Shown here: piece after piece, positions 1-64,000 of the stretch | How the letters are laid out: each line of letters begins with the position of its first letter | How positions within the stretch are numbered: the first letter of the stretch is position 1 | From: Roseobacter cerasinus | GTDB lineage: Bacteria; Pseudomonadota; Alphaproteobacteria; Rhodobacterales; Rhodobacteraceae | Direction of reading: 5' to 3' | DNA: 64,000 bases | Assembly (NCBI RefSeq): GCF_009811755.1 | Contig: NZ_BLIV01000001.1 | Location: 682,001 to 746,000 of the forward strand | Translations under genes and position numbers: made by a program | Notes under the pieces: model-generated | The model's database searches: none | What the model was told of the DNA's origin: nothing | The model's input: the letters and a program-made list of their open reading frames with translations, nothing else

Positions 1-837
1 CGGGATCAGAGCCAAGGGCGGCACCGGCCGCATGAACTCGACAATCGGGTCAAACCAGCCCCGGAACCAGTCGCTCAGCCCCATCGCATAGCCCAGCGGG
101 ATGCCCACCAGAGCGCCGATCACAAAGCCCACGATCACGCGGAAGAGCGAATAGCCCAGATGCTCAACCAGGGTGAAGTTGCGAAAGCCGGAGCTGACCA
201 CTTCAATGGTCCGGGTCCAGACCGCCTCGGGCGCGGGCAGGTAGAGTGGCTCCATCTGCCAGCCCTTGGCAGGCTCAAAGTTCGGTGTGCCCCGGTCGCT
301 AAGCGTGACAGTCCCGCCATCCACCGCAACCGTCTGACCGGGGGCGATGGACTGTCCGTTGACGGCCACAACAGTTGCACCGTCGTCACGGCCCAGCTCA
401 TCGTTCCGATCCACCCGGATCAGCCCCGAACGCCATTGCGCAATCGCGGCTGAATCGTTCTTGGCAAAACCATCGCCCGGGTCGACCTCGGGCGCGTCCG
501 TGCTGATTTCGCGCGGATGCACAACAACGGTGACCGTCGCATCGTCACTCTGGCCATTCGCCTCAGCCGTATAGGTGAATGTCGTTGTCCCTTCATAAGG
601 CCCCGGCGCATGCAGAAAGCCCGGCAGCAGGCTGGAGCCGGTAAAGATGCCCCACATCAGGAAGATCGTCAGGATCGAGATGATGCCCGCCGCCCGGTTG
701 GGGCGCACAGCACTTTCATCGCCAAAGGTCACCGTCTTGAGCGAGGTGTAGTCCTTGAGGCCAGCACCCTGTACGACCTTGGTCACGATGAAGAACGCCG
801 CCACAAAGATGGTGACATATATCAGCAGAGGGATCAT
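1..837 (-). CDS. tauC: Taurine ABC transporter permease TauC, partial, with a large inserted domain
   Basis: Inner-membrane permease of the taurine importer. It reads open for 279 codons from an ATG at 837 to the window edge, so the C-terminus is missing. Residues 4-20 and 51-68 are hydrophobic segments. The normal ABC permease core resumes around residue 197 (LYLPAPEAV), followed by LVEHLGYSLFRVIVGF and a PLGYAMGLS stretch, as expected for TauC/SsuC. Between them lies about 125 polar residues (about 69-195) absent from ordinary TauC. This segment is rich in Thr, Val, Asp and Gly (TFTYTAEANGQSDDATVTVV) and reads like a periplasmic beta-sandwich. The start overlaps the tauB stop by 4 bp (ATGA), which suggests translational coupling. 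The family assignment is firm. The role of the insert is unknown. Confidence 0.88.
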   Translation of the reverse strand, partial: MIPLLIYVTIFVAAFFIVTKVVQGAGLKDYTSLKTVTFGDESAVRPNRAAGIISILTIFLMWGIFTGSSLLPGFLHAPGPYEGTTTFTYTAEANGQSDDATVTVVVHPREISTDAPEVDPGDGFAKNDSAAIAQWRSGLIRVDRNDELGRDDGATVVAVNGQSIAPGQTVAVDGGTVTLSDRGTPNFEPAKGWQMEPLYLPAPEAVWTRTIEVVSSGFRNFTLVEHLGYSLFRVIVGFVIGALVGIPLGYAMGLSDWFRGWFDPIVEFMRPVPPLALIP

Positions 838-1640
838 GCCGCGTTCTCCTTCCCGCCCATGATTTCTTCTTCCATATCCCAGATCATGTTCAGGATCTCT
901 TCCCGCTTGGGCCCGAAGTCGGGGTGTTTCTTCACTTCTCGCAGATCGGCATTCACGCCGAGATCCGCAAAAGGCAGCCGGTATTCGGTGTGGATACGCC
1001 CGGGGCGCGGCGCCATCACGATCAGGCGTTCACCCAGAAGCAGCGCCTCTTCGACCGAGTGGGTGATCAGGATGATCGTCTTGCCGGTCTCTTTCCAGAG
1101 CTTCAGCACAAGGCTTTGCATCTTCTCCCGCGTGAGCGCGTCGAGCGCGCCCAGCGGTTCGTCCATCAGGATGACATCCGGGTCATTCGCCAAGCACCGC
1201 GCCAGCGCCACGCGCTGCTGCATCCCGCCCGAGAGCTCATAAACCGCCTTTTCCTTGAAGTCCTGCAGGCCCACCACGTCGAGCAGGTGGTCGACCGTCT
1301 CGTCCTTCTCGGCCTTGGGTGTGCCCTTCATCGAGGGGCCAAAGCCCACATTCTCGCGCACGGACATCCACTCAAACAGCGCGCCCTGCTGGAACACCAT
1401 GCCACGCTCGGCATCCGGCCCGGTCACCTTGTGACCATTCAGGATCAGCTCTCCGCTGGTAGGCGCCAGAAACCCCGCCACGATGTTCAGCAATGTGGTC
1501 TTGCCGCAGCCCGAGGGCCCCAGCACGCTGAGCAACTCGCCCGCCTTGAGGTCGAGTGAGACGTCCTGCAAAGCCTGCACATGGCTGCCATTCGGCAGAT
1601 CAAAGCGCATCGATAAACTATTTATGGATAATCCGGTCAT
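834..1640 (-). CDS. tauB: Taurine ABC transporter ATP-binding protein TauB
   Basis: Cytoplasmic ATPase that powers taurine import with TauA and TauC. The 268 residues match the usual length. Visible motifs are the Walker [10 protein letters not shown] (41-49), the ABC signature LSGGMQQR (136-143) and the Walker B VILMDEP beginning near residue 156. A downstream ITHSVEEA carries the switch histidine. The nearest families are the TauB/SsuB/nitrate-type ATPases. The gene lies between tauA and tauC in one operon, and its sulfonate specificity is inferred from that context and from tpa, xsc and tauR nearby. Confidence 0.93.
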
Positions 1641-1683
1641 GTCATCACGTCCCCACCTATTGCCCGCGCATAGCGGAAAAATG

Positions 1684-1743
1684 GGCGGGGTTGACCCCGC
1701 CTTCTGCCTTGTTTGCGAAGCGGCGCGGGACTGTCCCGCGCCG
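1684..1743 (-). promoter_or_regulatory. Two consecutive stem-loops in the tauA-tauB gap
   Basis: The 113-bp gap between tauA and tauB holds two perfect inverted repeats. One is GGCGGGG/CCCCGCC with a 4-nt loop (1684-1701). The other is a 10-bp stem, CGGCGCGGGA/TCCCGCGCCG, with a 3-nt loop (1721-1743). Neither is followed by a T tract in the direction of transcription. In many importers such hairpins protect the 3' end of the binding-protein message so that it outnumbers the permease and ATPase transcripts. That role is inferred here. Confidence 0.7.
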
Positions 1744-1753
1744 CCCGGCGACT

Positions 1754-2755
1754 TTACATTTCGCTCGCAGCTTGCAGCGGGCCCGTGTTCACCGAGTCCT
1801 CATAGCTGTCGAGTGCCGACCCGATTGAACCGGCCTCCACAAACACGCCTGCCACGCCCTGCATGAAGGGGGCAGCGTTTCCGCCCAACCACTTCTCGGA
1901 AAGCTGTTCTTCAATCGAGGGGAAGGTAAATCCGCCAATGGCGGTGCGCGCGGCGTCGAGATCCATACCGGCCTGCTGTGCAATCACAGACAGCATCTCT
2001 TCGCTTTGGTTCGCGGTCCAGTCGGCATTGGCATCTGCGGTGACTTTGAGGAATTTGGCCACGACATCGCCGTTCTCCGCGATGAAGGACGCCGGTGCCG
2101 ATGTGACATCAAACACAAGAATACCAAGCTCTTCCTTTTCCGCGCCGGTCAACAGCACGTTGCCATATTCCATCATCCGGCCCAGGCCACCGCCAAAACC
2201 ACAGGCGAAATCCACAGCCTTCTGGCTCAAAGCGGCTGCACCCTCTGGCGGCGCCATGTCCACGACCTGTAGGGTGGATACATCAACACCGAAATGGTCC
2301 ATCTGCCGCAGGAAGCCGTAGTGCGCGGCTGTCCCCAGCGGCACGGCCACTTTCTTGCCTGCCAGCTCACCAGCGGTCTCCTTGTCGATCTCCAGATCAG
2401 CATGCACAACGCAGTTGTCGTTCTCCGAATAGGATACGGCCACATCCACTGTCTGAATGTCCTGGCCGCCGGAGGTCGCAATCACGAAAGGCGGCACACC
2501 CTGCGAGACAGACATCTGCACGTCACCCGACGCCATTGCTGCCGACATCGCCGTGCCGGTTTCGAACGACACCCAGTTCACTTTCATCCCCAGCGCTTCA
2601 TCATAAGCACCGGAGGCTTTGGCCGCCAGGAACGGCATCGGCCACTCAAGGAAGTAGCCAATGGTGATCTCACCATGGCCATCCGCCGCCGCACTCTGCA
2701 CGCTCAGCGCCATCACGGCACCTGCTACAAAAGCACATGTTGTCTTCTTGATCAT
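1754..2755 (-). CDS. tauA: Taurine-binding periplasmic protein TauA
   Basis: Substrate-binding protein of the taurine ABC importer, 333 residues. I chose the ATG at 2755 because it gives a clean signal peptide (MIKKTTCAFVAGAVMALSVQ, cut near SAAA) and has GGGAGAACGAA just upstream. A longer upstream reading adds 19 non-conserved residues. The mature part starts ITIGYFLEWPMPF and carries AMASGDVQMSVSQGVPP, typical of the TauA/SsuA/NMT1-like fold. It is the first gene of tauABC, with two hairpins behind it. A related sulfonate or other substrate is possible, but the catabolic neighbours favour taurine. Confidence 0.92.
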   Translation of the reverse strand: MIKKTTCAFVAGAVMALSVQSAAADGHGEITIGYFLEWPMPFLAAKASGAYDEALGMKVNWVSFETGTAMSAAMASGDVQMSVSQGVPPFVIATSGGQDIQTVDVAVSYSENDNCVVHADLEIDKETAGELAGKKVAVPLGTAAHYGFLRQMDHFGVDVSTLQVVDMAPPEGAAALSQKAVDFACGFGGGLGRMMEYGNVLLTGAEKEELGILVFDVTSAPASFIAENGDVVAKFLKVTADANADWTANQSEEMLSVIAQQAGMDLDAARTAIGGFTFPSIEEQLSEKWLGGNAAPFMQGVAGVFVEAGSIGSALDSYEDSVNTGPLQAASEM

Positions 2756-3076
2756 TTCGTTCTCCCGTTGATCATACGCCAGCCCTTCCAGACCGGCCTT
2801 CATTTGGTGCACTGCGGCTTGTCACCGCCATTGCTCTTCGTTTGCACGTGAATATCCAATGTCAGAAATGCACTGCCTGCAAGAGCATTATTGATACAAA
2901 ACTGTCATTCGGATGAAACTGCCCGAAAAATGCGCCTCTCTTCTTATCTGCCTGCAGAAAACTGCAAACCCTTGAAAAACAAGATTTCAATTTCCCGAAG
3001 CCAAACCGCTGTTCTGGCCGTTTGTGCGCGCATAGTGGCGTGGGATACCCCAGAGAAAACGTCCACTTTTGCCTCC

Positions 3077-3410
3077 TCAATGAGTCCAGTTTTTACCTGA
3101 GGCATCCGCCTTCCAGTCCATCTGATCGCGCAGGCCCAGCGTCACCACCGGCAGTACCGGGTTCACCTGAGTTCCATGACATCCCCTAGCCCCAAAGCCC
3201 ACGCCCCCCGTCTCGAAAGCGGAGACCACGTGACCCAGCGTCGGGCGCGGTCACCCGCCAAAGTGCGTCAGGGATCTGCATCAGCCATCCGTCGCTCACA
3301 AAAGCGGCACCGGTCAACGGGGCCAAAAGACTGCAGATTTGACGCGGGCGGCTCAATTGGCCCACAATAACAGGGCGATGCGACCGATATCGCTTGATTG
3401 CGCCCAGCAT
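3077..3410 (-). pseudogene. Decayed coding remnant between tauA and tpa, family not recognised
   Basis: The 780-bp tauA-tpa gap contains no intact gene. On the minus strand two neighbouring frames look coding by codon choice. The first begins at 3410 and includes PLTGAAFVSDGWLMQIPDAL before degenerating near 3240. The second, in another frame, includes NPVLPVVTLGLRDQMDWKAD and ends at a TGA at 3077-3079. The two frames differ by one position, as if joined by a frameshift. I cannot name the family. The rest of the gap (2756-3076 and 3411-3535) carries the tauA and tpa control regions. Confidence 0.3.
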
Positions 3411-3440
3411 CTGGATCTATCGTTGCAGCACATCTGGCCC
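3408..3440 (+). promoter_or_regulatory. Putative TauR operator upstream of tpa (direct repeat)
   Basis: Two half-sites, CATCTGGATCTA (3408-3419) and CATCTGGCCC (3431-3440), put CTGG cores exactly 23 bp apart, about two helical turns. They end about 95 bp before the tpa start. The same arrangement, with nearly the same bases, lies before xsc. MocR-type regulators such as TauR, GabR and PdxR are known to bind direct repeats. Assignment to TauR is inferred from the shared pattern. Confidence 0.55.
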
Positions 3441-3535
3441 TACTGCGGGTGCCACAAAAACAGTCATGTCAGCCAAATCCGGATTGCTCGCCATCCGATT
3501 TCACCTGATTCTACGCCAACAGAAAGGCCCGACCC

Positions 3536-4930
3536 ATGGACGGTAATTTCAACGAGAACGACCTCAGCCGCGTCGTCGAAGCGGACCGCGCAAATGTCTG
3601 GCACCACCTGATCCAGCACCAGCCTTTCTTTACAGGCGCTGATCCCAAGATCATCATCGAAGGCAAGGGCCTGCGGGTCTGGGACCAGAAGGGCATCGAG
3701 CACATCGACGCTGTCTCGGGCGGTGTCTGGACAGTCAACGTGGGCTATGGCCGCGAGAGCATGGGCGACGCGGTGCGCGACGCCATCGTGAAAATGAACT
3801 TCTTTGGCGGCACCGTGGGCTCGATCCCCGGCGCGCTCTTTGCCGAAAAGCTTCTGACCAAGATGCCCGGGCTCGACCGCGTCTACTATGCCAACTCCGG
3901 CTCCGAGGCGAATGAGAAGGCCTTCAAGATGGTCCGCCAGATCGCGCACAAGCGCTATGGCGGCAAGAAGCACAAGATCCTCTACCGTGATCGCGACTAC
4001 CACGGCACCACCATTGCCTGCCTCTCAGCGGGTGGCCAGGATGAGCGCAACGCGCAGTATGGTCCTTACACGCCCGGCTTCATCCGTGTGCCGCACTGCC
4101 TGGAATACCGCAAGCACGAGCAGGAGGGCGCGCCCGAGCAGAATTACGGCGAATGGGCTGCCAATCAGATCGAAGAGATCATCCTGCGCGAAGGCCCCGA
4201 CACCGTGGGCGCGCTCTGCCTTGAGCCTATCACAGCGGGTGGCGGCGTGATTGAAGCGCCAGAAGGCTACTGGCCGCGCGTTGCCGAGATCTGCAAAAAA
4301 TACGACATCCTGCTGCACATCGACGAGGTCGTCTGCGGCGTGGGCCGGACAGGCACATGGTTCGGTTACCAGCACTACGGCATCCAGCCGGACATGGTGA
4401 CCATGGCAAAAGGTGTGGCCTCTGGCTACGCGGCGATTTCCTGCCTCGCGACCACCGAAGCCGTGTTCGACATGTTCAAGGACGACACCTCGGATCACCT
4501 CAACTACTTCCGCGACATCTCCACCTTCGGCGGCTGCACCGCAGGCCCGGCGGCGGCGCTGGAGAACATGCGCATCATCGAGGATGAAAACCTGCTCGAA
4601 AACACCACTGCCATGGGCGACTACATGCTGGGCAAGCTGGGCGAGCTGAAAGACAAGCACGCCGTCATCGGCGACGTGCGCGGCAAGGGTCTTTTCCTGG
4701 GTGCGGAGCTGGTGAAAGACCGCGAGAGCCGCGACCCGGCTGATGAGAAGATGGTGCAAGCCGTTGTTGGCGACTGCATGAAGCAGGCGGTGGTCATCGG
4801 CGCCACCAACCGCTCGCTGCCCGGCAAGAACAATACACTGTGTTTCTCACCCGCGCTGATCGCAACCAAAGACGACATCGATCAGATCTGTGCGGCGGTC
4901 GACGGCGCACTGACCCGCGTCTTTGGCTAA
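3536..4930 (+). CDS. tpa: Taurine:pyruvate aminotransferase
   Basis: Cytoplasmic PLP enzyme that transfers the amino group of taurine to pyruvate, giving sulfoacetaldehyde and alanine. At 464 residues it is a class III aminotransferase of normal length. Visible features are the NSGSEANEKAFK cofactor-phosphate region, the conserved Asp at about 263 in HIDEVVCGVGRTG and the Schiff-base Lys292 in MVTMAKGVASGY. The ATG at 3536 has AGAAAGG upstream. It is divergent from tauABC across a long control region. The exact amine donor cannot be proven from sequence, since beta-alanine:pyruvate enzymes are close relatives, but context with tauABC, tauR and xsc supports Tpa. Confidence 0.93.
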   Translation: MDGNFNENDLSRVVEADRANVWHHLIQHQPFFTGADPKIIIEGKGLRVWDQKGIEHIDAVSGGVWTVNVGYGRESMGDAVRDAIVKMNFFGGTVGSIPGALFAEKLLTKMPGLDRVYYANSGSEANEKAFKMVRQIAHKRYGGKKHKILYRDRDYHGTTIACLSAGGQDERNAQYGPYTPGFIRVPHCLEYRKHEQEGAPEQNYGEWAANQIEEIILREGPDTVGALCLEPITAGGGVIEAPEGYWPRVAEICKKYDILLHIDEVVCGVGRTGTWFGYQHYGIQPDMVTMAKGVASGYAAISCLATTEAVFDMFKDDTSDHLNYFRDISTFGGCTAGPAAALENMRIIEDENLLENTTAMGDYMLGKLGELKDKHAVIGDVRGKGLFLGAELVKDRESRDPADEKMVQAVVGDCMKQAVVIGATNRSLPGKNNTLCFSPALIATKDDIDQICAAVDGALTRVFG

Positions 4931-4931
4931 A

Positions 4932-6272
4932 TCATCTGTCCTCCGCGCCCCGCGCGGAGGATACCCCCGGTGCCATGGGGGCCAGGAGCGGGTTGATCCG
5001 AGCCAGCCCTGCCATTTCCTTACACATCGGCCCCGCGTCATGTTGCGTGAGCCAAGCCGTGTAGTCCTCCGGGAAGTATGCGCTCTTGCTGAGGCGTATA
5101 CCATCCCAGTCCTGCGGCAGATCGTCAGAGCGATGGAGAACAGTGACACCGTTCAACGGATCCTGTGCGTCCTGCCGCACAAGGATGTTGCCAAAGCCAG
5201 ACATCGAATGCGGCACCCTCTTGAAGAAGACCGATGTTCCGACATGCACGTGACAGTCCGCACAGAATAAGGCTGCGACATAGGACGCCTGGAAGACAAG
5301 CTTGTAGGACGCGTTGCGCAAGAAGACCGGTTCGGCGATCATAACACTGCGCAGATGCACCTCCGCTTCGATATAGGGGTGGCCAATCTCTTCAAGGATC
5401 ATCAGCGCACCTAGGGCAACACCGCCGTGGCGATCCTGGGTCAATAACCGTAGCGCCTCGATGACCCGCGCGCCCAACGCCTTGCTGGTTGTCAAAGTGA
5501 CGATCGCACCCAGCGTTGCTGTGCTCGGGTGTGAGTGCAGGATGTGATCCTGGTTGAACCCCAGTCCACACCCCTCGCGCGATGTGATTTGGCTGACTAC
5601 CGGGTCATCCACGCCCGCAACCCCGAAGGAGCGCAGCCACTCGCCCAAGGGTCGCGCGTCGATGGAGGCAAGCATCTGATCACGCAGCTGGTTCACCAGA
5701 TTCAGCGTCATGATTTCGTTCTGCATCGCCGCCGCTTGCGCCTGTTCCTGCAACCGCTGCGTCTGGCTCTCCATGAAGCGGGTCTGGGCGTCCATCAGCT
5801 CCTGTTGGGCCTGCATCACGCGGGTCTGATCCTCCAGCTTGGCTATCTGCTCGAAGAGCAGCACCGTCCCGGTGAAAGACGCAAACGCCAGCAGAAGCGC
5901 CAGCGCCGTGCCGATCACCCAGCGATAGAAATTCGACCACGCGTACCAGCCCAGCACCACCCGGGCGAGCTTGTCGGCCTCGCGCTCCGCCGCCGCCCGG
6001 TCCTGCGCCACCGCCGCCGAGACACCCGAGATCAGCGTGAACGAGATGTCCTCTACCGTCGCCTCTGCGCGGCCTGTGAGCCTGCGCAGGATCACCCCGC
6101 GAAAAAGCAGGCCGATCACCAGCAGGCCGACACAGGTGCAGATCACGATGAAAAAGGTCGCGGCCCAGTCGCGGGCAAACCCTTGCGTGACGCCCCAGGC
6201 CCCGACCGCCACAGGCACAATCACGAGGGCCGCCGCGAAAAACCCGATCCAGAACGACAGATGACGCGACAT
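4932..6272 (-). CDS. Unknown membrane protein with coiled coil and a CxxCH motif
   Basis: I do not recognise the family (446 residues). Hydrophobic segments at about 5-28, 35-57 and 118-140 suggest three membrane passes. Positive residues (RGVILRRLTGR) after the second segment would put the C-terminal two thirds in the periplasm. A glutamine-rich heptad-like stretch follows (about 143-190, with QTRVMQAQQELMDAQTRFME), predicting a coiled coil. The C-terminal domain contains FCADCHVH, so C337-x-x-C340-H341 matches a haem c attachment motif, though one such match can be chance. The gene converges on tpa and ends 2 bp from it. It breaks the tau gene set and its function is unknown. Confidence 0.8.
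   Translation of the reverse strand: MSRHLSFWIGFFAAALVIVPVAVGAWGVTQGFARDWAATFFIVICTCVGLLVIGLLFRGVILRRLTGRAEATVEDISFTLISGVSAAVAQDRAAAEREADKLARVVLGWYAWSNFYRWVIGTALALLLAFASFTGTVLLFEQIAKLEDQTRVMQAQQELMDAQTRFMESQTQRLQEQAQAAAMQNEIMTLNLVNQLRDQMLASIDARPLGEWLRSFGVAGVDDPVVSQITSREGCGLGFNQDHILHSHPSTATLGAIVTLTTSKALGARVIEALRLLTQDRHGGVALGALMILEEIGHPYIEAEVHLRSVMIAEPVFLRNASYKLVFQASYVAALFCADCHVHVGTSVFFKRVPHSMSGFGNILVRQDAQDPLNGVTVLHRSDDLPQDWDGIRLSKSAYFPEDYTAWLTQHDAGPMCKEMAGLARINPLLAPMAPGVSSARGAEDR
4939..4961. terminator. Hairpin at the tpa / membrane-protein convergence
   Basis: A perfect 9-bp stem, TCCTCCGCG (4939-4947) and CGCGGAGGA (4953-4961), has a 5-nt loop just after the tpa stop. It also lies within the last codons of the convergent minus-strand gene. 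A CCCCC/GGGGG stem follows at about 4964-4982. There is no clear T tract, so function as a terminator is likely but not shown. Confidence 0.55.
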
Positions 6273-6450
6273 GGCATTCCCAAGTTGACCCTCGCCGCCG
6301 CAACTCTGCCACAGCCACGCAAAACGGCCAAAACCAAATCGCTTGCCCCCCGCATCGGCGTCTTTCCGCGCGCCACCTGGTCACGGCGCATTTCAAACGG
6401 AACCTCCCATGAGACGGCACGTTGAGAGGTCAGTGTAAAGGAGTAAGCGA

Positions 6451-6714
6451 ATGCGTAAGATTGTTCTCACATTGCCGCTGATCGCGGCGGTTGCGGCCTG
6501 CGCCACGCAGGATCAAAACACCATCGCGGGCACACTCGGCGGGGCTGCGGCTGGGTATGCTCTGGATGACAACGACCGTGGTCGGGGCGCGCTGGTCGGC
6601 GCCGCCGCTGGCGCCATCGCAGGCAACCAGCTTGTCCGCCCGACCGGTACAAACAGCCGCAACTGCACTTATCAGAACCCGGACGGCTCCCGCTACACGG
6701 CGGCCTGTCCCTGA
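6451..6714 (+). CDS. Small glycine-zipper outer-membrane lipoprotein
   Basis: An 87-residue protein with a lipoprotein signal (AAVAAC, Cys near residue 17). Two Gly/Ala-rich zipper segments follow (TLGGAAAGYA and ALVGAAAGAIAGNQL), resembling the 2TM glycine-zipper family (OsmB/SlyB/YmgG-like). The tail holds two further cysteines (NCTYQ and AACP). The strong ribosome site AAAGGAG lies before the ATG at 6451. Such proteins sit in the envelope and often respond to stress, but no precise role can be given. Confidence 0.8.
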   Translation: MRKIVLTLPLIAAVAACATQDQNTIAGTLGGAAAGYALDDNDRGRGALVGAAAGAIAGNQLVRPTGTNSRNCTYQNPDGSRYTAACP

Positions 6715-6721
6715 TGCGGCA

Positions 6722-6759
6722 CCCGCGGGCCGGGGCTGTCCCTCTCCCCGGCCCGCGGG
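6722..6759. terminator. Strong bidirectional stem-loop
   Basis: A perfect 14-bp inverted repeat, CCCGCGGGCCGGGG (6722-6735) and CCCCGGCCCGCGGG (6746-6759), has a 10-nt loop between the convergent lipoprotein and DUF465 genes. It is very GC-rich and lacks a T tract. A two-way terminator is the simplest reading. Confidence 0.65.
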
Positions 6760-6774
6760 CTGTCCGCCCGCAGG

Positions 6775-7014
6775 TCAGACCATAGCCAGTTGACCAGCTA
6801 TTTCGTCCTTCAGATGCAGGCGCTCCTTGCGCATCTCCAGCATGTGGAAATCATCCGTCGGCTCCACATTGGTTTCGGCCCTATGGATGGCGCGGTTCAG
6901 CGCATGATAACTGTCCAAAAGCTTCCTGAAGCGCGGATCAATCAGCTTTCGCGCGCCGATCTGCTGCGCGCGATCAGGGAACTCTTCATAGACATTATGG
7001 GGGACGTGGCTCAT
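6775..7014 (-). CDS. DUF465 (YdcH-like) small protein
   Basis: A 79-residue, charged, helical protein. HMLEMRKERLHLKDEI near the C-terminus is the signature region of the DUF465/YdcH family. The N-terminal part (FRKLLDSYHALNRAIHRAE) should form a helix that pairs with it as a hairpin. No biochemical function is established for the family. It lies 17 bp behind ppk2 on the same strand and may be co-transcribed. Confidence 0.85.
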   Translation of the reverse strand: MSHVPHNVYEEFPDRAQQIGARKLIDPRFRKLLDSYHALNRAIHRAETNVEPTDDFHMLEMRKERLHLKDEIAGQLAMV

Positions 7015-7031
7015 GTCGATCTCCTTTTTTC

Positions 7032-7919
7032 TTATGTACGACGTCGGGATTTGGGGTGCAGGGAGGACGCCAGGATGTGGTCCGATGAATGAACCACATG
7101 GCTCGCGGTACGCACGATCAGCGGGTCAGGCGCAACAGCAACAGCCTCATCCCGATCCGGATAATCAAAGGCGGCGAGGAAGTGCCTCATGCAGTTCAGC
7201 CGCGCCCGCTTCTTATCGTTAGAGCGGATGACCGTCCAAGGCGCATCAGCCGTGTCGGTGTAGAAGAACATGGCCTCCTTTGCCTCGGTATAGTCGTCCC
7301 ATTTGTCCAGACTGGCCCGGTCAATGGGTGAGAGCTTCCATTGCTTCAAAGGGTCGGTCTCGCGTGAGGTAAACCGCGCGCGCTGCTCGGCGCGCGTGAC
7401 CGAAAACCAGTATTTGAACAAACGAATGCCCGAGCGTGTCAGCATCCGCTCGAACTTCGGGGTCTGACGCATGAACTCCAGATAATCGCCCGGCGCGCAA
7501 AAGTTCATCACCCGCTCGACGCCCGCACGGTTGTACCAGCTGCGGTCATAGAGCACGACCTCGCCATCCGTTGGCAAATGCTTGATGTAGCGCTGAAAAA
7601 ACCACTGGCCGCGTTCTTCGTCCGTGGGCTTATTCAGCGCTACGACACGCGCCTGCCGGGGGTTGAGATGCTCCATGAACCGTTTGATGGTGCCACCCTT
7701 GCCCGCAGCATCGCGGCCCTCAAAGAGCATCACCACCTTCTGCCCGGTCTCGTGCAGCCAGTGCTGCACCTTGAGCAGTTCGACCTGGAGCGCGGCTTTC
7801 TCCGCCTCGTACCGGGCGCGATCAAGCTTGGTGTCGTAGGGGTAATCTTCCTGTTCAAACCCTAGTCCCGCAACAGCAGCGGGATCCGGACCTGATTTTT
7901 CCAGAACCGCATCTTTCAT
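7032..7919 (-). CDS. ppk2: Polyphosphate kinase 2
   Basis: Single-domain PPK2, 295 residues, transferring phosphate between polyphosphate and nucleotides. The Walker A-like MLFEGRDAAGKGGTIKRF, the lid-region sequence NKPTDEERGQWFFQRY, and the Walker B-like VVLYDRSWYNRAGVERVM are all visible. Length and single domain fit class I PPK2, which mainly uses ADP or GDP. Nucleotide preference cannot be read from sequence. It is divergent from tauR, and two FNR/CRP-family-like boxes lie just upstream, hinting at control by oxygen or a related signal. Confidence 0.93.
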   Translation of the reverse strand: MKDAVLEKSGPDPAAVAGLGFEQEDYPYDTKLDRARYEAEKAALQVELLKVQHWLHETGQKVVMLFEGRDAAGKGGTIKRFMEHLNPRQARVVALNKPTDEERGQWFFQRYIKHLPTDGEVVLYDRSWYNRAGVERVMNFCAPGDYLEFMRQTPKFERMLTRSGIRLFKYWFSVTRAEQRARFTSRETDPLKQWKLSPIDRASLDKWDDYTEAKEAMFFYTDTADAPWTVIRSNDKKRARLNCMRHFLAAFDYPDRDEAVAVAPDPLIVRTASHVVHSSDHILASSLHPKSRRRT

Positions 7920-7974
7920 GGCATTATCCTTTCGTTGAGCGCGATTCTTCTGCGCCTAAAAAACCGATCTGTCT

Positions 7975-8030
7975 CTGATATCGATCAAGGCGTGGCGCAT
8001 TTTCTGGCTCTGCGTCTTGATCAGCTGCAA
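7975..8030 (-). promoter_or_regulatory. FNR/Dnr-like boxes upstream of ppk2
   Basis: CTGAT-ATCG-ATCAA (7975-7988) differs by one base from the FNR-type palindrome TTGAT-N4-ATCAA. It lies 56 bp before the ppk2 start. A weaker copy, TTGAT-CAGC-TGCAA, is at 8017-8030, 42 bp further away. The rest of this 346-bp divergent gap (7920-8265) is partly AT-rich, notably 8100-8160, and should hold the ppk2 and tauR promoters. Confidence 0.45.
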
Positions 8031-8198
8031 AACCCCAGCCGACAATCAGAACAAGACCTTAGCAGCGCCGCCGATAGGTCCAGTCAGCCTGCGAGCGCGG
8101 TGTATATAAGACCACTTGCAATATATGAGCATAAATGATACCCATAGTTTCAATAATTAGTGTTTTGGTTTCCACGGACTGTGCATTTGGGGGGAGCT

Positions 8199-8220
8199 GT
8201 CAGGCCGTTTCGCGCCTGAC
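8199..8220. promoter_or_regulatory. Inverted repeat upstream of tauR
   Basis: GTCAGGC (8199-8205) and GCCTGAC (8214-8220) form a perfect 7-bp inverted repeat with an 8-bp spacer, ending 45 bp before the tauR start. It could be an operator or a leader hairpin. It does not resemble the direct-repeat sites before tpa and xsc, so another factor may bind it. Confidence 0.35.
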
Positions 8221-8265
8221 TAATGCCAGATTGCGATCAGTCTATATCCAGAATAGGCTGAGCAC

Positions 8266-9762
8266 ATGGCGTTGCCCGTCGAGACATTCTTTCTGCATCC
8301 TGACGCCCAGGGGACTCTGCAATCGCAGATCCAGCAGATGATTGCGCAGGGCATCCTGTCGGGTCGTTTCCAGCGCGGGGAAAAGCTGCCCTCGACGCGT
8401 AAGCTTGCGACCCATCTCGGCGTCAGCCGCATCACCGTCACCATCGCCTATACCGAGCTTCTGGCCAATGATTATCTGACGTCGCGGGGCCGGTCCGGCT
8501 ATTTCGTGTCCGACAACGCCCCCGTGCCGCCCGCCTTCGCACCCAGCGAAGTAGGTCCCGATGCGGTCGACTGGACCCGCGCGATTGGCCAGAAATTCTC
8601 CGGCGGCGATACCGTGCGCAAGCCGCCCGATTGGGGCGGTTATCGCTATCCCTTCATCTACGGCCAGGCCGACCCCGCGCTTTTCGATCACGCCAACTGG
8701 CGGCTCTGCGCGCTGAAAGCGCTGGGGCAGAAGGATTTCACCGCGCTGACCACCGATTACTACGACCAGGACGACCCGCAGCTCATCGAGTTCATCGCGC
8801 GGCACACCCTCCCGCGCCGGGGGATCACGGCGCGCCCCGAGCAGATCCTGATCACCCTGGGCGCGCAGAACGCGCTCTGGCTGACGACGCAGGTGTTGCT
8901 GACACAACGCCGCCGCGCGGCGCTGGAAGACCCCTGTTATCATGCGCTTAGGGATATCCTTAGCCAGTCACGCTGCCACGTCACCCCGGTGCGGGTTGAT
9001 GCCGACGGCATGCCGCCCGACGCGATCCCGCCCGACACGGATGTGATCTTCACCACTCCCAGCCATCAATGCCCGACCACCAACACCATGCCCATGCACC
9101 GCCGGCATGACCTGCTGGAGCGGGCCGCCGAGATGGATGCGCTGATCGTCGAAGATGACTATGAATTTGAGATGTCTTTTCTCAAAAGCCCCTCACCTGC
9201 GCTCAAGAGCCTGGATGCCGATGGCCGCGTGATCTATGTGGGCAGCTTCTCGAAATCGCTCTTCCCGGGGCTGCGGCTGGGCTATCTCGTGGGCTCCGAA
9301 CCCTTCATCCGCGAGGCCCGCGCGCTGCGCGCCAGCGTGCTGCGTCACCCGCCTGGGCACGTGCAGCGCACCGCAGCCTATTTCCTCTCGCTCGGTCATC
9401 ACGACGCGCTCATTCGTCGCATGGGGGCCGCCCTGCATGACCGGCGCGAGGTGATGGCCAAGGCAATCGCCGCAAACGATTTGCAGATCGCAGGACAGGG
9501 CGCCTACGGGGGGTCGTCCTTCTGGATGCGCGCGCCCGACACCGTCGACACGCAAGAGCTCGCCCGCCGCCTACAGGCCAAAGGTGTTCTCATCGAATCC
9601 GGACACGCCTTCTTTTCCGGCCCCACCCGCCCCAAAAGCTACTATCGACTGGCCTATTCCTCGATCCCGGCGAACCGGATCACCAAAGGCATCGATGTGG
9701 TCGCAGGCGAGATCCGCGACATGGCCCATCTGGGTCTAAGCGAAGCCATTAACTGGCCCTAA
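8266..9762 (+). CDS. tauR: MocR/GntR-type transcriptional regulator TauR
   Basis: A 498-residue MocR-type regulator. It has an N-terminal GntR winged helix (GEKLPSTRKLATHLGVSRIT, about residues 39-58) joined to a fold-type I aminotransferase-like domain. The PLP-binding lysine is expected in YVGSFSKSLFPGLRLGYL, and the Asp is in IVEDDYEFEM. It is expected to sense taurine or its PLP adduct and activate taurine genes, as shown for TauR in related alphaproteobacteria. It sits 70 bp upstream of xsc on the same strand. The last dozen codons contain a putative TauR operator for xsc. Confidence 0.9.
   Translation: MALPVETFFLHPDAQGTLQSQIQQMIAQGILSGRFQRGEKLPSTRKLATHLGVSRITVTIAYTELLANDYLTSRGRSGYFVSDNAPVPPAFAPSEVGPDAVDWTRAIGQKFSGGDTVRKPPDWGGYRYPFIYGQADPALFDHANWRLCALKALGQKDFTALTTDYYDQDDPQLIEFIARHTLPRRGITARPEQILITLGAQNALWLTTQVLLTQRRRAALEDPCYHALRDILSQSRCHVTPVRVDADGMPPDAIPPDTDVIFTTPSHQCPTTNTMPMHRRHDLLERAAEMDALIVEDDYEFEMSFLKSPSPALKSLDADGRVIYVGSFSKSLFPGLRLGYLVGSEPFIREARALRASVLRHPPGHVQRTAAYFLSLGHHDALIRRMGAALHDRREVMAKAIAANDLQIAGQGAYGGSSFWMRAPDTVDTQELARRLQAKGVLIESGHAFFSGPTRPKSYYRLAYSSIPANRITKGIDVVAGEIRDMAHLGLSEAINWP
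9727..9761 (+). promoter_or_regulatory. Putative TauR operator for xsc inside the tauR 3' end
   Basis: CATCTGGGTCTA (9727-9738) and ACTGGCCCTA (9752-9761) repeat the tpa operator with CTGG cores again 23 bp apart. Between the two sites the conserved bases are CATCTGG, TCTA, and CTGGCCCTA. The site encodes the last TauR residues and overlaps its stop codon. It ends 72 bp before the xsc start. TauR binding is inferred. Confidence 0.55.
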
Positions 9763-9832
9763 CGACCCTTAACGCAACCCTCTAAGTAACCCCCAGCCCA
9801 GAATCACCACTGATCAATCAAGGAAACGCCCG

Positions 9833-11611
9833 ATGAAAATGACAACTGAAGAAGCCTTTGTAAAAACGCTGCAATCGCATGGCATCGAACATGCCTTCGG
9901 GATCATCGGCTCCGCCATGATGCCGATCTCCGACATCTTCCCCGACGCAGGCATCACCTTCTGGGACTGCGCGCATGAAGGCTCCGCCGGCATGATGTCG
10001 GATGGCTACACCCGCGCCACCGGCAAAATGTCGATGATGATCGCGCAGAACGGCCCCGGCATCACCAACTTCGTGACCGCCGTGAAAACTGCCTACTGGA
10101 ACCACACGCCCTGCCTGCTCGTCACACCGCAGGCCGCCAACAAGACCATCGGTCAGGGCGGCTTCCAGGAGATGGAACAGATGCACCTCTTCGCTGACTG
10201 CGTGGCCTATCAGGAAGAAGTGCGTGACCCCTCGCGCATCGCCGAAACTCTGGCCCGCGTGATCGCCAAGGCCAAGCGTCTGTCTGGCCCGGCGCAAATC
10301 AACATCCCACGGGACTTCTGGACGCAAGTTGTGGACATCGAGATCCCCGACCCGATCGAGTTCGAAGTCTCCCCCGGTGGTGAAAACTCCGTCGCCAAAG
10401 CGGCCGAGATCCTGTCAAATGCGAAAAACCCCGTCATCCTGAACGGCGCTGGAGTGGTTCTGTCCAAAGGCGGCATCGAAGCCTCCAAGGTTCTGGCCGA
10501 ACGTCTCGAAGCGCCGGTCTGCGTGGGCTACCAGCACAACGACGCCTTCCCCGGCAACCACCCGCTTTTCGCCGGCCCGCTGGGCTACAACGGCTCCAAG
10601 GCCGGGATGCAGCTGATCAAGGAAGCGGACGTTGTGCTTTGCCTCGGCACCCGCCTGAACCCCTTCTCCACCCTTCCCGGCTACGGCATCGAGTACTGGC
10701 CTGCGGATGCGAAAATCATCCAGGTGGACATCAACCCCGACCGCATCGGCCTGACCAAGAAGGTCACCGTCGGCATCGTGGGTGACGCCGCCAAAGTGGC
10801 CAACGGCATCCTCGCGCAGCTCTCCGACACCGCCGGCGACGAAGGCCGCGCCGAGCGCAAAGCGCATATTGCCCAGACCAAATCCGCCTGGGCGCAGGAA
10901 CTGACCTCGCTCACACACGAGCAGGACGACCCCGGCACCGACTGGAACGTGCGTGCCCGCGCCGCCAAGCCGGACTGGATGAGCCCGCGCATGGCATGGC
11001 GTGCGATCCAGGCCGCGCTGCCGGTTGAGGCGATCATCTCGTCGGACATCGGCAACAACTGCGCCATTGGCAACGCCTACCCGTCTTTCGAGGAAGGCCG
11101 CAAGTACCTGGCCCCCGGCCTCTTCGGCCCCTGTGGCTACGGTCTGCCTGCCATCGTGGGTGCCAAGATCGGCCAGCCGGACGTGCCGGTTGTGGGCTTC
11201 GCGGGTGACGGCGCCTTCGGCATCGCGGTGAACGAGCTGACGGCGATTGGCCGCGGCGAATGGCCTGCGATCACGCAAATCGTCTTCCGCAACTACCAGT
11301 GGGGCGCGGAAAAGCGGAACTCCACGCTGTGGTTCGATGACAACTTCGTCGGCACCGAGCTGGACACCGAGGTCTCCTATGCCGGGATCGCGCAAGCTTG
11401 TGGTCTGAAAGGTGTGGTCGCCCGCACCCAGGAAGAGCTGACCGCCGCGCTGAACCAGGCGATCAAGGATCAGATGGAGAACGGTGTGACCACGCTGATC
11501 GAAGCCATGATCAACCAGGAGCTGGGGGATCCGTTCCGCCGTGACGCGATGAAGAAGCCTGTCGAGGTTGCTGGCATCAGCAAAGACGACATGCGTCCGC
11601 AAACCGTCTAA
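9833..11611 (+). CDS. xsc: Sulfoacetaldehyde acetyltransferase
   Basis: Thiamine-diphosphate enzyme that converts sulfoacetaldehyde and phosphate to acetyl phosphate and sulfite in the cytoplasm. The 592 residues match the family. It has the acetolactate-synthase-like layout: an N-terminal pyrimidine-binding domain with AFGIIGSAMMP and the Glu of CAHEGSAGMMSDGYTRA, a middle domain, and a C-terminal domain with the GDGAFG...N cofactor motif (GFAGDGAFGIAVNELTAIG to FRNYQWGAEK). AAGGAAACG precedes the ATG. Long perfect stretches such as YWNHTPCLLVTPQAANKTIG are characteristic of Xsc rather than acetolactate synthase. It leads the xsc-pta-soe gene run. Confidence 0.96.
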   Translation: MKMTTEEAFVKTLQSHGIEHAFGIIGSAMMPISDIFPDAGITFWDCAHEGSAGMMSDGYTRATGKMSMMIAQNGPGITNFVTAVKTAYWNHTPCLLVTPQAANKTIGQGGFQEMEQMHLFADCVAYQEEVRDPSRIAETLARVIAKAKRLSGPAQINIPRDFWTQVVDIEIPDPIEFEVSPGGENSVAKAAEILSNAKNPVILNGAGVVLSKGGIEASKVLAERLEAPVCVGYQHNDAFPGNHPLFAGPLGYNGSKAGMQLIKEADVVLCLGTRLNPFSTLPGYGIEYWPADAKIIQVDINPDRIGLTKKVTVGIVGDAAKVANGILAQLSDTAGDEGRAERKAHIAQTKSAWAQELTSLTHEQDDPGTDWNVRARAAKPDWMSPRMAWRAIQAALPVEAIISSDIGNNCAIGNAYPSFEEGRKYLAPGLFGPCGYGLPAIVGAKIGQPDVPVVGFAGDGAFGIAVNELTAIGRGEWPAITQIVFRNYQWGAEKRNSTLWFDDNFVGTELDTEVSYAGIAQACGLKGVVARTQEELTAALNQAIKDQMENGVTTLIEAMINQELGDPFRRDAMKKPVEVAGISKDDMRPQTV

Positions 11612-11656
11612 GGCTAGGGTGCCGCACAGCATCCGCATAAAAGAAAGGACCAGGCC

Positions 11657-12655
11657 ATGAGCGTACTGAGCGCATTGACCGACCGCGCCACCGCCCGGCC
11701 TGCCCATATCGTAATGAGCGAAGGCCACGATCCCCGGATCGTGGCTGGAGCCATTGCCGCTGTCACAGCTGGCACCGCCCGCATTACCCTGGTCGGCCAA
11801 CACGACGATGTTGCCGCCCAACTCGTCGCTGCGGGCACGCCCAGCCACCCCAACATCGCCATTGAAGACCCGGCCACCTCCGCGTTGAGCGGCGATCTGG
11901 CAACGGCCTTCTATGAGCTCCGCAAGCACAAAGGCGTCACACCCGAGATCGCCGAGCAACAGGTGAAGAACCCGCTTGTCTTCGCCGCCCTAATGGTCCG
12001 TGAGGGCCACGCCGACGGCACCGTTGGCGGCGCCATCCACACCACCTCCGACACCGTGCGCGCCGCCTTGCAGGTCATCGGCAAGGCCAAAGACGCACCG
12101 CTTGTCTCCAGCTTCTTCCTGATGGCCCTGACAGAAGGCCATCCCTCAGGCCGCGACGCGATGATCTTCGGCGACTGTGGTCTGGTCATCGACCCGACTG
12201 CCGAGGAACTCGCCGCCATTGCCGTGGCCTCCGCCACCTCCTGCCGACAGCTGCTTGACGTCGAACCGCAGGTGGCGCTGTTGTCCTTCTCCACAAAGGG
12301 GTCCGCGAAACACCCCACCGTCAGCAAAGTGGCTGAGGCAGCCGCCCTGTTGAAAACCCGGCACCCCGACCTCAAGGCCGATGGTGAGCTGCAGTTCGAC
12401 GCGGCCTTCGTGCCTGACGTCGCCGCCTCCAAAGCCCCCGGCTCCCCCACCGCCGGGCAGGCAAACGTCATGATCTTCCCCAACCTCGACGCGGGGAACA
12501 TCGGCTACAAGATCGCCCAGCGGATGGGGGGGGCGGAGGCCATCGGCCCGACGCTGCAGGGCCTCGCCAAACCCGCAAACGACCTCTCGCGCGGCTGCAC
12601 CGCCGAAGACGTCGCCAATATGATCGCCGTGACCACCCTGCAGGTCGCCCGCTAA
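11657..12655 (+). CDS. pta: Phosphate acetyltransferase
   Basis: Converts acetyl phosphate from Xsc and CoA to acetyl-CoA. At 332 residues it is the short PTA_PTB-domain form without the N-terminal regulatory region of enterobacterial Pta. It has [19 protein letters not shown], the [13 protein letters not shown] stretch and the C-terminal [20 protein letters not shown] motif, all typical of the family. AGAAAGGA lies before the ATG. It starts 45 bp after xsc and is almost certainly co-transcribed with it. Confidence 0.94.
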
Positions 12656-12673
12656 CCCTCTAGGAGCTTTCCC

Positions 12674-15502
12674 ATGAATCAGCCTGTCATCGACCTGAGC
12701 CCGAAAGTCTCCGACGAGGTGCGCAAGACCACCTGTTACATGTGCGCCTGCCGCTGCGGCATCAACGTGCATATGAAAGACGGCCCCGATGGCAATAGAC
12801 AGGTGGCTTACATCGAAGGCAACCGCGACCATCCGGTCAACCAAGGCGTGCTCTGCGCGAAAGGATCAGCGGGCATCATGCAGGTGAACGCCCCCTCCCG
12901 CCTGCGCAAACCACTCAAGCGCGTGGGCGAACGCGGCTCCGGCGAGTTCGAAGAGATCGAATGGGACGAGGCGCTGCAGATCGCTGCCGACTGGCTTGAA
13001 CCGGTGCGCCGAGACAACCCCGAAAAGCTCGCCTTCTTCACCGGCCGCGACCAGTCGCAATCATTCACCTCCTTCTGGGCCCAGAACTTCGGCACGCCGA
13101 ATTACGCCGCGCACGGCGGCTTCTGCTCGGTGAACATGGCAGCTGCGGGCATCTACACGATGGGCGGCGCCTTCTGGGAGTTCGGCCAGCCCGACTGGGA
13201 CCACACCAAGCTCTTCATGCTCTTCGGCGTGGCAGAAGACCACGATTCCAACCCGATCAAGATGGGCATTGGCAAGATCAAAGCACGCGGCGCCCGCGTG
13301 ATCGGCGTGAACCCCATCCGTACCGGCTACAACGCCGTGGCCGACGACTGGGTCGGCATCACGCCCGGCACCGACGGGCTCTTCATCCTGTCGATGATCC
13401 ACTGCCTGATGAAGGCCGGCAAGATCGACCTGCACTACCTGGCGCAATACACCAACGCGCCGGTGCTGGTGATCAACAACCCCGGGCAGGCCGACCACGG
13501 CCTCTTGATGCGGGACGAGAATGGCAAAGAGCTGGTGATCGACCGCGCCACCGGCGAACTCACCCCCTTCGACAAACCCGGCGTCAAACCCGACCTCGCC
13601 GCCACTTACGAGAAAGACGGCCAGACCCACCGCCCGGTCTTCCACCAGATGGCCGAGATGTATCTCGACGATCAATACGCGCCTGAGGCTGTCGCCGACC
13701 GCTGCGGCATTCCCGCCAAGCGCATCCGCGCCATCGCCGCCGAACTCGCCCGCGTCGCCTTCGAAGAATCCTTTGAGCTGGACCACGCCTGGACCGATTT
13801 CCGCGGCGAGAAGCACAACAAGATGGTGGGCCGCCCGGTCTCCTTTCACTCCATGCGCGGCATCTCCGCCCATGCCAATGGCTTCCAGACCTGCCGCGCG
13901 CTGCACACCCTGCAAATCCTCCTCGGCACAGTCGAAGTCCCCGGCGGTTTTCGCTTCAAACCACCCTACCCCAAACCCGCCACGGCGCACCCCAAGCCCC
14001 ACGTGGGCGTGACCAAAGGCGCACCGCTAAATGGCCCGCATCTGGGCTTCACCCATGGCCCGGAAGACCTGGCGCTGAAAGACGACGGCACCGCCGCCCG
14101 CATCGACAAGGCCTTCACCTGGGAAAACCCGATGTCGAGCCACGGGCTCATGCATATGGTGATCTCCAACGCCTATGCGGGGGATCCCTACAAGATCGAC
14201 GTGCTTTTCATGTACATGGCGAACATGTCGTGGAACTCGACCATGAACACCCGCGGCGTGATCGATATGCTGACGGATAAGGACGAGAACGGCGAGTATG
14301 TGATCCCCAAGATCATCTATTCTGATGCGTATAGTTCAGAAATGGTCGCCTACTCCGACCTGATCCTGCCCGACACCACGTATCTCGAACGTCACGACTG
14401 CATCTCGCTGCTGGACCGTCCGATCTGCGAGGCGGATGCCGCAGCAGACGCCATCCGTTGGCCGGTGATTGAGCCTGACCGTGACGTCAAAGGGTTCCAG
14501 TCGATGCTCTGCGAGCTTGGCGCCAAGATGAACCTGCCCGGCTTCGTGAACGAAGACGGCAGCCAGAAATACGCCGACTACGGCGACTACATCGTGAACC
14601 ATGAACGTCGCCCCGGCATTGGACCGCTGGCCGGCTTCCGGGGTGAGAATGGCGATCAGGCCGGGCGCGGGTCGGTGAACCCCAAACAGCTCGACCAATA
14701 CATCGAGAACGGCGGCTTCTTCGTCGAACACATCCCCGACGGCGCCAACTACTACAAGCCGTGGAACATGGCCTATCAGGACTGGGCGGTGCAGCTCGGC
14801 CTCTACGACGCCCCCACACCCTATCTCTTCTCGCTCTATGTCGAGCCCATGCGCAAGTTCCAGCTCGCCGCCGAAGGCTATGGGCCAATCCAACCGCCTG
14901 ACCACCTGCGCGACCGCATCATGGACACCCTCTCCCCCCTGCCCATCTGGTACTCTACGGAAGAGGACAACCACGCCGCCGACTACCCCGTCACCGCGCT
15001 GACCCAGCGCCCCATGGCGATGTACCACTCCTGGGGTTCGCAAAACGCCTGGCTGCGCCAGCTGCACGGGCACAACCCGCTCTACGTGCCCACCAAGCTG
15101 ATGCGCGAAAACGGCCTGCAGGACGGCGATTGGGCCAAGGTCACCTCGCCCCACGGCGAAATCACTGTGCCGGTGCTGGAGATGGCCGCGCTCAACGAGA
15201 ACACGATCTGGACCTGGAACGCCATCGGCAAGCGTAAGGGCGCCTGGGCGCTGGAAGAGGACGCCCCCGAAGCCACCCGCGGCTTCCTGCTCAATCACCT
15301 CATCCACGAGCTGCTGCCACCCAAAGGCGACGGTCTGAGATGGGCCAACTCCGATCCCATCACCGGCCAGGCCGCCTGGTTCGACCTCAAGGTCCGCATC
15401 GAAAAGGCCGCCGCCCACGCCGAATCCCAACCCGGTTTCGCGCCAATCAAATCTCCCGTCGGCACAGGCCCGAAAGACCTCACGTGGAAGGTGAGCAAAT
15501 GA
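12674..15502 (+). CDS. soeA: Molybdopterin oxidoreductase, sulfite-oxidising SoeA
   Basis: Catalytic subunit, 942 residues, of a DMSO-reductase-family molybdoenzyme. An N-terminal iron-sulfur site is seen as C21-x2-C24-x3-C28-x32-C61 (CYMCACRCG to LCAKG). The domain order matches formate dehydrogenase/polysulfide reductase-type large subunits, ending in a molydopterin-dinucleotide-binding domain (YHSWGSQNAWLRQLHGHNP). No Tat signal is present, so it should be cytoplasmic, as is SoeA. Its place behind xsc and pta with matching SoeB and SoeC subunits supports oxidation of taurine-derived sulfite to sulfate. A thiosulfate or polysulfide role cannot be excluded by sequence alone. Confidence 0.87.
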   Translation: MNQPVIDLSPKVSDEVRKTTCYMCACRCGINVHMKDGPDGNRQVAYIEGNRDHPVNQGVLCAKGSAGIMQVNAPSRLRKPLKRVGERGSGEFEEIEWDEALQIAADWLEPVRRDNPEKLAFFTGRDQSQSFTSFWAQNFGTPNYAAHGGFCSVNMAAAGIYTMGGAFWEFGQPDWDHTKLFMLFGVAEDHDSNPIKMGIGKIKARGARVIGVNPIRTGYNAVADDWVGITPGTDGLFILSMIHCLMKAGKIDLHYLAQYTNAPVLVINNPGQADHGLLMRDENGKELVIDRATGELTPFDKPGVKPDLAATYEKDGQTHRPVFHQMAEMYLDDQYAPEAVADRCGIPAKRIRAIAAELARVAFEESFELDHAWTDFRGEKHNKMVGRPVSFHSMRGISAHANGFQTCRALHTLQILLGTVEVPGGFRFKPPYPKPATAHPKPHVGVTKGAPLNGPHLGFTHGPEDLALKDDGTAARIDKAFTWENPMSSHGLMHMVISNAYAGDPYKIDVLFMYMANMSWNSTMNTRGVIDMLTDKDENGEYVIPKIIYSDAYSSEMVAYSDLILPDTTYLERHDCISLLDRPICEADAAADAIRWPVIEPDRDVKGFQSMLCELGAKMNLPGFVNEDGSQKYADYGDYIVNHERRPGIGPLAGFRGENGDQAGRGSVNPKQLDQYIENGGFFVEHIPDGANYYKPWNMAYQDWAVQLGLYDAPTPYLFSLYVEPMRKFQLAAEGYGPIQPPDHLRDRIMDTLSPLPIWYSTEEDNHAADYPVTALTQRPMAMYHSWGSQNAWLRQLHGHNPLYVPTKLMRENGLQDGDWAKVTSPHGEITVPVLEMAALNENTIWTWNAIGKRKGAWALEEDAPEATRGFLLNHLIHELLPPKGDGLRWANSDPITGQAAWFDLKVRIEKAAAHAESQPGFAPIKSPVGTGPKDLTWKVSK

Positions 15503-15503
15503 C

Positions 15504-15563
15504 CCTTCTTCTGGCCCAAAATATCCCGGGGGAGCGCGCAGCGCGCGCGGGGGCAGCGCCCCC
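15504..15563. repeat. Dispersed intergenic repeat, copy 1, with GC hairpin
   Basis: The 24 bases at 15504-15527 (core TTCTGGCCCAAAATATCCC) recur at 50836-50859 with one difference. Here they are followed by a GC-rich stem, GGGGGC/GCCCCC (15549-15563). The copy starts 2 bp after the soeA stop. Elements of this kind sit at 3' ends of genes in roseobacters, though that recollection needs a genome search. Confidence 0.55.
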
Positions 15564-15600
15564 AAAGCTGAACGGATCCCTACGCCACCGCGCGCCCCGC

Positions 15601-15655
15601 ACCGACGTGATACCGACGCAAAACCGACGGGATACCGATACGTCACCGACAGACC
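15601..15655 (+). repeat. Five 11-bp tandem units in the soeA-soeB gap
   Basis: ACCGAC or ACCGAT occurs at 15601, 15612, 15623, 15634 and 15645, exactly 11 bp apart. The units run ACCGACGTGAT, ACCGACGCAAA, ACCGACGGGAT, ACCGATACGTC and ACCGACAGACC. The array ends about 17 bp before the soeB start. The period puts every unit on the same face of the helix. The function is unknown. Confidence 0.7.
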
Positions 15656-15671
15656 AAAACGAGGGCCAGCC

Positions 15672-16421
15672 ATGACCACTCTGCCAGCCAAAACCGAAAA
15701 GAAACTGGGGCTCGTCATCGACCTGGATACTTGCGTCGGATGCCATGCCTGCGTGATCTCCTGCAAAGGGTGGAACACCGAAAACTACGGCGCCCCCCTC
15801 TCTGACCAGAACGCCTATGGCGCCGACAATTCCGGCACCTTCCTCAACCGTGTGCACTCCTACGAGGTGCAGCCGGCAGGGGATGCAGCGGCCCAGCTGA
15901 TCCACTTCCCCAAGTCCTGCCTGCACTGCGAGGATGCGCCCTGTGTGACCGTCTGCCCCACCGGCGCCAGCTACAAGCGCGTTGAGGATGGTATCGTTCT
16001 GGTCAACGAATCCAATTGTATAGGCTGTGGTCTTTGCGCCTGGGCCTGCCCCTACGGCGCACGTGAATTGGATCAGGCCGAAGGCGTGATGAAGAAATGC
16101 ACCCTCTGCGTTGACCGCATCTACAACGAAAACCTGCCCGAAGAAGACCGCCAGCCCGCCTGCGTGCGCACCTGCCCAGCAGGCGCGCGCCACTTCGGTG
16201 ATCTGGGGGATGAAACCAGCGACGTGAGCAAGCTCGTCGCCGAACGCGGCGGCATGGACCTGATGCCCGAACAGGGCACCAAACCAGTGAACAAATACCT
16301 GCCCCCGCGCCCCAAGGACGAGATGCCCGAATTCGACGTGCTTGCCCCCTTCCTGGAACCCGTCGCGGAAGAGCCCAAGGGCTTCCTCGGCTGGCTCGAC
16401 AAGACCCTGGAGAAACTCTGA
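15672..16421 (+). CDS. soeB: Iron-sulfur electron-transfer subunit SoeB
   Basis: A 249-residue ferredoxin-like subunit of the DmsB/PsrB type, carrying electrons from SoeA to the membrane subunit. Four cysteine clusters are visible: CVGCHACVISC, CLHCEDAPCVTVC, CIGCGLCAWAC, and CTLC with the later ACVRTC. Together they can bind four [4Fe-4S] centres. It has no signal peptide, consistent with a cytoplasmic enzyme. The start lies 169 bp after soeA, an unusually long gap that holds two repeats. Its stop overlaps the soeC start (TGATG). Confidence 0.93.
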   Translation: MTTLPAKTEKKLGLVIDLDTCVGCHACVISCKGWNTENYGAPLSDQNAYGADNSGTFLNRVHSYEVQPAGDAAAQLIHFPKSCLHCEDAPCVTVCPTGASYKRVEDGIVLVNESNCIGCGLCAWACPYGARELDQAEGVMKKCTLCVDRIYNENLPEEDRQPACVRTCPAGARHFGDLGDETSDVSKLVAERGGMDLMPEQGTKPVNKYLPPRPKDEMPEFDVLAPFLEPVAEEPKGFLGWLDKTLEKL

Positions 16422-17293
16422 TGCACCCCGCCCCTTCCGTCATTTTCTTTACGACTTTCAGTGGCTTGGGCTTTGGTCTCCTGTTTTTCCTCGGTCTCGG
16501 GTTTCCCGTCGTCACCGGCTGGACCGCCTTCGCCTTCTTCGTGATCGCCTATCTCATGGCGGTGGGCGGGCTTATGGCTTCGACCTTCCACCTCGGCCGC
16601 CCCGAACGCGCGATCAAGGCCTTCACCCAATGGCGCTCCAGCTGGCTGAGTCGCGAAGCCTGGTGCGCTGTGGGCGCGCTCGTCCTGATGGGGCTTTACG
16701 GGCTGGGACTGGTGTTCTTTGGCACGCGCTGGACCGCCTTCGGGATCCTGGGCGCGCTGCTTTCGATGGCCACCGTCTTCACCACCTCAATGATCTACAC
16801 TCAGCTCAAGACCATCCCGCGCTGGAACATGAAGTTCACCCCGCTGAAGTTCATGTCCCTGTCACTGGCCGGAGGAGCCCTTCTGGCTGGGCAGACTGAT
16901 GCAGCGCTTGTTCTGCTGGTGATCGCGGGGCTTGTGCAGCTTTACACCTGGGTGGAGGGTGACAAAGCTCTGGGCGCGTCCGGCACCAATATGGCCACAG
17001 CCACCGGGCTTGGGAACATCGGGCAGGTTCGTGCATTTGAACCGCCGCATACAGGCACAAACTACCTGCTCAAGGAATTCGTGCATGTCATTGGCCGCAA
17101 GCACAGCCAAAAGCTGCGGATCATCGCGCTTGGGCTCATGACCGTCGTGCCGGTGCTTCTGCTAGCGCTGCCGTTTTCGCACCTCATAGGCGTTCTTGCG
17201 ATCCTCAGCCACATCGCGGGCGTGTTGACCGCACGTTGGCTCTTCTTTGCGGAGGCCGAACATGTGGTCGGCCTCTACTACGGCAAGCGCTAG
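16421..17293 (+). CDS. soeC: Membrane anchor and quinone-interacting subunit SoeC
   Basis: A 290-residue DmsC/NrfD-like integral membrane protein with about eight hydrophobic segments from residue 10 onward. STFHLGRPERAIKAFTQWRSS and SWLSREAWCAVGAL are typical DmsC-family sequences. It should anchor SoeAB on the cytoplasmic face and pass electrons to the quinone pool. The 1-bp overlap with soeB indicates coupled translation. A hairpin terminator follows. Confidence 0.92.
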   Translation: MHPAPSVIFFTTFSGLGFGLLFFLGLGFPVVTGWTAFAFFVIAYLMAVGGLMASTFHLGRPERAIKAFTQWRSSWLSREAWCAVGALVLMGLYGLGLVFFGTRWTAFGILGALLSMATVFTTSMIYTQLKTIPRWNMKFTPLKFMSLSLAGGALLAGQTDAALVLLVIAGLVQLYTWVEGDKALGASGTNMATATGLGNIGQVRAFEPPHTGTNYLLKEFVHVIGRKHSQKLRIIALGLMTVVPVLLLALPFSHLIGVLAILSHIAGVLTARWLFFAEAEHVVGLYYGKR

Positions 17294-17311
17294 GCGCCAC
17301 ATGCGCAAAAC

Positions 17312-17342
17312 AAAAAAGGCGTGGAGAAATCCACACCTTTTT
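17312..17342 (+). terminator. Terminator after soeC
   Basis: AAAAAAGGCGTGG (17312-17324) pairs with CCACACCTTTTT (17331-17342) across a 6-nt loop, with one mismatch. The run of T on the plus strand makes it a good intrinsic terminator for the xsc-pta-soe unit. The A run gives partial termination the other way for dapA. Confidence 0.8.
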
Positions 17343-17363
17343 GCGTCTCGCTGATCCTAGCGC

Positions 17364-18239
17364 CTAGTTCAGAAGCCCCGCATGCCGCAGCCCGTCGTCC
17401 ACCAGCGCGCGGGTGGCATCCGACAGCCCCACCAGCGGCAAGCGCACCTCATCCGAGCAGAGCCGCAGCTGGGACATCGCGTATTTCACGCCCACCAGCC
17501 CCGGCTCGGTAAAGATCGCCTTGTGCAGCGGCATGAGCCGGTCCTGAATGCTCAGCGCCGTGGCATAGTCGCCCGACTGACAAGCCGCCTGCATCTCCCC
17601 GAGCAGTTTTGGCGCCACGTTGGCCGTGACCGAGATACAGCCCACGCCACCTTGGGCATTGAACCCATGGGCCGTGGCATCTTCGCCCGACAGCTGGATG
17701 AAGTCCGGCCCGCAGGTGATCCGCTGGTCGCTCACCCGCGCCAGATCACCCGTCGCATCCTTCACCCCGACGATCCGCGGCAACTTGGCGAGCTCTCCCA
17801 TGGTCTCGGTCGACATGTCCACGACCGAGCGACCGGGAATGTTGTAGATGATGATCGGCAGCTCGGCGCAATCGTGCAATGCCGTGAAATGGGCCAAAAG
17901 CCCTGATTGCGTGGGCTTGTTGTAATAGGGCGTCACGACCAGCGCCGCGTCAGCCCCAACCTCGGCAGCGTGACGCACCAGCCGCATCGCCTCGACCGTG
18001 TTGTTGGAGCCCGCACCGGCGATCACCGGCACCCGGCCCGCCGCAGCCTTCACCACCTCCTCGACCACGATCTCGTGTTCGCGGTGGGTCAGCGTCGGGC
18101 TTTCGCCGGTGGTCCCCACAGGCACCAGACCGTTGCTGCCTTCGCCGATGTGCCATTCCACCAGCTTCTTCAAGGTCTCAAGATCCAGTTCGCCGTTCCT
18201 GAACGGCGTGACGAGGGCAGGCAGTGAGCCTTTAAACAT
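17364..18239 (-). CDS. dapA: 4-hydroxy-tetrahydrodipicolinate synthase
   Basis: Lysine and diaminopimelate biosynthesis: condenses pyruvate with aspartate semialdehyde. It has 291 residues from the ATG at 18239, which has AAAAGGAGCG upstream; a longer reading adds ten poorly placed residues. The GTTGES motif, the conserved tyrosine in [12 protein letters not shown] and the Schiff-base lysine in [11 protein letters not shown] are all present, as is [12 protein letters not shown]. The length is normal. It is divergent from the transglycosylase gene. Confidence 0.95.
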
Positions 18240-18372
18240 GTGCACGCTCCTTTTATTTTTGGCCGGCAAAAGGCCTGAGATTAACAGTCTGTAAAGCGCA
18301 ATCGTGATTTGCTCCTCACGGACGACACCTTATGTAGGGGAGGCTCTAGCCTTCAATCGCCGGGGATTGCAA

Positions 18373-20340
18373 GTGATCAGACGTTGCCTGACGACACTGT
18401 TTTTGATTTTCACCCTCGCGGCACCGGTCGTTGCAGAGCGTCCACGCCCCCTCGGCCACGCGATGGACGCAGTGCGTGGTGGCGACTGGGCGGCGGCATC
18501 CAGGATTGCGGCACGTGACGGCGACATCGCGGCAGATATCGTCGAATGGCACCGATTGCGCGCGGGCGAAGGCTCGCACGCCGATCTTGTCGCATTTCTG
18601 TCCCGGCGGCCCAACTGGCCAGGCGAGCCCTATCTGCGCAAGCAGTCAGAGCATGTTGTGATCCTCCAGCCTGACACGGATGTGCTTGCGTTTTTTGCAG
18701 AAGCTGCGGCCCAGACGCCCGAAGGGGTCCTGCGGCACGCCGAGGCATTGTCGCGCACCGGCAAACCGGCGGAGGCGGAGCGGCTGCTGATCCGTGCCTG
18801 GCGCGAAATGCCCATGGGCGCCACCGCACAAAGGGCTTTTCTGGCAACGCATCAGACCCTGCTCAAACCACATCACAGCGCGCGATTGGACGCGATGCTT
18901 TGGGCTGGTGCATTCGAGACTGCGCGCCGTATGTATGACCATGTCTCCCGCGCGGATGTGGCAGTGGCGAACGCCCGGATTGCCCTGCGCGGGCTGGAAA
19001 ACGGAGTTGACACATTGATCGCGCGGGTCCCGCGCAGCCATGCCGCCAGCCCCGGGTTGCAATATGAGCGTTTTGTCTGGCGCGCGCGCAAGGGGCGCTG
19101 GGATGATGCGAAAGACCTGCTGCTTGCCACCTCGACCAGCGCTGAGGCACTAGGCGAGCCGGAAGCCTGGGCCAACCGGCGCCGCTCCATGGCGCGGGAT
19201 GAAATGCGCGACGGCAAGGCGGACCGCGCCTATGAGATGGCCGCGCGTCACTTTCTCACCTCTGGGTCGTCTTACGCTGACCTGGAGTGGCTGGCCGGCT
19301 ACATAGCGCTGCGCAAGCTGAATGAGCCCGAAACAGCACTGCAGCATTTCCAGAACCATGACGCCGCTGTCCGCTCACCGATTTCCAAGGGCCGGGCGGG
19401 CTATTGGCGCGGACGGGCACTGGAGGCGATGGGGGATGTGGCCGCAGCAGATCAGGCTTACACCGATGCGGCACAGTATCAGACGTCCTTTTACGGGCTT
19501 TTGGCGGCTGATCGCGCGGGCCTGCCGTTCGATGACGCGCTGGCTGCCGAAACTGTCGCCGGTGACTGGCGAAGCGCCCCTCTCGCAGATGATCCTCTGT
19601 TCATCGCCGGCATGCTTCTGCAGGCGTCAGGTGAGATCAACCTGGCAGAACGCTTCTGGACGCATCTGGCGGAATCCCTCGACCGTGACACTGCGGCTTT
19701 GCTGGCCGAAGCGGCGCTTGATGTCGAGCACCCCCATCTGGCCGTCATGATCGGGAAACGCACCGCACGCCGGGCTGTCGTGGTGCCGCGCGGGTACTAT
19801 CCGTTGCATCCTCTTGCGGATCGGGACTTGCCGATGGCACCCGAGATGCTGCTGGCAATTGCCCGACGGGAAAGCGAATTCGACCCGCAGGTCCAAAGCG
19901 GCGTGGGCGCGCGCGGGTTGATGCAGATCATGCCGGCGACCGGGCGGGAGGTTGCTGCATCGCTTGGGCGCTCAGCCCGGCACAGCACAGAGCGTTTGAT
20001 CTCGGACCCGGACTACAACGCCGAGCTGGGCGCGGCGTATCTGGCAGGCCTTGCCAAGCGGTTTCGTGGCAATGTGGTGATGATGTCAGCGGGCTATAAC
20101 GCCGGGCCCGGTCGGCCCGACCGCTGGATGCTCGCCTATGGTGACCCGCGCCGCAGCGAGATCGACATGATCGACTGGATCGAGCACATCCCGTTTCGCG
20201 AGACACGCAACTATGTCATGCGCGTGACCGAAAGCCTGCCGATCTACCGCGCGCGTCTGGGCAAGGACCCGATGCCTGTGCCATTTCTGGAAGAGCTCAA
20301 AGGATCATCGCTTCTGGCGTTCGCGCCAAAGGGTGAATAG
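18373..20340 (+). CDS. slt: Soluble lytic murein transglycosylase
   Basis: Periplasmic enzyme cleaving peptidoglycan glycan strands to anhydromuropeptides. I prefer the GTG at 18373 because it opens a signal peptide (IRRCLTTLFLIFTLAAPVVA) and has GGGGATTG upstream. A GTG at 18304 would add 23 unlikely residues. The first 430 residues form the helical superhelical (U-shaped) domain. The C-terminal SLT domain has the catalytic Glu in ARRESEFDPQVQSG, the GLMQIMPATG motif, and SAGYNAGPGR. The 3' end overlaps the convergent exporter gene by 36 bp. Confidence 0.9.
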   Translation: MIRRCLTTLFLIFTLAAPVVAERPRPLGHAMDAVRGGDWAAASRIAARDGDIAADIVEWHRLRAGEGSHADLVAFLSRRPNWPGEPYLRKQSEHVVILQPDTDVLAFFAEAAAQTPEGVLRHAEALSRTGKPAEAERLLIRAWREMPMGATAQRAFLATHQTLLKPHHSARLDAMLWAGAFETARRMYDHVSRADVAVANARIALRGLENGVDTLIARVPRSHAASPGLQYERFVWRARKGRWDDAKDLLLATSTSAEALGEPEAWANRRRSMARDEMRDGKADRAYEMAARHFLTSGSSYADLEWLAGYIALRKLNEPETALQHFQNHDAAVRSPISKGRAGYWRGRALEAMGDVAAADQAYTDAAQYQTSFYGLLAADRAGLPFDDALAAETVAGDWRSAPLADDPLFIAGMLLQASGEINLAERFWTHLAESLDRDTAALLAEAALDVEHPHLAVMIGKRTARRAVVVPRGYYPLHPLADRDLPMAPEMLLAIARRESEFDPQVQSGVGARGLMQIMPATGREVAASLGRSARHSTERLISDPDYNAELGAAYLAGLAKRFRGNVVMMSAGYNAGPGRPDRWMLAYGDPRRSEIDMIDWIEHIPFRETRNYVMRVTESLPIYRARLGKDPMPVPFLEELKGSSLLAFAPKGE

Positions 20341-21174
20341 CCCCGCGCCCACAATCACCAAAACACCCAGCGCGACATTGGGCCGGATCGTCTCGCCAAA
20401 GACTGTCACGCCGAGGGCTGCAGCAAACACCAGCTGGAAGTAAGCGAAAGGCTGCACCGCGCTGGCCTCTGCCACCTCGTAGCAGCGGATCAGCAACCAG
20501 TGCCCGGCCACGCCTGTTACGCAGAGCACGCCCATCCACGCCCAGTCGGAACCAGTCATCGCCTCCCAAAACCATACGCCAATGAGCGACATGGTGATCG
20601 CCCCCGCTGCCCCGGTCCAGAAAAAGCTGGTGGCGGTGCTGTCCTGACGCGCGGCATAGCGGGTCAGCAGACCATAGAGCGCGAACATCAGTGCGGCGAC
20701 CAAAGGTACCACGGCATAGGGGTTGAACACGGATACGCCGGGCTGCAGGATGATCAACACGCCCACAAAACCGATCGCAATGGCAACCCACCTACGCCAG
20801 CCGACAGTCTCACCCAAAATAGGGCCGGACAGGGCAGCCACAAGCAGCGGGTAGCAGGCAAAGGCCGCATGGCTCTCCACCAGACCAAGCAGCGTGAACC
20901 CGGTCACCATCACGCAGACCTCCAGCGCCAAGAGGATACCACGACAGGCCTGCAACACCGGCTGCCGGGTCCGCGCTGCGGCCCGCACCCCACCGGATTG
21001 CCGGTAGGCGATCGCAACCACAAAGGCTGCGAAAAACCAATACCGCACCATCACCACCATGTAGACGTTGTAGGCCTCCGCCAGATGGCGCGAGATGCCG
21101 TCTTGCAGCGCAAAGACAAAGGTGGTGAGCATCATCAGCGTGACACCCAGCCGAATGTTGTTGGATTGCGTCAC
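20305..21174 (-). CDS. EamA/RhaT family drug-metabolite exporter
   Basis: Inner-membrane transporter of the DMT superfamily, 289 residues from a GTG at 21174. Ten hydrophobic segments are visible in two EamA repeats: the first begins LMMLTTFVFALQDGISRHL and the second VPLVAALMFALYGLLTRYA. The start overlaps the mnmD stop by 4 bp (GTGA), so the two are translationally coupled. Similar roseobacter proteins are named S-adenosylmethionine or amino-acid uptake/efflux proteins, but the substrate cannot be assigned here. Confidence 0.87.
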   Translation of the reverse strand: MTQSNNIRLGVTLMMLTTFVFALQDGISRHLAEAYNVYMVVMVRYWFFAAFVVAIAYRQSGGVRAAARTRQPVLQACRGILLALEVCVMVTGFTLLGLVESHAAFACYPLLVAALSGPILGETVGWRRWVAIAIGFVGVLIILQPGVSVFNPYAVVPLVAALMFALYGLLTRYAARQDSTATSFFWTGAAGAITMSLIGVWFWEAMTGSDWAWMGVLCVTGVAGHWLLIRCYEVAEASAVQPFAYFQLVFAAALGVTVFGETIRPNVALGVLVIVGAGLFTLWRERQKR

Positions 21175-21848
21175 GTGGCGAGAGACCCGACGGTCATGTG
21201 CCGCTTGCGCCCGAAGCCCGGGACGCGTTGCACGCTGAACCCCGCATCCGCCAAAGCCCGCCGCACCGCGCCTGCAGCAGAATATGTGGCAACCGTCCCA
21301 CCCGGAGCCGTCCGCGCAGCGACCATCTGCATCAGGTCCTCCGACCACATGTCCGGGTTTTTGGCGGGCGAAAACCCGTCGAGATACCAGGCATCCGCCG
21401 CTCCGTGCCAGCATGGCAGCGTGGTACGGACATCTCCAATGATCACCTCAAGCCGAACGCCGGGCCCGAAATCGATGGGGCCACCCGCCTCGGACCAGCG
21501 GCTGGTCAACTGATCCCGCAGACCACCCAGCTCACCAAAGGGGCGCAATGCAGTGGCCATTTCCTCGGCAGACATCGGAAAGGCCTCCAAACTGGTGAAA
21601 CTCAGATCGCCCGGCGCACCTGCACCCTGCCACGCCTGCACGGTCGCTAGAAAATTCAGACCCGTCCCGAACCCAAGCTCTGCGATGCGAAACCCCGGGG
21701 CAAAGCGTTCAGGCAGGCGATTGCCCTGCAGGAACACATGCCGCGTTTCCTCAAGACCGTTCTGAAGACTGAAATAGGGGTCATCAAAGCGGTTTGACAC
21801 CGGCACGCCTTCGGCGCTCCAAGACAGATCTGCAGTCTGGTTCTGCAC
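21171..21848 (-). CDS. mnmD: tRNA mnm5U34 methyltransferase MnmD (MnmC1-type)
   Basis: SAM-dependent methyltransferase for the last step of mnm5(s2)U synthesis at the tRNA wobble position. IAELGFGTGLNFLATVQAW is the SAM motif, with YLDGFSPAKNPDMWSEDL and GGTVATYSAAGAVRRAL typical of the family. I place the start at the GTG at 21848 (VQNQTADLSW), with AAGGG upstream; an ATG at 21887 would add 13 residues. It encodes only the methyltransferase half of the bifunctional enterobacterial MnmC. The oxidoreductase half is a separate divergent gene next door. Confidence 0.88.
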   Translation of the reverse strand: MQNQTADLSWSAEGVPVSNRFDDPYFSLQNGLEETRHVFLQGNRLPERFAPGFRIAELGFGTGLNFLATVQAWQGAGAPGDLSFTSLEAFPMSAEEMATALRPFGELGGLRDQLTSRWSEAGGPIDFGPGVRLEVIIGDVRTTLPCWHGAADAWYLDGFSPAKNPDMWSEDLMQMVAARTAPGGTVATYSAAGAVRRALADAGFSVQRVPGFGRKRHMTVGSLAT

Positions 21849-21911
21849 GCAAGACCCTTGTAAGACAGTGGAAACTTGGCGCGACATTGGGGGAGAGGCG
21901 GAGCTTTGGCA

Positions 21912-22943
21912 ATGGTGGATGTCACAGTGCGCGGCGCGGGTATCTTCGGCCTGTCAATCGCCTGGGTGTGTACGCAGCGCGGCGCGCGTGTGACGGTCAT
22001 CGATCCGGAGGGCCCGGGCGCAGGTAGCAGCGGCGGCCTCGTTGGGGCCTTGGCCCCGCATGTGCCCGAGAACTGGAACGTCAAAAAGGCGTTTCAGTTG
22101 CGCAGCCTGTTGCGCGCACCCGCCTTCTGGGGTGACGTCGCCGCAGCTGGCGGTCGCGATCCGGGGTATCATCGCGGCGGGCGCCTGCAACCTATCCTGA
22201 GTGCACATGCCCTGGACCTTGCGAAGGCGCGGGCAGACAGCGCCAAGGATCTCTGGGCGGGGCACGCAGTCTGGCAGGTTGAACCGGCCAATGCGACCGG
22301 TTGGGAGCCCCCCTCTCCGACCGGCTGGATCATCCGCGACACGCTGAGCGCCCATCTTCACCCAAGGCTGGCCTGTGCTGCCCTTGTGGCTGCGCTGGAG
22401 GCGCGCGGCGTCCAGATTTGCAGGGATGCCGAAGACCAAGGACGCGTCGTTTGGGCCACCGGCGTCGCCGGGCTCGCCGCTCTCAGTGAACAGCATCAGC
22501 GGGCAGTCGGGACCGGCGTAAAAGGGCAAGCGGCGTTGCTGGATCATGACGCAAGCGGCGCGCCACAAATCTTTGCGGATGGTGTGCATATCATTCCACA
22601 TCAGGACGGCACGGTCGCGGTCGGCTCCACATCGGAACGTGATTTTGATGACCCGCACACAACAGACGCGCAGCTTGATGCTGTTATCGACAAGGCGCGC
22701 GCAGCAGTTCCGGCGCTGCAAGATGCTGCCGTTCTGGACCGTTGGGCCGGGGTGCGCCCCCGCGCGCGCAGCCGCGCGCCCATGCTCGGCGTCTGGCCCG
22801 ACCGGCCTGGCCACTACATCGCAAACGGTGGCTTCAAGATCGGCTTTGGCATGGCACCCGAAGTGGCGGAGGTCATGGCTGATCTTGTGCTCGACGGGCG
22901 CGACAGCATCCCTGAGGGCTTTGCCATCGCGACATCGCTGTGA
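21912..22943 (+). CDS. FAD-dependent oxidoreductase, MnmC2-like
   Basis: A 343-residue DAO-family flavoprotein. The N-terminal FAD motif VRGAGIFGLSIAW and the C-terminal NGGFKIGFGMAPEVAEVM are clear. It lies head to head with mnmD, the partner activity in MnmC, which suggests it demodifies cmnm5U34 to nm5U34. A general glycine/amino-acid oxidase is the alternative. The ATG at 21912 follows GGAGAGGCGGAG. Confidence 0.72.
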   Translation: MVDVTVRGAGIFGLSIAWVCTQRGARVTVIDPEGPGAGSSGGLVGALAPHVPENWNVKKAFQLRSLLRAPAFWGDVAAAGGRDPGYHRGGRLQPILSAHALDLAKARADSAKDLWAGHAVWQVEPANATGWEPPSPTGWIIRDTLSAHLHPRLACAALVAALEARGVQICRDAEDQGRVVWATGVAGLAALSEQHQRAVGTGVKGQAALLDHDASGAPQIFADGVHIIPHQDGTVAVGSTSERDFDDPHTTDAQLDAVIDKARAAVPALQDAAVLDRWAGVRPRARSRAPMLGVWPDRPGHYIANGGFKIGFGMAPEVAEVMADLVLDGRDSIPEGFAIATSL

Positions 22944-22971
22944 TCAGGGCCATCTTCACAAGGACAACACC

Positions 22972-23385
22972 ATGACCGATGCACAGAAATGCACTGTTCA
23001 CACCCTGGATCATCTGGTGCTGACGGTGGCGGATATCCCCACCAGCCTGGATTTTTATGCCCGGGTTCTGGGCATGACAGCCAAAGCCTTTGATGCGGCA
23101 GATGGTAGTCAACGCTGGGCGCTGATTTTCGGGCAAAGCAAGATCAACCTGCATCAATCCGGGCGTGAGTTCGACCCAAAGGCCAGACAGGCCCAGCCTG
23201 GCAGCGCCGATCTGTGCTTTCTGACAGATGTACCGCTGGTCCGCTGGCAAGCCCATCTGGCCAGTGAGACCCTCGCTATTGAAGAGGGTCCGGTCGCACG
23301 GTCCGGCGCAACCGGACCGATCACCTCGCTTTACATCCGCGACCCCGATGGCAACCTGATCGAAATCTCAACCCGCAACGGCTAG
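22972..23385 (+). CDS. VOC-family (glyoxalase-like) protein
   Basis: A 137-residue single vicinal-oxygen-chelate protein. HTLDHLVLTVADIPTSLDFY at the start and SLYIRDPDGNLIEIS at the end carry the usual metal ligands His and Glu. It is close to the small YaeR/fosfomycin-resistance-like group with unknown substrate. It lies 28 bp behind the MnmC2-like gene, with AAGGAC before the ATG, and overlaps the convergent reductase by 4 bp. Confidence 0.85.
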   Translation: MTDAQKCTVHTLDHLVLTVADIPTSLDFYARVLGMTAKAFDAADGSQRWALIFGQSKINLHQSGREFDPKARQAQPGSADLCFLTDVPLVRWQAHLASETLAIEEGPVARSGATGPITSLYIRDPDGNLIEISTRNG

Positions 23386-23924
23386 CGATCCGTCAGGGCG
23401 CGCAGGCTCTGCATCAGCGTGGTCAACTCGCGCACATAGATCTCGCTGGTCAGCTGCCCGTTTGCGTCGAATTGATTGCCGCTGTCAGCCAGGTGAATTT
23501 CCGGCCCCTGCAGGATGACAGGCCGGAACGGCACCATGAAACCACGCAGCACCATCTGCGCGCGCTCTCCACCGGCGCGGCCAGCAGCGGCGGACATCAC
23601 CGCGACGGGCTTGCCATTCCAAGGGCGATTTTTCGTCCGGCTGACCCAGTCCAGCGCGTTCTTGAGCACACCGGACGGCCCTTTGTTGTACTCCGGCGTC
23701 GAAATGATGACCGCATCCGCCGCCCTGATGTCATCGCTGAGCGCCTGCACGGCATCCGGTACGCCATTGGCCGCCTCATCGTCGCCATTGTAGAGCGGCA
23801 GGCGCAGGTCGGCCAAATCGAAGTCACAATCCCCGAACAGGCGCGCGGCCTCTCGCAGCAGCATCGTATTGGTCGACCCTTTGCGCAATGACCCCGACAG
23901 GCCCAGAACAGTATATTTTGCCAT
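23382..23924 (-). CDS. NADPH-dependent FMN reductase
   Basis: A 180-residue flavodoxin-fold reductase (SsuE/ChrR/YieF type). GLSGSLRKGSTNTMLLREA binds the FMN phosphate and IISTPEYNKGPSGVLKNALDWV is the second signature. The ATG at 23924 is supported by the conserved MAKYTVLGLSGS start. Probable role: quinone or azo reduction or flavin supply. It could in principle supply FMNH2 to a sulfonate monooxygenase, but none is in the window. Confidence 0.9.
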   Translation of the reverse strand: MAKYTVLGLSGSLRKGSTNTMLLREAARLFGDCDFDLADLRLPLYNGDDEAANGVPDAVQALSDDIRAADAVIISTPEYNKGPSGVLKNALDWVSRTKNRPWNGKPVAVMSAAAGRAGGERAQMVLRGFMVPFRPVILQGPEIHLADSGNQFDANGQLTSEIYVRELTTLMQSLRALTDR

Positions 23925-23975
23925 GATCGCTTTCCCCTTCAGCGGACGTTGTCGCATACCCTGATGCACCGTCAC

Positions 23976-24014
23976 AAAAAGACAAGAGCCCCGGCGGGAT
24001 TTGCGGGGCTCTTG
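23976..24014 (-). terminator. Terminator behind the OmpA lipoprotein gene
   Basis: CAAGAGCCCC (23983-23992) pairs with GGGGCTCTTG (24005-24014). Read on the minus strand, the stem is followed by TCTTTTTG, a good intrinsic terminator for the gene at 24036-24698. Confidence 0.85.
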
Positions 24015-24035
24015 CCTCAGTGAATTGGCAAATCG

Positions 24036-24698
24036 TCAGCTTGTGGGCAGGATGACAATCTCCACTCGACGGTTTTGCGCCTTGCCCGCCGCGTCCAGAT
24101 TGCTGGCGATCGGCTGGCTCTCGCCGCGCCCAAAGGTCCGCAAGCGATTGCCCGGCACACCGGCGTCCAGCAGAACGTTGGCCACCGAAGTCGCACGGCG
24201 CTCGGAAAGTTGCTGGTTATAGCTCGCGTCGCCATCGCTGTCGGTGTGTCCAATCACCTGCACGGTCGACTGCGGGTATTTGTTCAGGCTGGCCGCGACG
24301 GAGAAGAGATCGTCACGCAAATCCGGGCGCACCGCAAAGCTGTTGGTCGCAAAGACAATGCTTTGCGGCAAATTCAGGATCAGACGGTCACCGGTGTTGG
24401 TGATCGTCACATCGCTGTCCAGATCACGGCGCAGCTCGGCCTCCTGCTGATCGAGGCTATAGCCAATGCCCGCACCAATGGCGCCGCCGACCACGGCACC
24501 AACCAGGGCTCCATCATCGCGTTTGCCATCCCCCTTGACGAGGGCCCCTAACAGGGCCCCGGCGCCTGCGCCAATAAGCGCGCCTTGCTGCGTTTTAGGA
24601 GTGTTGGAATTTGCGCCGGTCTGGTTCGGGTCCGTGCAGGCGGTCAGCACAAGCGCGCCTGAGACTGCCAGAACCAGAGGCATCTTTGAAATAGTCAT
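24036..24698 (-). CDS. OmpA-family glycine-zipper lipoprotein
   Basis: A 220-residue outer-membrane lipoprotein with lipobox LTAC (Cys near 21). A Gly/Ala zipper region follows (GALIGAGAGALLGALV and GALVGAVVGGAIGAGIG). The C-terminal OmpA peptidoglycan-binding domain contains VIGHTDSDGDASYNQQLSE and the closing AQNRRVEIVI. The layout matches YiaD-type proteins. It should tie the outer membrane to peptidoglycan. Confidence 0.92.
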   Translation of the reverse strand: MTISKMPLVLAVSGALVLTACTDPNQTGANSNTPKTQQGALIGAGAGALLGALVKGDGKRDDGALVGAVVGGAIGAGIGYSLDQQEAELRRDLDSDVTITNTGDRLILNLPQSIVFATNSFAVRPDLRDDLFSVAASLNKYPQSTVQVIGHTDSDGDASYNQQLSERRATSVANVLLDAGVPGNRLRTFGRGESQPIASNLDAAGKAQNRRVEIVILPTS

Positions 24699-24833
24699 AA
24701 CGTACTGCCTTCAATGGTTTCGGTCCCGTTCGGGCGGGACGTCTTGATGAGAACGCCCTATATATGGCGGCAGTTCCGCAACAAACCAAGAGGAAAGCCT
24801 GTCGGCGACAACCCGCCGCCACCCATTATTGGG

Positions 24834-25700
24834 TCACGTTTCCGCGTGCACGGCCTCATAAGCGAGCATCGCACGCTTCATCGGCAGACCCCAATGATAC
24901 CCTCCCAGACCACCCGACTTGCGCAAGGCCCGGTGGCATGGGATCAGCCAGCTGATCGGATTGCGGCCAACGGCCGTGCCGACCGCGCGTACGGCCTGCG
25001 GCTTGCCAATCGCCTGCGCAATCTCGGAATAGGTGGTGACCTGCCCGGAGGGGATGCGCAGCAACGCCTCCCATACTTTGATCTGAAACGGCGCGCCAAT
25101 CAGGAACAGCGGTGCGGTGTCGATCTGCCCATCGCCCGCGCCAAAAGCCTGCACCACCCAGGGCCGCAGCATCATCGGATCTTCGATGAAGTCCGCCTTT
25201 GGCCAGCGCGAGAACAGATCTGTCAGGGCCGCCTCCTCCCCCATCTCGGCGGCGAAGCCCATGCCGCAAATGCCCTTGTCCGTGCCCATCACGATGGCCG
25301 GGCCAAAGGGGCTTTCGAACCAGCCCCAAAATATGGTCAGCCCCGCACCCTCCCGGGCAAAGTCGCCAGGGCTCATCGCCTCCCATCTGACGAAGAGGTC
25401 GTGCAACCGTCCGCTGCCCGACAGCCCCACGGCATGTGAGGCATCAAGCGTGGTGAATCGCTCGCGCAGCAGCGTCTTGGCGTGGCCAAGCGTCAGATAT
25501 TGCTGATAGCGCTTGGGCGAGATCCCCGCCCAGCGCGAAAAGAGCCGCTGGAAATGCGCCGCGCTCATCCCCATTTCGGCGGCGATCTGGTCCAGAGACA
25601 AGGGTTCTTCTGCCTGGTCAATCAGGTCAATGGCGCGCCGCACCACCTGATAGTGATAGCCGGTCTCTGCCTCGGTCGGGAGTGTCTGATGCTGTGTCAT
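24834..25700 (-). CDS. Ada-like AraC / O6-methylguanine-DNA methyltransferase fusion
   Basis: A 288-residue DNA-repair protein. The N-terminal AraC-type HTH (LDQIAAEMGMSAAHFQRLFS) is followed by an O6-alkylguanine transferase whose acceptor cysteine is in SWLIPCHRALRKSGG. The zinc phosphotriester-repair domain that senses damage in E. coli Ada is missing, so transcriptional activation through that route is not expected. It is probably a repair enzyme with a DNA-targeting or autoregulatory HTH. Confidence 0.9.
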   Translation of the reverse strand: MTQHQTLPTEAETGYHYQVVRRAIDLIDQAEEPLSLDQIAAEMGMSAAHFQRLFSRWAGISPKRYQQYLTLGHAKTLLRERFTTLDASHAVGLSGSGRLHDLFVRWEAMSPGDFAREGAGLTIFWGWFESPFGPAIVMGTDKGICGMGFAAEMGEEAALTDLFSRWPKADFIEDPMMLRPWVVQAFGAGDGQIDTAPLFLIGAPFQIKVWEALLRIPSGQVTTYSEIAQAIGKPQAVRAVGTAVGRNPISWLIPCHRALRKSGGLGGYHWGLPMKRAMLAYEAVHAET

Positions 25701-25777
25701 ACCCGGATCATATGAAACTGCCAGCGCGCAAGCGACCCGAAACCTGCGCGATCATCGCCTTCGCAGACGCCCCGGGG

Positions 25778-26845
25778 TCAGGCGCGGCGGCGGAGCGGAG
25801 CGGGCGCAGTGACTGGCCCTATCAAAACCCGCGCCTCGCGCCGCGACAGGCAGGGCCGAGCCGTTTGCTGGTCAAAACAGCCTGGACCCAGAGCCGCCTC
25901 CAGCCGCGCCTTGTCCTCAATGGACAGCCGCCGCAGAGTTTCGGGGCCAGCAAAGATCGTTTCGACCCAGGCACCCTGCGCCATGATCACCTGATGATGC
26001 GCACAAGCGATATGGGTCAGGGTATAGTCACCCTCCGGGGCAAACTGCCACCCGTGCCCGCTCTCGGCCCATGTCTTGGCGGGCAGCAGAACCTCATTGG
26101 TGAAAAAGAGCATTTCGGCCTCGGCCGAGGAAAACAGCAGGCGGTGATCTCCCGTCACGTGAAGATCATGGGTTGGCATTTGGGACCCGCACGATCCCGC
26201 CGGGATACAGACCGGACGCGCATCAGGGTGTTGGTCAAAATAGCCGGCTTCCAGCTTGGTGCGACCGATCCACACAATCGGTTGATATCCGTGATCGCGG
26301 GTCAACACCTTATCGGACGTCTCCAGCCATTCGACGGGCACTTCACCCTGATCAGTGCAGATCATGGTGCCCGGCCCAAAGCAGGGCACGCTGCGCGTCT
26401 GATAGTAGTCATAAGTCCGCCGTGTGTCGGCGCTGCCATGCGATTTGAGAATATTGTCGATGTCGATGCCGCCAACGACTTCATAGGTCACACCTCGTTG
26501 CAGGGGCTCGGACGGCAGGTAGCCGACCTTGACACCTGCGATCTCAATCCGGTCGATTGAAATCGTCGACCCGTCAGGCGCTTCAAGAATGAACCTTTCT
26601 TCGCCGTAGATCCGGCCCGAGGCCACAGTCGAGCCATCAAGGCGCGTCACGACCCCTGTCTGATTGGCATCCTCGCCGACCTCAGCGGCATGTTCATCCC
26701 CATCCAGCGAGTCGTCATCATCAGTGACGGCAAACCGCACCCGGTCGGTCGTGAGATCATAGTTTGGATCAAGCGAGAAGCTTCCGGTGGAAGCATCGTA
26801 GATCAGCGCATCCGCAGAGTAGCCGTAAAATGATCGTTCATACAT
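25778..26845 (-). CDS. Hint-domain (Hedgehog/intein-like) protein
   Basis: A 355-residue protein. The ATG at 26845 (MYERSFYGYS) is supported because the reading upstream is antisense to nth. Residues 1-160 are acidic and Thr/Asp-rich without a signal peptide. A Hint_2-type domain begins with the self-cleaving Cys in VPCFGPGTMICT and holds the HDLHVTGDHRLLF block with the conserved His. I see no C-terminal HN dipeptide and downstream nucleophile, so only N-terminal cleavage is likely. Such proteins are common and multi-copy in roseobacters. Their function is unknown. Confidence 0.85.
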   Translation of the reverse strand: MYERSFYGYSADALIYDASTGSFSLDPNYDLTTDRVRFAVTDDDDSLDGDEHAAEVGEDANQTGVVTRLDGSTVASGRIYGEERFILEAPDGSTISIDRIEIAGVKVGYLPSEPLQRGVTYEVVGGIDIDNILKSHGSADTRRTYDYYQTRSVPCFGPGTMICTDQGEVPVEWLETSDKVLTRDHGYQPIVWIGRTKLEAGYFDQHPDARPVCIPAGSCGSQMPTHDLHVTGDHRLLFSSAEAEMLFFTNEVLLPAKTWAESGHGWQFAPEGDYTLTHIACAHHQVIMAQGAWVETIFAGPETLRRLSIEDKARLEAALGPGCFDQQTARPCLSRREARVLIGPVTAPAPLRRRA

Positions 26846-26992
26846 GGCGAGGCTCTTGCACTGCGGGTCGCGTGCACATTGGACGATCAAGGTAAATATA
26901 CCGCTGAAAATTCCCCTTTTGTTTGAAGCGGATTTTATCAATTGCGTGAACACGGACTTGCCGATGCGGCTGAAAGCCCGCATACCCAGCGA

Positions 26993-27637
26993 ATGGCAAA
27001 ACAGCTTGACTATCATACGATCCGCCAGATCTTCACGCGGTTTCAGGACGCGGACCCCGAGCCCAAGGGCGAGCTGGAGCATGTGAATGTCTATACGCTC
27101 GTCGTCGCCGTGGCGCTGAGCGCGCAAGCCACCGACGCAGGCGTGAACAAGGCTACGCGCCAACTTTTCCAGATTGCGGATACGCCACAAAAGATGCTCG
27201 ATCTCGGGCTGGAGGGGCTGACCGAACACATCAAGACCATCGGGCTTTTCCGCCAGAAGGCGAAGAACGTGATGAAGCTCAGCCAGATCCTCGTTGATGA
27301 CTACGGCGGCGAGGTGCCCAACAGCCGCGCGGCCCTGCAAAGCCTGCCGGGTGTGGGGCGCAAGACGGCCAATGTGGTGCTCAACATGTGGTGGCAGTAC
27401 CCCGCGCAGGCCGTGGACACGCATATCTTCCGCCTTGGCAATCGCACCGGCATCGCCCCGGGGAAGACGGTCGAGGCAGTCGAACGCGCCATCGAAGACC
27501 ACATCCCCGTCGATTTCCAACTGCACGCCCACCACTGGATGATTCTGCATGGGCGCTATCATTGCAAAGCGCGCAAGCCCTTGTGCCCCACCTGCATCAT
27601 CCGCGATCTCTGCCCATTTGAGGACAAAACCGAATGA
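26993..27637 (+). CDS. nth: Endonuclease III
   Basis: Base-excision-repair glycosylase/AP lyase for oxidised pyrimidines, 214 residues. The helix-hairpin-helix with catalytic Lys (LPGVGRKTANVVLN), the catalytic Asp in VDTHIFRLGNRTG, and the [4Fe-4S] loop C-x6-C-x2-C-x5-C (CKARKPLCPTCIIRDLC) are all intact. I take the ATG at 26993. It overlaps the following kinase gene by 4 bp (ATGA). Confidence 0.96.
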   Translation: MAKQLDYHTIRQIFTRFQDADPEPKGELEHVNVYTLVVAVALSAQATDAGVNKATRQLFQIADTPQKMLDLGLEGLTEHIKTIGLFRQKAKNVMKLSQILVDDYGGEVPNSRAALQSLPGVGRKTANVVLNMWWQYPAQAVDTHIFRLGNRTGIAPGKTVEAVERAIEDHIPVDFQLHAHHWMILHGRYHCKARKPLCPTCIIRDLCPFEDKTE

Positions 27638-28620
27638 AGAACTACCAGCTTGTCGGCATCGGAAACGCCGTTGTCGACGTGATCACCCATGCCGACGACA
27701 GCTTTCTTGACCTGATGGGAATTGAAAAAGGCATCATGCAACTGGTGGATCGCGACCGGTCTGAGACGCTTTATGCGTCCATGAACGACCGGCTGCAAAC
27801 CCCTGGTGGCGCCGTGGCGAATACTGTGGCAGGGGTGGGGGCGCTGGGGTTGCAGACCGCCTTCATCGGGCGCGTGCGCGATGACGCGCTGGGGCATTTC
27901 TACGCCAGCGCCATGACCGACAACGGCATCGACTTCGTGAACCCTCCGGTTGAGGATGGCGAGGTGCCCACGTCGCGCAGCATGATCTTCGTGGCTCCCG
28001 ATGGGGAGCGGTCGATGAACACCTATCTGGGCATCTCCACGGGTCTGACCTCAGCCGATGTGCCGTCCGCAGTCTCCGGCAACGCGCGGATCATGTTCCT
28101 CGAAGGGTATCTCTTTGACCACGACGCGGGCAAAACCGCGTTCCGCGAGGCCGCGCGCGCGACCAAGGCGGGCGGCGGCATGGCCGGCATCGCGATTTCC
28201 GACCCGTTCTGCGTGGAGCGGCACCGTGATGACTTCCTGTCGCTCATTGAAAACGACCTCGATTACGTGATCGGCAACCAGCACGAGATTGAATCGCTTT
28301 TCCAGACCGATTTCGAGACAGCGCTGGCCAAGACCGCCGAGATCTGCCCGCTGGTGATCGCCACCCGCTCGGGCGACGGGGTGAGCGTGCTGGGCGATGG
28401 GCGTCGCGTCGATGTGCCGGTACAGGAGGTCACGCCGGTGGATGCCACCGGTGCCGGGGATCAGTTCGCCGCCGGGTTCCTCTACGGTCTGGCGACGAAC
28501 CGTGACCTGGAGATCTGCGCCAAGATGGGCAACCTTTGCGCGGCAGAAGTCATCAGCCATGTGGGCCCGCGCCCCCAAACCGATATGATGAAGGTGTTCG
28601 AGAAGGAAGGCCTCGCCTGA
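27634..28620 (+). CDS. PfkB-family carbohydrate/adenosine kinase
   Basis: A 328-residue ribokinase-family enzyme. It has the N-terminal substrate region (GIGNAVVDVITHADDSFL), the PGGAVANTVAGVGALG signature and the catalytic DATGAGDQFAAGF motif. Sequence layout resembles adenosine kinases of alphaproteobacteria, so adenosine salvage is likely. The substrate remains inferred. It is translationally coupled to nth and followed 2 bp later by a GNAT gene. Confidence 0.9.
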   Translation: MKNYQLVGIGNAVVDVITHADDSFLDLMGIEKGIMQLVDRDRSETLYASMNDRLQTPGGAVANTVAGVGALGLQTAFIGRVRDDALGHFYASAMTDNGIDFVNPPVEDGEVPTSRSMIFVAPDGERSMNTYLGISTGLTSADVPSAVSGNARIMFLEGYLFDHDAGKTAFREAARATKAGGGMAGIAISDPFCVERHRDDFLSLIENDLDYVIGNQHEIESLFQTDFETALAKTAEICPLVIATRSGDGVSVLGDGRRVDVPVQEVTPVDATGAGDQFAAGFLYGLATNRDLEICAKMGNLCAAEVISHVGPRPQTDMMKVFEKEGLA

Positions 28621-28622
28621 GC

Positions 28623-29219
28623 ATGCTCAATGATGGATTTCACGATGTGCCGCGCGGCAAACTCGCCGTGGTGATCACCTACCTTGAGATGACCACCAAA
28701 GTGGCCACGGAAGCCAACGCCCTGCCCGAAGGCGTGACGTTTCGGCAGGTCACACCGGATGTGCCGTGGTATCGTGACATCCTGACTCGCGTGGGCGGGC
28801 TCGATTGGTTGTGGTTTGGCCGCCTGAGGCAGGATGATGCGGTACTTGAGGTGGTTTTAGCCGACCCGGACGTGGAGTTCTATACCCTGTCGCGTGGTGG
28901 TGTGGATCTGGCGCTGATGGAGCTCGACTTCCGCAAGGCAGGGGCGTGTGAGCTGCAATACTTCGGCCTGACCTCCGAGTTGATCGGAACAGGTGCGGGC
29001 CGCTATTTGATCACCGAAAGCATTGAGCGCGCGTGGTCAAAGCCGATCTCCCGGTTTCATTTGAGCACCTGCACGATCGACAGCCCACAAGCGCTGGGGT
29101 TTTATCGGCACATTGGCTTCACGCCGGTGAAACAGGCCGTCCAGATCACCGACGATCCGCGCCTGATCGGCCTTCTACCCGAGAGCGCGGGGCCGCATGT
29201 GCCGATATTGCGACCCTAA
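28623..29219 (+). CDS. GNAT-family N-acetyltransferase
   Basis: A 198-residue acetyltransferase. YFGLTSELIGTGAGRYLITE holds the acetyl-CoA loop, and FHLSTCTIDSPQALGFYRHIGF is the typical GNAT C-terminal strand-helix. The ATG is 2 bp after the kinase stop, so the three genes nth, kinase and GNAT form one operon. Substrate unknown. Confidence 0.85.
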   Translation: MLNDGFHDVPRGKLAVVITYLEMTTKVATEANALPEGVTFRQVTPDVPWYRDILTRVGGLDWLWFGRLRQDDAVLEVVLADPDVEFYTLSRGGVDLALMELDFRKAGACELQYFGLTSELIGTGAGRYLITESIERAWSKPISRFHLSTCTIDSPQALGFYRHIGFTPVKQAVQITDDPRLIGLLPESAGPHVPILRP

Positions 29220-29235
29220 ATCGTTGGGGAGGCCA

Positions 29236-29289
29236 AGCGCCCTCACCCCCATCGAGGGGGATCAGGCGCTGCCCGGCTTGCCAGCCGGG
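29236..29289. terminator. Paired hairpins between convergent genes
   Basis: AGCGCC/GGCGCT (29236-29241, 29265-29270) encloses CCCCC/GGGGG (29246-29250, 29256-29260). A second stem, CCCGGC/GCCGGG, follows (29272-29289). The structures sit between two convergent genes, so transcription stop in both directions is likely. Confidence 0.5.
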
Positions 29290-29331
29290 GGCGGCTCCCA
29301 GGCCTCGCAGACCGAGTTTGTTGTGTAGCGC

Positions 29332-29814
29332 CTAGAGCTGCTCGGCAAATTCCGCCATCACCGCAGCATAGACGTCACGCTTGAAGGGCACGATGTTCTG
29401 CACCAGTTTGTCTGCGGCCAGCCACTGCCACCGCGAGAACTCGGGGTGCTCGGTCGCAATGTTAATCTGGCTGTCTTGCCCGTGGAACCGCATCAGAAAC
29501 CACTTCTGCTTTTGCCCGCGATAGCGCCCCTTCCAGAGCTTCGGCACCAGATCAAACGGCAGCTCATAAGGCAGCCACTGCTGGCTTTCAGCCTCGATAT
29601 TGACCAGATCGGCGGTCACGCCGGTTTCTTCCCACAGCTCTCGAAGAGCAGCGTCCCGCGGATCTTCGCCCGTGTCGATCCCGCCTTGCGGCATCTGCCA
29701 GGCGTCGTATTCGCTGTCCAGACGCTGACCCACAAACGCATAGCCTGCGGGGTTCACAAGCATCACACCAACACAAGGACGATAGGGCAGCTTGGCGATG
29801 TCTTCGGGGGTCAT
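29332..29814 (-). CDS. rppH: RNA pyrophosphohydrolase
   Basis: Nudix hydrolase that removes pyrophosphate from the 5' end of mRNA and starts decay. Length is 160 residues, as usual for RppH/NudH. The Nudix box [20 protein letters not shown] is complete, and the start [11 protein letters not shown] with WQMPQGG is typical of RppH. It overlaps the upstream GNAT gene by 4 bp. Confidence 0.95.
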
Positions 29815-30269
29815 CTCAGGGTCTTCTCCATCTTGGCGCGTTGCAGGCTTTCACCCGCCCGCTGCACCGTTTCGTGATGGATAATCGAAAAGCCCATGGC
29901 CTGAAAGGCCGGTTGCGCCATGAGGCTGGCATGGGTCCAGAGGCGGGGCTCTGCCGCCGCGCGCGCCTGTGCCTCGATATGCCCAGAGAGCCTGCGAAAC
30001 ACGCCGGTGCCCTGGTGGGCGGGATGCACAAAGGCAAAATCAACATAGCCGTCTGTGCCCAACCCCATGAAGCCGACGATCTCAGTGCTGACCTCAGCGA
30101 CCGCCACCTGCAAAGGTGCGAGCCGCTCCGCCCAGGCCTGACCCTCGGGGGGATGTGGCAGCCAGGAGGCCCGTTGCGCTGCGGTGTAGAGGCTGGGGCC
30201 CTCGTGTACTGCCGCATAAAACACCTGCGCCAAGGCCTCCGCATCCTCCGGCTTTGCCCATCTGATCAT
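29811..30269 (-). CDS. GNAT-family N-acetyltransferase
   Basis: A 152-residue acetyltransferase. The acetyl-CoA loop appears in [20 protein letters not shown], and the fold ends with [20 protein letters not shown]. The start [18 protein letters not shown] is typical of small GNAT proteins acting on amines or amino acids. It is the first gene of a two-gene unit with rppH. Confidence 0.85.
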
Positions 30270-30323
30270 GATACCCCCCCGTGACGCCGCGTCGGGCGTG
30301 ACAGCCCATATGTGAAAATGTGA

Positions 30324-32384
<2,061 letters not shown>

Positions 32385-32390
32385 GGCGCC

Positions 32391-32834
32391 TTACTCCACG
32401 GTGATGGTGATCATGTCCGAGACAATTGGTGTGGCATGGGGCACGTGGCTCCAATCCCCCAGCACCAGTTGCAGGGTGTGCTGTCCGGGCGGGAGTTCAA
32501 TGGTGGTTTCAGTCTGTCCACCGCCAAAATGAATGTGGTTCTCATCCGCCGGAATGCCGTACTCCAGCTCCTCTGCGCCATCTTCACCTTCCCCCAACGG
32601 CGGCCGGTTGATGAAGAGGTGATGGTGCCCGGTGTTCTCAACCTCGGTGCCCGCAGGCGCGACGCCCATGCCGCTCAGCCCGAAGACCACCTGAATGGGC
32701 GACGACACGGTTGCACCATCTTCAAGGTTCACAAAATAGACCTTCGCATCCGGATTTGACGGGGTCTCACCCCCGGCAAACGCCGTTGTTGCACCCAGCA
32801 CCCCAAGTGCCATCGCAGCCAATAGATGTTTCAT
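32391..32834 (-). CDS. DUF4399 exported protein
   Basis: A 147-residue periplasmic protein with signal peptide (MKHLLAAMALGVLGATTAFA). AKVYFVNLEDGATVSSPIQV, ENTGHHHLFIN and HIHFGGGQTETTIELPPGQH are the family's conserved blocks, rich in His. AGGAGGAG lies just before the ATG at 32834. Metal binding is plausible from the His content, but no function is established. It converges on fadH. Confidence 0.88.
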   Translation of the reverse strand: MKHLLAAMALGVLGATTAFAGGETPSNPDAKVYFVNLEDGATVSSPIQVVFGLSGMGVAPAGTEVENTGHHHLFINRPPLGEGEDGAEELEYGIPADENHIHFGGGQTETTIELPPGQHTLQLVLGDWSHVPHATPIVSDMITITVE

Positions 32835-33075
32835 ATCAGACTCCTCCTCCTGTCGTGGTTCTAAGGAGGATAAGGCGTCTGGGGCATTTGTCGACGGCAA
32901 TGCGAGCGCGACCCGCCAAACACCGGGTGCGGATCACGCAGGTGTCATCCTCCAGCGTTTCTTCTACTCGAACGATTCCGCCAAAAACCGCCTTACTGTC
33001 TCACATCTGCCCAGATCCTGCCTGAATTGCTCTGCATAAACGCCACATAGCATCGGGACAACCAAAGGATCCGCC

Positions 33076-33981
33076 ATGGACCGCCTCACTGAAATGGAAG
33101 CTTTTGCCATGGTCGTGGACCAGGGCGGCTTTACCGATGCGGCTAAAAAGCTGGGCATCTCGAAATCCGCCGTCTCCAAACATGTCTCCTCGCTGGAGGC
33201 CCGTCTTGGCGCGCGACTGTTGAACCGCACAACCAGGCGCGTCAGCCCGACGGAGATCGGGCTGGCCTATTATGATCGCGCGCGGCGTGTCCTGAATGAC
33301 GCGGGCGAGGCCGATGCGCTGGTCACATCGATGCAAAGCGCACCCACAGGGCTGCTGCGCATCTCGGTGGCCACGGATTTCGGAGTGAACCACCTCTCTC
33401 CCGTGCTGAGCGACTTTCTGACCGACTTCCCCGACATCACCGTGAACATGGTACTGAACAACCGCTATGTGGAACTGATCTCCGAAGGGTTTGACATGGC
33501 AATCCGCATTGGCGAGCTGGAAGACAGCAGCCTGCGCGCCCGGAAGCTGACAGAAACCGGCAGGCGCATGATCGCCAGCCCCGCCTATTTCGAGAAATAC
33601 GGGCGCCCCGAGAAGATCGATGATCTCAACAATCACAAGCTGCTGCATTATTCGAACCAGCCGTCGGGCAATGTCTGGAAGCTGCGCGCGCCCTCAGGCG
33701 AAAAGCGCCAGGTGCGCACAGCAGGCTGGCTGAGCGTCAACGACGGCCAGTCGCTGTTGAACGCGGCCATCTCGGGCCTCGGCATCGCCTATCTGCCCAG
33801 CTACCTTTATGCGGATGCGATGCAAAAGGGGCTGGTCGAGGATGCCATCCCAAGCCTGCCGCTGGAAACCCACGGCATCTATGCGGTCTACCCGCCGGGG
33901 CGGTTCACGCAGCCCAAGGTCCGGGCCTTCATTGATTTTCTGGTGCACGCCTTTGCGGACAAGGGGCCGTCGGACTGGTAG
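33076..33981 (+). CDS. LysR-family transcriptional regulator
   Basis: A 301-residue regulator of the CrgA/AaeR-like LysR group. The HTH reads GGFTDAAKKLGISKSAVSKH (residues about 16-35), followed by the linker helix SLEARLGARLLNRTTR and a substrate-binding domain. It is divergent from the DUF4399 gene across 241 bp. LysR proteins often control the divergent neighbour, so that gene is a candidate target. Confidence 0.92.
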   Translation: MDRLTEMEAFAMVVDQGGFTDAAKKLGISKSAVSKHVSSLEARLGARLLNRTTRRVSPTEIGLAYYDRARRVLNDAGEADALVTSMQSAPTGLLRISVATDFGVNHLSPVLSDFLTDFPDITVNMVLNNRYVELISEGFDMAIRIGELEDSSLRARKLTETGRRMIASPAYFEKYGRPEKIDDLNNHKLLHYSNQPSGNVWKLRAPSGEKRQVRTAGWLSVNDGQSLLNAAISGLGIAYLPSYLYADAMQKGLVEDAIPSLPLETHGIYAVYPPGRFTQPKVRAFIDFLVHAFADKGPSDW

Positions 33982-33999
33982 GTTGGCCCGCCGAGATGC

Positions 34000-34932
34000 C
34001 TAGCCTTCGGTGTTGAGCAGGATCACCTCGACCCGCCGGTTCTGTTCCCGCCCCTCGGGTGTGCGGTTCGACGCCACGGGGGCCAGATAGCCCATCCCTT
34101 CCGCATCGAGCCGTTCTACCGCAATGCCATAATCCTCCACCAGCCGGGCGCGAACCGCCTCAGCACGTGCGCGGGACAAGGCGATGTTCGGGGCAAGACC
34201 GCCCACGGTGTCCGTGTGCCCCACCAAGGCCACGCGCAAATCGGGGTCGGCGCGCAACACATCTGCAAGGGCATCCAACGACGCAAATGCGCCGGGGCCA
34301 AGCCGTGTGCTGCCCGTGTCAAACTCCAGATCCGACAGCACTTGAAAGCCATTTTTCAACAAGTCTGGCTGCGTTTCCTCGACCTCCGGGCGCGCGGCCG
34401 GCGCCCGGGCAACAGGTCTTTGCGGTTGCGCTGCCACTGCCTCAGCCGGCCCCACATGGATGATCTGCACATAGGCCGAAGCGGAGGTCGTGCTTGCCAG
34501 GATGGTCAACGCTTCGCTGTCACCTTTGAGAGCCGTCAGGTAGCGGTAGGAACCAATGTTGACGTACATGTTCGGCCCCGGCAGCACTTCGACAGCAAAG
34601 CGAAAATCAAACCCGCCGCACTCCGTGCTGCTGCATTCAAAAGCGACGTCATAGCCAAGCGCCGCAAGCTGACTGCGCAGCGGTGCCATGACCTCAAGCG
34701 GGCTGAGGCCGCCGCTGTCGATCCGCCACGCCCGGCGCGTGACGGCACCCTCCAGCGTCACCGCAGGCACGTCTCCGTCTGAAAACACCGCTTGCGGGGC
34801 GGCGAAACTGTCAAGGGGCGTGGCCCGTTCCACCGTCATCTGGGCGGACGGCAGCATGATTAAATCATCCGCTGGGGCCACATGAGGCAAACCACAGATG
34901 CCCACGGCGAAAAGAGCGGTCAGACGTCTCAT
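34000..34932 (-). CDS. OmpA-domain periplasmic protein
   Basis: A 310-residue exported protein. Signal peptide at 1-21 (LTALFAVGICGLPHVAPA). The middle domain has paired cysteines (ECSSTECGG) and a Pro/Ala-rich linker (about 175-195). The C-terminal OmpA domain has VALVGHTDTVGGLAPNIALS and QNRRVEVIL for peptidoglycan binding. It is the last of four tightly spaced minus-strand genes, overlapping the AhpD-like gene by 4 bp. Confidence 0.88.
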   Translation of the reverse strand: MRRLTALFAVGICGLPHVAPADDLIMLPSAQMTVERATPLDSFAAPQAVFSDGDVPAVTLEGAVTRRAWRIDSGGLSPLEVMAPLRSQLAALGYDVAFECSSTECGGFDFRFAVEVLPGPNMYVNIGSYRYLTALKGDSEALTILASTTSASAYVQIIHVGPAEAVAAQPQRPVARAPAARPEVEETQPDLLKNGFQVLSDLEFDTGSTRLGPGAFASLDALADVLRADPDLRVALVGHTDTVGGLAPNIALSRARAEAVRARLVEDYGIAVERLDAEGMGYLAPVASNRTPEGREQNRRVEVILLNTEG

Positions 34933-35501
34933 CTGGCCTGCGCGTGATAATCGTCGTTGGGCTGCATCGCCGTGGCGCTGGCCACCCGGTTCGTCATGTT
35001 GAAGAACCCGGCCACATTGGCGATGTCCCAGATGTCGCGGTCGGTGAAGCCCGCCTGCCGCAGGGCCGCGCGGTCCGCCTCCTCTATTGTCGCGCTCGCC
35101 GTGGTCATCTGTGCGGCGAAATCCAGCATCGCGCGTTGGCGCGCATCAAGCGGGGCCACCCGGTAGTTCATCACCAATGCCTCACCCAGTTGGGGATCCC
35201 CCGACAACGCGCGCACCGCAGCGCCATGCGCCACAAGGCAATAAAAGCACTTGTTGATCGAAGAGACGACCACCGCGATCATCTCCCGCTCCAGCTTGCT
35301 GAGGCCGGACGGCGCTAGCATCAGGCTGTTGTACATCGCTGTGAACGTATCGAGCTTTTCGATGTCAAAGGCATAGGCACGCAGCACATTGGGGATCAGC
35401 CCCAGCTTGTCCTGGCAGATGTCGAAATAGGTCTGCGTGGCCTCGGGCAGCGGGTCCACCATGGGCAGGTTCAGCGCTGTGGGCAGGGTCTCATCCGCCA
35501 T
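34929..35501 (-). CDS. AhpD-like peroxidase-related protein
   Basis: A 190-residue carboxymuconolactone decarboxylase/AhpD-fold protein. The redox CxxC lies in SINKCFYCLVAHGAAVRALS with the usual His. The start MADETLPTALNLP at 35501 is supported by AAGG upstream and by the 1-bp spacing from the preceding gene. It probably reduces peroxides or acts as a thiol-disulfide partner. Confidence 0.87.
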   Translation of the reverse strand: MADETLPTALNLPMVDPLPEATQTYFDICQDKLGLIPNVLRAYAFDIEKLDTFTAMYNSLMLAPSGLSKLEREMIAVVVSSINKCFYCLVAHGAAVRALSGDPQLGEALVMNYRVAPLDARQRAMLDFAAQMTTASATIEEADRAALRQAGFTDRDIWDIANVAGFFNMTNRVASATAMQPNDDYHAQAR

Positions 35502-35502
35502 A

Positions 35503-36228
35503 TCATGTAACCTTCTGTGGGTTTTTCTGCCGGTAATGGTACTGCCCAACCACCTCGAAGCCCAGAGAGGAATAGAGCCGGTTACCCCCGTCATTGGCTT
35601 GGGTGCACAGCACCGAGATATGCCGCGCGCCGCGTGCGGCGGCCCAGAAGGCGGCGGCACGCATGACCCAGCTGGCGACGCCCTGACGACGCTGCTCGGG
35701 CAGGATCTCCACCGCATGCACCATGCACACACCTTGATGCAGCGCGGCAAAGGCAGTGCCTGCGGGCTTTTCATTCCACCGGGCCAGAATGCCGGTCTTC
35801 TCCTGCGCCCGCGCCATCACGGCCAACCGCTCGGGGCCAATACCGCCCTTGGCCCAGATTTCTTCCATGATCGCCAGCGGCTCCCAGATGCAAAACGCGG
35901 TGACACGCGGCAGCGAAACGTCGGTCAGCCGCTCAATCGGGGCCAGCCACAGATTGGTTGGATCAATGATGTCATACCCCTGCCGCGCCAGCGCTGCATC
36001 AATGTCAGCTTGCTCGGGGCGCAGAGTAAAGAGCAGGCTCTGCCCCCGAGCGGTCATCTCCGCCTCTGCCTGCGGGATATCAGCGGGGCGGGCCTCCGCC
36101 GTGGGGGATGTGGCCGAAACACGCTTGCCACCGCCCTGCCCGTCTCGCAGCACCCAAGGCCCCACCTGCGTATAGGCTGCCGCAGGCCATGTGGCATCGG
36201 TCGCGGCAAAGAGATCCGGTGAGGTCAT
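35503..36228 (-). CDS. GNAT-family N-acetyltransferase
   Basis: A 241-residue acetyltransferase. The N-terminal half is divergent. The C-terminal half has VHAVEILPEQRRQGVASWVM and TQANDGGNRLYSSLGFEVVG, a clear GNAT acetyl-CoA site. It overlaps the CinA-like gene by 4 bp and lies 1 bp from the AhpD-like gene, so all are one operon. Substrate unknown. Confidence 0.86.
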   Translation of the reverse strand: MTSPDLFAATDATWPAAAYTQVGPWVLRDGQGGGKRVSATSPTAEARPADIPQAEAEMTARGQSLLFTLRPEQADIDAALARQGYDIIDPTNLWLAPIERLTDVSLPRVTAFCIWEPLAIMEEIWAKGGIGPERLAVMARAQEKTGILARWNEKPAGTAFAALHQGVCMVHAVEILPEQRRQGVASWVMRAAAFWAAARGARHISVLCTQANDGGNRLYSSLGFEVVGQYHYRQKNPQKVT

Positions 36229-36950
36229 TCCGCAAAAATCTCGGCCAGCTGCTGCTTGACCTGCCGCACCAGAGCAGCGTCCGCCCCCCGGATCACCACA
36301 TTGGCCCCATAGGTGCCGTTCTTTTGCTGGAACGGGTAAGACCCCATGCTCAACATCGGATATTCTTCGGCCAGTGCGCCCAAGGGCCCGGCGATATCAC
36401 CCTCGCCCCGGTCAATGCGCAAGGTTTCAGAGACCAGCGGCGCGCCGCCCACAAGCTGCGGCAGCAGCCCCTCAACCATCGCCTGAAAAACAGATGGCAC
36501 ACCGGCCATCACATGCACATTCTGCAGGGTGAAGCCCGGTGCTGCGGACACCGGGTTGTCGATCAGCATCGCCCCGTCGGGGATACGCGCCATGCGCAAC
36601 CGCGCAGCATTCAACTCGATACCAGAGACCGCATAGTGTCGCTTGAGCAGTGCCAGCGCATCGTCCCGCACGTCAATCTGTGCATCGAAGGCTGCGGCGA
36701 TGCAGTCCGCCGTGATATCGTCATGCGTGGGCCCAATGCCGCCACTGGTAAAGACATGGTCATAGGCGGCCGAGAGCGCCCGCACCGCGGCCACAATCGC
36801 CTTGCGGTCATCACTGACCACACGCACTTCACGCAGGTCGATCCCGGCCTCGGTCAGTTTGCCCGCAAGGTGATACATATTCGCGTCCCGCGTCCGGCCT
36901 GAGAGGATTTCATCTCCGATCACCATCATCGCAGCGGTTGGGTTTGCCAT
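36225..36950 (-). CDS. CinA/MoaB-like molybdopterin-binding domain protein
   Basis: A 241-residue protein with the MoCF_biosynth fold found in the N-terminal part of CinA. MVIGDEILSGRTRDANMYHL and FTSGGIGPTHDDITADCIAA are the signature stretches. The C-terminal nicotinamide-nucleotide deamidase domain of CinA is absent. It may act as an ADP-ribose or FAD pyrophosphatase, as shown for related proteins, but this is inferred. It is the first gene of a four-gene operon. Confidence 0.88.
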   Translation of the reverse strand: MANPTAAMMVIGDEILSGRTRDANMYHLAGKLTEAGIDLREVRVVSDDRKAIVAAVRALSAAYDHVFTSGGIGPTHDDITADCIAAAFDAQIDVRDDALALLKRHYAVSGIELNAARLRMARIPDGAMLIDNPVSAAPGFTLQNVHVMAGVPSVFQAMVEGLLPQLVGGAPLVSETLRIDRGEGDIAGPLGALAEEYPMLSMGSYPFQQKNGTYGANVVIRGADAALVRQVKQQLAEIFAE

Positions 36951-37001
36951 GTTGGGGGCCTTCCTTGCGTCTCACCTGGCGTGAGGTATAGACCCGGCCT
37001 C

Positions 37002-37709
37002 ATGCGCTTTCAAACCGATCTTGTGCCCGCCCGCTTGACCCGCCGCTACAAACGCTTTCTGGCCGATTGCGTGCTGGAGAGCTCCGGCGCAGAGATCACC
37101 GCGCATTGCGCCAATCCCGGCTCCATGATGGGCCTTGCAGAGCCCGGCACAAAGGTCTGGTTGGAGCCAAATGACGATCCGAAGAAGAAGCTGAAATACG
37201 GCTGGCGGCTGGTTGATCACGAGAACGGGCATTTCACCGGCGTCGACACCTCGCTGCCCAACAAGGCGCTGAAAGCGGCGCTGATGGCGCGAGACGTGCC
37301 GGAGCTTGCCGCATATGGCACAGTGCGGCCAGAGGTGAAATACGGCACCGGCAGCCGCATCGACTTCCTGTTGCAGGAGCCGGGCCTGCCAGACGCCTAT
37401 GTGGAGGTTAAAAGCGTCACACTTTCGCGGCAGGAAGGCTTGGCCGAGTTCCCCGACAGCGTGACCGCGCGCGGAGCCAAGCACCTTGCTGAACTGGCTA
37501 CAATGGCGCAGCAAGGGCACCGGGCCATCATGCTCTATCTGGTGCAGCGCACCGACTGCACCCGCTTCACTCTGGCGGCTGATATCGACCCCGCATATGA
37601 TGCGACGTTTCGCAGCGCCCGCGATCAGGGCGTTGAAACTTTGTGCTACGGCACCATTATAACTCAGCAAGGCGTCGATCTCGCAGACGCGCTTGAGTGT
37701 GTGATCTAA
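37002..37709 (+). CDS. sfsA: SfsA family DNA/RNA-binding protein
   Basis: A 235-residue SfsA protein from the ATG at 37002. The motif TRRYKRFLADCVLESSG, HCANPGSMMGLAEPG and YVEVKSVTLS are family hallmarks. The core (GSRIDFLL...EVKSVTL) resembles PD-(D/E)xK nucleases. Named for a sugar-fermentation phenotype in E. coli, its molecular role is unsettled. It is divergent from the CinA-like gene. Confidence 0.93.
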   Translation: MRFQTDLVPARLTRRYKRFLADCVLESSGAEITAHCANPGSMMGLAEPGTKVWLEPNDDPKKKLKYGWRLVDHENGHFTGVDTSLPNKALKAALMARDVPELAAYGTVRPEVKYGTGSRIDFLLQEPGLPDAYVEVKSVTLSRQEGLAEFPDSVTARGAKHLAELATMAQQGHRAIMLYLVQRTDCTRFTLAADIDPAYDATFRSARDQGVETLCYGTIITQQGVDLADALECVI

Positions 37710-37776
37710 CGGCCCTCTGGCTCTTGGATCTTTTGCGCGTTAGAAGCGCGCCAAACAGTCACGATGGAGTTGTCCC

Positions 37777-38595
37777 GTGGACGATGAGCTGCGCGGCCGC
37801 CATACCAAAGATGGCATCCGCATTTACGAAAAGGCCGATTTCGCAGGCATGAATGCCGCGGGCCAGCTTGCTGCGCGTATTCTCGACGATGTGGCGGGGC
37901 TGATCTTTGTGGGCCAGACCACCGGCGCGATTGACGATGCGATCACCAAAATGGTCGAGGAGGCGGGCGCTACGTCCGCCACCATCGGCTATAAGGGGTA
38001 CAAACACGCCAGCTGCATTTCGGTCAATCACGTGGTCTGCCATGGCATCCCGGGTGACAAGCGGCTGAAGGATGGCGATATCCTGAACATCGACGTGACC
38101 GTAATTGTCGATGGCTGGTACGGCGACACCAGCCGCATGTATGTGGCAGGTAAGCTGCCGCGCAAGGCCGAACGGCTGATCCAGATTACCCATGACGCGC
38201 TGATGCTGGGCATTGATGCGGTCAAACCGGGCAAGACCTTTGGCGACATCGGGCACGCAATCCAGTCCTTCGTGGAGAGCCAACGCATGTCTGTGGTCCG
38301 TGACTTCTGTGGTCACGGGCTGGGCCGGGTCTTTCACGCGCCACCCAACGTGCTGCACTATGGGCGTCCGGGCACCGGGGCGGTGCTGGAAGAGGGCATG
38401 TTCTTCACCATCGAACCGATGGTGAACCTCGGCCGCCCTGAGACCAAGACGCTGGCCGACGACTGGACAGCGGTGACCCGCGACAAATCTCTCTCAGCCC
38501 AGTTTGAGCATTCCATTGGGGTGACAGCAAATGGGGCCGAGATTTTCACACTCTCGCCTGGCGGGCTGTTCCATCCGACCTATTCGACCGGCTGA
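37777..38595 (+). CDS. map: Methionine aminopeptidase type I
   Basis: Removes N-terminal Met from new proteins. 272 residues from a GTG at 37777. Metal ligands are visible in NIDVTVIVDGWYGDTSRMY (two Asp), CGHGLGRVFHAPPNVLHY (His), EEGMFFTIEPM (Glu) and SAQFEHSIGVT (Glu). Length and motifs are standard. The 191 bp after the gene (38596-38786) hold no clear gene. Confidence 0.96.
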   Translation: MDDELRGRHTKDGIRIYEKADFAGMNAAGQLAARILDDVAGLIFVGQTTGAIDDAITKMVEEAGATSATIGYKGYKHASCISVNHVVCHGIPGDKRLKDGDILNIDVTVIVDGWYGDTSRMYVAGKLPRKAERLIQITHDALMLGIDAVKPGKTFGDIGHAIQSFVESQRMSVVRDFCGHGLGRVFHAPPNVLHYGRPGTGAVLEEGMFFTIEPMVNLGRPETKTLADDWTAVTRDKSLSAQFEHSIGVTANGAEIFTLSPGGLFHPTYSTG

Positions 38596-38786
38596 TCTGG
38601 CGAGTCGTCGACGTCCCGGCGCAAAATGGCAAGTAGCAAGGTCTCCCGTCCCCACGGGTGTACCGCGTCACCGATGAAAATCGGTGGCGGTCTGCGTTTT
38701 AGCTCTGGCGACCCCGTCGTTGGCGCCGGAGAAACGGGCCACAAGAAGGAAAAAGCGGTGGCGAACATACTCCTTTGAATAGCACA

Positions 38787-39344
38787 TCAGCGCGCTGTTT
38801 TCGACAATAAGCTGACATGTGTGTCGCCATAGCGGCGCTGGTCGACGGGCTCAAACCCTTCGGGCACCGGCATCGGCTGCGCTTCTTCCCATACGATGAA
38901 AGCCTCTGGCGCGAGCCACCCGCCTGCGTCCGCAGCCCTCAATGCCGTCTCCCCCAGCCCCTTGCCGTAAGGCGGATCCAGAAACACAAGATCAAATGCC
39001 GCACCCTCACATGCAGGTAAACGCCGTGCATCCCGTTTGAGGATGGCGGTTTGCTCCTCCGCACGCAGCTTAGCGATGTTCTGCCGGACCAGACCCTGCG
39101 CTACGCGACCGTCATCGACGAAGGTCACATGCGCTGCGCCCCGCGACAGCGCCTCCAAGCCAAGCGCGCCGGTGCCCGCAAAGAGGTCAAGCACGCGCGC
39201 GCCCTCAATCACACCATGGTGGGTCAATACGCTGAAAAGGCTCTCGCGGACCCGGTCCGCCGTGGGGCGCAGATGCGCGGCCGCGTCGCCCTTGCCAACG
39301 CTCACCAGCGCCATGCCCCGATACTGACCCGCAATGATCCTCAC
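38787..39344 (-). CDS. rsmD: 16S rRNA (guanine966-N2)-methyltransferase
   Basis: A 185-residue RsmD. The N-terminal MRIIAGQYRGMAL with LRPTADRVRESLFSVL is characteristic. SAM binding is at VLDLFAGTGALGLEALSRGA and the catalytic motif is FLDPPYGKG. It overlaps the flavoprotein gene upstream by 4 bp. Confidence 0.95.
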   Translation of the reverse strand: MRIIAGQYRGMALVSVGKGDAAAHLRPTADRVRESLFSVLTHHGVIEGARVLDLFAGTGALGLEALSRGAAHVTFVDDGRVAQGLVRQNIAKLRAEEQTAILKRDARRLPACEGAAFDLVFLDPPYGKGLGETALRAADAGGWLAPEAFIVWEEAQPMPVPEGFEPVDQRRYGDTHVSLLSKTAR

Positions 39345-40549
39345 GCGCTGAGCAGCGGTTTCAGGTCGGCCTGCACGTCTGCAACCAGCGTCGGATCTGC
39401 GCTCTTACCCGCCTCGACCAGCCGCTTGCCGATCATATAGGCACGCGGATCGTTCATCGCATCGACCGCCAATAACGCATCACCGGCATAGTACCAGAAG
39501 GACGCCGTCTGCCCCGCGCCGAGACGTGCAACCACATCCGTGTAGCCGGTGTTCAACCCGGCAATCTGCAGTTTCACGTCGTACTGATCCGACCAGAACC
39601 AGGGTTTCGCGGCGTAGGCCCGGCCCGCGCCGAGGATATTCTCGGCCACCAGCTCCGCCTGATCAATCGCATGCGGCACGCTTTCCAGCCGAATGCGCCC
39701 ACCACGGTAGGGGAAAGACGTGCAGTCCCCCGCCGCCCAGATATGCGGATCGGACGTGCGCCCATGCGCATCCACACGGATGCCATTGTCAATCTCTAAC
39801 CCTGCGGCCTCGGCCAACGTGGCGGCCGGGGCAATGCCCACGCCGACGATCACGAAATCCACGTCTAGTGTGGAGCCGTCGCTCAACTCCGCTCCGCTGA
39901 CCACGTCATCGCCGGTGAGCCGCGCCAGCCCCACGCCTTCGCGGATGTCGACGCCATGCCGCCTGTGCAGCGCGCGGAAATAGTCGCTGGTCTGTGGCGC
40001 CGCGACCCGTTGCAGAATGCGGTCGGCCATTTCGACCAACGTCACCTGCAGGCCCAGCTTGGCCGCCACAGCCGCCGCTTCGAGCCCGATGTAGCCGCCC
40101 CCCACGATCAACACGCGGCGTTCGGCCTGAAACTGCGGCGCCATGGCATCGGTATCCGCAAGGTCGCGCACGCAATAGACACCCTCAAGATCGCCCCCGA
40201 TGCTGGCGGGCAGGCGGCGTGGTGCGGAACCGGTGGTGAGCACCAGATCATCATAGTGCAAAATTTCGGCCCCCAGATGTACCTGCCGGTGATCAGGCAC
40301 AATGGCCGTGACCTGCGTGCCCATGCGCAGGGTGATGTCCTGCTCGGCATAGAAGCTCTCGGGCCGCAGGAACAGCCGTTCCAGCGCCATCTCGCCCATC
40401 AGATAGGCTTTGGAGAGCGGCGGGCGCTGATAAGGCGGCACCGGCTCGGCCCCGATCAGTGTAATCCGATCTTCACATCCGCGCCCGCGCAGTTTGGCCA
40501 CGCAGGAGGCCCCCGCCTGCCCCGCTCCGATCACGATGATATGGCCCAT
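39341..40549 (-). CDS. Ferredoxin/rubredoxin reductase-like FAD oxidoreductase
   Basis: A 402-residue NAD(P)H-dependent flavoprotein of the ferredoxin-reductase type found with dioxygenases and P450s. FAD motif IVIGAGQAGASCVAKL, NAD motif VLIVGGGYIGLEAAAVA, second FAD motif IWAAGDCTSFPY, and a C-terminal reductase domain (PWFWSDQYDVKLQIAGL). The ATG at 40549 has GGAAGGGAGC upstream. No ferredoxin or oxygenase gene is adjacent, so its partner is unknown. Confidence 0.9.
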   Translation of the reverse strand: MGHIIVIGAGQAGASCVAKLRGRGCEDRITLIGAEPVPPYQRPPLSKAYLMGEMALERLFLRPESFYAEQDITLRMGTQVTAIVPDHRQVHLGAEILHYDDLVLTTGSAPRRLPASIGGDLEGVYCVRDLADTDAMAPQFQAERRVLIVGGGYIGLEAAAVAAKLGLQVTLVEMADRILQRVAAPQTSDYFRALHRRHGVDIREGVGLARLTGDDVVSGAELSDGSTLDVDFVIVGVGIAPAATLAEAAGLEIDNGIRVDAHGRTSDPHIWAAGDCTSFPYRGGRIRLESVPHAIDQAELVAENILGAGRAYAAKPWFWSDQYDVKLQIAGLNTGYTDVVARLGAGQTASFWYYAGDALLAVDAMNDPRAYMIGKRLVEAGKSADPTLVADVQADLKPLLSA

Positions 40550-40650
40550 CCTGCTCCCTTCCTTTGCGTTAAGGAATTCTCTGGTCTCGCCCAAGGCCGC
40601 ACCCTATATCCGCTAGAGCGACAAACGCAATTGCAAGAAAGGCGCCGCAT

Positions 40651-41139
40651 ATGACGATCTCACAGGGCTCTCCCCTTCCCGATGCAACTCTGGTCGAACT
40701 GGGCGCAGACGGCCCCGCGCCTGTCTCGCTCGCCGACAAGACCAAGGGGCGTAAAGTGGTGATCTTCGCCGTGCCCGGCGCCTTCACGCCCACCTGTCAT
40801 TCGGCGCATGTGCCCAGCTTCATCCGCACCAAGGATCAGTTCGACGCCAAAGGCGTGGATGAGATCATCTGCGTCTCGGTCAACGACCCTTTCGTCATGA
40901 AATCCTGGGGGGAAGCAACCGGCGCGACCGGGGCCGGCATCACAATGCTGGGTGACGCTGACAGCTCCTTCACCAAGGCCATCGGCATGGATTTCGACGC
41001 GCCGCCAGCAGGCCTGCATGGCCGTTCCAAGCGTTATGCGATGCTGGTCGAGGACGGGACGGTGACACTGTTGCAGGCCGAGGAAAGCCCCGGCGTCTGC
41101 GAGGTCTCGGGCGGTGAAGCGCTGCTGGAAAACATGTAA
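40651..41139 (+). CDS. Peroxiredoxin (Prx5/AhpE-like)
   Basis: A 162-residue thiol peroxidase. The peroxidatic Cys is in FAVPGAFTPTCHSAHVPSF. A second Cys in ESPGVCEVSGGEALL may act as the resolving residue. Sequence is typical of the Prx5 redoxin family. GAAAGGCG precedes the ATG. It is divergent from the flavoprotein gene. Confidence 0.93.
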   Translation: MTISQGSPLPDATLVELGADGPAPVSLADKTKGRKVVIFAVPGAFTPTCHSAHVPSFIRTKDQFDAKGVDEIICVSVNDPFVMKSWGEATGATGAGITMLGDADSSFTKAIGMDFDAPPAGLHGRSKRYAMLVEDGTVTLLQAEESPGVCEVSGGEALLENM

Positions 41140-41145
41140 GGGCAA

Positions 41146-41171
41146 GGCTCGGCAAGTATCCCTGCCGAGCC
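41146..41171. terminator. Hairpin between peroxiredoxin and channel genes
   Basis: A perfect 9-bp stem, GGCTCGGCA (41146-41154) and TGCCGAGCC (41163-41171), sits with an 8-nt loop between convergent genes 38 bp apart. It lacks a T tract. Confidence 0.6.
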
Positions 41172-41177
41172 ATCCAA

Positions 41178-42026
41178 TCAGGAGGCGGTCGCCTGCACCA
41201 TCGTGCGGGTCGGGAACGGGATCTCGATCCCACCTGCATCCAGCGCCTCTTTCACGGCGCGTTTGATGTCGGCCTGATAGGCAAAATACTCCGCCGCATC
41301 GACCCAGACCCGCACGAGGAAATCAACCGAACTGTCGCCCAGATTGTTCACCTGAATGAAGGGCTCCGGGTCGGATTTGGACCGCGCATCCGCCATGATG
41401 GTATCGAGGATGATCTTCTGCGCATCGGCAAGGTTCACGCCGTAGCCCACACCAAAAGTCCATTCGGCCCGGCGGGTGGAGTTTGTCGAATAATTGGTGA
41501 TCACATTGCCCCAGACTTCAGAGTTGGGGATGATCACCTGAACGTTGCTGATGTCAGCCAGTTCGGTGAAGTTCAGCGTGATCGCCTTGACCGTGCCCAT
41601 CTCGCCACCAACCTCGACGAAATCGCCCAGTTTGATGGGACGGAAGAGGATGAGCATGACGCCCGCCGCCACATTCGACAGCGTGCCCTGCAAGGCCAGG
41701 CCGATGGCCAGACCGGCGGCACCGATAACGGCGACCACCGATGTGGTCTGCACCCCGAAGCTGTTGAGCACAAAGAGGACGGTGAAGCCCAGCACCACGT
41801 AGCGCACAATCGACGACAGGAAGTCGAAGAGCGTCTCGTCCAGATGGCGGTTCAGCCTGCTAAGGCTTTTGACACGCCGCTGCAGCCAGGCCGACACGAT
41901 CCAGCCCACCATAAGGATGGAGATGGCCGCCAGTACCGAACCTGCGGTGGTCAGGAGGAAATCAAGTGTCAGAAGATCCGCCAGGGTCTTGCCCTGCCAG
42001 ATCTCGGTTTGCAGAAGGTCTTCCAT
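41178..42026 (-). CDS. Small-conductance mechanosensitive channel (MscS family)
   Basis: A 282-residue inner-membrane channel that opens under membrane tension. Three hydrophobic segments (about 25-45, 70-90, 95-125) are followed by the pore helix GAAGLAIGLALQGTLSNVAAG and the beta domain (GDFVEVGGEMGTVKAITLNF, VIIPNSEVW). Length matches E. coli MscS. It follows the pterin dehydratase gene by 3 bp. Confidence 0.94.
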   Translation of the reverse strand: MEDLLQTEIWQGKTLADLLTLDFLLTTAGSVLAAISILMVGWIVSAWLQRRVKSLSRLNRHLDETLFDFLSSIVRYVVLGFTVLFVLNSFGVQTTSVVAVIGAAGLAIGLALQGTLSNVAAGVMLILFRPIKLGDFVEVGGEMGTVKAITLNFTELADISNVQVIIPNSEVWGNVITNYSTNSTRRAEWTFGVGYGVNLADAQKIILDTIMADARSKSDPEPFIQVNNLGDSSVDFLVRVWVDAAEYFAYQADIKRAVKEALDAGGIEIPFPTRTMVQATAS

Positions 42027-42029
42027 TCT

Positions 42030-42326
42030 TTACTCCGAGAGACTGTCCATCTTGCGCGCAAGCTTCGCGTCCAAGGCGCTGAGCCCCCCCACATCATGGG
42101 TGCTCAGCACCACATCGACCGTCTTGTAAACGTTGCTCCATTCCGGGTGGTGGTCCCATTTCTCCGCCCAGATGGCGACTTGGGTCATCCACCCGAACGC
42201 CTCCACGAAATTCTTGAAAACGAACGTTTTCTCAATGGCATCGCGCCCGTCTACCATCTGCCAGCCAGCGGCAAACAGCGGCTCCAGCAGGGGGCCGCGG
42301 GTTTCTTCACTCAGTTTTTCCGTCAT
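42030..42326 (-). CDS. phhB: Pterin-4a-carbinolamine dehydratase
   Basis: A 98-residue PCD/DCoH protein. The dehydratase signature with conserved histidines is in [20 protein letters not shown] with [11 protein letters not shown]. It recycles the tetrahydropterin cofactor after phenylalanine hydroxylase. No hydroxylase is in the window, so its partner is elsewhere. It overlaps the DUF482 gene by 4 bp. Confidence 0.94.
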
Positions 42327-43510
42327 TCCTGTTCCTCAATCTCCGCCCGCTTGAAGGGCCCATATTCCGTCAATACGGTGATTTCTTCGTCGATGGCCGC
42401 ACGCTCAGCTTCGAGATAATCGCCGATGGCTTTCGCAAAGCCCGCATCATTCACCCAATGCAGCGACCACGTCGGCTGTGGCAGATAGCCCCGCGCCAGT
42501 TTGTGCTCGCCTTGTGCACCCGCCTCGACCCGCGCCAAACCATCCGCAATGGCGATATCGATCGCGCGGTAGTAGCACAGCTCGAAATGCAGGCAAGGGT
42601 GGTGCTCGGTGCATCCCCAATACCGGCCATATAACGCTTCAGCGCCAAAAAAGTTCAACGCACCTGCCACCCAGCGCCCATTCCGCTCTGCGAGCACCAG
42701 CGCCATATCGTCTCGCAGGGTCTCCTGCGCAATATCGAAAAAGCGGCGGGTGAGGTAGGGTGTGCCCCATTTGCGCGCGCCGGTGTCCTGATAAAAGTGC
42801 CAGAAGGCGTCCCAGTGCTCCGGCTCCAACGCATCGCCGGTGAAGGTGTGGATCGTGCCGCCAAAGGCCTGCGCCCGCGCCCGCTCCTTGCGGATGTTTT
42901 TGCGCTTGCGCGAGCTGAGGCTCGCGAGGAATCCGTCGAAATCCACATAGCCGTCGTTCTGCCAGTGAAACTGCTGTGTCTTGCGCAGCATCAGCCCCAT
43001 GGCGGCGCCCCGGGTGGCCTCCTCTTCGGTGCAAAAGGTCAGATGCAGCGACGACAGTCGATTGTTCTCGGCCAGTTGCACCGCCCCCTGGATCAGCGCC
43101 GCCGTGCCGGTTTCCTCGAACCCCGGGCGCACCAGCAATCGCCGACCAGTAGCAGGGGTATGCGGCACGGCGATCTGCAGTTTGGGATAGTAGCGCCCGC
43201 CCGCGCGCTCGTAGGCATGCGCCCAATTGTGGTCAAAGATGTATTCGCCCTGGCTGTGCGACTTGGCATACATCGGCGCCACGGCAATCAGCTGGCCTTC
43301 GATGCGCGCCGTGAGGTACTGCGGTTGCCATCCTGTGCCGGTGCCGACCGAGCCGCTGTCCTCCAGCGCCCGCAAGAAGCGATAGGTGGTGAACGGATCC
43401 ATAGGCCGCGCGCCATCTGCGGCCTCAGGGCAGGCACAGGCATCCCAGTCGCTTGCATCGATGTCGTGCAGCGATGGCAATACCCTGATCTCGATTTCCT
43501 GTTCCTGCAT
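42323..43510 (-). CDS. DUF482/GNAT-fold protein
   Basis: A 395-residue protein of the DUF482 (peptidogalycan biosynthesis/recognition) family, with FemAB/GNAT fold. [40 protein letters not shown] and [20 protein letters not shown] are conserved. I place the start at the ATG at 43510 with AGGCGAGGCG upstream; an ATG at 43528 is possible. Biochemical role is not established. Confidence 0.85.
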
Positions 43511-43557
43511 CGCCTCGCCTCTGCTCATCGCCTTACTTGTGCCCCGCCTGCCCGGGA

Positions 43558-44328
43558 TCAAGCGGCGAGCGGTGCGAGGTACTGCTCAAATGTGATATTC
43601 CGGGCGATTTTGCGCGCCTCTGTCTCGTCAGCCGGGGACTTCACGGTCCAGCACAGGATATCGGCCCCCTCATCCTTCAACGCCGCCACACGCGGGTTGC
43701 CGAGATCGCGCCAGTTGTGGCTGACAAAGCTGCACGCCGCCCGGTCGTAGTCGGGTATCGCGCGCAGCTCGGCCCGGCGAGCTTCCGGCACGGCTGGCCA
43801 ATCGCGCGCGCCAAAGGGATCGGTCACCAGACCGCGCGGCACAGCCGGGCAAAGCTCCGCCATACGCATCACCGTGTGCGGGTTGAAGGACATGACGGCC
43901 ACTGGCCCAGGATAGCGCACAAGCGCGGTTGCCACAGCGTTCTCCAGCGGACCGACATCCGGGCCAAGTGCACCGTCCTGATCCTTTATCTCGATCAGCA
44001 ATGGCACCTGGCCCGCCACCAAAGACAGGATGTCCGGCAAATCCGGAATGCCCTCTTCACCGCCCTTCAGAGCAATCTGGCCGAGGTTCCGGGCCGAGAC
44101 GGCGCGTACAGGGCCTGCGGCCTCGGCCAGCCGGTCGAGGGCATCGTCGTGAAAGACCATGGCCTGCGCATCCGCGCTCATCTGCACGTCGATCTCGATC
44201 CCATATCCGGCGTCGATGGCCGCCTGCACCGCGGCGCGGCTGTTCTCCGGACGCCCGCGCGCCACATCGTGCAACGCACGATGGGCCAGCGGGCGGTGCA
44301 GGAACGCTTCCGGCAGTGCGACCTTCAT
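43558..44328 (-). CDS. Glycerophosphodiester phosphodiesterase
   Basis: A 256-residue GDPD/UgpQ-type enzyme that releases glycerol 3-phosphate from glycerophosphodiesters. LAHRALHDVARGRPENSRAA holds the catalytic His and the Glu, IEIDVQMSADAQAMVFHDD the metal ligands and second His, and LLIEIKDQ another Glu. No signal peptide, so it should be cytoplasmic. It overlaps the RidA gene by 4 bp. Confidence 0.92.
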   Translation of the reverse strand: MKVALPEAFLHRPLAHRALHDVARGRPENSRAAVQAAIDAGYGIEIDVQMSADAQAMVFHDDALDRLAEAAGPVRAVSARNLGQIALKGGEEGIPDLPDILSLVAGQVPLLIEIKDQDGALGPDVGPLENAVATALVRYPGPVAVMSFNPHTVMRMAELCPAVPRGLVTDPFGARDWPAVPEARRAELRAIPDYDRAACSFVSHNWRDLGNPRVAALKDEGADILCWTVKSPADETEARKIARNITFEQYLAPLAA

Positions 44329-44783
44329 CGGATCTCGAAGATGCCTTCGATCTCAACCGCAACGCCAAGCGGCAAGGCGGCCGCCGAGACGGCAGAGCGG
44401 GCATGCCGCCCCGCATCGCCAAGCGCTTCGACAAGAAAGTCGGACGCGCCGTTGATCACCTTGGGCTGATCAGTGAACTCGCCGGTCGAATTCACAAACC
44501 CGGTCAGCTTGACCACCCGCACGAGACGTTCGATATCTCCGCCACAGGCTGCCTTGACCTGCGCCAAGAGGCTGATGGCGCAGAGTTTCGCCGCCGCAGC
44601 GCCCGCATCAACCTCCATATCGGCACCCAGCTTGCCGGTCACCAGCCCATCCGCGTCAGCCGAGATCTGCCCGGAGACATAAAGCGTGCTTCCGATCTGG
44701 ACGAACGGGACGTAGTTCGCGGCGGGTGCGGGCGCATCCGGCAGGGTGACACCCAGCTCGGCAAGGCGGGAAGAAATACTCAT
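44325..44783 (-). CDS. RidA-family protein
   Basis: A 152-residue member of the YjgF/YER057c/UK114 family that hydrolyses reactive enamines or imines. VQIGSTLYVSGQI and GRHARSAVSAAALPLGVAVE carry the family pattern, including the conserved Arg. The length and sequence resemble the longer YjgH-like RidA branch. The ATG at 44783 has AAAAGGAC upstream. It begins a chain running through the phosphodiesterase. Confidence 0.88.
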   Translation of the reverse strand: MSISSRLAELGVTLPDAPAPAANYVPFVQIGSTLYVSGQISADADGLVTGKLGADMEVDAGAAAAKLCAISLLAQVKAACGGDIERLVRVVKLTGFVNSTGEFTDQPKVINGASDFLVEALGDAGRHARSAVSAAALPLGVAVEIEGIFEIR

Positions 44784-45187
44784 GATCATGTCCTTTTGGG
44801 TCAATCGGGCACAGTCTGATGCCGCCCGCGCAGCGGATTATGCCCAGTCTTCGGAGGGGCACAAGCAGATATGAAGCGCTGCGCACCGGTTTGGCACATC
44901 GCGCAACATAAGATGATGCTCAATCCTTAAGCCACCGGAACAGCGAGGAAATCAGACAGAGCGGCAGGGATCTCTTGACCCCATCCACGCGCCCGTGCAG
45001 GTTGAACCGACACATTTCCGCTCACAATTCGGCGCCCGCCCTTTGATTTGTGGACTGTTGCCACACATTAGACTTAGGGTTGCGCTGTCGCGCAATCATC
45101 ACACCTGCTAGATTCCACATCGCCCGCTCTGGGCATCGCCGTAAAAGGCTTTAACTAACGCCCAAACCATTTCACAGGATGATTCCA
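44784..45187. other. Intergenic region with ridA-like and mlaA control sequences
   Basis: About 400 bp between divergent genes contain no gene I can support. The region is less GC-rich than its neighbours. It includes a short inverted repeat TTGCG/CGCAA (about 45085-45100). Promoters for both flanking genes are expected here, but I could not fix their positions. Confidence 0.5.
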
Positions 45188-45973
45188 GTGCCTGCTTTCT
45201 CCCTCTCCAAAGCGTCCGCGCGATCCGTTGCAGCCCTTCTCACCGTCCTTGCGCTCAGCGCCTGCGCCACGCAGGAGGCGGTGACCCGGGCAGACGGGAT
45301 CAACGATCCTTACGAGACGCAGAACCGAAAGGTTCACGGCTTCAACAAAGGGTTGGATAAGAACCTGGTGCGTCCGGTATCGCAAGCCTATGGCGTTGTG
45401 CCTGTCGAGATCCGCAATACCGTCAACAATTTCTCGGAAAACCTGTCGATGCCCCGGGTGGCTGTGAACAGCCTGCTTCAGGGCGATTTGCGCGGCACAG
45501 GGCTGGCGACTGTGCGGTTTGTGATGAACTCGACGATCGGCCTGGCTGGCTTATTTGATCCGGCGACCGAGCTGAAGATCCCGCAGCACACGACCGATTT
45601 CGGGGAAACGCTGGCGGTCTGGGGCGCGGGCGAAGGCGCCTATGTGGAGCTTCCGGTCTTCGGGCCCTCAACCCAGCGGGACGCGGTTGGGCTGGTGGTG
45701 GATTTCTTCACCAATCCGCTGACCAGGAACACCAACAACAAATTCGATGACGACCTGCGCGCAGTGCCGCCAACAACGGCGACAGCATCAGTGTTGAACG
45801 ACCGCGAGAAATTCTCCGACACCATCGATTCCGTGCTCTACGAGAGCGCGGACAGCTACGCACAGTCGCGTTCGATCTACCTGCAGAACCGCCGGTTCGA
45901 GCTTGGACAGGACGAACAGACCGACATTGATCCCTTCTCAGCAGACCCTTACGAGGACCCCTATGCCGAGTAA
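45188..45973 (+). CDS. mlaA: MlaA/VacJ outer-membrane lipoprotein
   Basis: A 261-residue lipoprotein of the phospholipid-retention (Mla) system, which removes mislocated phospholipids from the outer leaflet. Lipobox LSAC is visible. DPYETQNRKVHGFNKGLDKN and GLAGLFDPATELKIPQHTTD are hallmarks of MlaA. I prefer the GTG at 45188 with AGGATG 6 bases upstream; an ATG at 45179 is the alternative. It overlaps mlaC by 11 bp. Confidence 0.93.
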   Translation: MPAFSLSKASARSVAALLTVLALSACATQEAVTRADGINDPYETQNRKVHGFNKGLDKNLVRPVSQAYGVVPVEIRNTVNNFSENLSMPRVAVNSLLQGDLRGTGLATVRFVMNSTIGLAGLFDPATELKIPQHTTDFGETLAVWGAGEGAYVELPVFGPSTQRDAVGLVVDFFTNPLTRNTNNKFDDDLRAVPPTTATASVLNDREKFSDTIDSVLYESADSYAQSRSIYLQNRRFELGQDEQTDIDPFSADPYEDPYAE

Positions 45974-46562
45974 TCTTACACGCAGACACACGCTTCTGGG
46001 CGCAGCTGCCCTCGCCCTTCTCGCTGGACAACCGGCCTCCGCCCTCACTGAGGCTGGCGCGCGCCAGTTGGTCGACAAGGTGGTGGCCGATATCGACCGT
46101 GTGATCAATTCCGGACAATCCGACAGCGCCGTCCTGCGTGAGTTCGAAAAGCTGTTCGCGCGCTATGCCGATGTGAACATCATGGCGCAATATGCGCTTG
46201 GGGCGGATGGCCGCTCGGCCTCGGCGTCAGAAAAGCGCGCCTTCAACGATGCTTTCACGACCTATATCACCCGCAAATACGGTCGCCAGTTCCGTGATTT
46301 CGTAGGGGGCCGGGTCGAAATCCAGTCCACACGGCAGATCAAGGCGGGCTATGAAGTTCGGACCCGGGCTTATCTGCGCGGCGAAGGTCCCTTTGAGGTG
46401 AATTTCCACATCTCTGACAGATCCGGCAGCAGCAAATTCTTCAATGTTTACATTGAGGGTGTGAATCTGCTGCTGACCGAGCGCGGCGAAATCGGCGCGC
46501 TGCTGGACCGGCGCGGCGGCGATATCAGTGCCATGATCAACGATCTGCGCAACGCAGGCTAA
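45963..46562 (+). CDS. mlaC: MlaC/Ttg2D phospholipid-binding protein
   Basis: A 199-residue periplasmic carrier that ferries phospholipid between MlaA and the inner-membrane MlaFEDB complex. The signal reads LTRRHTLLGAAALALLAG with a twin Arg, so Tat export is possible. ALGADGRSASASEKRAFNDA and FVGGRVEIQS fit the Ttg2D family. The gene lies in mlaA's end by 11 bp, so the two are coupled. MlaFEDB genes are not in the window. Confidence 0.92.
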   Translation: MPSNLTRRHTLLGAAALALLAGQPASALTEAGARQLVDKVVADIDRVINSGQSDSAVLREFEKLFARYADVNIMAQYALGADGRSASASEKRAFNDAFTTYITRKYGRQFRDFVGGRVEIQSTRQIKAGYEVRTRAYLRGEGPFEVNFHISDRSGSSKFFNVYIEGVNLLLTERGEIGALLDRRGGDISAMINDLRNAG

Positions 46563-46581
46563 GCTGCGCTGAGCGCCCGGG

Positions 46582-48798
46582 CTACCGGTCGCTCCCACGG
46601 ACCGGGGGCGTGCGTTCCTGGGTGCTGGTTCCGCCGCCGCCCAGAATGTCACGCAGCAAGCCTTCCAGAAAACGACCGGCTCCGCCTCTCTCGGCGCTTG
46701 GCGTGCTGTCGGGCGCACGCACCAGACCACGCCCGCTGGGCTGCATCATCGGCAGGGGCTTCTGTGCCATCCCCTCATGCACGCGCGCCATGGTCTCGCG
46801 CCAGATCTCGGCTGGCAGGCCCGCACCGGTTACACCCGTGAGCGGGGTATTGTCGTCATAGCCCATCCAGACACCCGCCACATAATCCGCTGAGAAGCCG
46901 ACAAACCACGCATCCCGGGCCGCCTGGGTCGTGCCCGTCTTGCCCGCCAGTTGCCAGCCACCGAACTGCGCGCGCCCTCCCGTGCCTTCTGACACCACCT
47001 TTTCCATCATGTAGATGAGTTGACGCGCGGCACTCTCCTGCACCACACGCTCGCCAATACCGCCGCCTGTGCCCATCAACGGGTCGTCGTCACCCAACAG
47101 GCGCAGCTCCACCAGCCCGTAAGGCTGCACCGAGGAGCCACCGTTGAGAATGCCCGCATAGGCGCTGGTCATCTCGATCAATGTGCTTTCAGACGCCCCA
47201 AGCGCCAGTGCCGGGCCAGCGGCCAGATCGCTCTCCAGCCCGAAATCGCTGGCCACTTGCCGCACCAGGTCGCGCCCGACGAATTCCGACACTTTGACCG
47301 CCGGGATATTCAGGCTATCCGCTAGAGCCCGGGTCAGGCTGACCTTGCCATAAAACTGGTTGGTGTAGTTACGCGGAGACCAGGGGCCCGAGCCGGGGAT
47401 ATTGATGGTCAGTGGCTCATCCGTGACCGTGTCATTCGGGGAATAGCCGAGATCAAGCGCCGCCGCATAGACAAAGGGTTTGAAGGCAGACCCGGTCTGC
47501 CGCTTGGCCTGCACCGCGCGGTTGAAGGCCCCCGCCACCTTGGTTTCGCGCCCACCGACCATGGCGCGCACGGCCCCATCTGCAGACATCACCACGATGG
47601 CCGCCTGCGCCTTGCTTCCGGGGCGGATCTTGTTCTCAAACACCCAATCCATCGCATCATCCGCCGCACGCTGGATGCGCGGGTCAAGCGTGGTCTTGAT
47701 GATCACGTCCTCGGTGGTCTTGCGCGTGAAGAACTCCGGCCCGGAGGACATCACCCAATCGGCAAAGTAGCCGCCCGCGCGGGCCTCAGCGGCCTGTGAC
47801 AGCTGCGCTGGGTTGTTCTGCGCTGTCCGTGCTTCGCTGCCACTCAGATAACCCTGCTCGTTCATCAGCCGCACGATGGTCGCCGCACGATTCTGCGAGC
47901 GCGTGAGGTCATTCGTGGGTGCAAAGCGCGTGGGTGCCACCAGGAGCCCCGCCAGCATCGCCGCCTCAGCCGCCGTCACATTGGCCGCCGATTTGCCGAA
48001 ATAGCGCTGGCTCGCCGCCTCAAACCCCCGCGCCCCAGCGCCGAGGAAGGCGCGGTTCATGTAGACGGTCAGGATCTCATCCTTGGAATACTTGGCTTCC
48101 ATCGCCAGCGCATAGATCGCCTCTGACGCCTTGCGTTTGATGGTGCCGCGACGGCATTCCGCCTCGTATTCCGCTTCGCTCTGCACAGTCGGGTCGAACG
48201 GCACGCCCAAACACAAAAGCTTCGCTGTCTGTTGCGTGATGGTCGACCCCCCATGCCCCGAGAGCGGCCCGCGCCCCTCGCTGAGGTTGATGCGCACCGC
48301 ACTGGCGATGCCGCGTGGGCTGAGCCCGAAATGCCGATAGAACCGCTTGTCTTCTGTCGCCACGATCGCGTTGCGCAGATGCGGAGATACGGTATCGGTT
48401 GTGATCGCCCCGCCAAATTGATCGCCACGCCAGGCAAAGACCCGCCCGTCATTGTCGAGCAGCGTCACCGACCCACGTGCACGGCCATCGAGCAGTTCTG
48501 TCACATCCGGCAAAGTTGTGTAGTAGTAGCCGACCATCAGCCCGAGGATCAGACAGGCCACGGCCCCCACCCGCCAGGTGATCCGCCAGATCAGCCGCAG
48601 CACCCAACCGATCAGCCGCTGCACAAGCCCGATCAACCCACCGCGCTTGCGGACGGGCGTTTTGCGTCGGGCCACCTTCCGGGGGCGCGTCTTCGGTTTC
48701 GGCTTTGGCTTCGCTTTTGGTTTGCGTGCGGTTTTCGGCGACACCGCATAGCGTTTGTCAGCGACCAGCGGTCGCTTGCCTTTTCGTGAATCACTCAT
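46582..48798 (-). CDS. Class A penicillin-binding protein (PBP1A family)
   Basis: A 738-residue bifunctional cell-wall synthase. A basic Lys/Arg/Pro-rich cytoplasmic tail (1-53) leads to a transmembrane helix near 75-95. The transglycosylase domain has VATEDKRFYRHFGLSPRGIA and GGSTITQQTAKLL. The transpeptidase domain has the nucleophile in RQTGSAFKPFVYAA, ADSLNIPA, and AGKTGTT. The acidic, Ser-rich tail after about 690 is variable. It converges on mlaC. Confidence 0.93.
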   Translation of the reverse strand: MSDSRKGKRPLVADKRYAVSPKTARKPKAKPKPKPKTRPRKVARRKTPVRKRGGLIGLVQRLIGWVLRLIWRITWRVGAVACLILGLMVGYYYTTLPDVTELLDGRARGSVTLLDNDGRVFAWRGDQFGGAITTDTVSPHLRNAIVATEDKRFYRHFGLSPRGIASAVRINLSEGRGPLSGHGGSTITQQTAKLLCLGVPFDPTVQSEAEYEAECRRGTIKRKASEAIYALAMEAKYSKDEILTVYMNRAFLGAGARGFEAASQRYFGKSAANVTAAEAAMLAGLLVAPTRFAPTNDLTRSQNRAATIVRLMNEQGYLSGSEARTAQNNPAQLSQAAEARAGGYFADWVMSSGPEFFTRKTTEDVIIKTTLDPRIQRAADDAMDWVFENKIRPGSKAQAAIVVMSADGAVRAMVGGRETKVAGAFNRAVQAKRQTGSAFKPFVYAAALDLGYSPNDTVTDEPLTINIPGSGPWSPRNYTNQFYGKVSLTRALADSLNIPAVKVSEFVGRDLVRQVASDFGLESDLAAGPALALGASESTLIEMTSAYAGILNGGSSVQPYGLVELRLLGDDDPLMGTGGGIGERVVQESAARQLIYMMEKVVSEGTGGRAQFGGWQLAGKTGTTQAARDAWFVGFSADYVAGVWMGYDDNTPLTGVTGAGLPAEIWRETMARVHEGMAQKPLPMMQPSGRGLVRAPDSTPSAERGGAGRFLEGLLRDILGGGGTSTQERTPPVRGSDR

Positions 48799-48897
48799 GA
48801 CGAACCTGCCCGGCTCACTGTTGTTTTTTGCACTCTACCCTGATGTGCGGCGATTGTTGAGGCGCAGCCGAATATTAATTCAATCAAAAGTTCGCCC

Positions 48898-48917
48898 ATT
48901 TTTTGTGCAGAAAAAAT
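48898..48917. promoter_or_regulatory. 20-bp palindrome upstream of glnK
   Basis: ATTTTTTGTGCAGAAAAAAT is a near-perfect palindrome around TGCA. It sits in the AT-rich part of the 256-bp gap between the PBP gene and glnK, about 140 bp before glnK. It could bind a nitrogen regulator such as NtrC or another dimer. I did not find a convincing sigma-54 promoter. Confidence 0.4.
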
Positions 48918-49042
48918 CATCCGCCATATTTTTGGGCATATGCGGTGCGTTCTGCTCAGAAATTGGCCGCAGCAACTTTCAACTCAGCCACCCTCTGGCG
49001 TCTTCTGCGGGCGCAAATGTCACAGACATGTCTGGCAAGTGA

Positions 49043-49393
<351 letters not shown>

Positions 49394-49424
49394 TCGCGAG
49401 ATATCAACGAGGGATACGATACTC

Positions 49425-50774
<1,350 letters not shown>

Positions 50775-50796
50775 ACCATCGGCCACCAAAACAGCG

Positions 50797-50826
50797 AAAA
50801 GCCCGGGCATACCACCCGGGCTTTTT
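50797..50826 (+). terminator. Terminator after amtB
   Basis: AAAAGCCCGGG (50797-50807) pairs with CCCGGGCTTTT (50815-50825) across a 7-nt loop, with a T run on the plus strand. A classic intrinsic terminator for glnK-amtB. Confidence 0.9.
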
Positions 50827-50835
50827 GCATGAGAG

Positions 50836-50859
50836 CCTTCTTCTGGCCAAAAATATCCC
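50836..50859. repeat. Dispersed intergenic repeat, copy 2
   Basis: Matches 15504-15527 at 23 of 24 bases (core TTCTGGCCAAAAATATCCC). It is followed by CGCC/GGCG pairs. It lies between convergent amtB and the aminotransferase gene, just behind the terminator. Confidence 0.55.
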
Positions 50860-50888
50860 CGCCGGAGGCGGAAAGTCAAAAAACTGAG

Positions 50889-52073
50889 CTAGACGCCCGT
50901 CTCCACGATGGCCTTCGCCAAGATCGGGACAGTCTCGGCATTCAGACCCGCTATGTTCATGCGGCTATCCCCCACCATATAGATCCCATGTGTCTCGCGC
51001 ATCTCGACCACCTTCTCGGGCGAGGCGCCAAGACGCGAGAACATGCCCCGGTGCTGCGCCAGAAACCCAAAGCGGTCCGAGCCGGAAAGCCGCTGGAGCT
51101 CCCGTGCCAGCTGTTCCCGCAGGCCCAGCATGCTGCCGCGCACCTCTTCCAGCTCCGCCATCCAATCCGCTTTCAGCGCGTCGTCGTTCAGGATCATGGT
51201 AACCAGCCGTGCCCCATGATCGGGCGGAAAGGAGAAGTTTTGCCGATTCAGGAACGCCAGAGTGTCCTGATGCAGCTTGCGGGCTTGCGTGTTCTGGCTG
51301 ATCGCCATCAATAGACCCGTGCGCTCGCGGTAGATGCCGAAATTCTTCGAACAGCTCGCGGCAATCAGACATTCAGGCACGGATGAGGCCACCAGACGCG
51401 TGGCCGCAGCATCCTCGTCCAGCCCGTCACCAAAGCCCTGATAGGCAATGTCGATCATCGGCACCGCGCCGGTCTCAATCAGCGCGTCAACCACTGCTTG
51501 CCATTGCGTGAGGTTCAGGTTGGCCCCGGTCGGATTGTGACAGCAGCCATGCAGCAGCACGACATCGCCCGCCTTGGCCTGCTTGATGTCTGCCAGCATC
51601 CCGTCGAAGTCGACGCCGCAGGTTTCCTCATCGAAGTAACGATAGCTGACCGCTTCCATGCCAAGATACTTCAGGATCGAGAGGTGATTGGGCCAGGTCG
51701 GATCCGAGACAAACACCCGCGCCTCAGGCCGCGCCATCTTGATGAGCTCAAAGGCCTGCCGCACCGCGCCTGTGCCCCCCGGCGTCGCCACCGAAGCCAC
51801 GCTGTCGCGCGCAACCGCGTCGCCCAGCACCAGCCGGATCATCGCATCGGAGAACGCCGGATCGCCCGCGAGACCCGTATAAACTTTGCTGTCCTGCGCC
51901 TCCCAAAGCTGGTGCTCCGCTGCCTTCACCGCGCGCATGATCGGCGTCAGGCCGGTCGCATCCTTATAAACGCCGACGCCCAGGTCGATCTTAGTCGGGC
52001 GCGGATCGTCCTTGTACATCTGCATCAGCACAAGAATGCCGTCGGCGGGGCGGGTCTTGAGGGTCTCGAACAT
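50889..52073 (-). CDS. Aromatic/aspartate aminotransferase (TyrB/AspC family)
   Basis: A 394-residue PLP enzyme. The Schiff-base Lys is in AASCSKNFGIYRERTG; GCCHNPTGANL and the substrate carboxylate Arg in GDSRMNIAGL are standard. The ATG at 52073 is the family-typical start (MFETLKTRPADGIL). It overlaps the 3-mercaptopyruvate sulfurtransferase gene (TGATG). Such enzymes accept Asp, Phe, Tyr and, in several organisms, cysteine, which would yield the neighbour's substrate. Confidence 0.93.
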   Translation of the reverse strand: MFETLKTRPADGILVLMQMYKDDPRPTKIDLGVGVYKDATGLTPIMRAVKAAEHQLWEAQDSKVYTGLAGDPAFSDAMIRLVLGDAVARDSVASVATPGGTGAVRQAFELIKMARPEARVFVSDPTWPNHLSILKYLGMEAVSYRYFDEETCGVDFDGMLADIKQAKAGDVVLLHGCCHNPTGANLNLTQWQAVVDALIETGAVPMIDIAYQGFGDGLDEDAAATRLVASSVPECLIAASCSKNFGIYRERTGLLMAISQNTQARKLHQDTLAFLNRQNFSFPPDHGARLVTMILNDDALKADWMAELEEVRGSMLGLREQLARELQRLSGSDRFGFLAQHRGMFSRLGASPEKVVEMRETHGIYMVGDSRMNIAGLNAETVPILAKAIVETGV

Positions 52074-52927
52074 CAGGCGTCTCCGGTTGCGACGGGCACG
52101 GTGGGGAACATGCCCCATTCGGCCCAGGATCCATCGTAAAGCGACCATTGCGTGTGCCCCATCCGCTCCAAGGCCAGAGCAAGGATTGCGGCCGTGACCC
52201 CGGACCCGCAGGACGTGATGATAGGTTTGCCCAGATCCACGCCCGCTGTCTCGAACACGGCGCGACAGGCATCTGGGCTCTTCATGGTCTTGTCGTCATT
52301 CAGAAGCTCGGTGAACGGCAGGTTGCGCGATCCCGGAACATGGCCAGCCCGCAGCCCCTCGCGCGGTTCAGGTGCATCGCCGCGAAAGCGCGCCGCCGCC
52401 CGGGCATCGACAATCTGGGGGTCTTTCAGCTTGGAGGCCGCAGAGACTTGCGTCACGTCGCGCACCAGATGGTTCTGAAAGCGCACGGTCATGTGGCGGT
52501 CGCGGATCACGGGGGGCATGTCTTCAATGGGCAGGTCTTCGGCCTGCCATTTGGGAAAACCCCCATCCAGCACAGCCACATTTTCCTGCCCCATCAGGCG
52601 GAAGAGCCACCAGACCCGCGCCGCAGAGAGCAGTCCGGCGCCGTCGTAAATGACAACCTGATGGCCATCCCCCACGCCCATGGCCCGCATGCGCGACATA
52701 AACTTTTCGACCGGCGGCGCCATATGCGGCAGGTCCGAACGATGGTCGGCAATCTCATCGATATCGAAAAACCGTGCACCCGGAATGTGCGCAGCGTCAT
52801 ACTCGGCCTTGGGGTCACGCCCGTCGGTCGGCAAATACCAGGAGGCATCGAGCACCCGCAGATCAGGGTCCTTGAGATGCTGTGCCAGCCACGTGGTCGA
52901 GACCAGTGTCTTCGGATCATCGGACAT
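52073..52927 (-). CDS. sseA: 3-mercaptopyruvate sulfurtransferase
   Basis: A 284-residue protein of two rhodanese domains. The N-terminal domain has VIYDGAGLLSAARVWWLFR. The C-terminal catalytic domain has DARAAARFRG, GHVPGSRNLP and the active Cys in TSCGSGVTAAILALAL; the CGSGVTA loop marks mercaptopyruvate over thiosulfate enzymes. It moves sulfur from 3-mercaptopyruvate to thiols or cyanide. It is the first gene of a two-gene unit. Confidence 0.93.
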   Translation of the reverse strand: MSDDPKTLVSTTWLAQHLKDPDLRVLDASWYLPTDGRDPKAEYDAAHIPGARFFDIDEIADHRSDLPHMAPPVEKFMSRMRAMGVGDGHQVVIYDGAGLLSAARVWWLFRLMGQENVAVLDGGFPKWQAEDLPIEDMPPVIRDRHMTVRFQNHLVRDVTQVSAASKLKDPQIVDARAAARFRGDAPEPREGLRAGHVPGSRNLPFTELLNDDKTMKSPDACRAVFETAGVDLGKPIITSCGSGVTAAILALALERMGHTQWSLYDGSWAEWGMFPTVPVATGDA

Positions 52928-52995
52928 GCGGAGACTCCCTCAACTGCAAACGCTCACTGCGTACAGAGCAGCGCCGCGCGAAGCAAGCCCGCAAG

Positions 52996-53085
52996 GGCCA
53001 AGGGGTGGCCTGAAAGCCCACCCCACCTGCTGGTCGCAACCGTTTGTACTGGCAGGTTGGGTGGGCTTTCAGGCCACCCATGGCC
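52996..53085. repeat. Large hairpin element (28-bp arms)
   Basis: Left arm 53003-53030 and right arm 53052-53079 are reverse complements at 27 of 28 bases, around a 21-nt loop. The arm core is GGTGGCCTGAAAGCCCACC. A further GGCCA/TGGCC pair (52996-53000, 53081-53085) extends the stem with a small bulge. It sits between sseA and ytoQ. It resembles a REP/MITE-type element rather than a simple terminator. Confidence 0.75.
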
Positions 53086-53091
53086 GCAACG

Positions 53092-53541
53092 TCAGGACGG
53101 CAAAGTCCCGTGCAGCACATAGCGCAGGATATCCACCACCTGCGCTGGCTCTTGCGCCACCGCCAGCGCGGCAGCGTCGACCTCTTTCAGAGCGTGCGCG
53201 TGATCTGGCCTGTGCAGAATGATCAGCGATTTGCCCAAGGCGGCCGCATAACCAGCATCGAAGGCGGCGTTCCACTGCTTGTACTTCTCCCCAAAGCGCA
53301 CGACGACCACATCCGCGTCAGCGATGCCTTTGCGCGTGCGGATCGCATTCACCATCGCGCCCTTGTGGTCGTGCCAGTATTTGTTCGGCTCTGCGCCCAA
53401 GATCGCCACGCCGCAATCATCGCTGGCTGCGTGATCTGTCACCGGGCTGCCAAAGCTCACATCGAGGTCTTTGGACCCATCGATGATCTGCTCACGCCAA
53501 TCGGTGTGGATTTCTCCGGACAGATAGACCTTCAGCGTCAT
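53092..53541 (-). CDS. ytoQ: YtoQ-family protein
   Basis: A 149-residue member of the YtoQ family. MTLKVYLSGEIHTDWREQII and ADVVVVRFGEKYKQWNAAFD with the closing FDAGYAAALGKSLIIL are the conserved blocks. The fold resembles nucleoside deoxyribosyltransferases. No function has been shown. AAAGGAGAGC lies before the ATG. Confidence 0.9.
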   Translation of the reverse strand: MTLKVYLSGEIHTDWREQIIDGSKDLDVSFGSPVTDHAASDDCGVAILGAEPNKYWHDHKGAMVNAIRTRKGIADADVVVVRFGEKYKQWNAAFDAGYAAALGKSLIILHRPDHAHALKEVDAAALAVAQEPAQVVDILRYVLHGTLPS

Positions 53542-53601
53542 GGCGCTCTCCTTTTGTCGACATTTGCTCAGAGGTAGGGCGCCAGACGGGCCTGTCCCGC
53601 G

Positions 53602-56001
53602 CTATCCGCGCAAGACGGCACCGGTGGCTTTGCTCACGTTCTCGACCACCTTGGCGCTGACCACCTCGATATCCTTGTCCTTCAGCGTCTGTTCCACCGG
53701 CTGCATGCGCACCGTAAGTGCCAAGGACTTCTTGCCCTCGCCAAGGCTGCCGCCGATGAACTCGTCGAAGACGCGCACATCCTCGATCAACGCCTTGTCG
53801 GCACCCATGGCCGCGTTCACGAGGGTCAGCGCTTCGACATCAGCATCCACCACAAAGGCAAAGTCACGCTCGACCGCCTGCAGATCGGAGATGCCCAGCG
53901 CGGGGCGGGTGGCACCTGTCTTGCGCGGCATCGGCACCTCGCCGGGCCAAAGGGTGAAGGCCATCGCCGGGCCTTTCACATCCATCGCCTCCAGCACGCG
54001 AGGGTGCAGCTCCCCAAAGACGCCCAGCACCTTCTTTGGGCCCAGACAGATCTTGCCGTGCCGCCCTGGATGCCACCACGCGGACGCACCGCGCAGAATC
54101 TGCACCTTGGCGGGCGCGCCAAGTGCTGCCAGCACCGCTTCGGCATCCGCTTTCACATCGAAGACATCCACCGCCCGGGAGGAACCCAACACATCCTTAG
54201 GACCGGTGCGCCCGACCAGCAAGCCGCTGACCAGCGTGTGCTGGTCGCCCGGCTCACCACCATGGAAGGCAGGGCCAACCTCGAAGAGCGCCAGATCACT
54301 GAACCCGCGCGCCTGATTGCGCGCAGCCGCCTGCAACAGCCCCGGCAGCAATGCGGGGCGCATGTGGCTCATGTCGCTGCTGATCGGGTTTTCCAGCTTG
54401 GTGGCATCCGCGCCGCCGCCGAAAAGCGCGGCAGAGGCTTGATCGATAAACGTATAGGTGACGCATTCATTGTATCCCAAGGCCGCGCAGGTGCGCCGGG
54501 CAATCGCCTCACGCCGTTGCATCGGCGAGAGGATCGGCTTGGGCACACCATCGGTCACACGTGGCAAAGGTTTGCCTTCGAGCTTGGTCAGGGAGGCCAC
54601 GCGCGCGACTTCCTCCACCAGATCAGCTTCGCCCTGCACATCCGGGCGCCAGCTGGGCACATGGGCCATATTGCCCTCAAGCACAAAACCCAGCGCGGTC
54701 AGCGTCTGGCGCTGTTCACTCTCGGGAATATCCATGCCCACCAGCGACTGGACTCTCGCCGCGTCGAGCTTGTACGCCCGATCCGTCGCGGGGATCTTGC
54801 CCGCCACAATCACTTCGGAGGCCTCGCCACCCGCATGATCCAGGATCATCCGCGTGGCTTGCGCGATGCCATAAGGTGTCCAGGCCGGATCAATCCCCCG
54901 CTCAAACCGGTAGCGCGCATCGGAGTTGATCTTGAGCGCGCGCCCCGTGTACGCAGTCCGGATCGGATCGAAATAGGCCGCTTCAAGGAAGACATTCGTG
55001 GTCTCGTCGGTGCAACCCGAGGCCAGCCCCCCCATCACGCCGCCACTGCTTTCGACACCACCCGCGTCGGAAATCAGCGTCATGCCTTCGTCGAAGGTGT
55101 ATTCCTTCTCATCCAGGCCCATCAGCGTCTCGCCGCCCTTGGCGCGGTGCACGCGCAGGGCGTTCCCGGCGATCTTGTCCGCATCAAAGACATGCAGCGG
55201 GCGGTTGCGGTCATAGGTGAAGAAATTCGTCACATCCACGAGGAAGGAGATCGGGCGCAAACCGATGGCGCGCAGGCAATCCTGCAGCCAGGCGGGGCTT
55301 GGCCCGTTCTTCACGCCTCTGATGACACGGCCATAGAACACCGGGCATTGCTCCAACGTATCGCGATCGATGGTCACGCTGATCGGACAGGGGAAAGTGC
55401 CCTCCACCGCCTCCACATCGCGCTTGATCAGCGTGCCGAGACCGCGCGCCGCCAGATCGCGCGCAATACCGCGCACCCCCAGCGCATCGGGCCGGTTCGG
55501 CGTGATCGCGACCTCGATCACCGGGTCAACCTTGGCCGGATCGTTCTCGGCAAGCCAATCGACAAAGCTTTGACCAACCTCACCCGATGGCAGTTCGATG
55601 ATGCCATCGTGCTCATCGCTGAGCTCCATCTCGCGCTCGGAGGCCATCATGCCGAAGCTCTCGATCCCGCGGATCTTGCCGACACCGATGGTGGTGTCGA
55701 TGCCCGGCACATAGACCCCGGGCTTGGCCACAACGACGACGATCCCTTCGCGGGCATTTGGCGCGCCGCAGATGATCTGCTTCAAGCCTTCGTCGGTCTC
55801 TACCTGGCACACGCGCAGCCGGTCGGCATCCGGGTGTTTCTCTGCCGATTTGACGTAACCGATGGTAAAGTCGCGCAGCTTCGCGCCCCGGTCCTCGACG
55901 CCTTCGACCTCAAGCCCGAGGTCGGTCAGCGCATAGAGGATCTCGTCCAGCGTCGCGGTTGTGTCCAGATGGTCTTTCAACCAGGAAAGCGTGAATTTCA
56001 T
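53602..56001 (-). CDS. pheT: Phenylalanyl-tRNA synthetase beta subunit
   Basis: A 799-residue beta chain of the alpha2-beta2 enzyme. It starts MKFTLSWLKDHLDTTATLDE and includes the EMAP/tRNA-binding domain (about 40-150), B3/B4 editing domains, B5 domain and the C-terminal anticodon-binding domain (ARDFAFVVDADVEA-like stretch ERDFAFVVDADVEA). Length is normal. pheS lies upstream with two small genes between. Confidence 0.96.
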   Translation of the reverse strand: MKFTLSWLKDHLDTTATLDEILYALTDLGLEVEGVEDRGAKLRDFTIGYVKSAEKHPDADRLRVCQVETDEGLKQIICGAPNAREGIVVVVAKPGVYVPGIDTTIGVGKIRGIESFGMMASEREMELSDEHDGIIELPSGEVGQSFVDWLAENDPAKVDPVIEVAITPNRPDALGVRGIARDLAARGLGTLIKRDVEAVEGTFPCPISVTIDRDTLEQCPVFYGRVIRGVKNGPSPAWLQDCLRAIGLRPISFLVDVTNFFTYDRNRPLHVFDADKIAGNALRVHRAKGGETLMGLDEKEYTFDEGMTLISDAGGVESSGGVMGGLASGCTDETTNVFLEAAYFDPIRTAYTGRALKINSDARYRFERGIDPAWTPYGIAQATRMILDHAGGEASEVIVAGKIPATDRAYKLDAARVQSLVGMDIPESEQRQTLTALGFVLEGNMAHVPSWRPDVQGEADLVEEVARVASLTKLEGKPLPRVTDGVPKPILSPMQRREAIARRTCAALGYNECVTYTFIDQASAALFGGGADATKLENPISSDMSHMRPALLPGLLQAAARNQARGFSDLALFEVGPAFHGGEPGDQHTLVSGLLVGRTGPKDVLGSSRAVDVFDVKADAEAVLAALGAPAKVQILRGASAWWHPGRHGKICLGPKKVLGVFGELHPRVLEAMDVKGPAMAFTLWPGEVPMPRKTGATRPALGISDLQAVERDFAFVVDADVEALTLVNAAMGADKALIEDVRVFDEFIGGSLGEGKKSLALTVRMQPVEQTLKDKDIEVVSAKVVENVSKATGAVLRG

Positions 56002-56075
56002 GTCTCTTCACCGGGGCAAATCAAGTCCGCGCCCTGATAGCCCAAAGCATCGGCAGGGGAAAGTGATTGGTGCGC

Positions 56076-56885
56076 TTAGGGATACGACGGCGGCAGCCCG
56101 AGCAATTCGTCCAGCTGCCGCGCAAACCAGCCATGCGGGATGAAATGCCCGCCGGGGTGCAGATCGAGGCTGACGCGCCCGCCGTCACAGGCCCAGGTGG
56201 TGCGCTCGAAGGTCAGAAAGTCGCGCGCCGCCCAAGGCCCCCGCGGCTCGCCCTCGGCACAGCCGAAATGATCGCGCCATAGGGCGACAGGATAGGTGTC
56301 ATCTCCGCCCGGGCCCATCGGGAAATCCATAACCGTGTCATCCAGCCCGTGCACATGGCGCACTTCGCGCGGGGCCTGCGGGCAGTTTTCGCTCTGCTGC
56401 AAGGTGCCCGCAACGGCCAAAAGCGCCGCGACGCTATTGCCGTTTTCGCAGACATACCGCCAGGCCATGGCCGACCCGAAGGAATAGCCGGAGATGTAAA
56501 TCCGCTCCCGGTCTATGGGATAGCGCTTGGCCACATCTTCCAGAACGGCGGCCGCAAAGGCCACATCATCCGTGTCGCTGTCCCAGAAATCCCAGGTCTT
56601 GCGCAGCCCATTCGGCGCGACCAGCAGCACACCTCGCCTCCGCGTGGCCCCGGCGATACGCTGGTGTTGCACAGGCAGCGCGCCTGTGCGTTGCCATCCG
56701 TGAAAATGCAGCATGACGGGCAGTGGCGTGATCCCGTCCCAGACATCCGGCAGCGCCACGTGGTACGACCGTTCGCCCAAGGCACAGGGCACATCGCCAA
56801 CACAGGGCCCTTTCCACGGCCCCATGGCGTGAGCCGCTTGGGTAAGAACAACAAAGAAAAAGGCAGCAATACTGCGATAGATCAT
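56076..56885 (-). CDS. Exported alpha/beta hydrolase (LpqC/PHB-depolymerase-like esterase)
   Basis: A 269-residue secreted esterase. Signal peptide 1-20 (MIYRSIAAFFFVVLTQAAHA). The nucleophile Ser is in YISGYSFGSAMAWRY; Asp in HGLDDTVMDFP and His in LHPGGHFIPHGW complete the triad. Several Cys may form disulfides in the periplasm. Similar proteins act as feruloyl esterases or depolymerases. The substrate is unknown. It lies between pheS and pheT. Confidence 0.85.
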   Translation of the reverse strand: MIYRSIAAFFFVVLTQAAHAMGPWKGPCVGDVPCALGERSYHVALPDVWDGITPLPVMLHFHGWQRTGALPVQHQRIAGATRRRGVLLVAPNGLRKTWDFWDSDTDDVAFAAAVLEDVAKRYPIDRERIYISGYSFGSAMAWRYVCENGNSVAALLAVAGTLQQSENCPQAPREVRHVHGLDDTVMDFPMGPGGDDTYPVALWRDHFGCAEGEPRGPWAARDFLTFERTTWACDGGRVSLDLHPGGHFIPHGWFARQLDELLGLPPSYP

Positions 56886-56932
56886 GGCCGCAGTCTTAGC
56901 CGACGCGCCCCGGCTGTCACATCACGTCCGCG

Positions 56933-57190
56933 TCAGGCGTTCGAGCTGTCGGCCTCATCATCGCGCGCCTGAAGGGCCGCCAGCCAGCGGTCCACCAGCA
57001 GAATGGGGGCCAACACAATGGTCCAGCCCGCCGCATTCAGCACGGTGAAGACGATTTTCAGATCGCGCGGCATGTCAGAGAACCACATAAACACATGTGC
57101 CACGATGATCAGGCACAACATCACAGTCACAAGAAAAACGCGCGAGCCCCGGTCGGGTGTGTGCTCTTCCTCTACCATAACGGGAATCAT
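56933..57190 (-). CDS. Small two-helix membrane protein
   Basis: An 85-residue protein from the ATG at 57190, or 81 from 57178. Two hydrophobic segments (VFLVTVMLCLIIVAHVFMWF and VFTVLNAAGWTIVLAPILLV) are joined by a short charged turn. The acidic tail ends DDEADSSNA. It begins 38 bp after pheS and is probably co-transcribed. Function unknown. Confidence 0.65.
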   Translation of the reverse strand: MIPVMVEEEHTPDRGSRVFLVTVMLCLIIVAHVFMWFSDMPRDLKIVFTVLNAAGWTIVLAPILLVDRWLAALQARDDEADSSNA

Positions 57191-57227
57191 AACACGGTTT
57201 TCCCAGCCCGTCGACAATTCTCGATAG

Positions 57228-58301
57228 CTACCGGCTCAGGCCGCCATGCAAGGTGGGTTGGTCCAGGCTGGCAAAGCCGTAGTGGCGCAGCCAGCGCAGA
57301 TCGGAATCGAAGAAGGCGCGCAGATCCGGGATGCCGTATTTCAGCATCGCAATCCGGTCGATCCCCATGCCAAAGGCAAAGCCCTGCCAGCTCTCGGGGT
57401 CGATTCCGCCGGCCTTCAGCACCTTGGGGTGCACCATGCCGGAGCCCAAGATTTCAAGCCAATCGTCGCCCTCGCCCACCTTGAGCGTGCCGCCTTCCCA
57501 GGAACAGCGGATGTCGACCTCCGCTGATGGCTCGGTGAAGGGGAAATGCGAGGCGCGAAAACGCAGATCGACCCCGTCGACCTCAAAAAACGCCTTCACG
57601 AACTCCTCCAGAACCCATTTCAGGTTCGCCATGGAGATATCACGGTCTATCGCCAGCCCTTCGACCTGATGGAACATCGGCGTGTGGGTGTGGTCATAGT
57701 CAGCGCGGTAGACGCCGCCGGGGCAGATGATGCGCATCGGCGCGCCCATCGCCTCCATCGAGCGGATTTGCACTGGTGAAGTATGAGTGCGCAGCACATG
57801 CGGCGGACGATTGTCACCCTCGGCGCGGTGCATATAGAACGTATCCATCTCGGCCCGCGCGGGGTGATGGCCGGGGATGTTCAGCGCATCGAAGTTGTAC
57901 CAATCGGTGTCGATGCGCGGGCCTTCGGCCACGCTGAACCCCATTTCGGCAAAGATCGCGGTGACCTCTTCGGTGACCTGGCTGATGGGATGGATGGTGC
58001 CGCGCGGACGGCTGCGCGCCGGCAGGGTGACGTCGAGCCACTCCTCGCGGAGCCGCGCATCGAGCGCCGCGTCCGCGAGGGCCGCCTTTTTGGCGGCCAG
58101 CGCCGAGTTGATCTCGTTCTTCAAGGCATTCAGCGCCGGACCTGCGACTTGCCGCTCTTCAGGTGTCATCCCACCCAGCTCGCGCATTTTCAGCGCGACC
58201 TCACCTTTTTTGCCAACGGCAGCAAGCCGAATGGTCTCCAGCGTCGCCTCATCTCCGGCCCCGGCAATCTGGGTCAGGTATTTTTGCTTGAGATCGTCCA
58301 T
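57228..58301 (-). CDS. pheS: Phenylalanyl-tRNA synthetase alpha subunit
   Basis: A 357-residue catalytic alpha subunit. The ATG at 58301 ([20 protein letters not shown]) begins the N-terminal coiled coil. Class II motifs appear in [38 protein letters not shown], and [18 protein letters not shown]. It is the first gene of pheS, small membrane protein, esterase, pheT. Confidence 0.96.
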
Positions 58302-58371
58302 CTTTGCCTCGCGCGTCCTCGTCGCGGAGGTGCTAGCAGACTGGCCGCTGAATGCAAGATCGGTGCGCGGC

Positions 58372-59124
58372 TCAAGGTAAGCGTCGGTGCAGAAAGCTGT
58401 TGATGGCCTCGCGCAGCCCGTCGGGGTTGTCGATGTGCAACATATGGCCACCGCCCAGCATGACATGCTCGGCCCTCGGCACCTGTGCTGCAATGAGAGC
58501 CGCGCCACGATGCGTGGCCCGGTTGCGCCGCCCGGTGATGACCAATGTTGGCACCGTGATCTCCGCAAGATGAGCGCGCCCGTCATAGGCCAAGGCAGCA
58601 TAGAGAGCTTGAGACAAGCTGCGTTTCGAGTGGCGGGCCAACTGCGCGCGCATCTCGTTGCGCGCCTGCCCCCGTTCGCCCAGCCCCGAGAGCCAGGCCA
58701 GCAGTTTTGGGGACAAATGCGAAAAGATACCGGCGGCCAGTTGCGCCGAGACACGCTGAAACCACGTGTCGCGGACGGTCGGCACTGCTTCGACGATGAT
58801 CAGCGCCGCGATCCGCCCGGGCGCGCGTGCAGCCATGTCGAGCGCGACCATACCCCCCAAGGAGTGGCCAATCAGAACACAGCCCTCCGGCATGTCGTGT
58901 AGCAGGACCTCAGCAAAGCCTTCGACGCGCGGCGGGTCAATCTGCGGCGCAGCGCCATGACCCGGCAGATCAGGCGTTTGAGCCTTGGGCAGATCTTGCG
59001 TGATGTCTTGCCAGGTGCTGCCGGAGAGGCCCGCTCCATGTATCCAGACGCTGGGATATTCCCGCAATAGATCTGCCGCAGCAAGGGTCTGTTTTTCCGA
59101 GCCATTATTCTGAGAAGTGGTCAT
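58372..59124 (-). CDS. Alpha/beta hydrolase
   Basis: A 250-residue hydrolase without a signal peptide. The nucleophile elbow is [11 protein letters not shown] with the oxyanion region [12 protein letters not shown]; the catalytic His is in [14 protein letters not shown]. The ATG at 59124 is preferred over a longer reading. Sequence is close to MhpC-like esterases/lactonases. Substrate unknown. Confidence 0.87.
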
Positions 59125-59140
59125 TGCCCAATCCGCCAAA

Positions 59141-59165
59141 GTTTTGCGCTTGTCTGGCGCAAAAC
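59141..59165. terminator. Inverted repeat between GMC and hydrolase genes
   Basis: GTTTTGCGC (59141-59149) and GCGCAAAAC (59157-59165) form a perfect 9-bp stem with a 7-nt loop, 17 bp before the hydrolase start. It may stop transcription from the GMC genes or act as an operator for the hydrolase. Confidence 0.45.
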
Positions 59166-59288
59166 CGCAGGCCACGAAAGATCCAAAGGGCGTTTCGGAT
59201 GAAACCGATAGAAGCCCAGACAAGGCGTCAAGGGCCTGCTGCGACGGACGCCGCTGGATCAGGCGCCCTTCGCATCTGCGTCACCGGG

Positions 59289-60857
59289 TCACAGTGATTG
59301 CGCGGACATCTCGCGCGCCAGATGGTCCGCCTGACGGATTGCTAAGGCCACAATGGTCAGCGTCGGGTTCTCCGCCGCTCCGGTCGTGAACTGTGAGCCA
59401 TCAGAGATGAACAGGTTCTTGATGTCATGGGTCTGGCCCCATTTGTTCACCACCCCGTCGCGCGCATTCTCCGACATCCGGTTGGTGCCCAAGTTATGCG
59501 TCGAGGGGTACGGCGGCGTCGGGAAGGTGCGCGTGGCCCCCACCGCGTCATAGACCGCAGCGCCCTGCTGGAAGGCATGATCCCGCATGGCCCGATCGTT
59601 CGGGTGGTCGCTGTAATGCACGTTGGCCACCGGCATGCCATATTGGTCTTTGACGTCGTGGTTGAGCGTCACGCGGTTGGTCTCCTGCGGCATATCCTCA
59701 CCCACGATCCACATGCCCGCCATGTTCTCGTATTGGTCGAGCGCGGATGTGAACTCGCGCCCCCAGGCGCCGGGGTCGAGGAAGGCGGCCATGAAGGGCA
59801 GCCCGAGGCTAAGCGTTTCCAGCTCATAGCCACCAACAAACCCGCGTGACGGATCATGCCGAGATTCGTCCTGGATGATCCCCGCCATGGTCGTGCCGCG
59901 CCACATCTTCACCGGCTTGTCAAAGACCGCATAGACCGAGCCTGTGAGGTGCCGCATGTAGTTGCGCCCAACCTGGCCAGAGCTATTGGCCAGCCCATCG
60001 GGATACATGGACGTAGCAGAGTTCAGCAGCAACCGGGGGCTCTCGAAGGAGTTGCCCGCCACGCAGACCACACGTGCCATCTGCTTGTGCTCATTGCCGT
60101 CCGCATCCGCATAGACCACGCCGTTCACGAGGCCATCGTCGCCATGCTCGATGCGCAGCACGTGGGCGCGCTCCCGCACTTCCAGGTTGCCGGTCGCCTC
60201 GCCCTGCGGGATGTCGGTATAGGCCGCCGACCACTTGGCACCCCATTTGCAACCCTGGAAGCAGAAGCCGGTCTGCTGGCACATCTGCCGGTCGCCGTCA
60301 GCGCTGTTGATCGCCATGCGGCCCGTGTGCACCTGTTCGTACCCCAGCGCCTTCGCGCCCGCCTCGAACACCTTGTAGTTGTTGTTGCCGGGCAGGCCCG
60401 CGTTGCCGTTGGTCCGCGTGACGTTCAGCTTCTTCTCGGCCAGATCGTACCACGGGTCCATCTCCTCGGCATCGATGGGCCAGTCGAGCAGGTTCGCGCC
60501 CTGTACGTTGCCGTATGTTTGCGCCGCCTTCCACTCATGCGGCTGGAACCGCAATGAAGCGCCCGCCCAATGGGTTGTGGTCCCGCCCACTGCCTTCACG
60601 ATCCACGCAGGCAGGCCCGAAAAATCCTTCGCCACGCGCCAGTCTCCAGACGTCGTGCGCGGATCGAGCCAGGACAGTCGGCCAAAAGCCTCCCACTCGT
60701 CATTCACGTAGTCTTCGGGCAGGTAGCGCCCGCCCGCTTCCAGCGCCACGACGCTCACGCCCTTCTGTGCCAATTCATTTGCCAGCACGCCGCCGCCCGC
60801 GCCCGTGCCGATTACTACGACGACAGATGCGTCACTCAATTCAAAAGGTGCAGCCAT
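59289..60857 (-). CDS. GMC-family FAD oxidoreductase, gluconate/sugar dehydrogenase-like
   Basis: A 522-residue GMC flavoprotein. The FAD motif VVVIGTGAGGGVLANELAQK, the CQQTGFCFQGCKWGAKW cysteine stretch, and the C-terminal FISDGSQFTTGAAENPTLTI are clear. It has no export signal of its own and could ride out with the Tat-signal subunit encoded 25 bp upstream. That pairing matches membrane gluconate/sorbitol-type dehydrogenases. No cytochrome subunit is present in the cluster. Substrate not determined. Confidence 0.9.
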   Translation of the reverse strand: MAAPFELSDASVVVVIGTGAGGGVLANELAQKGVSVVALEAGGRYLPEDYVNDEWEAFGRLSWLDPRTTSGDWRVAKDFSGLPAWIVKAVGGTTTHWAGASLRFQPHEWKAAQTYGNVQGANLLDWPIDAEEMDPWYDLAEKKLNVTRTNGNAGLPGNNNYKVFEAGAKALGYEQVHTGRMAINSADGDRQMCQQTGFCFQGCKWGAKWSAAYTDIPQGEATGNLEVRERAHVLRIEHGDDGLVNGVVYADADGNEHKQMARVVCVAGNSFESPRLLLNSATSMYPDGLANSSGQVGRNYMRHLTGSVYAVFDKPVKMWRGTTMAGIIQDESRHDPSRGFVGGYELETLSLGLPFMAAFLDPGAWGREFTSALDQYENMAGMWIVGEDMPQETNRVTLNHDVKDQYGMPVANVHYSDHPNDRAMRDHAFQQGAAVYDAVGATRTFPTPPYPSTHNLGTNRMSENARDGVVNKWGQTHDIKNLFISDGSQFTTGAAENPTLTIVALAIRQADHLAREMSAQSL

Positions 60858-60882
60858 AATCTCTCTCCTCCCAGGCTATGGC

Positions 60883-61407
60883 TCAAAGCCAGGTGATGTC
60901 GTCGAAACCGCGGTCCAGATAACCGCCTTGGCTGAAGGATTCGCCCTCATAGCCAAAGATCGGCCAGACCGCTTTCTGGTTGTAGAGGCCGGTCACCAAC
61001 CCGCCGCGCACCTTCTGAAAGAACGGACTCTGCTCAACCTGACGCAGGATATCCACGCGGTCGCGCTCCCAGCCCACATCGAGATAGCTGGCAAAGCCCT
61101 TGCCCTGCGCAGCCCCGTCGAGAATTGCAATACCCACCTCGACCTCTTCCGCCGCCTCGGGCGTGTCATAGCCTTTCACGGCCACGACGTAGTATTCATC
61201 GCTGACTTTGTCGTGCGGGTAGATATCCCGCGCCATCTGCACCAGCGTGGCCATGGTGCGCGGCTGCAGCGTGCTGGTCTCCGTGGCCCAGGCCGCATCG
61301 GCACCGGCAAGATAGCCTGTGCCGACCACAAATGCGCTGCCGGCGGCGGCGCTGTTTTTCAGCAGCTGGCGCCGGGTCATAGCCCTTGGCTTGCTTTGAA
61401 TGTTCAT
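60883..61407 (-). CDS. Tat-exported small subunit (gluconate 2-dehydrogenase subunit 3 type)
   Basis: A 174-residue protein with a twin-arginine signal (MTRRQLLKNSAAAGSAFVVG). The mature part (LVQMARDIYPHDKVSDEYYV) fits the gluconate dehydrogenase subunit 3 family, which escorts the folded flavoprotein through Tat. It lies 25 bp ahead of the GMC gene. The ATG at 61407 fits the signal. Confidence 0.87.
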   Translation of the reverse strand: MNIQSKPRAMTRRQLLKNSAAAGSAFVVGTGYLAGADAAWATETSTLQPRTMATLVQMARDIYPHDKVSDEYYVVAVKGYDTPEAAEEVEVGIAILDGAAQGKGFASYLDVGWERDRVDILRQVEQSPFFQKVRGGLVTGLYNQKAVWPIFGYEGESFSQGGYLDRGFDDITWL

Positions 61408-61449
61408 CGAGTCTCCTCCCTCTGTCATGAACGTGATGAGCGCGTGCGC

Positions 61450-61845
61450 TCAGAGAAACCGCCCGCTGCGCTCCAGAACCTCGATCTGGTAGCCATCCGG
61501 GTCGGCGACGAAAAAGAACTTGCCTACGAGTTTTCCATCCGGGGCAAATTCGACAATTTTGCGGGGGGCGAGGCCAGCGGCCTCAAACCGGGCATGCTCG
61601 GCCTCCAGGTTCTCGACCGAGACGGCAAGATGGCCGTAACCGTCACCCAGATCATACGGCTCCGTACGGTCTTTGTTGATGGTCAACTCCACCTCGAAGG
61701 GCGTCTCGGGGTTCGACAGGTAGACCAGTGTGAAGTCCGTGAAATCAAGCCTGTCCGCGACCTCCAGCCCAAAGGCTTCGCGGTAGAATGCAACCGACTT
61801 TTCCTCGTCGATCACACGGATCATGCTGTGGATGGCTTTGGCCAA
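61450..61845 (-). CDS. Glyoxalase I-like VOC protein
   Basis: A 131-residue VOC protein resembling lactoylglutathione lyase. HSMIRVIDEEKSVAFYREAF, GYGHLAVSVENLEAEHARFE and FFVADPDGYQIEVLE hold the usual His and Glu metal ligands. It may detoxify methylglyoxal, but the substrate is not proven. It precedes the Tat subunit gene by 42 bp. Confidence 0.88.
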   Translation of the reverse strand: MAKAIHSMIRVIDEEKSVAFYREAFGLEVADRLDFTDFTLVYLSNPETPFEVELTINKDRTEPYDLGDGYGHLAVSVENLEAEHARFEAAGLAPRKIVEFAPDGKLVGKFFFVADPDGYQIEVLERSGRFL

Positions 61846-61942
61846 GGCAACCTCCCTGATGTCTTGCCGTTCGTCTCAGCAAAGCACCGGGGGCGGCGTG
61901 CGGGTAGTAGCGGGCTACTACGTCGTTCCATTTCTGGGCGCG

Positions 61943-62236
61943 CTACTCCGCGGCCAGATGCGTCACGTCCCGGTCTGTCTTGCGGTCGAGATACAGCAGG
62001 CAGGCGCAGCGCAGCAGAGAAGAAAAGTTCTTAGGTTCGCCTTTCTCTTCGAGCACCTCACTGTGCAGGGTCGAAATGAAGGCCGGGGTCGTCATCTCAT
62101 TCATCTCCGCGATTTCATCGAGGATTCGCCAAAAGCTGTTTTCAAGCCGGATGCTGGTGCTCTGGCCGTTCAGCCGCAGCCGCCGGGTCTGCAACTCGTA
62201 ACGGTCGGGGTCCTGGCTGGCAAAAATCTTGCACAT
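61943..62236 (-). CDS. Ribbon-helix-helix domain protein
   Basis: A 97-residue protein. RRLRLNGQSTSIRLENSFWR supplies the beta strand and first helix of an RHH fold and EIAEMNEMTTPAFISTLHSE the second. It is probably a dimeric DNA-binding protein, and the neighbouring VOC and dehydrogenase genes are candidate targets. The ATG at 62236 follows GGGAGGAC. Confidence 0.85.
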   Translation of the reverse strand: MCKIFASQDPDRYELQTRRLRLNGQSTSIRLENSFWRILDEIAEMNEMTTPAFISTLHSEVLEEKGEPKNFSSLLRCACLLYLDRKTDRDVTHLAAE

Positions 62237-62375
62237 TGTCGTGTCCTCCCGCGCGATGCGCGTGCGGGGGCACCCGGATACGTCGCGGGCAGCCCTAGTC
62301 GCGTATCTGTCTCTTATTGGGTTGGAGTATATGAGGCGCGCCGCATCATGTTGAGTCCTCAATTGGTCGGGGCTG

Positions 62376-62765
62376 TCAGCTGGCGATATGCACCTTCCAC
62401 CACTTCGGGCGCGGCGTGACATAGGAATGCGCGCCGGGGGCGAATTCCTTGTAGTGCCCCTTGTCAAAGGCGCCAAGCAACAGGGCCACCACCGGGTGAT
62501 CATCCATCGCGCCAAGGCTGCTGCCACAGGCGGGGCAGAAGGCGCGCGATGAGGCCTCGGACGAGCGATAGGTGGCGGGCGCGCCGCCGGGGCCGGTCCA
62601 GCGCACCCGGTCGGCGGGCAGTTCGACCCAGACGGCCGTCAGCGCGCCACTGTGCCGCTGGCACATGCGGCAGGAACAGGTGTGCGGTCTTGGGATCGGA
62701 CCGGTGGCCACGAACCGGATCGCGCCGCAGAGACAGCCACCTTCATAGACACGGGGGTTGGCCAT
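62376..62765 (-). CDS. GFA-family (CENP-V) zinc protein
   Basis: A 129-residue protein of the glutathione-dependent formaldehyde-activating family. Zinc ligands are in GGCLCGAIRF, HTCSCRMCQRHSGA and FCPACGSSLG. Some members are linked to formaldehyde, but the activity is disputed and I cannot define the substrate. It is first in the minus-strand cluster that ends with the GMC gene. Confidence 0.9.
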   Translation of the reverse strand: MANPRVYEGGCLCGAIRFVATGPIPRPHTCSCRMCQRHSGALTAVWVELPADRVRWTGPGGAPATYRSSEASSRAFCPACGSSLGAMDDHPVVALLLGAFDKGHYKEFAPGAHSYVTPRPKWWKVHIAS

Positions 62766-63033
62766 CGCTGCGCTCCTCTCACACCGGCTGGATGCTCGTT
62801 ACAGGGTTGCGCAAAGATACCGCGTTCCGGGCTGCCGAAAAGCCAAAAGGTCTTAAAATTTGCCGGATCCGGCCCCGCATTTTATGCCGCGCCACTGAAA
62901 CGCGCAGGCCCAGATGCGGCGAGCCCCCTTCAGATTTTATAGCACGCGGCCAGGAAGTCCTTAGACCTCGCCCGCCTTCGGCGTTAGTCTGACGGGCATA
63001 TGTTGGTACGATTGCCCGAAGAAAGAGTTTGAG

Positions 63034-64000
63034 ATGAAGACATTTGGCAGACGTGCGGTGCTCCTTGGCAGCGGCGCGGTGATCGGTGCGGTGGCCGCCC
63101 GCAGCTTCGACACGGACCTCACGCGCATTGCCCCCCGCATCCTAACCGAGACACCAACAGGCGAGACGATCCTAAACGACGCCAGCGAGTTGAGCGCGAC
63201 GCCTGTGCACAAGCATATCGTGATGAGTGAAGATCCGGGCGCCGCTCTGATCGACCGGCTGCGCGCGGAAATGGCCGAGGCGCGGGCCGAGGGGCGCCCG
63301 ATGAACATCGGCGCCGCGCGCCACTCCATGGGCGGGCAGGCGATCCCCCGCGATGGCCACGCCATCACCTTCGACAACGGCTTTGTCGAGATCGACAGCG
63401 CGGCGCGGAGCTATCGCACTCATGCCGGTGCGCGCTGGTCGCAGGTGATTGCAGAACTCGACCCCGCGGGTCTCTCGCCCCAGGTCATGCAGTCGAACCA
63501 CGACTTTGGCGTCGCCGCCACCTTCTGCGTGAACGCCCACGGCTGGGCGGTGCCCTTTGGCCCCATGGGGGCAACGGTCCAGGCGATCGACCTGCTGCTC
63601 CCCGATGGCGAGCTTTTGCGCTGCAGCCGCACCGAAAACCCCGAGCTCTTCGCCATGAGCATGGGCGGCTATGGGCTCACCGGCGCGATCATCGCCATGG
63701 AGGTCGCCGCCGAGCCGAACCTGCGCCTCGATCCGTCGTTCGACATCATGCCCGCCGAGGCGTTCGGCGAGGCTTTCGCGAGGGCGGTCTATGACCCGCA
63801 GGTGAACATGGCCTATGGGCGGCTCAACGTCGATCACGACACCTTCTTTGAGGAGGCCTTCATGGTCACCTACCGCCCCAGCGCGGATCAATCCGACCTA
63901 CCGCCCGCCTCCGGCTCCGGCTGGGTGTCGAAGCTCGCCAGCCGCGTCTACCGCGCGCAGCTGGGCAGCGAGGCGGGCCGCAAGCTGCGCTGGACCTTCG
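63034..64000 (+). CDS. FAD-binding (PCMH-type) oxidoreductase, partial
   Basis: Begins at the ATG at 63034 and is cut by the window edge after 322 codons. A twin-arginine-like signal (FGRRAVLLGSGAVIGAVAAR) is followed by a PCMH FAD domain. MNIGAARHSMGGQAIPRDGH is the flavin-attachment region of the vanillyl-alcohol/alditol oxidase type, and NHDFGVAATFCVNAHGWAVP and MSMGGYGLTGAIIAMEV are family blocks. The 268-bp gap before it (62766-63033) should hold its promoter. Substrate unknown. Confidence 0.88.
   Translation, partial: MKTFGRRAVLLGSGAVIGAVAARSFDTDLTRIAPRILTETPTGETILNDASELSATPVHKHIVMSEDPGAALIDRLRAEMAEARAEGRPMNIGAARHSMGGQAIPRDGHAITFDNGFVEIDSAARSYRTHAGARWSQVIAELDPAGLSPQVMQSNHDFGVAATFCVNAHGWAVPFGPMGATVQAIDLLLPDGELLRCSRTENPELFAMSMGGYGLTGAIIAMEVAAEPNLRLDPSFDIMPAEAFGEAFARAVYDPQVNMAYGRLNVDHDTFFEEAFMVTYRPSADQSDLPPASGSGWVSKLASRVYRAQLGSEAGRKLRWTF

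Follow-up and report, generated by a model that had tools for sequence, protein, structure and literature searches.

Roseobacters rank among the main marine consumers of taurine, an organosulfonate of wide occurrence. In the 64,000-nucleotide stretch of Roseobacter cerasinus DNA analysed here (the window), similar direct repeats precede two genes of a taurine cluster, tpa and xsc, and the second repeat lies at the very end of the gene of the adjoining regulator, tauR. The locus raises the question of whether these repeats are operators of TauR, and whether the overlap couples the C-terminus of the regulator to DNA that it would bind. The genes concerned are:

1754..2812, minus strand: tauA-like gene of a taurine-binding protein, divergent from tpa (TIGR01729, 146 bits, below the cut-off of 304)
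3536..4930, plus strand: tpa, taurine:pyruvate aminotransferase (an aminotransferase by family search, below all curated cut-offs shown; named from its context)
8266..9762, plus strand: tauR, MocR/GabR-type regulator of 498 amino acids (family and profile matches)
9833..11611, plus strand: xsc, sulfoacetaldehyde acetyltransferase (TIGR03457, 906 bits, cut-off 676)
11657..12655, plus strand: pta, phosphate acetyltransferase (TIGR00651, 355 bits, cut-off 311)

Direct repeats before tpa and xsc

The original prediction described matching repeats before tpa and xsc with CTGG cores 23 bp apart, both ending close to a start codon. The repeats were present as described, except that the end of the tpa-side copy was corrected from 3440 to 3442. 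The two 35-mers, CATCTGGATCTATCGTTGCAGCACATCTGGCCCTA (3408-3442) and CATCTGGGTCTAAGCGAAGCCATTAACTGGCCCTA (9727-9761), share 21 of 35 letters; CTGG starts at 3411 and 3434 in the tpa site and at 9730 and 9753 in the xsc site, giving a measured spacing of 23 bp at both, and the 35-mers end 93 nt before the tpa ATG (3536) and 71 nt before the xsc ATG (9833), respectively. Both sites are direct repeats of CTGGNNYTA and were delimited as follows:

3411..3443, plus strand: predicted TauR operator before tpa, boxes CTGGATCTAT (3411-3420) and CTGGCCCTAC (3434-3443), 23 bp apart
9730..9762, plus strand: predicted TauR operator before xsc, boxes CTGGGTCTAA (9730-9739) and CTGGCCCTAA (9753-9762)

A chance resemblance, or one produced merely by the coding sequence at the tauR 3' end, was considered, given that 14 of the 35 letters differ and that bare CTGG-N19-CTGG is unremarkable, occurring at four places on the plus strand and three on the minus strand of the window. 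Against this, CTGGNYYTA was found in the 64 kb five times on the plus strand and once on the minus strand, four of the five plus-strand copies being those of the two operators, and the strict pattern CTGGNNYTA-N13..15-CTGGNNYTA occurred in the 4.47-Mb genome at these two places only (the same pattern read backwards gave none). With the site also retained in every relative that could be scored before xsc, including those where it is non-coding (see below), chance can practically be dismissed. A scored scan of both window strands (score of at least 24 of 30, spacing 22 or 23; score and threshold were chosen after the first sites had been seen) returned three sites, namely those before tpa and xsc and one at 8220-8251 on the minus strand.

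Conservation of the sites and identity of the regulator

Conservation was assessed in 107 genomes: that of the window, 18 from the same genus and 88 from elsewhere (the 28 best-matching loci and 60 more among the matches listed, taken by TauR similarity with some skipped), a sample that leans towards more similar TauR proteins (about 64% identity or more). All 87 genomes scored for xsc, and all 43 scored for tpa, carried a site ahead of the gene, the window included in each count; the counts cover genomes whose fetched stretch contained the gene in question, and one locus (L190) was without TauR. The spacing was 23 bp at 76 of the 87 xsc sites and 37 of the 43 tpa sites. It corresponds approximately to a whole number of DNA turns, with both boxes on one face, and stays constant in relatives; loss of the spacing, which would have spoken against the original prediction, was not what the relatives showed. 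In controls at the same score, the wrong strand was positive in 3 of 87 cases, and segments taken from within xsc and within tauR in 3 of 516 and 19 of 642, respectively. When no spacing was preset, xsc regions of other genera gave 39 pairs at 23 bp, 3 at 22, 1 at 21 and 1 at 44, and the reversed sequence gave none. The strict pattern was present in 127 of 174 tauR-positive genomes (E 1e-150, at most five candidates scored per genome) and in 18 of 121 tauR-negative ones (tallied by eye); the 47 tauR-positive genomes without it reflected degenerate boxes. Among 80 named loci, which partly overlap the 107-genome set and are not independent of it, a score of 24 was reached by 64 of 64 xsc regions and 50 of 52 tpa regions. 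The p-values of the analysis (4e-24 and 6e-19) are nominal, as kinship was ignored.

The original prediction had also proposed a search for the repeat before tauA: no CTGG...TA pair was found in 18 tauA upstream regions of up to 400 bp (from 30 loci with a TauA match, leaving out those without a settable start codon), the bare CTGG pairs in such regions of the genus amounting to one at 22 bp and one at 23 bp. Likewise, the scored scan gave no operator of its own for the tauA-like gene of the window. The interval between tauA and tpa matched DNA in 10 of 19 genus genomes, most strongly in the part near tpa; reading it as a decayed gene was given up after open frames and the comparison of genus DNA yielded nothing convincing.

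The regulator has the architecture of a MocR protein, with an N-terminal winged helix fused to a fold-type-I PLP domain. Its profile matches full-length GabR chains (E 7e-63; PDB 4n0b, 4mgr, 5t4j), and an S-F-S-K330 motif, the lysine of which we take to bind PLP, is invariant in 56 aligned orthologues. The best NCBIfam model for the window protein is PdxR (360 bits, cut-off 320); the name TauR therefore rests on the gene context (tauA, tpa, xsc, pta) and on the operator. The TauR site of R. capsulatus is reported as direct repeats of CTGGACYTAA (PMC5320631), and the boxes of the window match this consensus, by eye, in 8 and 8 of 10 letters at tpa, 8 and 9 at xsc and 7 and 7 at tauR. Together with the conservation before xsc and tpa, this supports TauR as the predicted binder, and the repeats are almost certainly TauR operators of a kind already known, as far as sequence comparison can tell.

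The PdxR placement could also mean that the operators are real and bound mainly by another GntR/MocR regulator than the adjacent TauR, and second regulators do exist in the genus (47-49% identical in 3 of 19 genomes and 39-40% in another count of 3 of 19). In the window genome, however, the next match falls far behind (E 5e-14, 34% over residues 193-345), the motif is the published TauR consensus, and a site precedes tauR itself in nearly all genomes, which makes a different main binder very unlikely.

A third candidate operator before tauR

The third site of the scored scan was missed both by the original prediction and by the strict pattern. It ends 14 bp before the tauR ATG and surrounds one of two predicted promoter elements:

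8220..8251, minus strand: third predicted TauR operator, reversed and with 22-bp spacing, boxes CTGGATATAG (8251-8242) and CTGGCATTAG (8229-8220); predicted auto-repression site
8231..8236, plus strand: TTGCGA, predicted -35 hexamer of tauR, enclosed by both boxes of the third operator and showing position-specific conservation
8254..8259, plus strand: predicted tauR -10 hexamer TAGGCT, 17 bp after the -35 hexamer and 6 bp before the ATG

Of the 107 genomes, 103 have the tauR site and 4 lack it at the score used; the opposite strand, taken as a control, gave 2 of 107. Its spacing was 22 bp in 94 of the 103, and of the 84 genomes with both sites, 71 have the shorter spacing at tauR, 2 have the longer one there and 11 show no difference. 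The site lies at an almost constant distance from the tauR ATG (13-15 bp in 80 of 102). Among tauR upstream regions (n = 86, leaving out L168 and L171, which have no ATG at the expected tauR start), T occupied position -35 in 72% and position -34 in 71%, and TA...T was seen at -12, -13 or -11 in 37, 11 and 7 of the 86, respectively. A Shine-Dalgarno-like motif was seen in 5 of 86 tauR regions versus 62 of 68 xsc regions, and the tauR start is apparently leaderless. With the third operator placed around the predicted -35 hexamer, TauR would repress its own gene.

The repeats of the third site point away from tauR, while those at tpa and xsc point towards their genes, and the site could accordingly serve a divergent promoter upstream of tauR instead of repressing tauR. 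On that side, however, no TA peak was found (6 of 84 at +30 and 0 of 84 at +31, compared with 48 and 13 of 68 at xsc), and the divergent ORF of the window begins about 300 bp away. The near-fixed distance to the ATG and the predicted -35 hexamer between the boxes likewise tie the site to tauR, and a divergent function appears unlikely.

Overlap of the xsc operator with the 3' end of tauR

As predicted, the xsc copy makes up the last codons and the stop of tauR: positions 9730-9762 read CTG GGT CTA AGC GAA GCC ATT AAC TGG CCC TAA, that is, TauR residues 489-498 and the stop. The further claim, that this overlap constrains both the DNA and the C-terminus of TauR, held for the DNA only.

Selected coupling, in which the TauR tail is functional and regulator and operator co-evolve, would fit the situation in Roseobacter, where box 1 begins inside tauR in 18 of 19 genomes and box 2 is the tauR stop in 13 of these. 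Outside the genus, a box is likewise the stop in 10 of the 62 genera where tauR adjoins xsc, the box-as-stop state changed 10 times on the TauR tree (41 of 84 inner branches well supported), and residues 481-490 of the TauR model were of high confidence (block mean 90). Several observations stand against it. In 44 of the 62 adjacent genera the operator begins after the tauR stop, and there is no overlap in any of 6 other genera where xsc lies 565-1743 bp from tauR, yet box 2 is still 80-104 bp before xsc. The operator-coded tail is missing in 50 of 68 other genera and variable even within Roseobacter, and the block of residues 491-498 has a mean pLDDT of 52. The distance from box 2 to the xsc start has a standard deviation of 12 bp, versus 47 bp for that from the tauR stop to box 2; the operator is anchored to xsc and not to tauR. 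Moreover, 12 of the 13 Roseobacter genomes with box 2 as the stop have CTA or TTA as third codon in box 1, codons that together account for 12 of 368 leucine codons in 10 window genes; rare leucine codons are kept in box 1, and it is therefore the DNA, not the protein, that is conserved. A functional tail was rejected as the better reading, and coupling is regarded as highly improbable.

The location of the xsc operator inside tauR looks like an accident of tight gene packing, arising because tauR and xsc lie so close together: the tauR frame would run into the operator and end at its built-in TAA. That a box provides the tauR stop in several lineages follows from the presence of TAA in CTGGNCYTAA.

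Promoters of xsc and tpa and proposed mechanism

Downstream of the xsc operator one weak promoter element was predicted:

9783..9788, plus strand: TAAGTA, a weak predicted -10-like element of xsc, 30 bp downstream of the first base of box 2, so that box 2 takes the -35 position

In 68 other genera, TA occurred at +30 from the start of xsc box 2 in 48 and at +31 in 13, and in Roseobacter at +30 in 18 of 19. The full TA...T was seen at +30 or +31 in just 31 of the 68 and at +30 in 5 of the 19, marking the xsc -10 as weak. For tpa, a common -10 at the xsc offset was sought and not found, TA being present in at most 3 of 24 other genera at any offset from 12 to 59; the geometry of class-II activation, with an activator site over the -35 at a fixed distance from the -10, as proposed for xsc, did not appear there.

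It is very probable, on the basis of these comparisons, that the operators serve TauR to activate xsc and tpa and to repress tauR, and that the overlap results from tight packing. A head-to-tail TauR dimer would contact each CTGG box with one of its winged helices, both from one side of the DNA and about two turns apart, a placement drawn from what is known of MocR regulators. At xsc, the promoter-proximal box would replace the -35 element, 30 bp before the -10-like TA; since box 2 occupies the -35 position, RNA polymerase would be recruited by TauR together with taurine or PLP, in the manner of class-II activation. At tpa, which has the same operator, activation by TauR is presumed. That the 1-bp difference in spacing, together with orientation, sets the output, with 23-bp forward sites activating xsc and tpa and the 22-bp reversed site repressing a leaderless tauR, is a tentative and rather doubtful extension.

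Relation to known systems

The following comparisons refer to the parts of the cited texts that were available. Alphaproteobacterial TauR regulons include tpa, xsc, pta and tauABC (Suvorova and Rodionov 2016, PMC5320631), and the present sites resemble those of R. capsulatus TauR and of these regulons in being direct repeats near CTGGACYTAA (8-9 of 10 letters per tpa or xsc box), roughly two turns apart, before taurine genes; the tauR 3'-end overlap, the 22-bp reversed tauR site and the leaderless tauR promoter are absent from that part of the paper. B. subtilis GabR shares the MocR architecture and direct-repeat operators, and activates catabolic genes while repressing its own (PMC5320631), but its DNA sequence and effector differ. 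We infer that TauR would split activation and self-repression over separate sites of different spacing. EnuR/EutR of Ruegeria pomeroyi is likewise a roseobacter MocR/GabR regulator, with predicted operators lying across the -35 and -10 elements (17 bp apart) of a promoter that it represses (PMC8739950); in contrast to the direct repeats of TauR and its described role as activator of the catabolic genes, it has inverted repeats (ATTGT-N6-ACAAT) and represses such genes. Judged by titles and abstract openings, none of the papers found dealt with a tauR-internal operator, leaderless tauR or TauR sites of 22 versus 23 bp; the main experimental paper, Wiethaus et al. 2008, which reports the R. capsulatus binding, may cover part of this.

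Implications

The site definition is specific enough for genome-wide searches for TauR targets, and the idea of the tauR overlap as a functional coupling is corrected. The repeated provision by an operator of the stop codon of its own regulator is a small example of DNA constraint shaping the end of a protein. The conserved tauR site with its different spacing makes it testable whether a MocR dimer may separate activation from repression by 1 bp and orientation.

Predicted operators in the taurine cluster

Both direct repeats that the original prediction had placed before tpa and xsc were found there in the window sequence, except that the tpa repeat ends at 3442 rather than 3440.

Features of the taurine cluster in the window
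tauA- and tauB-like genes, minus strand
Operator before tpa, boxes CTGGATCTAT and CTGGCCCTAC, 23 bp start to start
3536-4930, tpa
Unrelated ORFs between tpa and tauR
8220-8251, minus strand, third operator, reversed (scored scan)
8266-9762, tauR
Operator before xsc, boxes CTGGGTCTAA and CTGGCCCTAA, 23 bp start to start
9833-11611, xsc
11657-12655, pta

The search proposed with them, CTGG-N19-CTGG, lacked specificity, since the bare pattern is common (seven matches in the window). CTGGNNYTA pairs 22-24 bp apart occurred at two places in the 4.47 Mb genome, both in the window (reversed control, 0 matches). When the entire window was scanned with a score (maximum 30, threshold 24, set after the first sites had been seen), three sites only were returned, before tpa, before xsc and at 8220-8251.

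The regulator encoded at 8266-9762 is assigned by NCBIfam to PdxR with 360 bits (cut-off 320), and automatic annotation may call TauR-type proteins PdxR. Second regulators were present in several genus members (loci L027, L028, L029, L030, L031 and L032). Identity was 47-49% for those of G001, G002 and G004, and 39-40% for those of G002, G003 and G014; they perhaps resemble the TauR2 group described in PMC5320631. Directly after pta lie long oxidoreductase-like and ferredoxin-like ORFs (12674-16421, named by eye); TauR targets in some Rhodobacterales include bisC/hybA/dmsC (PMC5320631).

Conservation before xsc and tpa

Conservation was assessed in 107 genomes (the window's, 18 others of the genus, and 88 from 88 other genera of the family, the latter among the best TauR matches listed and leaning to ~64% identity or more), using a simple score that admitted every spacing from 18 to 28 bp and counting only genomes with the gene in the stretch. 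A site preceded xsc in 87/87 genomes and tpa in 43/43. At the same threshold, wrong-strand controls gave 3/87 before xsc and 2/107 before tauR, and control segments gave 3/516 inside xsc and 19/642 inside tauR. With no spacing chosen, CTGG...TA pairs before xsc in the other genera were 23 bp apart in 39 cases (22 bp in 3, 21 and 44 bp in 1 each), and none occurred in the reversed xsc upstream sequence of these genera. Among 80 named loci, whose organisms are partly shared with the 107-genome sample, a score of 24 was reached in 64/64 xsc and 50/52 tpa regions. The strict pattern (CTGGNNYTA twice, N13..15 between) was present in 127/174 genomes with tauR versus 18/121 without, as tallied by eye.

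The repeats share the motif that TauR binds in R. capsulatus, CTGGACYTAA repeated directly; in MocR operators, such repeats stand two or three helical turns apart (PMC5320631). Conservation and this match together give good support to the repeats before tpa and xsc being TauR operators, as predicted; in themselves they are a known kind of site. Well away from the taurine cluster, an extra pair resembling an operator and spaced at 22 bp (G005:C1:649713-649743) is a possible additional TauR target. Recurring matches with 24-bp spacing (G013:C1:757736, G028:C1:1136680, G053:C1:1882931, G148:C57:91310, G117:C6:258658) look like one conserved coding stretch rather than operators.

Overlap of the xsc operator with the end of tauR

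In the window the xsc operator encodes TauR residues 489-498 and the stop, from which a coupling through the TauR C-terminus had been proposed. In 13/19 genomes of the genus the tauR stop codon comes from box 2; in five more, box 1 begins within tauR, and in one the operator lies beyond the stop. In 62 other genera tauR and xsc are neighbours: the stop comes from box 1 in 10 of these, box 1 begins within tauR in 8, and the operator lies outside tauR in 44. On the TauR protein tree, 10 changes are required for the stop-in-box state, 6 for a stop in box 1 alone and 13 for overlap of any kind, counts that pool gains and losses on a tree with good support for only 41/84 inner branches.

Across the 62 adjacent genera, the standard deviation was 12 bp for the distance from box 2 to the xsc start and 47 bp for that from the tauR stop to box 2; in six genera with tauR and xsc 565-1743 bp apart, box 2 still lies 80-104 bp before xsc. 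Of the 13 genus members whose tauR stop comes from box 2, 12 have CTA or TTA at the third codon of box 1; together these codons make up 12/368 Leu codons in 10 window genes. The operator is thus fixed relative to xsc and these codons are kept, so that the DNA is conserved and the protein follows. The frequent use of a box as the tauR stop is explained by CTGGNCYTAA, which contains TAA in one of three frames; with box 1 read CTG GNN YTA, the 23-bp spacing sets box 2 in that frame. The last eight TauR residues are modelled with low confidence (block mean 52; preceding ten, 90). Given this tail and the 44/62 operators outside tauR, functional coupling through the C-terminus is not supported.

A predicted reversed operator before tauR

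Directly before tauR, the opposite strand held several pattern matches. Scoring found a reversed site, the third operator, in 103/107 genomes, and a slightly different scan placed it 13-15 bp from the tauR ATG in 80/102; it is a conserved site added to the two first seen. Its spacing is 22 bp in 94/103 genomes, that of the xsc site 23 bp in 76/87. Of the 84 genomes with both, 71 have the shorter spacing at tauR, 2 have the longer one there, and 11 have the same spacing at both sites (nominal p 6e-19, from related genomes). Of the 80 named loci, 79 have the tauR site, at 22 bp in 75. The 22/23-bp split by orientation and predicted role is conserved and may have a regulatory meaning.

TauR M1 is nearly invariant across 56 orthologues, so the annotated start codon is probably correct. 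ATG-aligned tauR sequences from 86 other genera have T at -35 (72%) and -34 (71%), G at -33 (49%), and TA...T at -12 in 37, -13 in 11 and -11 in 7. Such a pattern would be expected of a sigma-70 promoter whose -35 and -10 are separated by 17 bp, with transcription starting at the A of ATG. An SD-like motif precedes tauR in 5/86 versus xsc in 62/68 and tpa in 23/26; among the 80 named loci, 65 have TA...T at -13 to -11 and one the motif. The tauR gene, with its upstream region at 8220-8266 in the window, thus appears to have a leaderless mRNA. The two boxes flank the predicted -35, the proximal one lying inside the spacer, a placement suggestive of a repressor. A divergent activated promoter at the reversed site is less likely, because its far side lacks a TA peak like that of xsc (6/84 at +30).

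Promoter elements before xsc and tpa, and a proposed model for TauR

Before xsc, TA occurs 30 bp after the box 2 start in 48 of 68 other genera (31 bp in 13) and in 18/19 Roseobacter; the full TA...T is present in 31/68 and 5/19, respectively. By these distances, box 2 would span roughly -42 to -33 and take the place of the absent -35, an arrangement typical of class-II activators. Unlike xsc, tpa showed no shared -10 at a fixed TA distance from box 2 (3443-3535), although its operator is equally conserved.

MocR regulators are reported to be often auto-repressors, and GabR combines auto-repression with activation (PMC5320631), the pairing proposed here for TauR. In a roseobacter, EnuR represses a promoter whose -35 and -10 lie under its predicted operators (PMC8739950). 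TauR would thus activate xsc and tpa and repress its own gene, a model in which binding, ligand dependence, start sites and the direction of regulation at each gene are predictions.
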